DNA of 64,000 nucleotides from Bolinopsis microptera (taxonomy: Eukaryota; Ctenophora; Tentaculata; Lobata; Bolinopsidae), in the NCBI RefSeq assembly GCF_026151205.1, contig NC_087084.1:8676894-8740893 (forward strand), written 5' to 3'. The notes under the pieces are model-generated. The model saw only the letters and a program-made list of their open reading frames with translations, was not told the DNA's origin and did not search any database. Positions within the stretch are counted from its first letter, which is position 1, and the number at the start of each line of letters is the position of its first letter. Made by a program: the position numbers and the translations under genes. Positions 1-64,000 of this stretch are shown piece after piece.

Positions 1-2553
1 GTGTATTGTAACGGCAAGCAGGTTCTAGATGTCACAGCAACCTCTGAAACGTGTGATCATCCTAGTATGCGCAATGGCGTCTGGAGAACTTACTGGGGAC
101 GACAAGTGACCAGAGTTATATTCTCATCTTACAGGGACACAGCATCAGACTCGTATTACATTGGTTGGTAATTAATAGAAATATAATTTATAATCGGAAT
201 TCCAAATTGTTTGGTGAATCGTGTATTTGTATATGACGGAAAAGGGAGTTGTATTTGTAATTTGAGTACTTTTCTGCTAAAAATAATAATTTTCAGGCTC
301 TGAGATGCTTAACTGTACCGGGTTGGACGACAAATGGACCAACATGGAAACTAGCACAGACTTCCCGGTACTTTTAGGTAGCAAAATATCTCTCAGATGC
401 ATAGAGGGATATAGACTAAAAGGAGATAACATGGTCTCGTGTCAACGTGAAACCCAGTTCAACTATGATACGGAACCAAACTGTGAAGGTGTGCCTAGTA
501 AGTAAAACAAAAACCTTGTCACAGGTTTTTGGAATATCATTATGAAGGTTATACAACTTTTCTGATTTAATCACAGCATTTCGTTTCGTAACTTGTAGGT
601 TTATACTTTTATAACAAAGCATGGTAATCCAGAAAAGTCTCATTTTGGGCCTAACAAAAGTTTGCAACTTTAACTTTGCGGATTCCTGTACTCTGATTGG
701 CTGAATTGTGTCACGTGCTAGCTGCTCGACCCATTACGACCCAAAATGAACTTAACACTATAACCTGTAGTTTAACGGGTAATTACGGCTCCTTTTAGTT
801 TCCTAAAGTCGTGAAATCGGACCAAACACGATGTGAAAGTCGTAAGTTTGGATCAAAGAACCCTGCTCCGTGTCAGCATCCAAAATGGTATTATACATTT
901 TAAAAAGGAACTGCCGTAAGATCTTAAACGGCCAGTTTTTTTAAGGAAAGTGCATACTATGTTCTAATGCTTCGACAAATCTCCCAAATTTCAGTTCACG
1001 GTGGGTACAGTGACTACACTGACTACGGAGATTGTTCGAAAGTATGCGGAGGAGGAACTAAAACCAGGACTAGGACCTGTACTAACCCTGTACCTCAACA
1101 TGAAGGAGATGAGTGTGTTGGAGACGCCAGTGAAGATACAGACTGTAACGAACAACCTTGTCCAAGTAATACATTAGAAGATTATAAAACATTAATCAAG
1201 TGATCAAAGTGATTTTCCATATTGAGACTCAGACTGCCGACCGTGCATCTTAGCCTATGACGAAACCCAATTAGGGGTTATAGTATTATTACAAACCAAA
1301 CACAAGGATCTTTCGTATGTGGATAATACGCCTTTTAGCCCCCCCCCCCCAGTCGCAGACAGGGTCGCTTAAAGTGATGTTAAATGACGCAATCATCAGC
1401 TACACTGTACTTCTAATTCTTGTCAAATTATCTTTTAAATTACGACCCAAACATAAACTAAACACTATAACCTGCAGTCTAACGGGTAATTAAGGCTCCT
1501 TTTAGTTTCCTAAAGTGGTAAAATCAGACCAAACACGAAGTGAAAGTCGTAAGTTTGGATCAAAGAACCCTGCTCCGCGCGAGCTGTTAAATCCATCCAG
1601 AATGGTATTATACATTTTAAAAAGGAACTGCCGTAAGATCTTAAACGGCCAGTTTTGTTTAGGTAAGTGCATACTATGTTCTAATGCTTCGACAAATCTC
1701 CCATATTTCAGTTCACGGTGGGTACAGTGACTACACTGACTACGGAGATTGTTCGAAAGTATGCGGAGGAGGAACTAAAACCAGAACTAGGACCTGTACT
1801 AACCCTATACCTCAACATGGGGGAGATGCGTGTGCCGGGGTGGCCAGTGAAGATACAGACTGTAACGAACAACCTTGTCCAAGTAATACATTAGAAGATT
1901 ATAAAACATTAATCAAGTGATCAACGTGATTTTCCATATTGAGACTCAGACTGCCGACCGTGCCCAGTAAACCTTACTGGCTGGAGCCTTTCTCCGAAAG
2001 TAAAATAGATAGACACTTCCGGTTTTTTGCAAAATGTTCGCCTTGTAAAAAAAAGCGGGAAAATTTGAGACAACTTAGATTTTGAGTTATCTCAAAATCT
2101 CCAGAAAAGTCTAATTTTGGGCCGAACAAAAGTTTGCAACTTTATCTTTTGAAGAAAATCGAGCAGTATCATGAAGCTTAAGTATGTCACGTGTTTCAGA
2201 CTCGTATTACATTAGTTGGTAATTAATAGAAATATAATTTATAATCGGAATTCCAAATTGTTTGGTGTACAACATGAATGACATTACAAAACATTCATCC
2301 TATTGCATGGGGAATAGGTAGTGTGTTCTTGGTTACTACCGTGATAATGACAATAGTTGCTGCACGGAAATTCCTCCTTAGGAAATGCCCCTGTGGGGAT
2401 GTGGAAGAGGCTGAGTATATCCACGCTGAAACTTTTGAACTACAGTCTAGTTTACCTCCTTTGCCACCCCATGCCCCTCCCTTACCACCCACAGCAGCAA
2501 CGACAAATGAGGAACAAAACGAATCCATCTACAATGACACGGAACTAAATTGA
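1..2553 (+). CDS. Sushi/TSP1 type-I membrane protein gene, 3' part (5' end outside window)
   Basis: Probable exons are 1-163 (open in frame 1, Cys/Trp rich), 297-497, 995-1165, 1712-1882 and about 2318-2553. The second exon is a Sushi/CCP module (conserved Cys, a GYRL-like stretch, final Cys). The third and fourth are near-identical TSP1 repeats, with the Trp ladder replaced by Tyr (YTDYGDCS) but CGGGTKTRTRTC intact. The last exon gives a hydrophobic segment (SVFLVTTVIMTIVAA), a basic stop-transfer stretch and a proline-rich cytoplasmic tail ending at TAA 2551-2553. Sushi and TSP1 exons are all phase 1, so they splice in any number. Such proteins act at the cell surface in adhesion or innate recognition; the exact role is unknown. 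The donor of exon 1 (GTTGGT) and the acceptor of the last exon are weak, so those borders are uncertain. ATTAAA at 2580 may be the poly(A) signal. Confidence 0.6.
297..497 (+). CDS. Sushi (CCP) domain exon
   Basis: The exon follows a TTTTCAG acceptor and ends at a GTAAGT donor. It encodes about 66 residues with the Sushi pattern: Cys early (LNCTG), Cys before EGYRLKGD, Cys in VSCQ and a final Cys in PNCEG. It ends in phase 1, matching the TSP1 exon that follows. Sushi domains bind complement or adhesion partners outside the cell. Confidence 0.7.
735..1960 (+). repeat. Tandem duplication carrying one TSP1 exon per unit (period about 717 bp)
   Basis: Positions about 735-1245 and 1441-1960 align almost throughout, including the upstream intron, the 171-bp TSP1 exon (995-1165 and 1712-1882) and the downstream intron. 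The exon copies differ at about five amino acids (V/I, E/G, E/A, V/A, D/V). The unit border is marked by a C-homopolymer near 1340. Both copies keep acceptor, frame and GTAATA donor, so both look usable. Confidence 0.85.
2199..2268 (+). repeat. Second copy of the exon 1/intron 1 border of the first gene
   Basis: About 70 bp here repeat 146-215 nearly base for base, including the end of the first exon and the start of its intron. A further piece at about 2100-2140 repeats 630-673. The locus has therefore been rearranged by more than the TSP1 duplication alone. Confidence 0.8.
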
Positions 2554-3104
2554 GCTCAGTTTATTTGCTCTAAAGTTTTATTAAATATCTTTTTCAATTA
2601 GTGCAATGATATTTTGCAGACATTTGTGATGTCATAATTTTTACTTTACTTTATTTTACTCCATAATGAACATTTAGTGAGGGCGGCACATTGTAAAGAC
2701 GTATTTTTTTGACCACCAAATATATAAAGAAGGAAGAATGATAGAAAGCCTGGCTGATATTTGGGGGGGGGGGGGGGGCACAATTTTTCACACTATACTT
2801 TTGCCTTTTTTTTGTGTATGGTGTAGTAAAAGTGTAGTAAAAAAGGTACACTTTTTTTACACTTAGCCAAATCATCTTCTCGAAATCATCTTTTTTCCTA
2901 TTATTTTCCAATCAGTCTTCGCATAGTACATTTCCAAAGGTAAAACATACCTTTGGTGGGGAAAAACTTTCACTTTTTTAAAGCTATTTTACATTCTCTC
3001 ATGATCAGTGTGTAACTGTCCATAATGTAAAAGTTGTTATCTCACTCTTGTTTACGCTAATATAATGCATTAAATAGGGGTGCAATAACTGGGAGGGAGA
3101 TAAC
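2554..3104. other. Intergenic, no gene seen
   Basis: AT-rich spacer after the first gene. It holds a G homopolymer at about 2763-2778 and direct short repeats around 2815-2850 (GTGTAGTAAAA). No ORF here has coding character. Confidence 0.6.
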
Positions 3105-3112
3105 TATTGTTA

Positions 3113-3399
3113 CAGTGGCGTAACGAAAGGCCCTGCTGACCCCGCTGTGCAGGGGGGCGCCGTCTTAGGGGGGCGCCAAATCGTCGTTTGAATGTGGGAC
3201 AATTTCGAAAACTTAACTAAAGTACTAGCAAAACTGCGCGTTTTGCTCTAGATACACACTTTTTTAGAGATTTTACCGGCGTATTCTTTAAAATCACCTA
3301 ATTTGTTCAATTTTAGGGAGGGGCACCAAAAGGGGAGAGGGCGCCAACAGGGGGCGCTTTTTTCGGCAGGGGGCGCCAACAGGCAACGTTACGCCACTG
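3113..3399. mobile_element. hAT-like MITE with 8-bp target duplication
   Basis: The 287-bp element is bounded by inverted CAGTGGCGTAACG and flanked on both sides by TATTGTTA (3105-3112 and 3400-3407). The 8-bp duplication and the CAGTGGCG end are typical of hAT-superfamily non-autonomous elements. The interior is GC-rich with repeated GGGGGCGCCAA motifs and no ORF. It has inserted into a palindrome (GGGAGATAAC...GTTATCTCCC). Confidence 0.88.
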
Positions 3400-3490
3400 T
3401 ATTGTTATCTCCCTGGTACTACATTTAGGCTGTGATTAACAGGTAAATAGGAGGGATGTAACTATTGTTATCTCCCTGGTCCATCCTTAG

Positions 3491-3679
3491 TCGCTGAGAT
3501 GTTGCTAATTATTTTAAATACAGAAAGTGGTATAACTTATGTTCTGATAAATATTTTTGCTTCAAAATTTTACAGAATGTCAATAACAAGTAGTCAACCA
3601 TTTGTGGCAAGTTTTGTGTGAGTGTGAGCTTCACTGAGCTTATTTGACCAATTTAAAATAATTAGCAACATCTCAGCGA
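3491..3679. mobile_element. Foldback (inverted-repeat) element
   Basis: Arms 3491-3519 and 3651-3679 are perfect 29-bp inverted repeats (TCGCTGAGATGTTGC... and its complement), separated by about 130 bp without an ORF. A second copy of the GTTATCTCCCTGG motif lies just left of it, so it may be part of a larger palindromic MITE. Confidence 0.65.
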
Positions 3680-3769
3680 CCTGTAACAATTTTAAGAGAT
3701 AAGGATGTGTCCTCTAGAGAGTTTGACTCTGGAATGTTCTATGTAGTAATATTATCGGTCGTTAATTTC

Positions 3770-3978
3770 CGATGTAAATGCTGCATTCGCTAACATCATT
3801 TCGTAGATCATCAGAGAATGCATTTACATCACTGCTTATAATATGATAACATGAGTTATATCCCTCGGTCAAACCTCGGGATATAACTCGTTTTATCAAC
3901 TCGTCAAACTCGTTGGATAAAACTATTTTCACAACTCAAAGTTGTGAAAATAATGTTATCACATTATAAGCAGTGATG
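3770..3978. mobile_element. Multi-hairpin palindromic element
   Basis: The outer pair 3827-3850/3955-3978 (24 bp, one mismatch) encloses a hairpin at 3855-3887 and another at about 3927-3951 (TTTTCACAACT/AGTTGTGAAAA). A further pair (GATGTAAATGC/GCATTTACATC) lies at about 3772 and 3820. This is the structure of a non-autonomous foldback element; no ORF is present. Confidence 0.6.
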
Positions 3979-6690
3979 TAACTGCCTACTACACATTTGT
4001 ACACTGTACTTTTGCCTTTTTAGACTGATTTAACAATATTTACTTTCGTATTGATTATGGACGAAAAATTATCAGGATTATGAAAGTTTTACATTATTTT
4101 TGTTCCCTTTGAATTTGTTACAAATATTGTTTGTATTTTGAACACTTGATTCAACATGTGTGACAGTATAATTAAACGATTGTATTTTTAACCGATTCAG
4201 TAGTTTTAGTTGTATCCGAAATAACTTCCAAAATGCTACATAAGAGAACTGATACCTCCGAAAATAAGTATCATACGCTTCTCTTATTATATGGAACAAT
4301 CGAGTCTGACTTTTTATTTGTACACGTCAGCAAGCGTGTTCCTAGAATCCAATCTAGGATTGTGAATGAAACAGGAAATTAATCCACATAGGTCTCTGGA
4401 ATTTCAAACAATTGTTGTTGATTAAAGCGTTTCGGATAGATTTCTCCAATTTAGTTTCTTCGTAGTTCGATCCAATAATAAAATATAATTATTGTAACCG
4501 CTATTTCAAACCCGCTTATTTCTACAAATTGTCGTTGTAAACAGTCGTGCGCGCGATCAGTTTGAGAATTAATCGACTTTGGCGCGTTCCATAAATACGT
4601 AACTTCCTTGCTTCACCAGTTCTTGGCATAGGCTTTAGAAGAGCTGGTTTATATCTGGACCCTATTTCTCCACAACTGGTTGACGCCAAGGCCTCCGTTG
4701 AGTGCAGTCATCCCATCCATCCACTAAGCCAAATGCACAGTATATAATGAAGTAAAAGAGTTTAGCTACGATCATAATAGTGTAACATCAGGATAAACAC
4801 ATTTCTGAAGCTGTGAATTGAGAGTGCAGTGCGAGACTAGAGATTCAGAGAGTGGAGGCAGCCGGTAAGCGGATCTGAGATCTCACTGTGAAATAGTAGC
4901 CATCCAGCAATGTGAGTTGTGTGAGAGATGGTGAGACTCCTCATCGATGGTAGTTCTGAGAAAAGAGAGACGGATAGGTTTCGTAGGGATAGCAACTCAA
5001 TAAGGGCATCGAGTACGTCAACCAACCATTATTAGCTTACAATATTTTGAAATTTGAGGCAGTTCAGAAAAGTGTTTTCATCGTGGGGTACCGAGAAACA
5101 TTGCTTCCTGCAACTACAATCAAATGCAAAATGAAGTGGAATCCAGACTCAACACTGTTGGTATCAAAGAATGAGGGGGAACTATGTCAGGCCAACTATC
5201 CTAATCGATTAAATAACATGTGCAGTGCTTTATGGTAAGTTGTCTTGAAATTAGACTCAAAAATTGCTATTTTTAAATAACAATTTTGAAGGGCCAAGGT
5301 GCTTGTTTTCAAAACTAATGCAAATTTCTCGTGCGCATAGGAACCGAAACCAGATAGCTCACTTACTTTTCCATTAATCCAAGGGCGTCCTCTACAGTCT
5401 ACACCCGACGAAACACATTACCTTATATGGAATAACGACCGCTGTACACTTCTACCTACCTTTCGCTATATTATTAGAAGTTTTTTAAGGGTTGACTTGC
5501 TCAAAATCATACAGCTCCTGCTCTATAATACTCGTGGCTAATAGATTCTGGATGGGAGGTGAAGCATATTTTTCCTGACACGTGATAACGATTAACCAAC
5601 CAGCTTCCAACAATGGCCAATCAAATCCCAGAATCACTGTCACTTGTGAAAACAAATATGTTTCACCTCCCCCTAGTAACCACTACGAGCTATCGGGCCA
5701 GTCCCCAATCAGTTAGTATCTGATCTCTCACTCGATACTTTGGATAATTACTGAAGTTAAAGAAAAATAATAATGCGATCATAGTATTACTAAGTAATTA
5801 TTAATATTCGCTTATCTTAGGTACAAAAGAAATTATCGGCTCTCGGAAATTATCGGAATGTCAGCGGAGTTAAACATTACCCCCATTAACAGGTAATGAA
5901 ACTAGGTAGTTTCCTAAAGTATTTAGGAATTTATGGTGAATGTACACTCCCCTTAGAGGAATGTTTACGTTCCAGCTTCAGACTCGTTACCAGATAATCT
6001 CAGCAAAATTCGACTAGCAACCATGTACAACCTCAAACTTCTCGGCATTGTAATTGGTCAGCGAACCCCAATTATATAGCTCTGTACTGTGATTGGCGCA
6101 CACCCAAAATATTCAAATACAGCTTTCTGATTGGTCGGTGACCGTCACGTGACTCCTTAATAGCAGAGAGTTAAACGTTCATTTCCTCTGACTGTGATCT
6201 CCCAACAACATGATATCACGTGATCCTGTCTTAAACACCGGTTTCAAACACGAAGCTTAAGTCACGTGGTTACGTAAGCTCTCTCTCTCTCCCATAACAT
6301 ATTTGCTATTTAATTAGTTAATTTGGCAGTGGACCTCAAGATTTCCTCTCGAGTATTACTATTAGATATGTGAGATAACTGCAACAGTGCAATGCGTGTT
6401 TTCGAATAAGCAGGATTATGCTTTTGCATCTCAAATGCGATAGTGAAGTCCCGGCCGTAGCCCTGGGTTACACTACTATATTTATATTTACAGTATATAC
6501 TATATATTACATATTATAATATACATACTATATACAAGTGAGTGGAGATTAGATTACGATGAGTACAATATACTTACGCTTTATTATAATATTTACTTGA
6601 GCCGTATTAGGTATATATAGTGACTAACAGGTAACTGGTGTTTACTTGTGGATATTATTGGTGTGCAGTGCGTAATGTGCGTAGAGATCA
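3979..6690. other. Intergenic, no firm gene
   Basis: No convincing gene. A stretch near 5050-5234 reads open with several Cys and ends in a GTAAGT-type donor, but neither its acceptor nor a partner exon is evident. Arms at about 5550-5572 and 5640-5672 form an imperfect inverted repeat around GGGAGGTGAA. CACGTG and CCAAT motifs recur at about 5580-5610 and 6110-6270. Confidence 0.5.
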
Positions 6691-6704
6691 GTGTTATCGT
6701 GTAA

Positions 6705-7212
6705 CAGTGTCACACAGTGTAACACAGTGTCACACAGTGTTACACAGTGTCACAAAGTATTACACAGTGTCACACAGCGTCACACAGTGTCACAAAGTAT
6801 TACACAGTGTCACACAGTGTAACACTGTGTGACGCTGTGTGACACTGTGTGACGCTGTGTTACACTGTGTGACGCTGTGTGACGCTGTGTTACACTGTGT
6901 GACGCTGTGTTACACTGTGTGAGACTGTGTGAGACTGTGTGACACTGTGTGAGACTGTGTGACACTGTGTAATACTTTGTGACACTGTGTGACGCTGTGT
7001 GACACTGTGTGACGCTGTGTTACACTGTGTGACGCTGTGTTACACAGTGTCACACAGTATCACACAGTATTACACAGCGTCACACAGTATTACACAGTGT
7101 CACACAGTGTCACACAATGTCACACAGTATTGCACAGTGTCACACAGCGTGACACTGTGTCACACAGTGTCACACAGTATCACACAGTGTCACACAGTGT
7201 CACAGGGTGTAA
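6705..7212. repeat. 10-bp minisatellite that switches strand twice
   Basis: About 50 units of (CACACAGTGT-like) 10-mers run in one orientation to about 6820, in reverse complement to about 7040, then in the first orientation again to about 7212. Apparent ORFs across it are only repeat translations (SHSVTQ). Confidence 0.95.
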
Positions 7213-9973
7213 CACTAACTAGATAGATTATACAGCAGCAGTAGCAGCAGCCAGATTATCGACACTAAACTACAGATTGGTCGCTGTAATCTGGTAATCC
7301 CCCCGGGTATTGCAAAACAACTCTCTGTAATTAGTACGGATACGTGTACATTGTACAGTGTATACAATATACATTGTACAGGGTATTATATACATAACAC
7401 TATGCTATAATACATTATACAATACACAATACACATTTATACGCTATACCCACTATATTATTACACCATACATTATGAACAATACAGTGTACACTATTGA
7501 CTATAAGACTATACAAGCAATTCTTACATTGTACCACAGAATGTATACGACATCTGTGTGGTGAACAAATAATGATATCGGTGAAATTTTGTAAACAATG
7601 ATTTATCATTGTTATCTAAGCTGGTAAATACTTGACTACTAGTGGGGATTGGGGGAGTTAAGTGAATTATATGTTCTGAACTGATGAAATGATTGAGTAA
7701 GCAGTTAGCAGCGACCAATCAAATTAGTTAACTGCTGTTACTTCCCCACCAGGTATTTACTCTTCAACTTCGTTTTCCCAGTTCAGTGGAATTCCACAGG
7801 AAGCCTGATAAACGTCATCAAATCACCGATGAAATTGAAGTTGATCTTGGGGCGTGGATCCAGGAAGGTAAGGTTTCCGAAGAAAAAATGACCAGAAATC
7901 TGTAGGATTTCCGTTTCACTGTAGGGTTGCAAGAGACGCCAAATAAAATATATCAATTATCGAAGAAATTGATTTGGTCGGCGCGAATTGAGAGAAACAA
8001 TTCTTGACAGGTTGATGATCATTCAAGAAGAATGCACTTCTTCAAAGAATTTTAAGCAGCGAAAATATTTCTAATATTACGCCGTAAATTCAAAAACAAT
8101 AGAAATAAATACAGAATTTTCTCGAACCCTTTATGTTAGAAAATTCCTCCAGTAATGCGTCAGAGGAGTATGTCGTCACAGGAATGGGGATTCCGCGAAA
8201 CACGGGCGAACAATAATAGCTTCCTTAGAATTAGAACAATTATCTGGGAATCCCATTATTCGCCCTTTAAAGAGTTTATACGAGGGGTTGGAAATAGTGC
8301 TACACACATCTTTCCATTTCTCATCACCCTCGACAATGCAGCTGTCTGTTCCTTTAAATTTAAATATTCGAAATATTTTCGCTGTTTTACGCTTTTGAAA
8401 TTCTTTAAACTAATCATTCTGATCTTTATTGGTTGTTTTGGGCTGATCAAGATGACGATCACCTGAAATTCGTTTTGAAATTGTAAACTCATTTTCACCT
8501 CTAAACGAATTTGGAAGCGTTCACTTATTACGTAATCAATTTTTCACGTTTCGTGACCCCTTTCGTTATCAGTATTATTAGAAAATTCATCAGCGTAATC
8601 AAACTTATCATTTGGCAAAGCCCTTCCGCTCAGAGATTACGTAATATTATATAAAGGCTCCTTTTACGTGATTTTTACTTACAGTGGCTATTATCTAAAG
8701 ACGTTTTAACAGCTTTTAACAGCAAAGCTTGCACGCTTGACGTCATACCCCAGTAAACACAAGCTCCCGACCATATCACGCTTACAAGTCAAGACCGGGG
8801 CAGGGAAGATGATCTGCTAACTCGTATTGTAGTGCTTGGTCCACAGTGGTTCACAACAACTATTATCTCATTTCGATCTAATTAAGTGTATCGATTAGAT
8901 TACGTTGCCACCCCTCTGCTAGCATTATTAGTATCGGATCCTGTACAATTAAATCACTTTGAAATCTTCAGCTTCTAGGTTTCTAGTCAGGTCCAGCTGG
9001 TTCGTGTTTTTAATGTTCTAACAGAATATTTTGTATTCTGTTCTAGGTATTTATAGGTGTTTTATAGGTATTTGATAGGTATTTTATAGGTATTTAAAGC
9101 CGGATTCCGTCTATAAATTATAGAAGTTGTGGAGGACGAGGGGTTGGGTGAGGTTACCACGCATATCTCCCTCGCATATCACTCTCACATCACACTATAC
9201 CTTTGTTGCACTTGTCAACACCTCAAGCCACTACTGGTCTCAAAATATTTCTATTAAAAGATTCATATTTGCATTTTTCGGCATAGTTTGTTTGTCACTG
9301 CTTTTGTTTGGTTGGGCCGTTAAATGGTTTTTAAAACAACTTTTCGTCAAATTGCTTGCGGCACGAAACTATTTTTCGTCTAGTTTAGAGATTTAGATAG
9401 CTTGTTACCTTGTTAAATACCATAGCACCGCAAGGGTTTTTTACTACTCTATTTCGCACTGTACTATTATAGCCGTTGAATGTAGCGCTAGATAATAGTT
9501 AACCACATACCAACTCCAATTTTGTAGCATATTTTACAGAACCTATAATTTTATGAGACCTCTCGTTATCTAATCTCATAATCTGTTCTTCTAAATCTTG
9601 TAAGGCCCAAGCGTGAGTTTTCAGCATTGAAGTGTTTAGTAGGGAGCATCACGGCTCTCGACAAAGTGAAAATCGAGGCAAATGACGAAATTAATCGACG
9701 TTTCGGGCTTCGGCACTCATTGGCGGTTTGGCATTTTACTAAGAGTACTGTTAAATTACAAGGGTCTCAGCTAAGACCTTAAGACCTAGGTAGGCAAGCC
9801 CAATTATAGGAACTGAAACAACCATGTAAGGGGGAGCCCTACTTGGTTAAATACTCTGTGGTTTGTAAGAATATGCTGCTCCAAAAATAATATATCCAAA
9901 CAAGAGGTCAAAATATTACTTTCTAATAGAATTGGTAATCTTTCTTCGCTCTTATGAGTGGGTCGACCATTAT
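7213..9973. other. Intergenic, no firm gene
   Basis: AT-rich. Palindromic TATA/GTACA-rich sequence lies at 7340-7540. A possible decayed MITE with TTACGTAATC motifs spans about 8525-8652. Short ORFs at 8155-8466 and 9127-9396 show no domain or codon signal and are left unannotated. Confidence 0.5.
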
Positions 9974-10312
9974 ATATTTTGATGATAGTTGGTGACGAAG
10001 TGAGAGTCTCCACTCAGTGTTTTAAAACAAATTAGTTGTCGACGTTTCGGTATATTTGAATTGTATAGATTTTCTGTAATAAATTTGTAGTTATTTCACG
10101 TTATTGCTTGTTGATTGCATAGATTTTTGTAAAAATTTTGTAATATTTCATGGTATTGATAGATTATTTTAACATAATTGTAAATTGCAGCTATGTAAGT
10201 TATTGTAACGTCCTGTCTTTGACAAAGGCGTGTTGCCGAAACGTCGACAACTAATTTGTTTTGAAACACTGAGTGGAGACTCTCACTTCGTCACCAACTA
10301 TCATCAAAATAT
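9974..10312. mobile_element. Long-TIR foldback element
   Basis: Arms 9974-10050 and 10236-10312 are 77-bp inverted repeats with a single mismatch, ending inside at CGACGTTTCGG. The 185-bp spacer has no ORF. The arms are long enough to fold into a nearly perfect hairpin. No clear target duplication was found. Confidence 0.85.
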
Positions 10313-10620
10313 TCTAGAATATGTAGAATTATTCGGTAACCACAGCTACAGCAAAATGAAATTATTCAGTACAATAAACCTATTTGTTAGAATATTGCTA
10401 AATTTAGATTTTTGGCTTGAAATTTACAAATCTCTTTGGTAATACAAGTTTACTAGAGTGTCTTTAAACCGCTTTAATAGTGTTAAAAACACTAAAATCT
10501 TACAAAGAACTTTGTGAAGTATCTAGTTCTTTTTGCAGGGGTATATTTCTCGCCGTTCTCGTGGCGATATTATCTTTTTGTTATCTGGCGAGCGGCTTTG
10601 ATATTGACACCGTTTTGTTT

Positions 10621-10706
10621 ATCCTTGATTAGTTTATTATAAGACAGTCTTTGTCGCAAATTATTATCCTTGATTAATTTATTACAAGACAGTCTTTGTC
10701 GCAAAT
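10621..10706. repeat. Two-copy tandem repeat upstream of the metalloproteinase
   Basis: A unit of about 45 bp (ATCCTTGATTAGTTTATTA... to GTCGCAAAT) occurs twice about 80 bp before the metalloproteinase start codon. It could lie in its promoter or 5' UTR. Confidence 0.75.
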
Positions 10707-10784
10707 GAGCGGGATAGTAAATTAAAATACCGTGTTTCCTTTTCTTTCCATTTCGTGAACTAACTTTTGTCAATAATTGTTAGG

Positions 10785-11988
10785 ATGAGGCAGACTTCGT
10801 TCCACCTTGCTACGTTGGTATGGTTGATTATTGATGCCGGATGCAGACATATACATACTCGAGAGTCACCTACGTTCACTGCTACAACTATGGATAGTAA
10901 AGGTAAACACTACTTTAAAGTTAAAATTTTAAAATTATCCATCATCAGTTTAGATGACGGCATTAATATAATCATGCCATACAAATTTAATGTTCCAAAT
11001 TTTATGATCAGTCTTGAATATTGCTTAGCTGAAATCACAGACCCTTCATAATCTAAAATATATCACAGATGATGATCTATCAATAGCATTGGGAGAATTT
11101 GGCTTGGATCTTAAAAACACTGACCTAAACTCAGTTCTACAACACAAAAAACCTGACTACATCTCATTCAGAGGAAAAGACATTCAGGAGCATCATAGTC
11201 TACAACATAGCGTAGTCAAATACCTGTTACAGTATGGTTATCTAGAAACAGTGAAACAGAAAACAGAGAAAGAGTTGGGGGATACCGTGATTGAGGAGGG
11301 AGATTTAAGTGCCGCTTTGAAGCGGTATCAGACTCTGTTTAGTCTAGAAGTTACGGGAACGGTTACAGAGGAAACGTTGGTTAAAATGAGGGAAGCCCGG
11401 TGTGGAATTAAGGATGAGGAATTTATAGCTTCAACAAGCAGGGTTAAGAGATACACTGTGAAGAGGAAATTGTGGAAGAAGAAAAGGTTGTTCTATTGGT
11501 TTGATCCTAAGAAGTACTCGGGCAAAATGCCAAAAGCCACCCAGCGACAAGTGTTGGAGAAGTCTATGGAGCTTTGGGCAAAGGTTGCGGGTGTAACGTT
11601 TATTGAGTTGCCAGCAAATAGAGGAAGGAGGGCTGACATTAAAATCAGCTTTGAGAGAGGTTCCCATGGTGACAAATACCCATTTGACGGATCTGGAGGT
11701 ATTGTGGCACACGCGTTTTTCCCCAGAAAAGGACTGCTTCATTTTGATGACAGTGAAGACTTCACGACGGAAACCACAAACGGGATCAACCTTCATTTCA
11801 TAGCAACACACGAACTAGGCCACATTCTTGGTATAGACCACACATTCCACGAAGATGCCATAATGTTCCCGCTGTATTCTCGTGTGTACCCAGATAAGAT
11901 AGAACTAGCTGACGATGATAAGAGCGCTGCGAGGGTTGCTATGGGAGGGGGAGTGGGAAGAGTGGTACCTCTCCGTAAGTGGAGCTGA
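10785..11988 (+). CDS. Secreted matrix metalloproteinase lacking a hemopexin domain
   Basis: Two exons, 10785-10902 and 11069-11988, joined in phase 1 (GTAAAC donor, ATCACAG acceptor), encode 345 residues. Order: signal peptide (about 1-20), PG-binding-like prodomain, cysteine switch ARCGIKD at about 149, furin-type site RVKR at about 163, catalytic domain with structural-zinc His/Asp residues, then HELGHILGIDH at about 286 and the Met-turn (AIMFP). The zinc-binding triad and catalytic Glu are intact. The protein stops about 30 residues after the Met-turn, so there is no hinge or hemopexin domain, as in the minimal MMP-7/26 layout. The switch has Ala and Lys where PRCGxPD is usual. It should cut extracellular matrix or surface proteins after furin activation. 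ATG 10785 is chosen because it starts a good signal peptide. Confidence 0.9.
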
Positions 11989-12637
11989 TAGAGTTACTTA
12001 GTGAACTGTTAAGGAGGACGAGCAGTCTTCCAGGTGTTTGTTAGATTTGTCTGAAAATTGGCATGGAAGATGGAAGAGACGCAAAAGTTTCTCCGATACG
12101 GATAGAAGAGATAAAATGACGGTCAGAACTGAAAGATATAGCAAGAAGCATAAAACTGAAGAGATGGACGTAAAGTTGAGGTGAACTTGAAGCTAACTGT
12201 TACAGTCTGAACTTCACAATATCGTAGGTGGAATAGTATGTTAGAGTGTTAGGTAGAATTTGTTAATTTGAAAGATTTTATAAATGCTTTAATAGATGAT
12301 AGTCTATTCTAGACGAACACGACTTTCTATTTGAAATAATAATACTTGTATTTGTATTTGATTCGCATACAGTTATTTATCTGCTTTATTTCCAACAGAA
12401 AATGTCTTTGTTTAAGTCCGTGATCTAATTCTAATCTCAACGAACTAAAGATTCAAAAATCCAATGATGGATATCGCGGCGTCGTGGATCTATGAGAATT
12501 TTGTAAAATAGAAAATCTCCCGACACTAACCAGGTCGGGATCTGGGATCATCACCAGTTAGCTAGATGCGGCTAAGGTTCAAAACTTTTGAAATTCAATC
12601 ACCTGATGATATCATATATCTAATGCTCAATCAGGAG
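11989..12637. other. 3' UTR/intergenic of the metalloproteinase
   Basis: No gene seen. The first part is probably the metalloproteinase 3' UTR; no canonical AATAAA was noticed close by. Confidence 0.4.
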
Positions 12638-12914
12638 GTGACCGGGACATGATTTTAGGCCTGACCGGGACCGGGACCGGGACCGGGATACAAAATGTGA
12701 CTTGACCGGGACCGGGACCGGGACCGGGACTGAGATTATCAATTTACCGTGACCGGGACCGGGACCGGGACCAATAATTTCTGGGATTTCTATCTTACCG
12801 GGACCGGGACCGGGACCGGGACCGGGACCGGGACCAACAATCCAATTTTACCGGGATGACCGGGATGACCGGGATTTGACCGGGATGACCGGGATGACCG
12901 GGATGACCGGGACC
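12638..12914. repeat. Interrupted (ACCGGG)n hexamer arrays
   Basis: At least five short arrays of ACCGGG, and at the end 9-bp ACCGGGATG units, are separated by 15-35 bp of non-repeat sequence. Reading the reverse strand gives SRSRSR, which is an artefact of the hexamer. Confidence 0.9.
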
Positions 12915-13316
12915 AAAACTGGTATTCTCATATTGAAAGCTGCAACTTTCATTTACATTATAATTGAAAAAAAAACCGTCAATATGGGGCATGGGCCTAA
13001 TGTACTACACCAATAATGTTCATGTACTGAATACTCAAGTTCACCCTCATTCCTCATTCCTCGATCAATGATCCCTCAAATTATTCAACAGTTTCATTCT
13101 CCAATTCCAATTGACAATTGGGCGTAGCCCGAGTTGAAAACTTGATGTTAGTTTGCACTTATGAGTTATGTAACGATATTAGTTACCTAAACTAGTAAAC
13201 TTGTTTAGCAATTTTAAACATTGTTTTATTTGGCTCAGAGGTTGTTTAAAGATGAAATTCACAATGAATGAAAGTAAAAACTTAAAATCACAGTGAATGA
13301 AATTATGTAAAAGATC

Positions 13317-13446
13317 CCGGTCAAAATCCCGGCAAATTTGAGTGATTGACCGGGACCGGGACCGGGACTGGGACCAAGAATCCTGAATTAACCGGGACCG
13401 GGATCATAAATCAGCATTTGACCGGGACCGGGACCGCGACCGGGAT
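13317..13446. repeat. Second group of (ACCGGG)n arrays
   Basis: Three more short ACCGGG arrays of the same kind as at 12.7 kb, about 400 bp away, again with unique spacers and point variants (CCGCGACC). Confidence 0.88.
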
Positions 13447-13449
13447 AGC

Positions 13450-15799
13450 TGAAAATTGCCAATCCCGGTCCTGTGCTCAATCTCAGTGCGGTAGCAGCTG
13501 ACTGGGAGGAATATAGGATACCGTTCAGAGATATATAGTTTTATTAATGAGTGAGTGTAATAATGAATTATTGCATCATCATCCATGAATATTATATTTA
13601 GACCGATATAGTGCTGCATAAAATTTGACCATACCCGTTTTTACATCACACTTATAATTAGAAAAAGTAATAAAATTAATTATAAAATAAAAAAATTGTT
13701 GTTAATAACGGATCAGTGCGTTTTATCGTGTTTAAGAAATGATATAATACAAAAGTTAGCACTTGAAACTGTGTGTGTTATATTGGCAATATTTAATCAT
13801 GAACACAGTAAGAATTATGGGGATCGGTTTCTTTGGTGTTCAACTGGGGAAGCTAAAAAACTTAGGCTTTTAAAAATCGGCAAACAGTAAGTGCTTTATT
13901 TGATGATCTGTACCCAATGTGATATTTAACTTTAAGTAATTCTCACTCTTTCTACGTCTCATTCTCTAGCTTTCCCCAGCCCCCTACTATTAAAAAACCC
14001 TTGAAAATATTAAAATACTAAACTGGGCCCAGCCAGCCTGACATCACGTTCATACTAACTAAGCGAGCAGCACTAAGTTCATTTGCTTACTTAAATCACA
14101 GTTCCGAGGAACAACAATCTTACATCCCGTTTTTATAGGTTTAAAACTAAGTTTGACCATGATCCATCGATTAGGCTTAACTAGCCAGTCACAGTTAAGA
14201 GGGTAATCACGTGATAGATTCCCTCTAAGTCCAATGATTACAGATGCTGGACACCCCCTCCCTCCCCCCCCGCCCCTGTCACCGGATATTGTTTTTATAG
14301 TGTCCTGGTGTCAGAGTACGGTGATTGCGTTTAAAAATTTTGTTTTAGGGTCGGTTTTGCTTTGCTTGAAATTTGACAGAAATATCTTGATAGCTTGATA
14401 ATTTTGGTGCAAGCTGATGCCTGCACTCTGCTGGAAATCATGGCAGAATTAGGAGAAGTAAGCGACGCCGCAATACAGACTACAGGAACTTTTGAGCTTT
14501 GGTAGAGAAGTTGGAAGACGTAATAAGGCTCATATTTGGGCTAATGATTATGCATAGCTAAGAAGCCGTAAGAAGGGAGCACAAAAAGGTCGTACTCCAG
14601 ATTAGAAAAGCACGTACCAGCATTTGAAAAATAATTTAGTGGTGTACAGTGTACAGGCAATCTATGTGAATGAGCACCAATAGTCAGCATTGCTTCTTTT
14701 GTTATAAAGTTAATTACTATTGGATACGTGAGTACACTTAGAATTAAATAAATTGCTCACTTAATGCGGGTAGAAACTTGTGTACTTTTTTAATAGCATC
14801 AGTGGAATCTCAGCTGAAGAACATGTTACATAATATTAAGATGAGTGTACGCATGGTTGCGATTTACGCACGACAATAAGACGTATAGATGCTAAGTAAG
14901 TAATTAGTGATGCAATGGTGATCATCTAAGTTATCTTAGTTCCACTAAAACCTTGAGAAAGATATATTGTGCAATTCTCTATCTGCCTTTATCTGAATAA
15001 GAACTTGAAAGATTTGTCGAAAGAGAATTACTCGTGATATGTCCATTTATGGCGAGACATTTGCAGTTGAATTAGTAATTTCTCATAACTCAAAATGCAT
15101 TACGTTATATATTATATTACGTTATATTACGCTATATTATAAATTTATATTACGTTATGTTACAGTCTGTAGATCTGGTTATTTATACTGGTGGGGAGGC
15201 ATATTTATCCGAAACATTATTAACATTAACCAATCAGCTTCCAGCATTAACCAATGAAGACCGCAAATCAATGTCAAGTGCCAAAATAAACAGTCTAGCT
15301 ATGTTTTTAAAACGCCTGGAAGCGATTTATCAACTAATTAGCACTACAATATTTCAATTAACAGCGCATCACAAACACTGATTCCCTAGGGACTATTAAC
15401 TCAAACCTCAGCTCTGCCGGCTCTATCCGAATACAGTATTACAGTACACACCCTACATAATATATTATAATATATAATAATGCTATTTTCCAGATATTCA
15501 ACTCACAAGAAAAGGCAAATTCCTTTTCTTTGTCAAATTCCTTTTCTTTGTCATGCCATCTTAAAAAGTTGAAACCTTGCCAGTTTTGAAAATAAATGAG
15601 TTTGCTTGAAAATGACAGTCTCCAAAGTAACCACCGTACCCGTCTAATCTCCGTAATTTGCTGGGATGTCACGTGACCTAAACTGTACTATCTTGCTGGT
15701 CTACTTGTCCGAGTGACTGAGAGCTAGGTATGTTATGTAGTATAGCTGGGTTCTGAGCGTTACAGTTTACATGCACCACACGGGTATCAATCAAATCAG

Positions 15800-15800
<1 letters not shown>
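13450..15800. other. Intergenic, no gene seen
   Basis: AT-rich spacer with short ORFs only. TTACGTTATAT repeats occur around 15105-15165. A CCAAT-containing motif (AACCAATCAGCTTCCAGCA) lies at 15218-15236. Confidence 0.45.
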
Positions 15801-15835
<35 letters not shown>

Positions 15836-15895
15836 GTTATTAATATGTCACGTGGTCTCTGTTATGTCACGTGGTCTCTGTTATGTCACGTGGTC
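15801..15895. repeat. (GA)n microsatellite followed by three 19-bp E-box units
   Basis: A (GA)n run at 15801-15832 is followed by three 19-bp units of TATGTCACGTGGTCTCTGT (15844-15895). Each holds the palindromic E-box CACGTG; another GTCACGTGAC lies at about 15929. Confidence 0.9.
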
Positions 15896-16302
15896 AGCCA
15901 TGGTCAGGTCAGATATTAGAGTTTTAGGTCACGTGACGCACTTACAAAACAGTACACAGTACAGTTATAGTATTTCTAGTTCAATCACCTGATTGAAGTT
16001 CAGTGATATGATTCTAACACTGATCAAACACTCTCAAGCTAAGCGTAAGGGGCTGACTCTAATGACCGTGTAATCGGCTTCTAAACTGCTTTAATTAGAG
16101 ATTTGAGAATTTGATAACTTGATATTGGTCAATCCAAGATGATCTGCCTGACAATTCAAACTTCAAGTTACAAAAAGGAAATGTGTTTACTGTTTAGATG
16201 AAATGATGTACTTTTTATCCGTTTATCCAATAAAATAGTAAACTCAGCGTACGTCTCATCTAACGTTTACACCAGCTCTCGATCTTCATTAGGTAGTCTT
16301 CC

Positions 16303-16566
16303 TACACTACTACTCCTACACTACTACTCCTACACTACTACTCCTACACTACTACACCTACACTACTACTCCTACACTACTACTCCTACACTACTACTCC
16401 TACACTACTACTCCTACACTACTACTCCTACACTACTACTCCTACACTACTACTCCTACACTACTACTCCTACACTACTACTCCTACACTACTACTCCTA
16501 CACTACTACTCCTACACTACTACTCCTACACTACTACTCCTACACTACTACTCCTACACTACTACT
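16303..16566. repeat. 14-bp minisatellite (CTCCTACACTACTA)n
   Basis: About 19 head-to-tail 14-bp units, almost identical, with one variant (CACC for CTCC) near 16347. Confidence 0.97.
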
Positions 16567-17673
16567 AAAGGACCTGTCACTTATACCCCTGTAAACACAC
16601 TTTACACCACACACAGTACATGTATTAATATACTACACATAACTCACTAACTTATTCATGAGTATTAGCTCCACAGCAGATGTGATTGTTTGACACGTGG
16701 TAGTGATTCTGGATTTTGATTGGTTATTGCTGGAAGCTGATTGGTTAATAGCTGTCATGTGTAATTATGCTCATGCAGTTCCAGAACAATAAGGCAGGTC
16801 TCAATAATTAGATTGTAACAGATCGCGTGCTGCAAGGTGCAAGTGTAACCATGGTAACAAGGTGCAAGTGTAATGACTAACCTGACACGTGACAGTGACA
16901 AACCAATCAGCTCTCAGCGTCGACCAATCATTACCCAGAACCACCGTCAAGCCTCAAGTATCACACAAATGTACATAATTCACTTCCCCACCAGCATCGA
17001 GATGTATAGTTTTGTCAGAAGAAGAAACCGTCTGACCACCGAATTCTTGCCGCAATCAAAATAATCACCAAAAAGAGAAGATGGAGCTTTACATCATTCT
17101 GGATCTGGGTGTCAAACCCAAGTTGTAGCCAAAACAATCTGTTTCATTTGTCGAATAAGTTATTTAAGGTGATCTTATTTTCAGGTGATCTAACACTCAG
17201 AATCTTGCAACACAGTTATAACACTCCCTCCTTCTCTCAGCTCCTCCTCCCTACATAACATCCGACACACAAGAGGGAACCCACACCAGCACTAATTTTA
17301 CCCCTGCTGGCACCCTAATCACCTAATCACCCAATTAAAGGGCACTCCCTCACATTTAGGTGCATGTAGTTCAGGCCTACTTCAGGGATCACACCACCAC
17401 CTGGTGATTAACAGCTGGTTATTTACATAGTGGCAGGTGGGAGGTGCCAATTGGGTGTCATTATCAAAGGTCTGCACCAACATCTGGGGGGCCCACATTT
17501 TGTAGTTTTTGTCATTATGTGTTGGAGTAGCAGGCTGGTAAGATCTGTAACCCCCCCTGGTCCCCTGCGCTGGTCCGTATCTCAAGTCTACTACGAGCTG
17601 TAACAGGAGACATTGTACCGCAAATCTCCTGTCATAATGATCTGTAGATGAAGTTTTGGGGCAGTAAAATGCA

Positions 17674-17757
17674 GTGTTACAGTGTCGTACTACAGTGTTA
17701 CAGTGTTGTTCTACAGTGTTACAGTGTAGTACTACAGTGTTACAGTGTAGTACTACA
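17674..17757. repeat. 21-bp tandem repeat, four units
   Basis: Four units of GTGTTACAGTGTAGTACTACA with few substitutions. Confidence 0.9.
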
Positions 17758-17769
17758 GTGGGCCAACTC

Positions 17770-20700
17770 AGCAGTAACAGTGGGCTTACTTAACACTAAC
17801 TCAAAGTAATTTAGAATTTGGACATCGATATTTAGGACAGATAGTCACGACAAAAAAAAAGCATGAATTATATTTATAAAGGCGTTTGTAAGTTGAGTTG
17901 CTTGAGGAGGGACCATAAAATGTATGCATTTTGGTTTCTTAAGAAGCATGGTAACGTATCTAGAAGATGTAAATACTCCTTTATAAATTGTACTCCTCTC
18001 TTATTGAGAGTAGCATCACGTATCTCACTTCTGTAGAATAAATAAGAGCTCTACGCCATCAAGGGTGATTCAACATAGAATTCTAAGGCTTCAATTACAG
18101 GTCAACATATTTTTATTAATAGAACGAAATTGCAAAATACGCTAGGGGCGACATCCTCATTTTTGCTAACTATGACGACTTTTGGGAATTTATGGAATAA
18201 ATAGCAACAAATCTGACTTTCAGAAATTTATGGAATAAATAGCGAAATATTTTACGATCAAGTCACTCTGCCATTAGTTGCCCCAAAAAACATTATTTTT
18301 ATATCTATTTACACTCTACAGAATTCTATAAACGTCCATCTCAATACTTTACAATACCCTGAGCAATTTTATGATTTGATCTAACTGATCTCGAAAATGC
18401 TCCAATTTCATCACGTGTCAAGTTAACAATTTACCAGATCATATATTTAGTCTGGACAAACTCACCCTGAAGATACCATCCAGATAGTATCAGAATATAA
18501 TGATCAGTTAAAGAGGGTGTAGCCCATCTTCCCAGACACTAATCACTGATCACCCCACACACACACACACGCGCTCTCACAGTATAATTACATAATGACA
18601 TAATTAAATAATTACATAATTACACTTGAAGGGTGCGGTTACACACACGTGTAGGTAATTACAAGATTGTGTGTACATCTGAACATAATGTGAGGGCAAC
18701 AGTGTACCTCTGTAAATCATTAGCAATACACTGCACACAGTTGCACAATGCATACTGGCTATACTGGTAAAGTACTACGAGTACAAGTCACATGATAACA
18801 AGTCACGTGGTTACAAGTCACGTGGTAAAGAATACTGAGCACGTGGGCAGTTATGCTGTGTTACACGCTCTATGATGTGACAAGTCATGGTTGTAACTCT
18901 GTCACGTGGTGTGACACGTGTCTCGTTTTTATCACGTGATATATGATTAAGGGCACGTGTTGTAGCTGTAGCAAGCCGTGGTGGAAAGTGATCTTGTAGT
19001 AATTGCGGGAGAAGCTGCTCTATGGAGATCGATAATCAATAATCATGAATCAGGGCTATGACATTTATTCATAATGAGACGGTAATTATAAAATTGTCCA
19101 GTATATGAACGTGTGCTAATTAAATACGGTCAACAAGCCACACTGCTAGCTGCATCACTTAGAGACACGAAATGAACACGCACAAATCTGGAGGCAGGTA
19201 TTATTAAAAGAAGCACAAAAAGCGCCGACCTAAAACCGGGAGTTTGGTAGAAAAGGAAGCACAATAAAAGCAGACGCAGTAAAACCTGGACTTTTATCTC
19301 CGTCATTTATCTGATGATAAGAGATATTGGCTGAAACTGCAATATCTTTTAGGGAAGATTAGACTTGGGCGTTGTTTTTTAACGTTTATCTAATAATATA
19401 ATTTATAGTGAAAGAAGAGCACTGACCTGAAGCTTGGACTTTAATCTCGAAGTAAGTCTTATCCTGGTTGAGAGGTGTGTCTGCCAGCGCACCTCCTGCC
19501 CCACAAATTCTTCTACCTGACTTTACTATCACTGTCTCTGAGCCTGAAAAAGGGTACTTGTAACAGCTAGGTTAGTAGAGTAAACAGTAATAGCCCGATT
19601 TACTGCGGAGTTTGAAGGAAGGGAAATAGCCGCTCAAAATTTGCGGTATATAGGAGTGCAGAAAATTGAAGGTTTACTTTTGTTTGATCAAATAACACAG
19701 TGCTGCATTTGCTACCTTGCATTTGGCAGTCACCTTTGAGATCAATAGTCTTTGTATCATAACATTAAAATCCTTGGTTAGATTTTAATTTGACCGCAGA
19801 CCAGGGCTAGAACGAATAATCTCATAAGATATTTTAGACACAGTATAATATCAGCATGCAGGCTTTATTGACTCAATAAAACCTACTGTGCCAAGAGGTA
19901 AATGAAATCATGCATATATCTAAGTATATAGGTGCTAAGTATGTAAATATGTGGCAGTTGCTATGAACCTAAAACTGGGATATTTTTAGCCTTAAAAGGT
20001 AGGATTAATGAGTATCTTGTGATCTTAGCAACATAACGTTAATCCATTTAGTCTCGCTCTGTAGTTTGTTTTACTGCTAGTGAAAGAGCACCGCAGTTAC
20101 TGGTCTTTGGTATTTTTGAGAGAAAATGTTGGTATTCTTCACTAAGAAAAGCACTGAGTACGTATCGATTCTTGAATAGTTATAATTAACTAAATCAGTA
20201 GATAATCCTAATTTGATCACATCTGGCATTGCTAAATCAATTAAAGTCGTACATTTTACTCACCAATTTTATTACTGTCCAAACACACAGGAGATATAGT
20301 GTTAGCATTGTTGAGGCCCTTAGTTGAAGGTCTTTGGCACAGAAAACATTCCCCAACCCACCCGAACCAGCCGGCAACGTAACTTAGCATGTGGCAACAA
20401 AACAGTGAATTCTTCTACATACCTCTCGTTCTCATGGCTTGGGTAGGGCTTAGGAAAGTTTTATTTTAGTTGATCATGGTTTAACAACTGGTAATGAATT
20501 CTATAATTAGATTAATTAAAAAATACGTCAACAACAAAAACATAACGAAACGAAACTCAGTATTTACTACCCTGCTGCTATGCAACAAAGAAAGATAAAT
20601 TTAAGCCATTCAAGCGAGACATAGTATGGAGATAACAAAATTATGCAAGTATTAAATGCATTATGTATCTAAGGCAAGGAGTTGTAATGCTATGCAATTC

Positions 20701-21098
20701 ATCTGCAACCATAATAATGACAATTACAAAGATTGTTTTGATCAAACAGAGCCAGTGACTACTGAGCGCAAGCTTATTTAGCTTAATGTAAATGAATAAA
20801 TAGAGTAAAGTCCCATTGAGCACAATAATTATAGTATCTTTAAAGTCAAATGATATACAGCACTAGACCGATACATGTTTATGAACGGAAAATCGATATT
20901 ATTATTAATTAAAATTGAAATTTAAAAACACCACTATTAAGCGTACACTTTTACTCAGCAGTGTCACTACAACTAGTTTACAAAAATACTTTTAAAACTA
21001 TATATCAAAAGCAAAATAAAGTTCAATGTATAAATTCGTTCATAAAACTTCCAAAAAGCTAATATAATTTAGATAAGTCAAAGAGAGGGTTAAAATTG
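17770..21098. other. Intergenic, no gene seen
   Basis: AT-rich, no coding signal. A (CA)n run lies at about 18556. CACGTG recurs about six times between 18780 and 18960, mostly as GTCACGTGG. Confidence 0.5.
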
Positions 21099-21413
21099 TT
21101 AATAAAACATTTTTGCTACCTCAGTGTCAGATAAAGTAAACAAATAAGTCTTCAGTGCGGACTTAAACGCCTCAACAGAATAACATTGTTTAACTGAGTC
21201 TGGTAGTGCATTAAAAACTCGTGGACCAACCACACTAAAACTACGATCACCAAAACCCTTGGTTGAACGATAAGGGACTATGAGCCTAACAGTGTGTCCA
21301 TGGTGAGCATACTTAAACATATCTTGAAGGTACAGTGGCGCTATTCCATTAATAGCCTTAAAAGATAGGAGACATATTTTAAAAATCACTCTTTTAGGTA
21401 TATTAAATATCAT
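21099..21413 (-). pseudogene. LINE reverse-transcriptase C-terminal fragment
   Basis: The 104-residue reading frame matches the C-terminal tail common to CR1/L2-type LINE reverse transcriptases of invertebrates: a hydrophobic LLSFKAINGIAPLYL block, then YRSTKGFGDRSFSVVGPRVFNALP, then a SVEAFKSALKTYLF end. The catalytic RT part is absent, so it is a 5'-truncated, dead copy. Confidence 0.75.
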
Positions 21414-23503
21414 TATAAAAGAAAAGGAAAACCAAATTTACAGATATATAATATAAGGAACATACATATTTACAGAAATTTGTCTGCTCCCAGAAGCCAC
21501 TGGCTCTGTTTGATCAAAATAATCCTTGCACAGCAGGGTCAGTGGGCCCACTGGATAGGTGAGAAGTCATTAGACAGATGTGTAACTTTGCATAGATCCA
21601 ACGGATCCCCTTAACTAGCCATATGCCCATCTTATCTACTGTGTTCAACAGGTTAAGCACATCGATAACACTAAAGTGCAGAAAATGAATAGCTGAAATT
21701 TACAGAAGAAAGTTTTTCCTACCAAACTATTTTTTGATGTTCTAACAGATTTCCAGTACACCAAAATGATACAGCTTATCGGCTAGAATAAAAGAAAAAA
21801 AAAGATATGGAAAAGATTTGGAAGACACTTTTCATGAGCGTCTTTTACCTCAGCTGCTGCAAAAGGACTGAATCAACTTAACCACTGTTGTGTTAACTGA
21901 GTCAGGTTTTTGATATTATTCATCACAAAGAATCCAAAAATACAGTAAAATGCTTTGAATGTGAACTTAATTGGAAATACACATAGTTTGAAGAACACTC
22001 GAGGCCGGCCGGTGTGACTTACTGTAGCGTAGCTGTTCTGATATCGAACAAATGCACCCTTTACAATATTAGATAAGTAGGATTTCAAATTTATACAACA
22101 TCTGGGAAATATACAATACAATACAACTATTAAATACCTATGAAGAAAAGCTTAAGTTGCCCTCTTTTATTTATTATCATTATTATAAAACAGGATCTTA
22201 CCGACAAAAATGATTCATAAAAATACCTTAATGCGGTCAACTGTACCCTTGCAACAGATTTTCCCATTATCTGTTGCAAAGCATTTTTTTTCCATCAAAA
22301 ATTATAGCAAATGATGAAAGTTCAAGTTATTATTATTACTTAAAGGGTTTTTATAAAATTTACTAAGATTTTTATTATTATAACAATCATTTTTTTGTCG
22401 ATACACTAGGGACCTCAAATACAGGTTTTTAAACGTACGCGTAGAATTATTTAAACTTGAATAAAGTATGAATGTAATATGTATAATTATATTACTTTTC
22501 TTTTTGATTGACGAAGTCAATCCTTTGCATTTTGGCGCAGTACAATGGTGCATCGCACCGAATTAACTAAAACATTGGAGGACTTTGCCGCTTCGACGCA
22601 CCGCGCAAACTATCATTTTTACTTCTCATCATTATATGACGAGATCGTTGCATGCTTTGTTAATTTGCAAAGAAACAATCTGGAAGGGTTTACATCGTCA
22701 ATCTAACTAAAACTCTTCATGGTCGCGGCCCAGCTCAGTAGTGCATTCAGCTTTGCCAATCGCGTTTCAATTTTTTCTGATCAGCAAAATCTCAAAAATA
22801 ATTTGAAAAAAGAAATCAACAAAGCCATGTGGTATATACCAAAATTTAATTTATCATATTTACTCGGCGGCGCTCAGCCTAGTGTTATTCCGCCAAATCT
22901 CTATTTGGGCCATAAGTGAATTACGACTCCATTGCCCTGAAAAAAAGTGCGAATGCTTATTGGATGTTTGACCATTGTTAATGGTCTGGCCCGGCCGCGC
23001 GCGCTACTTCGTAGCACTTGCCATCGGGCCATAATAGCCTGGGGTCCCCAGGTAAATATCATATATTATTATAAAACTAGATTTGTGAATAAAATAGCTT
23101 TAATTAGATTCGCCTAACCATGTGCTTTTGCGCTACTGTGGGTGCGCTTGTTTCACAAGGGAGGCGGGTGCGCGCGCCGCCACTGTAAGCGCAAGGGCTC
23201 TGGATAGCTAGCAATCAATTAGCCGCATAGCACAATATAGTACTAAATTTAAATAATTTATTAGAATATTCCCTGGAAAGAATAAAAAGTTTTCAAAAAT
23301 TAAAACGTTCAAAAGATAAAAAAGTTTTCAAAATTTGAATTTTTGCACGCGCTTTATTTTATTTTGTAATAAAAACTTATAAAATATAATTATGATAAAA
23401 ATCAATTTAAAATGAAACTAAAACTTTAGGTGCGCCGCCTATATTTTCGCAAATTTACACCGTAGCAGGAAAATCGAGCGCTGAAGCAAATACTGTCATC
23501 AGT

Positions 23504-23570
23504 CAAGGATACAAGGATACAAGGATACAAGGATACAAGGATACAAGGATACAAGGATACAAGGATACAA
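23504..23570. repeat. 8-bp tandem repeat (AAGGATAC)n
   Basis: About eight perfect units of AAGGATAC. Confidence 0.95.
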
Positions 23571-24502
23571 CATTGATAATTATTTTATTGAATTCACAAT
23601 AGTTATAATTCTGAAATAGTTTAAGGTTACAGGAAAGAAAAATTTTTTTTAGGAAAGAAAAATTTTTATTTACCACAAATAATCAATACATAATGTTATA
23701 TTCATAAATAAATTCAAATTTCAATTTCAAACACATATACAGTACGCCGCGCACACAGCCACAATTTAAAATTGTTCAGAAATTCGTAGGTCAGCTGTAG
23801 GCGCCGCGCACAGGATCTATTTAATTGTTAACTTACAATTACATGTCACATTTCTTAATTACTAGAGCCAAAATTTCAGAAGCAAAATAATTTAAAAGAT
23901 ATTTCTGTCGTTCACGCAGTACAGGCCGTGAGCACTGCGATCTAATTAATATAATAATGGAGAGATTCCAAAAAACCGCGCGCTCGTTATTTATTGTGAT
24001 TAAATTGAGTGCGCGCCACTGTGAACAGCAGTACCGCTCAAGCATGAATTAGTACTGAGCGGTACGCAGTTCTGCGTGAGGCGTAGACATTTGTAGCACA
24101 CGTTTCATTCAACTAATCCATTAATCCATGTGACATGTACAATGTAATTATATTAAAGCAAAAAGAATATTAATTTTAGTAATAATTGACGTGAACATAT
24201 GTGTTTAAATAACATCTATAATCTAGCGAGTTACTAATACCGTTCGCGTTTGTTTGTATTCTTGATTATATATCTTTACACTAGCCTATATTATGATGGA
24301 GATATACATTATATAATTGCTCCAATATTCAACACTGCTAAACAACAAATACCTACTCGCCCATCGATGAAGCAGTCGCCAAAACAAAGCTCAAAGTTAA
24401 TATATCTTCGTACTTCGTTTTGGAAACTGTAGAATTCCAATAAATAATTAGTGTTTCAATCGTGTATTCGATGGGCAAGCACTCGCCACTTGAGGCCGAG
24501 AC

Positions 24503-24566
24503 AAACGGCACCAGCTCCGCCCCGCAACCGTGAAGTAAGGCGGGGCGGTGGTGTGCGCCGTTTGTA
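24503..24566. repeat. GC-rich imperfect palindrome
   Basis: ACAAACGGCACCAGCTCCGC on the left pairs with GGCGGTGGTGTGCGCCGTTTGT on the right (small bulges), leaving a loop of about 15 bases, in an AT-rich setting. It could be a small foldback MITE. Confidence 0.6.
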
Positions 24567-25471
24567 CGGCCCACAGCACGAGACATTTTGAGCTCCAAGA
24601 CTTAAGACTATAAAAGTCCCGAATTAAACGTAGCGACTTACCATCGTCAGCCGTCAAAAATTTAGAATTTGTATGTTATAAACTCTACACCTGCTATCAG
24701 TCTAACATGTAATTTAGTTTGTTATTGGCTAAATTTTCAACTCGATTAAGCGATGCAGACGGATGAACTAGGCTTCTCCTCCGTCAAAAACACAATGAGA
24801 GGGGATTGTGGAAGGACACGAACACTATTCGTTAACTCGTACCCCGGGTACCCCCTAGAACTGTGTCCCATCAGAGAGAGCCCATCACCCGTCAGATCGA
24901 AAACAGTGTTTTAGTTTTGATATATGCTGTACCAATTACAATAAATGGTAAGTCAAGGCTGACGTTGGTAGCAAAGTATAAAGTGACACGTCACAACAAA
25001 ATAACCACTACACACTACACACACTATACGCTATAACTATTGTACACAGTACACAGTATAACTAAAATATAAAATATAAACAAGTTACAAGAGACAAAAG
25101 AGTTTACAGAAGAGTTTTACATCGGCTCAGCACCGCCAGGACATTGGCTATACACGTGGGTCAATTAGTTTGATTTGGTATGGCTCGACCGGGAAAGTGG
25201 TCGAAATTAGTGCTCTTAATGAGTCATCACTGTCGTCTGAATATTAGAGCGGGAACTTCCCAAGTTTCGGCCAACAACGCGCACAGCATGGGCGCGCAAT
25301 GCTATGCGCGGTCTCGTATTACTAGACTGTGTCATTCGGCGGTTGCGCTCAGCGTTACTGGGAATGAGTTGTATGTTGTTTACCTAAATTCAAGCATGGT
25401 ATTCATAGATAAGCTTGTCAGTCAGTAAGTGCTTAAGTGGGAATAACAGGCAAATGAATATCACTTCATAA

Positions 25472-25747
25472 TCAGAATTCAGTGAAATTTCTGTCACACC
25501 ACTCAGTTCCATACCGGTTTTGAGCTCTTAGAAGTGACTGTTTAAGTAAATTCTTGACAGATCCGCATGTGGAGGTGAAATTTAACGGGCCAACTTTACG
25601 GAATTCGTTCCACAGCCATGCAGATTTATAAATAAATTGATTAGTTGGAGAGGGTGTAATGAACAGATTATCTTTCCTATTTGATATGTTGAATAAGTAG
25701 TATAACAAAATTGGTACTCGTGACTTAATGATCTTAAAAAGTTCCAT
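25472..25747 (-). pseudogene. LINE C-terminal fragment
   Basis: A 91-residue frame shows the LINE tail pattern (NQFIYKSAWLWNEF... SVKNLLKQSLL) seen downstream of many invertebrate RT domains. It is short and has no catalytic motif. It lies just downstream, on the same strand, of the larger LINE fragment at 25821-26790 but separately, so it may be another copy. Confidence 0.55.
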
Positions 25748-25820
25748 TACACAATTCTAGTTATTTACAGATGTGTAGGGATAAAATAGAAATGTTTAAT
25801 ATAATACTATTTTTGAGGTC

Positions 25821-26790
25821 CTATAGCATTATGCATTGGCCAGTATTTGAGTGGAAATCTGGGCTCTTATAATAGGCTGTAAAATTTTCGTTCACAGAGA
25901 GAATTGAATGGATTGCTCTTGCTGTGGCAGTAAATTTTGTAGGGTCTAGTGTTTTATCGGATAGCAAACCGGCTAGGTCAGTAATATTTTTGGGATGGAA
26001 GTTAAATTTTTCTCTAACTGAGGAGTAGAGTAAACAGTCAGTTAGAACATGAATTTCGTCCTCAATAGGCTTAAGCCCCTTGCTGAAAAAGCAAAAAGTG
26101 CACCATCGATGTTCTCTTGGTACTAGGGGGGTTTCGTAACGGCCCCTCTCAATGTAAAGATTGTGGCAGCTAATACGAAACCTTGTTAAGCTTTTCCGAG
26201 CATCAGGGATCTTAACCACTCCTAAGTATGTTTCTGGTTTAAAATCATGTTTAATTTGATTGTAGAATTCTAATTTAGGTGAGGATGCCTTGGCAGATTT
26301 CCAGGTATCCACAAATTCTTCCCTCATGTTGTGACTGATTTGGGTAGAGAGCTTGGATTTTGAAGAGGATGAGTGGGGGAAGTTATATTTGGTGAGAAGA
26401 TTAGAGATGTTGGTGTACCAAGGAAGGCCCAGCATAATCTGCTCGTGAAATGCAGCGGAGAGAAGTTCATTTTCAGTGCTTTCAAGGCGAGTATAGAAAT
26501 CTATTGCAAGTTTGCAGGCTTCAAAGAAGAGGGGGTGGCGCCCACTTTCGCCCCAGCAGCCTATATTTGATGCTTTTGAATGGACAGACAAGGACCACTT
26601 GATAAACTTAAGGTGGAATCTTTCATAGTGGTCTTGTGAGATGTACCTGAGAGTATGCTGGGGGTTGGCTTTGCTATCTGTTTTGGAGAGGTATCTCATG
26701 GTTTTTGAGTGAGGACATAAGATTTGGCAGCCATAGAGCAGTATCGGTTTTATTAGAGAGTCAAATAGAATGTTTAGAGAACGGTGAACG
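25821..26790 (-). pseudogene. LINE reverse-transcriptase 3' fragment
   Basis: From about 26790 downwards the frame reads RT thumb sequence (LFDSLIKPILLYGCQ). It continues through the 292-residue ORF with a region rich in aromatic and basic residues and then the zinc-binding tail: CTFC, IEDEIH and TDC. This is the C-terminal third of an invertebrate LINE ORF2; palm motifs and endonuclease are missing. In-frame stops appear upstream near 26865, where sequence next to the R2-like element starts. Confidence 0.75.
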
Positions 26791-26994
26791 GTCTTACAAA
26801 AGTCCTTGGAATAAGGTTGACTTAACTTATTCTGTAAAACCCTCTGGTGTCGAGACTACTCCATCAGATCCCAAATTCGGATCCACTACTGTTAAGGAGA
26901 CCCGCATCCAGTAGGGACTGTTGGCGGTAAGCTACAGCTCCTGCTGGTAATCGACTCGGAAAACAGTACAGTGGTCCCCGTTTTTGGGTTGGAA

Positions 26995-28877
26995 ATGAAC
27001 ACCAGATCTAAAACAGTTCCCCAGTTAGAATCCACACTTACTGCTCCTATACCCCCTCCTAGAAGCCGTAAATCTCAAAATCCCACCTCCCTTAGTGAAA
27101 AGCATGCTCTCCCTATCCACATTCACAAAAGAGCACAAGAAATCCAAGCTCCTAACACAGCCATAGATGAGTTCATAACATCGGAAAGACTGAAATCTAA
27201 CAGACAACAGATCCTAATATCAGACCACAGCACCCAAGAAGATATCTGTCCAACATGCCACCTAGGTGTTCTTGCTGAACAAGATGGGCTCCTTTGTGAA
27301 CAGTGCAATGTCTGGCACCATCCCATTTGTGAGGAAATCAACACCAAAGAATACAAACACCTCCAAGATGAAAAGTTTGACATTGCATTTGTATGTGGTA
27401 ACTGTGAAAAACAACACCTTACTACATCCACCTTACCCCTCCCGGATGCAGTCATCGCATCGATCAACAGTGCAAAATGGGGAGTCCTAAAAGGTTTACA
27501 GATAAGGCCAGCTGTAGACTCTATCTACAAGAGGGTAGTCCTTTGGAAGAAGAACATGTTTAAGGTACCGAAAGGCAAGATAGGAGAGAGTTTTATTGAG
27601 GAAGTTGCCAATACCATCAATCTCTTTAACAGTGGCTCTAACCTTGAGAGTGTTGCAATTACTATGACGCTTATAATTTTTCCCCTCCTGCTCCAGAAAC
27701 CCTCCAAATCCTCTAAAGCCAAAGACCATGTAGCACACCTGGAAAGAAGACTCCAACTATGGAAAGATGGCGAAATAGAGAAGCTCGCTAGGGAATGTAA
27801 ATCAATACAAGATCGCCTACTCAAATCTAAGTACAGCCCAGGACATCACAACAAAGTCTTCACACGACTCATGTTACTAGGAAAAGTCTCTGCAGCCTTA
27901 AGATGGAATGGGAGCCAGAGAAGTAAACTCCTGGACACAAGCCCTACTGTCATACAGGAACTCATAAAGAAACACCCCGAAAGCAGCCCATCACTCGAAT
28001 CTAGTCTGACGAAGGGACCCATTGAAGAAGTAGACAACGTCATATTTGATTCCATTGATTCCAGCAGAATTGAAAAGGTTGCAAGAGACCTCAGCGGATC
28101 TGGTGGGCCCTCAGGAACTGATGCAGAGACATGGCAGCATATTCTCTGCTCTAAGCAGTTTAAGAAAAAGCCTGAACTTCTAAAAGAAGCAGTTGCAGTT
28201 TTGGCCAGAAAGCTGTGTTGCCAAAAGATACAGCCCGACCACCTGAAAACATACATAGCAGGTCGCCTCATCCCCCTTGACAAAGACCCAGGGGTTAGAC
28301 CCATTGGGATTGGTGAAGTCCTTAGAAGAATAGTCGGAAAAGCAGTGATGACCACATTGAAAAAGGACATTATCATGAACACAGCACCCATGCAACTGTG
28401 TGGTGGCTTACAAGGAGGAGTGGAAGCTGCCATTCATGCAGTCAGAAAGATCTTTGAAGAGGAATCCACAGAAGCGATCCTGCTTGTTGATGCTGAAAAC
28501 GCCTTCAATGCATTAAATCGCAACACAGCCCTTAGGAATCTTCGATACACCTGTCCAGAACTATTCACTTACATCCTAAATACATACAGTCAAGAAGCTA
28601 ACCTATTCATCGCCAACAGTGATGACCACTTACAATCTCAGGAAGGAACTACACAGGGAGATACCTGTGCACTCGGATGGTATGCACTGAGCCTAATGCC
28701 TCTGCTCAGAGAAGTCCAGGTTAAACAGACAGAACCTGAAACAGAACTAGGATCAGACAGGGAACCCAACACTTATCCCAAACAAGTTTGGTATGCTGAC
28801 GACTCTGCAGCAGGGGGTAAACTTGATCAACTCACGAAATGGTGGGAGGACCTTAAAGATCATGGTCCCATGTATGG
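26995..28877 (+). CDS. R2-like retrotransposon protein, N-terminal part: PHD finger and reverse transcriptase
   Basis: ATG 26995 is the first ATG in frame. Residues about 84-145 form a C4HC3 PHD finger: CPTC, CEQC, WHHPIC, CGNC. A basic helical linker follows, then the reverse transcriptase: RPIGIGEVLRRI at about 434, catalytic Asp in LLVDAENAF at about 492, GTTQGD at about 551 and YADD at about 600. The frame ends where the copia LTR begins (28878), leaving a short foreign tail. The enzyme would copy its RNA onto a nicked chromosomal target. R2 proteins usually carry CCHH fingers and Myb at this end; a PHD finger suggests binding to a histone tail, which is inference. The insertion should inactivate this copy. 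Confidence 0.88.
28873..28877 (+). repeat. Target-site duplication, left copy (TATGG)
   Basis: TATGG directly precedes the TGTTAG end of the copia LTR and is repeated at 35176-35180. Five bases is the usual duplication for Ty1/copia integrase. Confidence 0.95.
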
Positions 28878-29178
28878 TGTTAGATGACTCTAAGTTGACC
28901 AATTAAAACCAGTAATTGTCGTATGTACAAAACCTGTAAAACGCAATACTTTATTACATAATAGAATAACTTTACAACCAAATTAAACCAATTCCAAATA
29001 TATACCTAATAACTAAACATTGTAAATACTTACCGATTGGACGGTAGTGTGCTGCCAATGTTCCACTCCTCCCCAGTCCAATCGGTTATCCTTCTTTGGT
29101 AGTCATTGCTAGAAAGGGTAAGCACGGTTAGAAGTATTCTGTCACGAAAGAGAGAGAAAGGTGTGAACAGTAATAACA
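28878..29178 (-). repeat. Copia 3' LTR
   Basis: 301 bp, downstream of the pol stop on the coding strand, preceded by the polypurine tract. Identical to the other LTR at all but one position. Confidence 0.95.
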
Positions 29179-29250
29179 TTCCCCGGTTTTCCTTTTCCAG
29201 CAATGCTAGCCCCAATTTCTCTTAAGATTGCACTACTAAATTACACAAAA

Positions 29251-29431
29251 ATACGCTCGAAGATCCCGTCTGAGCTACATCTGTCTTCAGATTATCACCC
29301 GCAGTGACCTATCTAGACATATCCATAAAATAACTGCCACACTCTCGAAATGTTTCCAATAATTACGCTCAACAACCCCGTTGGAGCTACTGCTGTCTTC
29401 TGATTATCACCCGCAGTGACCTATCGAGACT
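29251..29431 (-). repeat. Imperfect direct repeat in the copia 3' untranslated region
   Basis: Two units of about 70 bp begin at about 29251 and 29361. They share GATTATCACCCGCAGTGACC with CTGTCTTC upstream. The region 29179-30171 has no ORF, so this is a long non-coding 3' region. Confidence 0.8.
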
Positions 29432-30171
29432 AAAACATTCGAAGTTTATTACCAAGAAAACATAATACATCATATTAAAATTCTCTTCAAACCCCGCTAA
29501 AATACAAAACGCCACGCAACCAGCGCGCATTTTCAAATGCTGCTACATTGGTACTTTTTATACCCACGCGCACAAAATAACTAGCAATCTAGAAATCTAG
29601 AAATTCCTTTGTTCGATTTTAAAAACTCACGGAGGTTTAAAAATCTAGCTCAAAAACTAAGAGCGTCTCATAAAACGAATAAAAATTTGAAATAGATGCT
29701 AACAGAACAAACTCAGCAAAGTGGATTAGTTACCTAAATTAGCTACAAACATATTATATACGCAGATATATTATTATGTTTACCTGCGACCACACTCTTT
29801 TGCAAATTAAAATGAAATATACAAACTTAAAATAAAAACTGACGAGACGAAATAATATATACTCCTGACATTGCTCAGCAAATAACTCGTAAAAAACACG
29901 ATTAACTACGAATCATGGAACTGAATAAACATACTGAAAAATTTTGCTTAATCTTATAACAGACATAAAATTGGTCCTAAACAAGTATTCTATTTAAAAT
30001 CATAGAACCCGACAACAAATTGTGATAAACAAACTTAAAACACGACAAGATTTTAACAACAAACATACAACTGAAACAAACTCACAAAACCTAAAATAAA
30101 TACATCGACTCTTGACTCAAAAACGTAAGACTCAAACACTCAACAACACACGAACAGCTTATGACCGATGA

Positions 30172-33100
30172 CTATCTTTTGAGATATTCGTCCAAGTGAA
30201 AGTATCCTGTTTCAAGAATCTTTGCCAAATCTCCACTGGAGACACCCTTCTTTGTTAAACAGTCAGCCAACATTTTTGGTGTAGGAACCCATCTGAACTC
30301 TCCTATTACCCCTTTATGTAAGTTTTCCTGCAGAACGGCTATATCAAGGACTAATCTTTTATCTTGACACAAACTGCTGGAGTGTACATTATCATAGAGT
30401 TGTTTTGAATCAATCAAGACAACAATCGGGATCACTTCATTATGCGGATCTCTGAACAACATTTCTGACAACACTTGTCTTATATAGATCGCTGCAGCTG
30501 TGCCAGAAGTACAGCTAAGTGTTTCAGCAGCGAATATAGAGTGCACGACTCTCTTAACTTTATTGCTTGACCACGCTATCAGGTTTGCTACATTTCCATC
30601 TGCAAGGAAAATAATGTAACCACTAGCACTATGCTTGGTTCCGGAGATGTTGCCCAAGCTTGCATCTGTGAAGCACAAGAGGTGTAAGTTTCCTTTCTCA
30701 ATATCTAATTTTCTATAGACTACTCTTTTTGGCCCGTCAGCCAATTTCTTTGTTACCTTATTTAAACTTTTAAGGTGTTTAACTTTCTTGGTACTGTAAG
30801 TGGAATGTTCCAGAGTGTCAAAGGATAAATCAGGTCTGGTTTGAGAGCTCAACCACAAAAGTTTTCCCAATAGCTTTTGATATTCTACTAATTCCTCCTC
30901 CGTGAGGTCACTCTCTGCTTCCGTACATCTGCTACTAGCTATATCCACTGGTCTTATAGCTAATGCGTAATCTCTTTGATCGACGTATATGTCTTTTTCA
31001 TTCTGCACCACTTTCCACCCAAGATAGGTGAATACTCCCGTATAACTTCTGCTGATTTTGAACGTACTGTAGATTGATTTTATTACAGTGTTCTTGAATC
31101 GGGTTGTTCCACAGTGCAGTATATCATCAACGTGTGTAACCATCACTCCTTGCAATCTGTTGTTCTCGTAATATCTAAACAAAGATTTATCTAACTTTGA
31201 GATCTCACAGCTAGAAGTCTCAGTCAGATGTTCCTTAATAGTAACGTACCATCTTCTTGCACTGTCACCAAGTCCGTATAGCGGTTTAAGTAATTTCCAG
31301 ATTACTCCTCGCTTCCTTATATCACGGGGAGGTTTAACAAATACGTCTCTCATAGTTCCTTTAGCTTGTAGAAAAGCACTGGTTACATCTAAAGTGTCAA
31401 CAGTCCAATTATATGAAGCTGCTAGTGAAAATAACAGTCTAATAACTACCTTAGTTACCGTAGGAGAGTCTTTCCTCATGACACAATTCTCCTCGAAACC
31501 TCTAGCAACCAGTCTTGCTTTAACTTGCTCATCGTTTTCTCCCTTAGTAGTTACTACCCACCTTGATGATACATGACTTTGTCCCGTATCTTTAGTTTCT
31601 TGGTATACTCCGAATTCTGACAGTCTTTTCAGTTCCTGTTCCTTAGCAACGTCTATCTTCTTTGAGTCCTGTATTCCGATTGCGAAGATATAAGGCTCAG
31701 CATCTTCTTGCGTCAATAGTACAGTTGTATTCCTTTGATTACCTTCTTGTTTCTCAACATGATGCTTTTCCAAATCTACTATTATTGGCTCTTCCACTAG
31801 ATCCTGTTCGATTTGAAATGAATTTCTCGAACATTCTGACGTCTTGTCAGCTCTCTTCTCGATCATTCCGTATTTCCAAGGTTCCTCATCCTCAGATCTA
31901 AAACGTATCACATCTCCTCTAATCAGTCGGATTTTTGTAGAATCCCCAGATATACTATTCCAGATTGAGTTGTCTGTTTCTGTATTAGCTTCATCTACCT
32001 CCGTCGAGGTTTCCGTTTCTGTGGTTTCAGCAGAGACATCTGTTATAGAAGAGACGTCTACATTCGCTGTGTCATCTACATTCACTGTGTCATGAGATTC
32101 TATAGATTGAGCCCTATCTTCTACCAATGTTTGAACAGTTGTTACTGGGGCCTCCTCGTCCTCATCTTCTATATCATCAAACTCTATAGACTGAGTAGTA
32201 TTTTCCCCAGGCCTAACTTCCTCCACTGCTGCTCGATAAACCGACTCGGAGATTATAATAGGCTTACCAACATTCCCCTGGCCCTGCAAGGTTGCACCAC
32301 TTCCTTCAATTTGTTCTTTTGCTCTAGATTTAAGAACCACTTTACACGGATGCACTCTCATGATGTGACCCCCGTGCTTGATCAGAACTTGATTAGCAAC
32401 CTGTCCTATTAGTGTTGCTGGTCCATACCAGAACTTTTTACTTCTCTTGAAGTACACGAGATCGCCACTGCAATATCTATAGTTAGCTTGCGGAAATATC
32501 CTCTGTTGGAGTGCTCTCTTGAGCTTGTCGTTAGCTTCTAATTCAACAAACTTCAATCTAGCCAGAGAGAGAGCGTTGAGGTGATCACTGACTATTTTAA
32601 GAACACCTTCGTGGTTTAATGTTCCAGGAGTCATATTTTCTTCCATGATTCCAGGAACCCTTGGGTTTGTTCCGAATACTAGTTGGTGAGGGCTGAATCC
32701 GTATGTATTACTGAGAGAATTTTTAGCACTAACAGACCACGCTATAGCAATTTCAGGATCACATCTCATTTCTTCTAACAAAGATTTTATCATGCATCCC
32801 AAGATGCCGTTGTGTCGTTCTACAATCCCATTGCACCAAGGTGAATACGCTGGCGATGTCTGAATCTTGATGTTCAGTACTGAGCAAGCTTGGTTAAAAC
32901 AATCATTTACAAATTCTCCTCCATTATCTGATATGAAGGTCGATGGTGGTCCAAATATGGATATCCAATGCTTAAATACCTTATCAAGTATTTCTTGAGC
33001 TTCCTTGCTGATCACTCGAGCTGCCACAGAATACCTTGTTACGGTATCAACCATATGTTGTAAAGTCACCTCATCATTTATAATTTTTAAGTCCATAGCA

Positions 33101-34686
33101 ACGACTTCATTAAAAATTGAAGCTTGAGGGATTCCCACTTTCCTCTTCGGAATAGATCTAGTCTTGTACTTCAAGCAAAAATCACATGTTTGATCAATCT
33201 TCTCAAGCTCCTCTATGATCTTATTACCATCTTTCAACTTTGCGTTTTTGATGACTTTACCTATCTTCGCAGCTGATGCGTGAGCGTAGTAACGGTGATA
33301 AAAGTCAGCAGTTTTTCCACAGTCTTGCTCTTCAGACACTTGATAAGTTACTCCACTTTCTTGCCCATCTCCACAACGTGCAATCGGCACAGCTACATGA
33401 CCCGATTTTGTACTCCGCAACTTCTCCAGTGTTTTGCTGTCTTTTATTTTTAGGGTCATATTTTCCATGTCTAGTACCATACCCATTTTCGTCATGGTTT
33501 GCTTCGCTAGCAAAAGAGGAATATCGTTCGTCACCACGTATGTTTTCAAAAACATATCTTTGTTGCAAAGGTTAATAGGTATAGTTTTCAAAGCAATCGA
33601 CTTCACTGGCTTACCATCTCCAAATCGAAATGTCCTTTCAGTAGTCTCAGTCTGTATCAGTTTCATCTCTTCTGTAGTCAAAGAGCTTTCATACACTGTA
33701 AACCACTCCTTTCCACAGATGGTTGCACATGCCCCTGTATCTATCAACGCTTTGTTCGTACATTCACCTGTTAAGTAAATTATCTCTTCTTCGCAATCTG
33801 GAAGTGAAAAATCTGATTCAAATAAAGCGTAGACCTTTCTGCGAGAGTCATCATCTTGTTTTTGATGAGATTTAGCGAATGTGTTAAAAGAACACTCAGC
33901 GACAACATGACCTGGTTGATGGCATATAAAACAACTGATCCTTTGGTTACTGCTCCCCCTCATGTAAGACTTTTGTCCTCGTTTCTGTGCATATGGGTTG
34001 AATCTAGACTGCCCTCTATTCTGACCGTAAGGGTTATATCTGTTTTCCCCTCTCATAGGTTGACCAGTGAAGTTTCTTTGATGATCCCCATTTCTAGTCC
34101 AGTGCACGTCAGACCCCATTTGCTGATCCTCAGTTAGAAAGACGGGTTCCTGCTTTACCACCTCCATTGGAGTACTTTTGAAAGGCAGACTGGATTGATT
34201 CTCATTCCTTGTAAATCCATCTCCAAATGTCCTTTTTAACTGTTCTTGCATCAAGTTATAAGATAATGTACTAGTGCAAGTTGCTCTAACTAATCTGGCC
34301 TGTTCATCGTTTAGGCTAGCCTGATTTAACAGTCTATATGCTAATATCATATCGTCATAGAGCTCTTTGCTTTCTCTCAGCTGTTTAAGGATCTGATACC
34401 TCCGCTGGAATTCCAAGATGTAGTTGTCGATATCTTCTCCATCTCCTCTTCTATATCTCTCAAAGTCGTCTATTGCCTTAAATAAAGACTGAGTACCGTC
34501 CTTCTTGTACAGTTTGTCCAGTTCAGCAATGAGTTTATCAACTCCATCTTCAGCTCCTAGAACCTTTATTGGTATATTTATAGAAACCTCCTGTGGTTTC
34601 CCATTCATGTTCATGATAAGTTTACTTGCTTGCTGTTTCACTGATGCTCCGGTTCCAAGCTGCCATATAAGCACTTTTTTTTCCAC
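30172..34686 (-). CDS. Copia Gag-Pol polyprotein
   Basis: One frame of about 1500 codons. Order: Gag with CFICHQPGHVVAEC zinc knuckle (residue about 252), aspartic protease LIDTGA (about 315), integrase with HH-CC (CDFCLKY) and DDE core including SDNGGEF (about 588) and VERHN, then reverse transcriptase with LDVTSAFLQA and THVDDIL (about 1188), and RNase H with CFTDASLG (about 1338) and ADCLTKKG. Integrase before RT defines Ty1/copia. The RT box is HVDD, not YVDD. The frame as drawn opens at a GTG. The likely true start is ATG 34736, whose frame is offset by one base across a run of eight A (34675-34682), so Gag is frameshifted at its 17th-20th codon or the run is miscounted. Everything after that run is intact. 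Confidence 0.95.
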   Translation of the reverse strand: MEKKVLIWQLGTGASVKQQASKLIMNMNGKPQEVSINIPIKVLGAEDGVDKLIAELDKLYKKDGTQSLFKAIDDFERYRRGDGEDIDNYILEFQRRYQILKQLRESKELYDDMILAYRLLNQASLNDEQARLVRATCTSTLSYNLMQEQLKRTFGDGFTRNENQSSLPFKSTPMEVVKQEPVFLTEDQQMGSDVHWTRNGDHQRNFTGQPMRGENRYNPYGQNRGQSRFNPYAQKRGQKSYMRGSSNQRISCFICHQPGHVVAECSFNTFAKSHQKQDDDSRRKVYALFESDFSLPDCEEEIIYLTGECTNKALIDTGACATICGKEWFTVYESSLTTEEMKLIQTETTERTFRFGDGKPVKSIALKTIPINLCNKDMFLKTYVVTNDIPLLLAKQTMTKMGMVLDMENMTLKIKDSKTLEKLRSTKSGHVAVPIARCGDGQESGVTYQVSEEQDCGKTADFYHRYYAHASAAKIGKVIKNAKLKDGNKIIEELEKIDQTCDFCLKYKTRSIPKRKVGIPQASIFNEVVAMDLKIINDEVTLQHMVDTVTRYSVAARVISKEAQEILDKVFKHWISIFGPPSTFISDNGGEFVNDCFNQACSVLNIKIQTSPAYSPWCNGIVERHNGILGCMIKSLLEEMRCDPEIAIAWSVSAKNSLSNTYGFSPHQLVFGTNPRVPGIMEENMTPGTLNHEGVLKIVSDHLNALSLARLKFVELEANDKLKRALQQRIFPQANYRYCSGDLVYFKRSKKFWYGPATLIGQVANQVLIKHGGHIMRVHPCKVVLKSRAKEQIEGSGATLQGQGNVGKPIIISESVYRAAVEEVRPGENTTQSIEFDDIEDEDEEAPVTTVQTLVEDRAQSIESHDTVNVDDTANVDVSSITDVSAETTETETSTEVDEANTETDNSIWNSISGDSTKIRLIRGDVIRFRSEDEEPWKYGMIEKRADKTSECSRNSFQIEQDLVEEPIIVDLEKHHVEKQEGNQRNTTVLLTQEDAEPYIFAIGIQDSKKIDVAKEQELKRLSEFGVYQETKDTGQSHVSSRWVVTTKGENDEQVKARLVARGFEENCVMRKDSPTVTKVVIRLLFSLAASYNWTVDTLDVTSAFLQAKGTMRDVFVKPPRDIRKRGVIWKLLKPLYGLGDSARRWYVTIKEHLTETSSCEISKLDKSLFRYYENNRLQGVMVTHVDDILHCGTTRFKNTVIKSIYSTFKISRSYTGVFTYLGWKVVQNEKDIYVDQRDYALAIRPVDIASSRCTEAESDLTEEELVEYQKLLGKLLWLSSQTRPDLSFDTLEHSTYSTKKVKHLKSLNKVTKKLADGPKRVVYRKLDIEKGNLHLLCFTDASLGNISGTKHSASGYIIFLADGNVANLIAWSSNKVKRVVHSIFAAETLSCTSGTAAAIYIRQVLSEMLFRDPHNEVIPIVVLIDSKQLYDNVHSSSLCQDKRLVLDIAVLQENLHKGVIGEFRWVPTPKMLADCLTKKGVSSGDLAKILETGYFHLDEYLKR

Positions 34687-34874
34687 GTGCTGTAGTCAGC
34701 GCTATCGTCTAACACAGGTATCTCACGAAGACTCATGATTACCGTTTGACTAAAAAAAAACTCCCAAAGTGTCTCTAAAAAAACTCCAAAATGTCTCTCA
34801 ATGTCTCTCAAAAGAAAACAAAAGTTCCACAGTTGTTAGGTCGTTGGGTAGATCGTCCTGCTTCCTGCTATCAC

Positions 34875-35175
34875 TGTTAGATGACTCTAAGTTGACCAAT
34901 TAAAACCAGTAATTGTCGTATGTACAAAACCTGTAAAACACAATACTTTATTACATAATAGAATAACTTTACAACCAAATTAAACCAATTCCAAATATAT
35001 ACCTAATAACTAAACATTGTAAATACTTACCGATTGGACGGTAGTGTGCTGCCAATGTTCCACTCCTCCCCAGTCCAATCGGTTATCCTTCTTTGGTAGT
35101 CATTGCTAGAAAGGGTAAGCACGGTTAGAAGTATTCTGTCACGAAAGAGAGAGAAAGGTGTGAACAGTAATAACA
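34875..35175 (-). repeat. Copia 5' LTR
   Basis: 301 bp, ends TGTT...AACA on the coding strand. It should hold the promoter of the element. Target duplication TATGG follows at 35176-35180. Confidence 0.95.
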
Positions 35176-36618
35176 TATGGGTATTACCCAAAACCCAGCA
35201 AGACATGGTTGATAGTGAAACCAGAGCATGCAACCAAAGCTAAGGAACTCTTTCCAGATGTTCAGATCACTACCAAAGGCCACCGTTATCTTGGGTCATA
35301 TATTGGATCAGAAGAAGGAGTAAAAGAGTTCATACTAAAGGAGACCGAAAGTTGGAAAGCAGACATTCTTGGACTGGTCGAAATAGCTGCAAACAAACCC
35401 CAGCTAGCCTACTCCGCTTTCATCTACGGAACCTCCAAAAGATGGAATTTTGTTTGCCGTACAACCCCAGGGATTTCCGACCATCTGAAACTCTTGGAAT
35501 ATTGTGTCAAGGAAGACTTTATACCAGCCATTATGGGCAAAAGTTTTGTGCCCGATCAAATCAGAAAAATAGCTTCACTTCCTGCAAGATTGGGCGGGCT
35601 GAGCATTCCAGACTGCACATCAACAGCAGAGATGGAGTACACTAACTCAGTAAATGCTACAAAACAGCTCACAGAAGCAGTTTTTCAACAGCTTACTACT
35701 TTCCATCTAAACGAAGAACTGCAGCATGAAATCATAAGTGAAGGAAAGAAGCGTAAGGAAGAGCTTTACAAACACCAACGTGAAACTATTATGAATGAGG
35801 TATCCCCATCAACACAAAGGCAATTAGAACTCCTTAGTGAAAAAGGAGCATCCATTTGGTTATCCACACTCCCGCTAAAAGCATGTGGGTACGTCCTTAA
35901 CAAACAAGAATTCTTTGATGCCCTCTCACTCAGATATAATCTTACACTATCTACAGCTAACAGAAGTCCCCTATGTGTATGTGGAAATCAAAATCATATC
36001 AACCATACCCTAACCTGCAAAATCGGAGGCTACGTTTCACTTAGACACAATTCACTAAGAGATACAATAGCTGAACTCCTAACCACTGTTTGCAAAGACG
36101 TTGAAACAGAACCCCAGCTTCTCTCCGTTCCACCCACACTTGAACTATCTAATGGAACAAATAGACAGGATGGTGCAAGACTGGACATCAGTGAGAGATC
36201 GTTTTGGTCGCCGCTGGACAGGGCATTCACAGATGTAAGGGTACTTCACCCTCAAGCCCAGTCCAACAGTGACAAGAGCATCTCACAGATGTACCAATCT
36301 CACGAGAAAAGCAAAAAACGTGAGTACAATGACAGAGTCCTAAATGTTGAAAAGGCTACCTTCACGCCACTGGTGTTCAGTACTACAGGAGGAATGGCAA
36401 CCGAGGCTTCACAGTTCCTAAAACATCTCGCTGAAAAGATCAGCCTAAAGAAAGGCCAACGATATTGTGATGTGATGTCATTTGTCAGACGCAGACTGCG
36501 TTTTGATCTACTCAGAACCTGTATAATCTCTATCAGGGGGTACAGAGGTACCAGAACCCTTCCACCCACGGCAATAAGTGATTTGGACCTTAACCTGATC
36601 AACACTCCTAAACCCTAA
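35176..36618 (+). CDS. R2-like retrotransposon protein, C-terminal part: CCHC and restriction-like endonuclease
   Basis: Coding resumes right at the second TATGG (35176) in the same frame as the N-terminal part and ends at TAA 36618. It holds the end of the RT (PSKTWLIVKPEH, then KGHRYLGSYIGS), a helical thumb region, and a CCHC knuckle at about 35971-36020 (CVCG, NHTLTC) followed by the RHN motif. The PD-(D/E)xK-type endonuclease comes next: ARLDI at about 36177, FTDVRV at about 36227, and KKREY at about 36314. This order (RT, CCHC, RLE) is that of R2/R4/NeSL-group elements. The usual RPD is RxD plus LDI here, so the exact catalytic residues need alignment. Confidence 0.82.
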   Translation, partial: YGYYPKPSKTWLIVKPEHATKAKELFPDVQITTKGHRYLGSYIGSEEGVKEFILKETESWKADILGLVEIAANKPQLAYSAFIYGTSKRWNFVCRTTPGISDHLKLLEYCVKEDFIPAIMGKSFVPDQIRKIASLPARLGGLSIPDCTSTAEMEYTNSVNATKQLTEAVFQQLTTFHLNEELQHEIISEGKKRKEELYKHQRETIMNEVSPSTQRQLELLSEKGASIWLSTLPLKACGYVLNKQEFFDALSLRYNLTLSTANRSPLCVCGNQNHINHTLTCKIGGYVSLRHNSLRDTIAELLTTVCKDVETEPQLLSVPPTLELSNGTNRQDGARLDISERSFWSPLDRAFTDVRVLHPQAQSNSDKSISQMYQSHEKSKKREYNDRVLNVEKATFTPLVFSTTGGMATEASQFLKHLAEKISLKKGQRYCDVMSFVRRRLRFDLLRTCIISIRGYRGTRTLPPTAISDLDLNLINTPKP

Positions 36619-38412
36619 AAGGTCATGGAGTGCTTGTTGGATGGGGGTCTAAACTGCTTTTTGTTGTGATGTGATTTAGTGGATTTTATATATATTATTA
36701 CAAAGGGTTTTATTTTTACCTCAGTTTTTAAATTTGTACCATTTTTACAGAATTTGTATATAGGGTCATTGCTATATTATGTGTATATTGTTTGAATAAT
36801 TTATTTCGAGAACGGTGAGAGTCATGTTCTTACAAGAATAACTTACGAATTTTAGGTGTCACTGTTGCATTTCAAAACCCTTTCGCCTCCTTTTGATTAT
36901 CGTTTCGATGTTCAATTATCGCATTCAAATTATTGACTATATTTTCATGTATATCCAAAAGTCTTTTCTCCTGGAGTGAGTTATCTATTTTGGAATAAAC
37001 TCCCTCTAGAGGGAGTTTTTTACGAACTCGGTGACAGTTTTATGCTTTAAAATTAAATTAGATGTATTTAAGAAAGAAATTATTTCTAAAAGTTTTTTTA
37101 AATGATTGTTATTTTTTGAATGTTTCGAATAAAGTTGAGGCATGAGGAACCAATTATGTTATTAATAAAGAAAAACATAATGAATATCTTAGATTTAATC
37201 CCTATGTTGCTGAGAAACGTTTTTTAAACTTATATAGTAGTGGAAAGTATAAATTTTTACTGGGTCTTTGAATCTAGAATTTTAGTTGCATTTTTGAATT
37301 TGTGTAGAAACATTTATGATGACTTGTAACAATGTTTGTGTCATTATTATTTGACTTGATTTGTCAATTGCACACTTAATTCCCATCGTTTCTATCAAGT
37401 TCTCTGTTTCTCAATAGTCGACTCTATGTGTTTTCTTCGTCATACTTTACCGTGATTGATTGATAATGAATTAGTTTTCATGGATCCTCTACGATTAGAA
37501 ATGTAAGATTCGACGAATTAGAGAAACAAAGTTATCAAAAAGGGCTATGACCATTTTGAAAAACTCAATCAGTTCAGATTGTATTTTGTATCTGAGTTGC
37601 TTTTTGCTGAATGCACCATTTTGATCATTCAATGTAATCACATAGCTTTTCTTTAAATCCTGAAATTTGATCAGTAACTCCAATATAACTCTTGGAGGTG
37701 CAGCCTTGACTGAATTTCAAGGCTAATTTGTAACACGTTTCCAATCAAAGTTACAGTAGGGTGATGTAATACTGTAATAGTAGTCTTGTAGCAAAATTTG
37801 GTCTAATAACACGACTTTTAAGATAAAACTTATACTCAGCAGTGTTTAATCTCAACATCCCAGAAATGTACCTTTATACTAGGTGACAACTGGACACTTG
37901 TGATTGAAAAGCTAACAGTAATATTTATGCATAGTATGGAACCAAATAATTAAAATTCTTACATATATGACTTATATATTTTATTGATAAAGTTTCTTAA
38001 GTTCGTTAAGAGACAGTGTATATATAGGAAATCTTTTAGAAGAGCTTTAAAAGATTTAATTCAAGAGATTGAGCCGAATTAAATTGTCTTTTCTCAATGG
38101 GCAATCCGATTTAATTTTTTGTCACTTAATTGATGTATGACTTCATCAACTGTTCAAGAATGCTAATAAAATTGTCATTGAAGTAATAAGTTTTGCTGAT
38201 ATTATTACTCTAGTTCTGTGAGAGAACACCCTCCTTAAGTATAAAGTGTCAATTGTCAAGATGTTTTATATTTTGTAAGCACATAACATGATGTTCGTGG
38301 GTAGCAGTAGCAATCGTTTAGATTAGATTGCAATATAAAATTCGGTGGCAATTATTTATTTTAATTACTAGGAACAATATATATTTCTTGTCTAACTCAT
38401 TCTATTTTACAG
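36619..38412. other. R2-like 3' UTR and spacer
   Basis: AT-rich. The first few hundred bases are probably the 3' UTR of the retroelement; no tail or target duplication was located. No gene seen before the acceptor at 38412. Confidence 0.4.
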
Positions 38413-38439
38413 CTAGCGCTATACACTGATACAAGCCCA

Positions 38440-41400
38440 ATGGTCATGAACATTTTCGAAGCAGACTTCAACTCTAATTCAATGAAGGAATCGGAGCAAT
38501 CATTTAACAAAGGAGCATTTCCAACTTTTAATCACATGTTTAACACAAATTCCTTCTTTGGACACAATCCTGAAGAAAATACGGGTTCTTACGATCCATT
38601 TACTGCCAGAGAAATCAGTTCTGATCTGCCCAACTCTAATTTTGATAGTTCTTTTCTCAACAAGGATTCTCCATCTGAATCATCATTTTTTACCAATCAC
38701 AGCAACCTATTTGAGGATCAACCTAAATCATGGAACCAGCAATGGTCCAACGGAGACCCTGTGGACACTTATACATATCATAGTCTACCAACCTCAACCT
38801 GCTTTGGACTGCCGGATAATCAGAATAGTTTGATATCTTCATCACCTGGGCAATCTCGTATTATGGGTTACTTGAATAACACCCCTCCATTATCTACTCC
38901 ACCATCAACCATATCTCCTACCCATAATATCGAATCGATGAAAGTTCGAGATTTTCTTAATCATCCCTCTGGAAGCCTGACTAATTTGGAGCCTTCTTCT
39001 TCTTCGTCGGCTGTGCCTAGTCAGACTGCACCTAATGGAAAGGAAGAGTTGGTTGTATATCAACGGGAAAGCTCGGAGTCATTTTTCACTGATTTCTTTA
39101 CCCCAAATTTCCAATCAATGTCGATAGATGATGGGAAGAAGCTTTCAAGTGAATCTGTTGAGTCTGACAATCAACCTATTAACGTGTGGGATTCTTTAAA
39201 TACTATTGATCTGAAGTAAGTTCAACAGTATTTAGATATTTTTACTGCACGTTGTCACTTTATAATCTGCTAACATTTTTGCAATATTTCTAACAAAAAA
39301 ACTGATAAAGATATTGCAATTTAAAGTAATGACCATTTGACAAGGTTGAGAAAAATTTAAATATCAACTTTTAATAACAAATTTACTTTTTAATAACATT
39401 CCACAACTTTTTTCAGTGTGGGATTATCTACATCAGCACCGTCAAATATACCCTCTAAAAATGCTTGGAGCAAGCCTCTCAAGTTTGAACGATCAACAAA
39501 TGCTATTAAGAAGTCTAAATCTAGGTACGTTCGTTTTTAACCAGGTTAGATTTATCAGATATTCGATTTGTTCGGGAATTTGCTTGTTTAAGGTTTCATA
39601 ATGTATCTAAATATAATTGAAACGTTCTTCATTAGACTACACAATTCGATTTATTGTAACTTTTCTCTTCTTTCAAGAGGCCTCTAAATCGAGCTAATCC
39701 ATGATTTTATACAGACTAAAGTATTGGTTCAATTCACTGATAATAAACATTCCTCAGTTCTACTGCACAACAATTTAAAAAGCAATCTCCTCCTTACCTG
39801 GACCAGAGGCAAAGAATTCCTGAGCCGGTACCTGAGCCAGTCGTTACTGCTTGTGTTGGCAAGAAAGTCAGCGAGCTGGACGATTTTGATTATTCCATGC
39901 CTAAGAGATCTGTCATTACTAATGTTAGACCCGGTGGATTTCAGGTATGATTTGACTTTGGTTACAAATTGACTTAAGTTATCTAAAAAAGTTTCAAAGT
40001 TATATTTGTAAGTTTTGTTACAAATTATCTAAAGGAACAACAAAACGTTTGTTGTCCCTTAAGATAATTTGTAACTTTATGGTTAGATGTAAAGGTTTAA
40101 CTGTAGCTTTCAGTTTTATTTTATGTCCTATAGTAACTGAATAACATATTTAATGTAATTATTATAACTGATAGGCGTGCAAGAAATTCCTGAGCCGAAT
40201 AGGGCCGGTAGCTCAATTGGTAGAGCACCAGGCATGTAACTCGGAGGTTGGCGGATCATACCCGCCCCGGCACTATGCCGGCCCATGATTTTCCGAATCG
40301 CTTACCAGTGGAAATCTAGTCAATTCAAATATCTGCTTATATGCTTGGTATTCATGGTCGATAAAATCACAGCCCAACCACATTCTTGACCAGATCACAT
40401 GTGCATACGACATCCTTGGGAGCCGTCAGTTGAGCTTGCTCTCTGACTCGTGGGTTGAAAACATCGTGTACAGTACTTCGTGAGTAGTACAGTACTTCAC
40501 AACGATAATCCGCCTCCCCAATCGCAAATTAAAAACATTACACACAGTATGCACACTCACAAATATGGCAGTGAGTATCCCAGGTGCATATAATGCAGTG
40601 TACTAATAGCAGCAGATATGAGATAACGACACGATTGCTTACTGATAGGCGTGCAAGAAATTCCTGAGCCGAATAGGGCCGGTAGCTCAATTGGTAGAGC
40701 ACCAGGCATGTAACTCGGAGGTTGGCGGATCATACCCGCCCCGGCACTATGCCGGCCCATGATTTTCCGAATCGCTTACCAGTGGAAATCTAGTCAATTC
40801 AAATATCTGCTTATATGCTTGGTATTCATGGTCGATAAAATCACAGCCCAACCACATTCTTATATTTAATGTAAATTAGATTATAATTATAATTATAATT
40901 CTAATGTAAAACAAATGAAATGCAGTAGTGAGATCACCATAACTTTCGTATTTTCTACACGTCATGTCATTCCGCAATAAATTCGCTTTTCGAAATCTTG
41001 GATTAAGTCAGACACTTATTTTACATGTTCATTATTAGTTCTTATCAGTTATCGTAGTTAATGTGTGTAGGTGATGCGCCCCTTGTTTATGAATCTTCTG
41101 ATTTCAAGGATTGCTTCACCTTCTTTGTAGCAGTATGAAAAATTGAATGAGGTCTATGTGATCTCACACAGAGTGTTAACTGCTAGCTTCAACGATGTAA
41201 AGTTTGCTTTCATAGCAACACATGAAATATATCCTTGTGTTTGACAAGATTCAATAGTTTCACCTAGAATACTCATCTCCATGATCTCGTATATTAACTT
41301 TTTTAACGCGTTCGTGGATAGAAAATACTCTATTTATGTCATTCATATATAGTATGAAGGACATGTATACAACATTTTCTGAATAATTTTAAACTAATAT

Positions 41401-44400
41401 CCTAGTAATAGTCGACCTCGTGAGCAAGTAAAATTAATTAAACAATTACTTATCTTATAATACGAGCATAATATGATAGACCTGGAACGTGTTTTTACCA
41501 TTAACCAATTTCTTATTTGCGAGACAATAAATTTTATCAAGATGTAAAAGTAAAACTCTCGCCAATATATGTAGTATTGTTTTACATGTAATATAATGAT
41601 GACGCTGTTTATTATTTCATGTTTTAAATAATGTTAGACAACATTGTTTTAAATACATGATATCACTGTAAGATTTTCTAAATTCAAACTAGAAATGTTC
41701 TAATATCTATTATTATAGCACGCCACTTTGATTACACTTGAAGCCGCGATCAATGTGCTTGTTTGGCACACGCTCTCTGTTTATACTGGAGCTATTTTAA
41801 TTGTTTACTTAATTGCCGAGGAGATTTTTGCAGTAGATGTTCATCAAATAACTACTAGAAGAGTTGAGAACAATTAATAACTTCAAGTGGCTATGAGGTC
41901 ATATCTGAAATAAGATTCTTTTACACAAAATGGTGTAAGATATTTGAACTACGCTTTGTGACCACATTTAACTTCAAAGGGGAAATATTTGAATATTTTA
42001 AGGAGCCAAGATTAATTTCCCGCTCAAATAGCTCAACTAGCTGGATAATTTATTCCATGGTAGATAAGGAAGGCCTATTATTAGTACAGACAGATCCGTC
42101 TGGAAAAAAATCGATTTACCGATGCAACTTGCTTTCAAAAGATTTTTGACATTCATGAGTCCCACTAGGTATGTGTCCTGTACAAAGTAATTTTACATCT
42201 TTAAAATACAGCAGGTTACCGACTAAGGCTGTACTGTGATTATTCCTGAAATTCTTATGAGTGGTTAACGATTTTCAGTTTAAAACCTTTCACCTTAGAC
42301 GGTCTTAGTAAATAATAATAATTATTATGTTTCCCGTTAATTCAATAGTTATTGTTTAATTTATATTGCCTGCAGTCGGTGAGGTTGCAGAAAACAATGT
42401 TGCAGGATTAGCATATCTCCGTAGGAGTAGTAAGAGGCCAGGATCACATTACATACGAACCTTTGATTTTAAAATTCCATAATCAAAAGTTCGTATGTGA
42501 TAATCTTAATCTCTTAGTGCTCCCTCATTAGAATGCAGATATCTTGCAACATTAGATGTTTCTACAGGCAATTTTAATTGAATAATTAATTACCGGCTCT
42601 TCTTTTGGCTTGTTGAATGTTGATCTTATTACAGGCCGCATATCAGATCATTGGTGTCCTCAATCAAACCAAACATTATCAAATAACAATAACAATTCTG
42701 CCAAATTTCCTGCAATCAGATTTTCTAAAATCTGCGTTTCTCGTTGTTTTATATGCAATTTCGGTCACTTAATACAAATTATTCAAACTTTTGGTAATTA
42801 GCTAATTAGGTAATTATCCAATCAACTGATAATCTGACGTGATATTTTTTCTTGTTTTAATAATAATGATTCTACGGTATGGGCAGGGGGTATCAAAATA
42901 AAATCAACAAATGCTCGAAACTAAATATTTGTCTCTGTGTTGCCATTACCTGTTAACAACAACACGTCCTAATTTTTCAGAACCCCTCCAATTTATTAAC
43001 TTAGCCTTACATTTTATATTACAGATAATAAGTGTTTTCACCTAATTCTAAATGAATTATAACTGAATTCTAATTAAATTCTAACTATTTACCAGGTTGT
43101 GTGCAACAAGAAGTCCAAGTCCAACAAGCCGGTCAATAAGATGCCTTCTCAGCCGCCTGCTGGTGTAGAGGTACGTAACATGTAACGCGTAACATGTAAC
43201 GCGTTACATGTAACGCGTTACATGTAACGTAATTTAATTGAGTTACGTAACATGTAATTTAATTGAGTTAAATATAATATAATGGTTACCATGGTAGAAT
43301 TCTCAGCATGTTTGCATTAATGTACGACTTTTAATTCTGAAGAATCATATGTAGCGGAATGCGGTAAAATGCAAAAAGATTTTTCGGTTTTTGTCGCGAC
43401 GTCAATTTCCTATTGTGTAACCGTCCATTATTAGCTGATTAAATTTTAATTTCGTCTTCAATTAGTCGTTTTAAAATGAAAAACGTTTAAAACAGTTGAT
43501 TAAATTTTACTTGGCAGTTTATTGGATTTATAATATTTTGCATATATTTAATATTTATGTGCTGCACACGGCTCAGTTATCTAATCTAATTCATCATGCA
43601 TTATAATTCTCCACCATTGATACAAATATTTCAATAACTTCTTTACAATGTCATTCGATGGTACGTGTTTTTAAGTTTTCAAACATTTTTGATGCCCGAC
43701 TAATTTCTAAACATCATCACATGCCTTTTTAGCTTTTATCCAAGTACGTGATTTTGAATCTAATCAAAGTTGCTATAGCAACATAGAACATGCAGAACCT
43801 CTCTTGCATGCAAATTTTAAATAGCCAAACAATAACCAATAACCGGGTTGAAGGATTTTGCTGATACGACCGTGACCATTGCACTTCTGTTTCCTACATT
43901 ACATTACAGCGACATTTGCGTCGTAGCGTTGCCCGATTCAACTTTGCCATTCCACGACTACGGGATATTAATAGCCCAAAAACAAAGACTGAAATAGTGA
44001 ATTCCCGTTAGCTATGGAACGCGCGAACGCCGATTTAACTTTAGCTGTGAATGTTAGATTGTCGTCAGCATTTACATCTTTCGCGCGAAATGAGATTAAG
44101 AAGTAAATACAGTACTTAAATTTAAATTATTGGGACGCAATCAGGCAGAATTGCTTACGTTGCATCACCGAGTCAAAACAACCTACACCCAACTATGAAA
44201 TCACGTTTTTATCACATTTTGTGCTATCTGATATATCCTTATCATCTCACCTGACTTAAACATAAGACTGTCTTAGCTTATCACTCTCTTGTGAGTTGAC
44301 TGTCAATTTGACTATCCTAATATTAGCTAACTTTTACAGAAGTGTAATTACGGGGGGAGATGTCTATTTGGTATGGAATGTAGCAGATGGCATTCTCCTG

Positions 44401-44837
44401 AAGACCATGATGAGTTTAACAAACAGGTATGTTATTGTTGTTGTTTATTTTTACATTTCTTCGGACACGTCATGCATCATTGAATTTATTGAAATGCTTG
44501 AGTCGCTTAAATAAGCTAGTCCTAAAATAAATTAGAGCCGGATTAACTTGTTTCTCGTGTTCAATTGCTTACTACAAATACGACAGTATGATTAAATGGT
44601 GCCTTTAATTACGGAACCACAAATTATTGCTAAATTTAGATTTTTTTATTCAAATGGTCCGGAATTCGAACTATTCATGACAAGCACATATACATAATAA
44701 AATATGTTTAAAGAATAATATTTCAGAAACTTCCTAATGGATCTCGTAAATGCCCCTGGGGAGTGAAATGTTTTAGAAAGTTAAAATGTATCAACTTCCA
44801 TTCCAAGGAAGAGCTCGAACAATTCAAACAGCAATAA
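38440..44837 (+). CDS. Tandem CCCH zinc-finger protein (447 aa, six coding exons)
   Basis: Exons: 38440-39215 (exon opens at 38413 after TTTTACAG), 39417-39524, 39758-39944, 43096-43170, 44340-44426 and 44727-44837. All have GT-AG borders and phases fit to the last base, giving 448 codons with the stop. Residues 1-260 are Ser/Asn/Pro/Phe-rich and disordered, including LNNTPPLSTPPSTISP. Residues 383-411 and 412-447 each hold one CX5CX5CX3H finger (KCNYGGRCLFGMECSRWH and KCPWGVKCFRKLKCINFH), each in its own exon. CCCH fingers of this kind bind RNA, so a post-transcriptional regulator is likely. The spacing differs from the tristetraprolin type (CX8CX5CX3H) and no named family was recognised. 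AATAAA at 45276 is a likely poly(A) signal. At least one 5' non-coding exon must lie upstream. Confidence 0.8.
40017..40074. repeat. Intronic hairpin, about 28-bp stem
   Basis: GTTACAAATTATCTAAAGG pairs with CCTTAAGATAATTTGTAAC (one or two bulges) around a short loop in the large intron of the CCCH gene. Confidence 0.7.
40168..40861 (+). mobile_element. tRNA-derived SINE, two identical copies in A-B-A arrangement
   Basis: A 220-bp unit occurs at 40168-40387 and 40642-40861 with no difference seen, separated by 254 bp. Each begins near a tRNA-like head, GGGCCGGTAGCTCAATTGG (A box) and GGTTGGCGGATCATACC (B-box-like), with an anticodon-loop CATGTAAC that would read TGT (Thr). A non-tRNA body follows. 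The block is flanked by similar TATTTAATGTAA-TTA sequence (about 40149 and 40863), a probable target duplication of the whole block. It lies in intron 3 of the CCCH gene. Confidence 0.8.
42443..42501. repeat. Intronic hairpin
   Basis: Arms ATCACATTACATACGAAC and GTTCGTATGTGAT plus AATCAAA/TTTGATT form a bulged stem with a short AT loop, in intron 3 of the CCCH gene. Confidence 0.65.
43171..43262. repeat. Palindromic GTAACGCGTTACAT array at a splice donor
   Basis: Right after exon 4 the donor GTACGTAACATG runs into repeats of ACATGTAACGCGTTACATG, a self-complementary 10-mer in tandem, then two copies of TAATTTAATTGAGTTA. The donor itself is part of the repeat family. Confidence 0.8.
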
Positions 44838-46075
44838 GGTTGGTTTTAAGAATATTTTTCTATTGATATTCATTTGTTTTTTGTATTAAATAGGAATTTT
44901 TGGGTCCTTGAAATCTTGGTTTTCTTACAACCATCATTGAATTTTAAAATTTGTTCCTTCCTCCGACACCTGTAATTTATTATATGTTTGATCTTGTTAA
45001 TTCTAATATGGAAATATTTTCAGGTCGCATCTCGTATCGAAGATCAAGCATTTTCTCAATAAGCTGTCGTTAAAAACATTTATACTTTAAAACAATATAT
45101 ATGCAATTTAATTTAGCGTTAATTAATTGGTTCCTTTATCCGGACCGAGATATGATACAAATATTATCTTGTGTTTCACATTTACTTTTACTAGTTTCCA
45201 TAATTTTTAATCAATCTTTCGTAAGAGGTCTCAAGCTCTCCTTTATTTTTGGGAGCAAGACTTTTGCTAATGTTTAATAAAGCAAATGGTGTGAATTTTC
45301 AATTATACACTTCAAAACTTACCCAATAAATCATCAGCGTTTTGGTGTTCATCTTTATTTTCAAAACCAAATAAATGAAACAAGCATGTGGGTTTTGAAA
45401 AAAAAACTGAAAATCGATCTCTCAATGTCTGTAATAATTAACGTAATACAATTGTAATTAAATCAAATCAAATAAGTAACGAACATTATTGTTCATGAGT
45501 CATTTAGGTACAATCATCTATACAGCGGTATTAAACAAATTGAATATTCATTGATTTACTAATTAATGTAAAGAATTATTTAATCTGATTAACTATTAGT
45601 TTAAGAAAGGTTCATTAACTGATGACACTACAGGTATCAGTTGGTAATAAAAATCAAAAGCATAAGCATTTCCACATCAGCATAACATTAAATATCCAAA
45701 TTAACAATCCTTGGTAGAAACTACAGTACTACAGACACTATTGTTTAATGATAAGAAAATGATAAAAATTTCACAAAATGCGTTCCAAAAAATTGCTTCA
45801 CTACAAACCTCCATTCTTGGTAATGAAAATCCCTAAATAAATTCGTGTGAAGATGTGATATCCACTAAAACATCACCTATGAAAAAGTTGAACTCTGCAT
45901 ATTTTTCAGCTCAAACCGAGAATTTGTGCTATAAAATTTGTGCAGATTTAACAAAGGATAATTTAAAAACTCTGCCAGTATACCGTCCATTTTCAAACAT
46001 CTATTAGAGGTTCAGACTGTGTGTCAGTGACGCAATGCTACAGTTTGATGCCTCAAAAACCTAATGGTTTAACCT
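44838..46075. other. 3' UTR of the CCCH gene and spacer between convergent genes
   Basis: No coding signal. Holds AATAAA at 45276. The TMC gene ends on the other strand at 46457, so the two genes converge. Confidence 0.5.
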
Positions 46076-46226
46076 GGGTCGTTCACAAATTACGTAATCA
46101 CTTTTTGAACAATTTTTACCCCCCCCCCCCCCTCAGTTTTACACATAGCTATTGTATCAAAATAACACTAGCGTAATCATATAGAACCCCCCTAGGCTGA
46201 TTACGTTATATATATGTGAACGACCC
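46076..46226. mobile_element. MITE with GGGTCGTTCAC inverted ends
   Basis: Ends GGGTCGTTCACAAATTACGTAA and its partial complement (TTACGTTATATATATGTGAACGACCC) enclose a C homopolymer (about 46122-46137). It lies just 3' of the TMC stop codon. A lone end of the same family sits at 48558-48597. Confidence 0.75.
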
Positions 46227-46456
46227 CTAATGTATTTACATAGAAATCCTCAAATACGCTTTATTCACGTGTTCCGTACAGATACAAAATTTAATTCACG
46301 ATTTCAAACTCTTCCGGATTCTACCGAAGTCTGTCGAAGTATATTTTCTTCAATTAATTGGTCCTGAAAACCAAAGGTGTTCAATAGTCTGGGAATTAAT
46401 GTCAGGGAAATTAAGGTTATATTTAGCAAAATATTCAGGGAATGTCCGAATGTCTG

Positions 46457-49400
46457 TTATCTTTTTTTCCTGACGTTAGGGTTAGCGTAGCTTCCTACTA
46501 CGTTGGAGTTCTTCTTCTTGTTCTTTCCCTTATCCGGCTGAAGTGAAAATCGTGTTAGATTTTATAAATACAGTTGGGCCACAACTCTACATAAGGGCGA
46601 GCACGTAATACACGACCCTACAAAGTTGAGCACGTTGACATGGAATGGATTTGGGAGGATTTGAAAATTCGCGGCGTATCGCAACAAGAAAAATGCTTTC
46701 ACAATTCACTCAATATATTAATGGGCTTCTTAAAACGCTGGATTTTGGAAATTTGCCAATATTTTTGTGGCCGATAATAATAAGTGATAAGGAATGAAAT
46801 AATGCGAATGAGGTGATAATTAAGCTTATATGAACGTTTGGCTTACATCAAATTTGGACTGATACCAAACCAAGTTGTGTTGGACTCTGGTTTTGTCTAC
46901 TGGTGTTGGAGAGAGGATTTTGAAGTGGACCTGTTATGTGATGTGAGTGAAGTGGATGGTTAAATGAATAAAAACGTGAGATCAGAATTCAGAGATGCTA
47001 CTGCTAGATTCTTTAATAAGGTGTGAGTTGAAGTACAAATAGGACTAAAACTGAAAGCAAATCCAAGATCGAAATGAGGATTACTGGGGATTACTTCATC
47101 AGTGCTTCATTTTGAAAACCTGCCTCAATAAAACTTAAAATAGTGCTTAAGGCCACAGGGGGGGGTCGAGGCCTCAAAAAATGCAAAAAAACATTATGCT
47201 TTGAATCAATATATATTTTTGTGGTGGATACTTTGCCACCACTCATTTGTCTGTAGCTATTTTACTTTTTTTTATAAATGAGGTTAACCAATTCTCATTT
47301 AACCTCATTTTTTTGATAAATCGATAATGGAGGGCAGAAATATTGATGCCATTACAACTGAAAACTACGATAGGCTTTGTTTTTATTGTTTTTGTGTTAT
47401 TTCAACAGTTAAACTTTGAAAAATATACAAATAAAGGCAAAATTCTCAAAAATCACATAACATAAAAAACAGTTTTTTGCCTCTCCTGAAAACCACGAAT
47501 TTTTGACTTCAAAATCTATCTTCTCCTAGAGTTTTTATCCATTTCACCTCAAATTTGGAACTTATGTTCCTGACATAAATTTAAAAGTTTGTTATGTAAC
47601 GATTGTTGTAATTTTGCTCCTAACTCTTTTTATGAGGTTAACCATTTTAAATTTTGTAACCCGCACTCATGGTTAACCTCATATCTCAGCTTTGGAGCAA
47701 GATATCATAAATCGTTACATAACAAAAACTCAAAATACCTTGAAGAACATTGTTGCCAAGTTACAAGGTTCTAAGTCATAAACTGAAAAAGAAGATAGAT
47801 TTTGAACACGATTTCATTTAAAGTTTTCATTTACAATAGAATTACAGGTAAACCTCAAAATTCAACGCGCGATATCTTCAAATAGGAAACTTTGTTTTCG
47901 GTAAGGACAAAAGCATTTGAAAATTTAGATCGAGCTCTACAACATATCTCAAAATCTCAAAATCGACCTCGGACCCCCCCCTGTGGCCTTAACACACAAA
48001 GCATAACTTGGTGTCAGTATAATCCCAAGTTCAATCCCTTTATAAAAAGTGTGTATTCATAGTTTCCAAACCAGTGCCAGTAGTTACCTATACTAAGTCA
48101 CCGATGTAAACTATTTGAGGGCAACATCTGAGTCTGATATTATAGTACAGTCAATTATATTTGTTGATATTATAATAAAGTGGTACATATAAATCTTTTA
48201 AAAGTGGTAAATATAAATCTTTAAAAAGCGGTATTATATATCAATGAACAGACAGGCGCTTTTCCGCCGAAATTATTACGTAGTACTACTACTAATCAAT
48301 TAGACTACAAGTAATGTGAACAGAAAAAAAAGACTTACAATTTTATCTTCAGCTATAAGTTCACTGCTAGATTGAGGGTTTCTGCTATTCTTCATCTGTT
48401 CGATCAGGAACTTCTTATCAGCATTTTCCACCTGTCAGAAAGAGTCTTGGTAATTTTAATTTCATAATATCAGATTAGATGGAGGGATATAAGATATAAT
48501 ATATGAGATAAACGTATCACTTTTGTGTTAGTTCAGTCTTTAGGCTAGACAGATTTAAAAATTGTTCAAAAAGTGATTACGTAATATGTGAACGACCCCA
48601 TACTACAAACGCTGTATTGTGCATGATGTATGCGTTTTATCATAATTTGAGAGCTTTTATGTGACATTTTCTTAGCGACCGATTCAATATTAATAACTGA
48701 TAACGAATATTTGGTGGTCTCACAAGGCTGACGCTGGAGATTTAGACAACGATTATTCCTTGTATGGTCATCAGTCAATGGTGGTTGACTGTCTGCAAAG
48801 AAACGTGGCATCAGCATAAAACTTATCTCATAATTACACTTGCAATAAAACCACAATAATACCACCCGTATCCACACTCAGACCTGAGTTAAGTCATTTT
48901 CCGGTACGAGATTGGGGACGGGTTCTATTTAAAAAACAAACAAACAAAACCACAAACCTTGATCTGCTCCCGTAAGAGTTGTATAGTAAGCTGCCTTGCA
49001 GCGGAGAGTGAGTAGAAGAAATGGATTACTATCACCGTTACCACCACTATTACCACAACTACAGATGTCATCTTTAGGTTATCCAAGATGATTTCTTTAA
49101 ATGAGCCTGATAATGATGTAGGTAATTATGGTGCAAATTAATTTTATTAATTAATTTGATTAGTGCAAATTAGAAGCTGAAAGCTACATATTTTTGAGTG
49201 ATTAATTGTTATTTTGGACAAGAATTTGGATAATGGCAAGATTCTTTGACTGTTATAATGACGATTCCCCACCAATTTTTTGCATACCTGATTTATCGAT
49301 GATAGTATTGAGTGGATCTATAAATTTATCGTGACCCTGGAATGGTCCACAGCTGAAAAAAAATATCGATGAGTTTTAGTTGAAGCACAGCGAGGAGTTA

Positions 49401-52400
49401 AAATTCAAATCAAAACATCGGAATATTGCATTATTAAATTTAATCTCATTTATGATCAATTTTTGGAAAACCGACATCTAAAATTAAAAACGTTCTGTCA
49501 TATCATTTAGAAAAAATGATATCTTGTTCAAGACTTTTTGTTATAACAACTATTGACAACCTACTCGCTAAAAAAAATAATAATAATAAAAAATTTAAAA
49601 AAAAAACCTACTCGCTACTCGGATTAAAGGTGAAGATTATCAACCCAATAGGTACAAACACCACCAGTAGAGATATTATGAATACTATGTTGATTATACT
49701 GGAGCTTGAGGAATTGAGTATGACTTTCTCTGGGGGTCTCACATTCCTAGAGGAGAGAAATATTTCAGATTCTTTTAATGTTAAATTTGAATGGATAAAA
49801 CAATCTACAGATTTTATCTGTCCTTGTTTTGCAGTCGTAAGTCAAAGTGCAGGCATTTAAAAGTTTGCCAACGTTAAACTTTCAATTAAATAAATTAAAC
49901 CTTCCAATAATAAGTAAACTTATTGAAATAATGATTGAAATCCTGAAGTACGTTTACAAACCTTAGTGCACTTATTTTCTTGAAATAAAACATGAGAACA
50001 ATCTCGACAAACGCCACCACAGACACCAGAGGGCTGAAGAAAAGTGCGCTCCAAAATATCATCTGTTTGTAGCATATGTCCAACACTTCCTTTGTTATGT
50101 TGAACTGAGTTATACCTGGCAAAATTTGTTATGTTAACATGAGGGAGTTACTTACTTACTTTAGGAATATCACTCAGTCCTGCATTTACCAAAAAAGGTA
50201 GAGTTTCTATAACCAGAATTTAATCAGATTTGACCTCCAGTATTACCAGTTTATTGTACACTGATACACTCAGGATATAACAGTGATGTACAGAAGAGGA
50301 GAGAGGCGCGGAGAGGGGAGATGGTAGGGCACAAACAGGATGGACGACTTTAAAGATAAGATCAGAGCCCAGAGGGTTGCGAAACTTAGAGGTAAGAAAT
50401 TGATGAAGAACAGAAAGAAACGAAGAAGTGGACAATAAACGTATACTACAAGGTGAGGACTGAGGTCGTGCACTGTTGCGTCTGAATCACTTTAACAGTT
50501 CTAATTATTATAAGATTATTGAAACTCATTTTTGCTTGTGAAATGATTTTTGATGTTAAAACTCGTCATTTTCCCATTGTTCATTTATTTAATTCAAATA
50601 CAAATATTTAGGACACCACTCATAATATCTATTCAAGTTGGTTAAAATGGCGTGGAGATAATACAAGGGTCGGTGCTAGCACTCTTGATTATATATTAAA
50701 GTCATTATTCTAACGGTATATTAGAACCAGACAGAAACAAAGTGTGAAGGGCCTGAACGGAACCCCTCGGTTTCAGTTCCTTGTTTAACACTGCCGTACA
50801 TAAGGGTCGGTGCTAGGGATTAGGTGTTAGAGGTTTTAGGTTACTATCACTTTGTCAAACAAATATAATGATGGTCTTATAACCTTATTTCCAGTATTAC
50901 ATCTAGCAAATAAATTGATTGTTTAAAGTTTGAACGGAATCTTAAACTGAACATACCAAGTTTTTCCCGAATAAAACGGTTGTTTTCGACCATTAACCGC
51001 CTTAACCACTCTGTCGTTAACAGGGCAATCACAAACACCGCAAAGTCAATTATAATCAGCCTGCAGGGTAGTCAAGTTTAAAATTAGCTGTAAACAAAAT
51101 TGGTTATTAAATGGTAATCACTTGTATTGATAATTTAATAATTTAGTATAAATTGAATTTGTCCATACAAAATACGCATGTACTTTGTAGGAAAATAGAA
51201 GATCACATTAGATTTTAAAATGGCCAAATGTTAACCGTACTACTTCAAGTCTCATGTACTGAAGTTGTAAAGTATTGAATTATCAGTAAATCAGAACATG
51301 CTGATGGTACCTGTAAAGTTCAGTTCCTATAAAGTTCTCCCAGCAGTTATAGGTCCAATCTGTATCCTTCGGAGCGTCCTTATCTTGTGTTTTCTAGGTG
51401 AGATAAATGATAAGGGGGGGGGGGGGGGATCATGTTATTTTTTGTCCGTTTATTTTTGTCCGTTTTGAAAATATAGCCGCCAAACGGACAAAAACCCCAT
51501 GATAAGTCAGCATTTGGGAGAGTTTGACTAATGAGGAAAAACCGATATTTTTTTTGTAGTGGGTGATACAGTTTAATTTAATGAGAAAATGGCGATTTAA
51601 TTTCAGACTTAGAGCAATAAGCATCCAGTCAAATAAGTGGACCAATTTCGCGTGTTATATAACACGTATAAACTCTGCCAAATAATAATATCTAGATTCT
51701 GATCAAAAACTTACTTGGATAGTATCATACAATATGTAGAGATAAGCTACAACACTGAATAGTTTTGTCACAAAGGACCGTGCCATCGTTATGTTAATCC
51801 GAGTGGATTGGAACTGATACATTTCCATGTTTCCGACAAACTCGAAAAATATCGGAAATATCACGTTACTGAAATTGTAAGTTTGTAATGTACAATGAGT
51901 AGGATTCTACATGAGGTTGACAATATCAGCCCAATTACATTTTTTATTGAGCTAGATGACGATTTAACGGGTGATACTCGTATTAAATATTTGTTCCAAA
52001 TATTTACCAACTCGGCGCGCGTCTTGATAGGTTATAAATCTACAAATTACAATATTTAAGCCAGAGTTCGGATAAAGAATACCTTACTCGGAAATATTAT
52101 GACTGGGATAAAGTGGTGGGTTTTGTAAAATTCCGCCATATTTTTCCCAGTCATTAATTTTCCCAGTCATAAATTAACCCGCTATAATATTCCCGAGTAA
52201 GGAATAGATAATAATGAAACCTTGCCGAAACGATGACAGCAGGCCCGTAAGATTTCCACATTCCATTGAGTGACTCTGATGTGATATTGTTGATATCAAT
52301 TGTATCCCCATCCTGTGATCCACAAGGATTTGTTGCCTCTTTCTTATCATACACATCATAGTACAAGTAAAACACTCCACCCATGGCCGCTGAGGGGAGT

Positions 52401-55400
52401 TTGTATGCTTAATTAATAGGTTAATTAAGTTTATGTTAGTACATCAACTATAGTTGTGATCGGTTAAAATCACATTTTTCTACACAACATCATGTAAAAA
52501 AACAGAAATTAACTGTAACAATTCAGTTTGAATTCGGGTATTAGTTCTGAACGCTGTAAAAAAAAGTGAGGAAACAACGTAACAACTTAAAAATTACCCC
52601 TTCTCCAAGCTTCAAAATATTTCACATACCTAAACATATTTTACATATTCTACATACCTAAACAAAGCACATTGGTAAACATCCTCAGAAGAGCTAGAAG
52701 AACTTTCTCTTTAGTTGAAACCAGTTTCTCTTTTTGATCGTCCGAAGTTAATTCTTCTTTTAGACTCTGAAAATTAAGGGACATTGTACGATTATAAAGA
52801 ATAGTCAATAGAGAGGTTTAAAGAATCCTTGGGAATGAAACAGCTCTGGACAGCTCAGGACTCCTGATTTAAGGGTGAAACAGTTGGATATGAGAGCTCT
52901 GGACAGCTCAGGACGCCTGATTTAAGGGTGAAACAGTTGGGTATGGGAGCTCTGGACAGCTAGCTCAGGACTCCTGATTTAAGGGTGAAACAGTTGGATA
53001 TATATGAGCGAATGTTATTAATGTAGATATATCCTAACCTTTAAAATACTTTTGCTCTTGAGGATGGCTGACTCTTTGTTTTCTATGTTGTAATCCCATC
53101 CTCCGAACACTAGTTCAGAGTACGGATTGTACCCAACTATTTCGATAGCTGATTTCTTGAACAGTTTCATCATACTGAAGATAAATAGTTGTCAGTTGCT
53201 CGTTATCATCCATACTTCTAATCTGTAGGAGTAATTTTAATGGACAAAAAAATGTATTATACATACTCGATTGAATTCACTTATCAATACAAATGTTAAT
53301 TTTTCTTTAATGAAAAGAATGCTTACTTTTTGATAATGAATAGGAGAGAAAGTAGGAAATAAGAAAGTCCGACCAAGACATATGCCAGAGCAAAGTTGTA
53401 AACAATTCCGAGCCTCTGCAGGAATTTCAGTCATTATTATTGGAAATTGGGCAATTATAACATCAATGAAAATAGAGACCGAACAATCATAACAATCGTC
53501 TATTAATATAAGTTTAAAGGAAAGTAAGTGAAAGTGAATCAATCGACCAACCCTGCACGTGTCGCACTTGAGACCCAAATCTTCCTTGATTAAAGAAAAC
53601 TGGCAATCTGCCGCCCCGAATGTAGCGTCTTCACCCAGATTAAAACATGTATACTTCCCATCATCACCAGACACATCGATAACCACCGAGCCACGGATCT
53701 ATCAATATCATCACAGGAATCGCCACATTTGTAACATTTTATTGAACATTGTTGCCTTTCTTCTGCAGACAGTGTTTTATCTATTGTGGTTGGACAGTTG
53801 ATATCTGTGAGAAGAGAATATTATTGCTCATACATTTATATTAATCACGTATAACAGTGTAAGGCAGTCAAAACACTTTTATTAGTAATGTGATATATAA
53901 GTTAGGTAAATAAATTAGATAAAACGTTAGGCAATATCAGTACACACTAACAACAACCAAAGTGGTGAAATTCTTTTCGCAGATTATTTGACAACAAGCC
54001 AGGAAATATCACTCACCACAATCTAACTTTCCCTCTGTAAAATCCTCCTTGTGATCCTTATCTTCCCCATCAAACTCTATTTCATTGTATTTTCTCTTTG
54101 CTTCGTCACCCTCTCCCTCGATTGGATTGTCGAAAGTTCGACATCGGTATCTATCATCTGGCTTACAACCAGATTCTCTGTATTTAATCTGCAATTGAAA
54201 ATAGTGAAAATATCGAAATTTATCTACCGCGTCTTAAATATAGTGAAAACCGAAAAAGTGCAATATTATTGTGTAAGAAAAGATTGTTCAACTAAAACTG
54301 ACGAAACTTACGTTTTTATTAGTTATATTCAGGGGCATATACCATCCAATATAAAGTGGTGTCTTTTCCATCCAACCCTGGAAATAGGACAAGTTAGTTG
54401 GGTTATAATACCCATCCAATACAAACCCAGTTTTGGGTATTTCTTTTGAAAGACGAAACACATTTACGCATGGTATGCCAGCGCAGCGCAGCATTTTAAT
54501 TTTGCGCGCACCTTTAACGTTAGTAAACTTTAACATAAAGACTCCGAACAAAACTAGCAATAGGAAAGTTTGCGAGAAGGTCTAAGTTTTGATTTTAAGT
54601 GAACACGATTTGGTAATTGTTCAAGGACTTCTTTGAGCAATTCATATCTGTCTACATTAATGGATGTCGTGCACGCGCAAATTAACAGTCTGGAAGCTTT
54701 TAGTGTGATTAATATTCCAACTTCCACAGGATTATGTGCGAAAGCATCATTTTGGAGCTGTGTTACTTGTAGAATAGCATTTAGCAATAGAATAAAAGTT
54801 AAGTACAGCCGAAGATAAGCTTTGATTTGTACAATTGTCTTGATATGTCCGAGAATATTTGAGATTGAAGATTTAAAAATCAATCAAGAATTCAAATTAT
54901 GCAAACAGGATAGAAAATAAATTCTCACCGTTCCGGTTAAAAACTGTAGCAAAGTATTGGCATAATTGTGCCATATCGGTGCATCAGTGATATTCAAAAA
55001 GTTAGGATTTGTGCACGTCAGGTTATCTGCGTTGTACAGTGTTGGCGTGTGAATTCCTTCCTCCTGGCCGTGTAACGTCTGGAAAAGTACCAGTACAAAC
55101 TCATAAAAGAACCATTAAATATTAGAAAATAACAATATATATCGAAATGATAGTTGGTACAGATGGTCGGAACTGTTGATGACCTGGGTACAATTTACTT
55201 GTACAATAGATCAGGTGGAAACTTATTATAACAATAATGAAAGTGTAGGTCACGATAAAGGTAATGAAAGTGTAGGTCATGATAAAGGTAATGAAAGTGT
55301 AGGTCATGATAAAGGTAATGAAAGTGTAGGTCGTGATAAAGATAATGAAAGTGTAGGTCATGATAAAGGTAATGAAAGTGTAGGTCGTGATAAAGGTAAT

Positions 55401-58400
55401 GAACGTGTAGGTCATGATAAAGGTAATGAAAGTGTAGGTCATGATAAAGGTAATGAAAGTGTAGGTCATGATAAAGGTAATGAAAGAGTAGGTCATGATA
55501 AAGATAATGAAAGTGTAGGTCATGATAAAGGTAATGAAAGTGTAGGTCATGATAAAGATAATGAAACTGTAGGTTTTTACATATAATCCAGGAACGGTGA
55601 TAAAGGACAGAGCCACGATAAGGTTCAGAAAGTTGATTTTCAGAAGCCATCTCAGAACACGAAAGTATGTTGAGACTCCAGAACCAAGATTTCCTTCAAC
55701 TTCTCGGATTGGTCCGCCCCAAATCCTGCGGGTTAATCAATCGAGTCAGCAGTCATTGATTATATTTGGTGGGTTATTGTTATAAAAAACAATCAGTGAC
55801 GGTGCCTGGACCAACATACAGAATAGTTAGGATTGCGTAATTTAAAATATTGCGATTATACGGATTTATTGAATCATCATTTCATTCATGCATCTAATTA
55901 TTCTAGAATATATTCAAACTTTCAAACATTAATAAAATGCACGAATATATCGATACATGACAATGATAAAATCGACACAGCGATTAGTCCTTACTTGTAA
56001 TCGTTAAGGCCCTCCGTGAATTTCTGCCACGATCTCTGCACGGTTAAGGATATATTGTACCCCAACCAGGTACAAAGAGGCAAACTCTTTATCTCAAACT
56101 GCTCCATCTAGTGGATATCAGGATGTTTAAAATATTTCCTTGTGTTGAGATTGAGCACATTTCCATTTGATCAAGAATTGTAAGTTCAAGGAGTGAACTT
56201 TATTATGAAATATAATTTTGTTTACGAACCAATCTACACTAATTTTATCAATTTTTACCTGATTGAGTTCCTCCCTTCTGAGTGTCCTCCTATCCATAAT
56301 GTTCAAACTCTCGCCAGGCCCCCGTTTTACGCTGCGCCGACTGCGGGCTTTGAGAGTGCCCCGCACGCTGCGCCGACTGGAGGTGGTACGTTTGAGACTA
56401 CCAGAGGAGACGGGACGCATCTCCACATCTCCATCTTGTGACGGTCCAGGTTGATCACCAGTTTCCTGTAAAATAGGTGCTCGTTACAAAGTTACAACTG
56501 GGGTAAGTTCTGTACCTTGTGAAACATAACTGGACGATGTGAAATTCTACTTCACTTTGGCGAACTGTACTGTACTACAGGTCAAATTAACTGACCCTAA
56601 CTTGGACAGCCCACAAAACTGTACAGTATTATAACAGATTCATTTGGTCGTTGGAAATTAGAGTCCTCTATTTTTAACGAGTTTTATTGAATACCACGCA
56701 CGAAACATTCAAATCACACATTCTAACCGCAGATAATGATAATCAGTAATCCAGATTAGGAACAAGACTTTACATTACAGTACACCAAAAGTGTGTTATA
56801 TGTACCAGGTAGGTAACAGGTCAACACGCCTTAAGCCTAGGCTCATGTTACAGGACAGTGTATTATTTGCACCGTAAACAAAGGGCTGATAAACATACAT
56901 CCCTGCAGTCTTGTTATAGGAATATTCTAAATATGTGGCCTAGGAATTTTGGTAATAAGATCTATGTGAACAAGTCTTGTCTAGAGTAGGTGATAGAAGA
57001 GGGATCAAATTCATTGATAAAAATTATTATTATTAGATGAGATCCAGGCTGACTTTGCAGAGTACTATTTAAAATCTCATGCTAAAACTCAAAACGGTTA
57101 TGTAATGTTCAGTGTAAGTTTCATCCAACAACAAATTTATGACTTGAAAGTAGCTGCTAATTTACTGTTGAGTAGCAAAGTTTTCAAATGCATGAAAATA
57201 CAGTTGCCAATCTGGAGGTGTATCAAGAAAGTTTATAATTCTCTATAATCATTTTTCGATCTTTCTGCATGGGTTTATTTATAAATAATTCAGCAGAACC
57301 TTTAATGAGATTATCAACGAACTCTAAGAAACCATTTCTGTTTAATATGATTGAACAAACTCCCACAACCGATAATAATCAACCTTCAAAATACACAACA
57401 ATCACACAGTTAAGTAATAATGTAACAAATTAATTGAAATATAATTATTAATTAGTGGTTACTTTTACTAATCGAAATATAATTAGTGGTTACTTTTACA
57501 CTTCATGCAAACCTCTTCTATAACGTCTGATTCTGATATTGAAAACTGAATTGATATTGTGTCATGAAGGATCTACCATGTCTCATCAACTTTATTGACG
57601 CACTCAAATTCCTCTAAGACTAACCTCTAAGCTCAAACCATATCATTCTAAACAACACAATGATTGTCATAGTAAGACAATGTCAAACTATTCCATAACT
57701 TTTCTTAACAGAAATGGCAAAAACACTTTTTTGACAAAATCCAAGTTTTGTCCGTTGAACCATGTGCTCTGAATTGGTAACCAGATATCATCATAATATT
57801 ACGTTCAAATGTAACAAGTGAAAGGCTTAGTTGAGGTTCACAAACTTCAGATTGTGCATTGGCGATTTAAACTAGTTTTCTGCATGCAACTGTCATCTTC
57901 CCTCAAGCTTTTCCCTAATAAAAATAATTTAAAGTTAAGTAAAAAGTAAAAATATGAGACTTTGAAATGTATGAAATAAAGCACACCTACCTCCTGCTTA
58001 GTTTCTCTCCTTTTCTTTGAACTGTGTCTTGTCCGACTAGGTAACTGAAAACAGGATCATATTACAAAGTTACAAGGACCAAATTAAACAAATTATTATA
58101 TTATCACCGATGTGATGATAAGAGATTGAGTTGTATTATTTTAGTGGTGTTTGTCACCTGTCACCAAGTCGTTATATGTTTTTAAGTAACAATCTAACTT
58201 CAACACATCAAAATGGTATCTTGCTATATCTTGCTATATCTTGCTATATCATGCTATATAAAATCCCGAAAGCTTAATACCAAAAAGGGTTTACATTTAA
58301 AGAAACAAGCATGCTTCAAAACAAAGTTGTACATAGAGATACATTAAAAAAGTTAAATCAAAAGCGTGTTTAATCAGCAAACAAGAAGTGTTTTATCTTA

Positions 58401-60635
58401 CAATGCGTGTGTAACTGTGTTTGGTGATAAACAACATGATACCAACCACTATCAAACCACCAAAACAAATACCATGATGTTTAGTATAATGGTTGTTACT
58501 ATCCGATATGGGTATTATGTAGTACTCATTACCCAACATGGGTGAGTATTTTCAGTACTTGTATAAAAGAGAGTGTGCTATGGGTTAACTGTGCTGTTTT
58601 ACCCAACAGTATGACATGTTATCTTTGCACCTTACGCCCTTTGCAATCATTGCGCAGTGCGCACGCGTCTTGCAATCATTGCGCAGTGCGCACGCGTCTT
58701 GCAATCATTGCGCACGCGTCTTGCAATCATTGCGCAGTGCGCACGCATCTTGCAATCATTGCGCAGTGCGCACGCGTCTTGCAATCATTGCGCATTGTGC
58801 ACACGTCTTGCAATCATTGCGCAGTGCGCACGCATCTTGCAATCATTGCGCAGTGCGCACACGTCTTGCAATCATTGCGCAATGCGCACACGTCTTGCAA
58901 TCATTGCGCAATGCGCACACGTCTTGCAATCATTGCGCAGTGCGCACGCATTTTGCGGCGTTCGTGTTCATTGCGTGTTGTGATAAAAGTAGGGCACAGC
59001 TGTTATGTGGAACGAGTGGGACGAGGATAACAAGCAAATAACACACTTCAAACCATGCTTGTACCTGTCACACTTCCTTCATGCATTCCAACTTAAACCC
59101 ATTCGGATACCATTTACAAAATCACACTTTTCAACTTCCAAAATGATAAAAATGAAAAATAAACATGCTGACTCTCAGTAAAAATGATTAAAATCACTCG
59201 TTCACAACACACTGTACTACAAAATATGCCATTCTAAAACACGCCGTAAGATTAACCACCCTCAAATCACACTCTTGCAGACTCACAGACTCATACAAGC
59301 TGACAGACCATCTCCACGTGGCTTTATCCACTACACTACACGTTTCAGTCGGAACCCCTGGTTCTAAACATTCTTCAAATTGTACGGTCGGCATACTTTT
59401 AGTATCGGTAGCAAACCTCACTCCTGGCCCTCCTGAGAGCTGAAATTTGGGTTTGTGACTGATTTACTGTGGGAATAAATGACCATTTATGGTCAAATTT
59501 AACATTTTTGTATGGATTTTACAAAATACCTTGGAAGAGATATCGTCAGTTTGTTTGTCTGTCTGTTTGTCTGTTTGTACATCAGTTTGTTTGTCACTTT
59601 GTTTGTCAGCTTGTTTGTCAACTTGTTCGTCACTTTGTGATGGGTTTTTGGGAGGGTCGTCGTCAAAAAGCGACAAAGCTGACGAAAGCGGATTCCGAAA
59701 CATTCAACTACTTGTATAAGCATTTAAATCAAATGTTACATATTATTAAACTTTAATTGGCACAAATTATATTACCAAAAAACGAGCAATGAAATAGTTA
59801 TAATAAATTAAGCAAATATATATTTTTAAAGCTCAAATCACCTTCTATATCGAGGACCCAAACCTGAAATCTTTAGCAGCGAGCAAACGGTCCAAATGAT
59901 CAGCAGTAGCTAGCAACAACAACTCTTGTTTTACCTTACAGAAACCAACGTACATAAGGGAACTCTTCTACAATGTACAAATTACATAATATCAACAACT
60001 TTGCCTGTCAGCGCTTGAACAGTTGAACGTTAAGTCTGCCTTGTTCAATTGAGCTTGAATCAACACTACAATTGTACTTGTACTTGTACATCACTAAAAT
60101 CTAAATTTAGCAACAAGCTGTAACGCCAGCAGATCACGTGGCAGATCACGTGACTATCAGCAGATCACATGACTATCAGCAGATCACGTGACAGATCACG
60201 TGACTATCAGCAGATCACGTGACAGATCACGTGACTATCAACAGATCACGTGACTATCAGTAGATCACGTGACTATCAGCAGATCACGTGACTTACTCCG
60301 TCTAACTCAGGACCTTCAACACTGGTTATCGGCTCCACAATATCAACCTCTAAATCCCGTCCTTCATCCGGGACCGGCTCCTCCGCAGAATTCGTACTGT
60401 CACTGTTACCATCGGATATGTTCTTCACGTGACGAACATTCTTATCGTTCTCAACATTCCTGTGGAGGGAATCCTGGGAACTGTCTCCGGGAACAGGATC
60501 AGTGTTGAAATCGGAGGAGAATCCTTGGTCTGGAGACTGTTCCTCTTCATCAGATATTTCATTTTCGTTTTCTTCCTCTTCTTCTGACGATAACTCGGCA
60601 GCCTTGTTTTCTATTACTTCATTGTCATCTGCCAT
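46457..60635 (-). CDS. Transmembrane channel-like (TMC) protein, 22 coding exons, about 1005 aa
   Basis: Exons 5' to 3': 60635-60297, 58044-57991, 56465-56259, 56107-55995, 55725-55581, 55078-54929, 54377-54312, 54188-54017, 53804-53552, 53415-53327, 53174-53039, 52766-52658, 52389-52221, 51868-51715, 51393-51311, 51060-50957, 50115-49962, 49746-49615, 49352-49288, 49106-48958, 48431-48339, 46537-46457. All have GT-AG borders (one disrupted, see findings). Family marks: GNLGSGVSTYFRVLRWLL at TM1, LTGTGWMEKTPLYIGWY, CWENFIGTELYRL (TMC signature), SCGPF, YSLSAAR; nine or ten membrane segments. N-terminus very acidic (1-113), C-terminus basic. TMCs are subunits of mechanotransduction channels in the plasma membrane. 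Summed exons are one base short of 1006 codons. Another exon near 59520-59700 is possible. AATAAA (minus) lies at 46265-46260. Confidence 0.9.
47151..47988. mobile_element. TTAA-flanked non-autonomous element (838 bp)
   Basis: GGCCACAGGGGGGG(G)TC and its complement form the ends, each next to TTAA (47147-47150 and 47989-47992), the target used by piggyBac-type elements. The interior has no transposase but several nested inverted repeats (GAGGTTAACCA, GTTATGTAACGAT). It sits in the last intron of the TMC gene. Confidence 0.75.
48558..48597. mobile_element. Solo MITE end (GGGTCGTTCAC family)
   Basis: About 40 bp match the end of the MITE at 46076 in inverse orientation, including ATTGTTCAAAAAGTGATTAC. 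The other end is not seen, so this is a remnant in a TMC intron. Confidence 0.6.
49608..49621 (-). other. 7-bp tandem duplication at a TMC splice donor
   Basis: CTACTCG occurs twice in a row. On the coding strand the exon would end at AG (49615) and join in frame to the CGPF exon. The extra CGAGTAG unit lies between that point and the GT, adding an in-frame TAG at 49610-49608. See findings. Confidence 0.7.
52838..52995. repeat. Intronic tandem repeat, three units of about 55 bp
   Basis: Three units carry CTCTGGACAGCTCAGGACTC and TTTAAGGGTGAAACAGTTGG. They lie in the TMC intron between exons 52766 and 53039. Confidence 0.9.
54017..54188 (-). CDS. TMC exon for the acidic, Cys-containing first extracellular loop
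   Basis: It encodes about 57 residues from IKYRESGCKPDD to FTEGKLDC, rich in Asp/Glu/Lys with three Cys. It lies between the exon for TPLYIGWY (54377-54312) and the exon for TM2 (53415-53327), where other TMCs have only a short link. With the next exon (53804-53552, nine more Cys) it makes an extra ectodomain of about 140 residues. Confidence 0.8.
55236..55574. repeat. 27-bp intronic minisatellite
   Basis: About 12 units of AATGAAAGTGTAGGTCATGATAAAGGT directly follow the exon at 55581-55725 in the TMC intron. Because 27 is a multiple of 3, long ORFs appear on both strands; they are not genes. Confidence 0.95.
56466..57990. other. TMC intron, nothing else seen
   Basis: AT-rich intron between the exons at 56465 and 57991. 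A short direct repeat (AATCGAAATATAATTAGTGGTTACTTTTA type) lies at about 57435-57500. Confidence 0.5.
58211..58257. repeat. 10/11-bp tandem repeat (CTTGCTATAT)n
   Basis: Four units, the last with an ATG variant, in a TMC intron. Confidence 0.85.
58635..58955. repeat. 29-bp minisatellite with CpG-rich palindromes
   Basis: About 11 units of TTGCAATCATTGCGCAGTGCGCACGCGTC-type sequence (one shortened unit near 58705). Each contains GCGCAGTGCGC, self-complementary around the centre. It lies in a TMC intron and is much richer in CpG than its surroundings. Confidence 0.95.
59525..59700 (-). CDS. Possible extra TMC N-terminal exon (DKQTDKQ repeats)
   Basis: On the minus strand a frame with repeated (T/S)DKQ units runs to ISSK and a GTATTT donor in phase 0, which would fit the next exon. 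A compatible acceptor was not found: the only AG (CGTCAG) enters in a different phase. It may be an exon with an unseen partner or a simple TTTGTCTG repeat. Confidence 0.3.
60126..60295. repeat. 19-bp E-box tandem array (GCAGATCACGTGACTATCA)n
   Basis: About nine units, alternating long and short, each with CACGTG (one CACATG). The array abuts the donor of TMC exon 1 (60297), so it is in intron 1 and well placed to be a regulatory site for bHLH-type factors, which is inference. Confidence 0.92.
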
Positions 60636-60822
60636 TAGTTTTTCTGCATCTAAATATCTCAGATGATCTCAGAACAGGAAAAATAAAAAAGTTTATATTT
60701 ACTTTTAGGGTATTAGAAATGATTCTCAGCTGCCTTAGTTTGAGTTATGTCATGAATTACAAAATTCAAAACGAACATAGCTAGTAATAATTGCTATTAC
60801 TATACATAACACTATAACATAT

Positions 60823-60882
60823 TGATAGTTGGATAATATCAATATGTTCCGGTTCTTCCAACAGGATATTATCCAACTATCA
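60823..60882. repeat. Perfect 18-bp stem hairpin upstream of TMC exon 1
   Basis: TGATAGTTGGATAATATC (60823-60840) and its exact complement (60865-60882) are separated by 24 bases. It lies about 200 bp before the TMC start codon. Confidence 0.85.
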
Positions 60883-60889
60883 GTATTTC

Positions 60890-63530
60890 AATCATGAGAC
60901 TAATAAACATCAAACTACTCCATCATTTTAACTATAACACATACATAACTGATAAGCGATCTTGTGCATTGTGCGGGAGCATTTTCAAAACAGTAAAGAG
61001 CAAACTTTTATCGCCCAAAAGTATTAAATTTAAAACATTGAAATAATCTGATCCAACCAGACGAATCTCACGAAACCAAAAAATATTGCGAAATGAAAGA
61101 AATTCAAAACGTGGTTCGAACAGCAACCAACTAGATCCAGAATAGGATAGTGAATCAAGTCGAGTCCAAACGTAAACAATCATCCCATAAAAGGAGTGAA
61201 CAAGTAAAAGAAAAAGGTGGTATTACCGACGACGGTGAAGAGAACATAAACATTGTCATTGTAATGTATCTATCTTCCCTGAGTCACGGGTGAGGGGCAT
61301 TGTACCACTGTTCCAGTGCTGGCTTCACCTTTATGTGCCCACACGTGACCTCGCAAGTGACACCTTGTTTTGTGAACGTGACACGATGTCGAAAGTTCGG
61401 AAGGAAAACTTGGTATGTACCATTTAGATATAGAGATTAGTATGATGGTCCATTGCGAATTGTTGCAATGTGAGACAACTGAGACAATTTATCAATACGT
61501 TTCATGTCGAATAATTACGTCCTCCACGGTGATTGTTACTTCTAACTCTGTTTAGTATGCTACATTCGTTGTGCCACTTCGTAAGAATTCTCTTATATAC
61601 GTCTTATTTAATTTAGTTGAGCAATTTCTGGAAAAAGAAAGTCGAAGCACTACAAAATGGGGACAAACATTGCGCTTTTCTTGTAATGATTTACTGATTT
61701 AGGCGATAAAGTTTGGACTTCTCTTCGTCTGCTTGATTTTCAGACTATAAATCTGGCAAATGTTTATGTGTTATAAAAATTTCTGTGATTTGTAAAAGAG
61801 CACCAGGCTTTAACTTCAATTTCGCAACATTACCAATCTGAACCAGGGACAAAAGAAAATCGCGATTATTTTGGCCAAAAATCGCGATACCGCGACAAGC
61901 CAAACAGGCGACATTAGACGACATATAACATTTTTCGCAAAAAATGGGGAAATTCGCGATTCCGTACATGCCGCGATTTCCTTTTGTCCCTGATCTGAAC
62001 TTGATTACATTAATGAACTTTTAAAATTACCTTGATTACATTAATGAACTTATATAGATCCTGTTTCGAATATGTTACTAAAAAACCAGGGCCATGTTTT
62101 TTAGCAGGTACTTAGAAATTAACGAATGTCATATTCTTAACTTAGTATAATATCTTATTATGTAATGTAAAGTAAAAAGGTACGAGAATATTTGTTGGAA
62201 AACATGACGTGCTTATCTATAAAAACCCATTTTGATTTTTAAAATTTAAAATGCCGTACTGCATATTATAAGTAAATTTATAAAAAACAAAGTCACATCA
62301 GACACACCAGTCACGGAAGAGCGATTATCAGATAACCAATCAGGTGCAGAACGTATTAAAGTTAACATGAGTCACAGTGACTGCACCAGCAGATGGTCTC
62401 CCACTCATGATTAGTGTAAGATGGTACACATTCATTATACAGTTCGTTGTGATAACCGAGAACTTCTGATTTAAACAGGACCTGTCGGCTTTCTCTCGAC
62501 ATTATTATAGAACTCGCTTTCAAAGTTTGTAATTTTCTCACTGACATCATCCCGAAAGCCAAAACTTAAGCCCTCAAGATCGTTTATGATCACCCAAGTG
62601 CAACATGAAGCAACCTTATACACATAATGTGACCATTGGTGACCAAATGGTGCCAGTCAGACACAGTTTGACGTCATGATTTCAAGCTATTTCCGATTGA
62701 GAACTCGAATCTCGAAAGTGGCAGTTGAAACTTGATCAGATCGTTACAGAAGGTTACAGCGTAATAAATTATTTATAAAGGCGTGTGGTTACCATGTTTT
62801 GGGGATGAAGATTATGAGAAATATTTCGACAAAATGAATTCAATACTTGAGTAGAGAATTCATCTAATCACACTATTTTTCCATTATTTGGATTATAAGT
62901 TACATTTATTAGATACTCTGTATGTTATTTATTTTACTTAAAGGAAAAGATAAGCTTATCTGAATTTAGGAATACTTTCACGCTGCCAATTTTTTACTCA
63001 ATCGGCGGCGGCGTGACCAAATTTCGTGGCGACATTAAACGGTGGCATCCAACAGCTATAGTTCTCATGGAAGATATTTTATATTATTATTGCTACAGGA
63101 CTAGTCAATTTGAGTCACAAAGCCCAAAGGTAGTCACTTTTCTGACCTAAATTGTACACATCTTCCACTTAAACTGCATAGGACTGTAGTTTGTATAAAA
63201 GTAGAAGTTTTAAGAACTGAACTAAACAACCATTTCCTGATCTACAGTGGTTCCACGAATTAAAACAATAGAAAATGTGTAAGAACTTAGTGTCTGTTAC
63301 TTAACTCCCATATTGTAATCTTTATCTAACGGTACAGAAAGAACAACAAGTGAGTTTTAGGCATGTTAACAACTGTACAAAGATAAAAAGAGGAGGTAGT
63401 ATTACACTAATTGCATTTCAGTATTACACTAATTGCATACGTTGCTCTTTTCTTACTCTCTTATCTTAGTGCTTATCTCTGTTGATTGTAACGTGCAGCT
63501 ACAGTGGTTTGTGTATCACCGTGTTACACG
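60890..63530. other. Intergenic; possible TMC 5' non-coding exon
   Basis: On the minus strand CACCGTCGTCG followed by GTAATACC (about 61226) could be the donor of a 5' UTR exon of TMC. Otherwise no gene; the MITE at 61844 is listed separately. Confidence 0.4.
61844..61992. mobile_element. 149-bp hAT-like MITE
   Basis: Ends CAGGGACAAAAG(A/G)AAATCGCG are inverted, and ATCTGAAC is duplicated on both sides (61836-61843, 61993-62000). The interior repeats ATCGCGAT. An 8-bp duplication and CAGGG end fit hAT. Confidence 0.88.
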
Positions 63531-63533
63531 ACC

Positions 63534-64000
63534 ATGACCATCCCGCCCAGCGAGTATGGTGAAAAGGAGATCAACATGTTAAGGGGTGACTCAGTTGAAC
63601 TTCTCAGCAAGGCTATGTACGAGATGGAGATCACAGCAATGAAGCAACTATCCCCTTCGTGCGTGAAGAAGATGACCAAGAACACTGCGTGTGACTTGTT
63701 GCACGATGCATTAAGATATTTAGAGGAGTTCACTGGTGTCGTATCCACGGACTACAAGATGGCCTCAAACTCAGTTAAACATCTTATGTTCGAGACACAG
63801 GAGACCATCATTAAGCTGCAGTCAGAACTACTAGCCTGCAAAAATGAACAGTTGGAATCGTTGCAGACGTCAGTTAAATCGTCAGTCGGAGAGTCTGTCA
63901 AGGCTGAATTCAAATCCTTCAGCTCGGTATTACAGGCGAATTGTCCAGAATCTCAGAAGCCTGTCAGTTCTGAAATGATCAAGAAAGCTGTGAAAACTGT
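63534..64000 (+). CDS. Coiled-coil ORF running off the window, probable LINE ORF1
   Basis: ATG 63534 opens a frame with no stop to the window end (155 full codons). It begins MTIPPSEYGEKE. It is rich in Lys/Glu/Ser and has a helical heptad-like stretch (about residues 85-130: LMFETQETIIKLQSELL, then SVKSSVGESVKAEFKSF), then SEMIKKAVKTV. A coiled coil followed by such a basic stretch is what ORF1 proteins of L1/Tx1-type LINEs show in invertebrates. No RNA-recognition motif is yet visible because the window ends. A host gene cannot be excluded. Confidence 0.5.
   Translation, partial: MTIPPSEYGEKEINMLRGDSVELLSKAMYEMEITAMKQLSPSCVKKMTKNTACDLLHDALRYLEEFTGVVSTDYKMASNSVKHLMFETQETIIKLQSELLACKNEQLESLQTSVKSSVGESVKAEFKSFSSVLQANCPESQKPVSSEMIKKAVKT

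What the first reader, a model, noticed from the sequence alone, without database searches (positions are those of the whole stretch)
53552..54188. TMC protein with a large Cys-rich insertion in the first extracellular loop
Two exons add about 140 residues with around 12 Cys and a strongly acidic stretch between the GWMEKTPLYIGWY block and TM2 (YNFALAYVLVG). In TMC proteins as I know them these two blocks are nearly adjacent. An extra disulfide-rich ectodomain could be a tether or ligand-binding part of a mechanosensory channel.
Basis: partly seen in the sequence, partly recalled or inferred. Interest (0 to 1): 0.75.

Follow-up and report, generated by a model that had tools for sequence, protein, structure and literature searches.

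The report
Comb-jelly TMC channel with cysteine-rich loop cassette
A touch-channel-like (TMC) gene, probably from a comb jelly, carries two extra exons that could add a cysteine-rich outer domain, but the second exon has a broken reading frame in this assembly and the gene reads intact without them, so RNA data must decide.

Summary
The window holds a TMC-family gene on the minus strand. None of the six other TMC loci found in this genome has the insert, nor do C. elegans TMC-1/2. (1) Exon B changes frame: its first part (5 Cys) and last part (4 Cys) are in different frames. As assembled, including A+B gives a stop after TM1; the '12 Cys, ~140 residues' reading silently crosses this break. (2) A+B form a phase-0/phase-0 cassette: without them 17 exons join in frame into a 707-residue TMC. 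Best reading: an optional acidic, Cys-rich ectodomain cassette, the break being a sequence lesion (two other genes here show similar breaks). Main rival: a poison or dead cassette. Mouse Tmc1 also varies this loop by splicing (exon 9 skipping), so a splice-variable first loop is not new; an added Cys-rich module would be. The genome is very probably the ctenophore Bolinopsis microptera (inferred). A tether or ligand role is inference only.

The parts
54017..54188 (-). Cassette exon A, 172 nt, enters phase 0, leaves phase 1; 57 residues, 3 Cys, acidic
   Evidence: splice scan and translation
53552..53804 (-). Cassette exon B, 253 nt, enters phase 1, would leave in phase 0 after a frame change inside; 5 Cys before and 4 Cys after the break
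53593..53699 (-). Stretch in which the reading frame must change for exon B to be coding throughout
   Evidence: stops bounding the two open frames: ORFs 53590..53820 and 53237..53698
54312..54377 (-). Upstream flanking exon E7 (GWMEKTPLYIGWYMPLNITNKN), ends in phase 0
53327..53415 (-). Downstream flanking exon C (RLGIVYNFALAYVLVG..., TM2), starts in phase 0
55581..55725 (-). Exon E5, with TM1 by alignment; its donor is weak
   Evidence: tblastn with paralogs and splice scan
54929..55078 (-). Exon E6, first part of the TM1-TM2 extracellular loop
48339..56465 (-). Span of the 17 other exons joined here (E3-E7, C-N), 707 residues in frame; both ends of the gene lie outside this span and were not modelled

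Best explanation
This is a ctenophore TMC channel gene whose first extracellular loop holds an optional two-exon cassette. Spliced in (with the frame change in exon B being an assembly error or a rare allele), it adds about 142 residues: an acidic arm (exon A) and a disulfide-rich module (exon B; 12 Cys in all, an even number). Spliced out, the gene makes a standard TMC. The module would stand outside the membrane just before TM2, on the loop that in worms contacts TMIE, and could serve as an extracellular handle (to matrix, cilium coat or a partner) that changes force coupling or gating between isoforms. Shown: TMC family, loop position by alignment, phase symmetry, absence of the insert from the other TMC loci found in this genome, the frame break. 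Inferred: species, translation, disulfides, optional splicing, any role in force sensing.
For: Gene joined without A+B is a 707-residue TMC, 17 exons without a frame break, Pfam TMC E 2e-28, C. elegans TMC-1 E 1.4e-38 and TMC-2 E 5.5e-27. In the TMC-1 alignment the insertion point falls between residues that I count as N256 and K257 (by eye), close to TM2. The cassette is symmetric: E7 ends in phase 0, C begins in phase 0, A to B is phase 1; within the range scanned, skipping only A or only B gives no in-frame option with a positive splice score (best -4.9 and -3.4). Codon score of A and of late B exceeds every stop-free intron window compared. Frame changes inside what aligns as continuous coding sequence also occur in 2 of 9 other coding stretches looked at: L005 (TMC on C3) and L007 (glutamate receptor). 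The published B. microptera assembly was made with wtdbg and polished with pilon. The six other TMC loci lack the insert. [quoted passage not shown]
Against: Exon B as assembled does not read through. Seven of the nine other coding stretches show no proven frame break, so an error just here is not the default expectation. Synonymous codon choice gives no support for A or B, and the codon score is a weak judge: for 7 of 17 control exons over 10% of intron windows score as high. Exon A scores high partly by base composition (other frames 0.25 and 0.26 against 0.42). The B-C junction is weak (3.1), while the direct E7-C junction scores 5.2, about as good as E7-A at 5.5. No homologue of the insert over cut-off in Pfam, PDB, this genome or IMG/VR. 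No RNA data and no second ctenophore were available.
Confidence: 0.52

Rival explanations
1. A+B is a poison or decayed cassette. The assembled sequence is correct; including the exons yields a stop in exon B after TM1 (nonsense-mediated decay), and the working channel is the skipped form.
For: Reading A+B as assembled ends in a stop within exon B; the skipped form is complete and in frame with a direct junction score of 5.2; the first part of B does not look coding by codon score (234 of 1013 intron windows as good).
Against: The last part of B keeps a coding-like open frame that matches the phase of the next exon (0 of 638 windows as good), and Cys are dense in both halves, as if both belong to one domain.
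Confidence: 0.27
2. Exon B is real but shorter: it ends at a donor inside (53667 or 53634) in the frame of its first half, giving a smaller insert without any frame error.
For: Donor CTG|GTGATG at 53667 joins to the TM2 exon in frame with a combined splice score of 4.0, and 53634 with 2.3, against 3.1 for the full exon's donor.
Against: Leaves the coding-like last half of B (4 Cys) untranslated; the extra residues (RSVARWLSMCL) look unlike a soluble loop; scores come from my own rough matrix.
Confidence: 0.12
3. A and B are not exons at all: open frames and splice-like sites by chance inside one intron of 896 nt.
For: Long open frames that run through intron sequence occur in this gene (for example 55122..55736); the flanking donor and acceptor pair directly in frame.
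Against: A and late B both beat every intron window compared on codon score; P of 12 or more Cys in 139 codons is 0.002 at the intron TGY rate, though chosen after the fact and across a frame break; the phases of all three introns are compatible if the frame change in B is allowed.
Confidence: 0.09

Closest known systems
Mouse Tmc1 exon 9 skipping (PMC7920537; passages read)
   Same: Alternative splicing that changes the first extracellular loop of a TMC channel
   Different: There a 33-residue piece of the standard protein is removed; here a long Cys-rich piece absent from paralogs would be added
C. elegans TMC-1 (7usw) and TMC-2 (8tkp) (PMC9605866, PMC10895266; passages read)
   Same: Same family and alignable TM1-TM2 loop, about 60 residues in TMC-1; extracellular loop length varies in TMCs, e.g. 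TM5-TM6 about 200 residues in TMC-1 and 125 in TMC-2
   Different: No insert between the two blocks; the worm's long loop is TM5-TM6, not TM1-TM2
Ctenophore TMC repertoire (alpha to delta, and Tmc-X) in Erives and Fritzsch 2019 (PMC7003098; abstract, section 14 and passages read)
   Same: Ctenophore-specific TMC duplications; this gene should be one of them if the species is right
   Different: Lengthy, fast-evolving loop segments were trimmed from that data set, so an insert may not have been seen; none is mentioned in what I read
The other TMC loci of the same genome (five on C11, one on C3, a lower bound)
   Same: 40-47% identical to the skipped form for the C11 proteins, 33-37% for the three C3 pieces
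   Different: None has the insert; three are single open frames of 732 to 795 residues as listed

Membership tests
TMC (transmembrane channel-like) family | Pfam TMC domain PF07810 above gathering score | tested here: met
   99.6 bits against cut-off 25, residues 463-569 of the joined exons
TMC (transmembrane channel-like) family | Similarity along most of a structurally known TMC | tested here: met
   7usw E 1.4e-38 in two stretches, query 94-451 and 462-691
TMC (transmembrane channel-like) family | Ten transmembrane helices, mechanosensitive conductance | not testable with these tools
   helices inferred by alignment only; no physiology
TMC channel complex as in worms and vertebrates | TMIE partner encoded in the genome | tested here: inconclusive
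   no match over the Pfam cut-off for PF16038; 27 weak matches to the same model positions 19-48, best E 0.31; short or divergent exons could be missed
Known disulfide-rich domain families | Match of the insert to a curated domain | tested here: not met
   Pfam lists only RHD3_GTPase at E 0.075 and 0.27, far under cut-off; PDB best E 2; both with the guessed join at the frame break
Ctenophore Tmc alpha/beta/gamma/delta/X clades | Placement in a tree with named ctenophore TMCs | not tested
   no named ctenophore TMC sequences were available

The most novel reading that the evidence does not exclude
Ctenophores evolved a mechanosensory channel with a built-in extracellular disulfide-rich handle, switched in or out of the TM1-TM2 loop by a two-exon cassette, perhaps doing outside the cell what separate partners such as TMIE or protocadherin do in other animals.
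Probability: 0.2. Interest if true: 0.7.

Novelty: new variant of a known kind. Interest (0 to 1): 0.42.

Why it matters
How force reaches TMC channels is an open question, and the TM1-TM2 loop is a TMIE contact in worms. A natural channel with an extra ectodomain on that loop, in a lineage where Pfam found no TMIE here (a weak negative), would allow a direct test of whether force can enter through the channel's own outer loop.

Tried and rejected
Mini-intron to explain the frame break: with splice sites close to the break, no GT-AG intron of 4 nt or more restores the frame. Allowing any GT-AG, GC-AG or AT-AC intron anywhere inside exon B gives 93 in-frame options; the three shortest (5 to 14 nt) are implausibly short and the longer ones delete ever more of the open sequence; I judged none compelling.

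Insert copied from elsewhere: the DNA search of the genome finds only itself (that search skips very common words). The protein search finds only itself plus one place on C5 at E 0.47 (E 2.5). I fetched it: its 126-residue open frame has three Cys, with the same C-x3-C-x2-C spacing as three Cys of early exon B (by eye), and is otherwise hydrophobic towards its end. I treat it as chance, but it is not settled; my notebook entry says 'no Cys match', which is wrong. IMG/VR scan: 4 stretches matched a pattern, none a relative.

Species test by glutamate receptors against PDB: the rows shown (60 best of each) give molecule names, not organisms, and settle nothing. Species is inferred from assembly figures: 264.65 Mb and contig C11 of 20,825,282 bases, all matches on C1-C13, against 265 Mb, N50 20.8 Mb and 13 chromosomes for B. 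microptera. Against it: 232 contigs here, 346 scaffolds reported. Window GC is 37.2%, genome GC reported as 38.5%.

Full report
What is there. The window is G000:C13:8676894-8740893 of a 264.65-Mb genome. Total size, the length of C11 and the fact that all matches lie on C1-C13 fit the lobate ctenophore Bolinopsis microptera (265 Mb, N50 20.8 Mb, 13 chromosomes; PMC11797021, table seen as a passage), though the contig count differs (232 against 346). The identification is inferred. A TMC gene runs on the minus strand. Paralogs from the same genome located its exons, and a splice-site scan joined them. Two junctions (E5-E6 and F-G) were set to the second-ranked option because it agrees better with the paralogs, and the E3-E4 and M-N junctions, for which the scan gave none, were set by eye; the result was checked by translation. 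Seventeen exons (E3-E7, C-N) then join into 707 residues without a stop or frame change, a clear TMC (Pfam E 2e-28; 7usw E 1.4e-38). The exons at both ends of the gene were not modelled.

The insert. Combined splice scores: E7-A 5.5, A-B 8.8, B-C 3.1, and E7-C directly 5.2. They come from a rough generic matrix of mine. Five paralog rows aligned with the form without insert show GWY and the YNF-like block 5 to 16 residues apart, and no insert; the sixth locus, L004, is 99.8% identical to L003 over 464 residues. The family search gives lower bounds, so further TMC loci could exist.

The frame of exon A runs on in exon B down to a stop at 53592-53590; the frame of exon C is open in B only from 53698 on. 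A+B is 425 nt. So about 140 added residues are possible only if the frame changes between 53699 and 53593.

Is it coding? A log-odds codon score trained on six long open frames of the same genome gave A 0.42 (0 of 464 stop-free intron windows as high), late B 0.34 (0 of 638), early B -0.05 (234 of 1013). Windows overlap, so these counts are not independent. The 17 control exons of the same gene ranged from -0.02 to 0.43, and for 7 of the 17 more than 10% of intron windows scored as high, so the score is a weak judge. With amino-acid content removed, no part of the insert stood out (A 115/464, early B 337/1013, late B 130/638). Exon A also scored 0.25 and 0.26 in its other frames, so part of its score is base composition. 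The evidence favours coding for A and late B but does not prove it.

Assembly error or biology? In 9 other coding stretches looked at (two genes of L001, L002, L003/L004 counted once, L005, L006, L007, L008, and the 17 exons of this gene), two, L005 and L007, change frame inside what aligns as continuous coding sequence; L008 ends early for an unknown reason. The published assembly was made with wtdbg and polished with Illumina reads and pilon (PMC10232365, one section read). Residual indels are thus a fair explanation, but not demonstrated here.

Position and mechanism. In the alignment to C. elegans TMC-1 the insertion point is just before TM2 (residue numbers counted by me). The worm papers describe the TM1-TM2 loop as extracellular, about 60 residues in TMC-1, with density consistent with glycosylation in both proteins, and touched by TMIE (W25 to L228 in TMC-1; R23 and W25 in TMC-2) (PMC9605866, PMC10895266; passages). 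A module there would sit near a suspected force handle. This genome gave no TMIE match over the Pfam cut-off, a weak negative. A bird TMC2 construct without the first loop, TM2 and part of TM10 still scrambled lipids (PMC12236488, passages), so the loop need not matter for every TMC activity. I propose an optional extracellular handle; every functional step is inferred.

Known background. Mouse Tmc1 skips exon 9, removing 33 residues of the first extracellular loop, in cochlea and testis (PMC7920537; passages). So splice variation of this loop is known; addition of a Cys-rich module is what would be new. Paper searches for TMC with ctenophore, Bolinopsis, Mnemiopsis, Cys-rich domain and first-loop terms showed no title or abstract reporting such an insert: 20 of 62 listed; 5 of 5; 12 of 211; 12 of 23; none found; 1 of 1; 12 of 72. 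Supplements were not read. Ctenophore TMC duplications are described in PMC7003098, where lengthy loop segments were trimmed.

Verdict. A real TMC gene with an unusual candidate two-exon cassette in the first extracellular loop, translation unproven because of a frame break. New variant of a known kind, interest 0.42.

Noticed in passing
window 55235-55574: 27-bp minisatellite, 12.6 copies, 95% matches, in the E5-E6 intron; exon E5's frame stays open through it (ORF 55122..55736), giving a hydrophobic repeat, before a stop.
   Followed up: partly
window 30172-34695 (-), 26896-28887 (+), 35164-36618 (+): A 1507-residue open frame on the minus strand that looks like a copia-type element (by eye) lies between two plus-strand open frames, the first with weak RVT_1 and PHD matches (E 2.8e-5 and 8.2e-4, both under cut-off); perhaps a nested insertion.
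   Followed up: partly
window 11029-11988 (+): Matrixin (Peptidase_M10) open frame, E 6.2e-43, with a PG_binding_1 domain at E 4.2e-5.
   Followed up: no
window 40202-40274 and 40676-40748 (+): Two tRNA genes with the same Rfam score whose starts are 474 bases apart.
   Followed up: no
L003 and L004 (C11:16.59 Mb and 16.79 Mb): Two TMC copies 99.8% identical over 464 residues, about 197 kb apart: recent duplication or unremoved haplotype.
   Followed up: partly
L001 (1379-3766 and 4791-7049, -), L002 (726-2924, +): Three TMC paralogs are single open frames of 795, 752 and 732 residues as listed, while the window gene has at least 17 exons: possible retrocopies.
   Followed up: no
L005 near 4128-4179: The TMC gene on C3 also changes frame inside what aligns as a continuous exon, like exon B here.
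   Followed up: partly
L009 719-1099 (C5): Open frame with a C-x3-C-x2-C run spaced like three Cys of early exon B, E 0.47; probably chance.
   Followed up: partly
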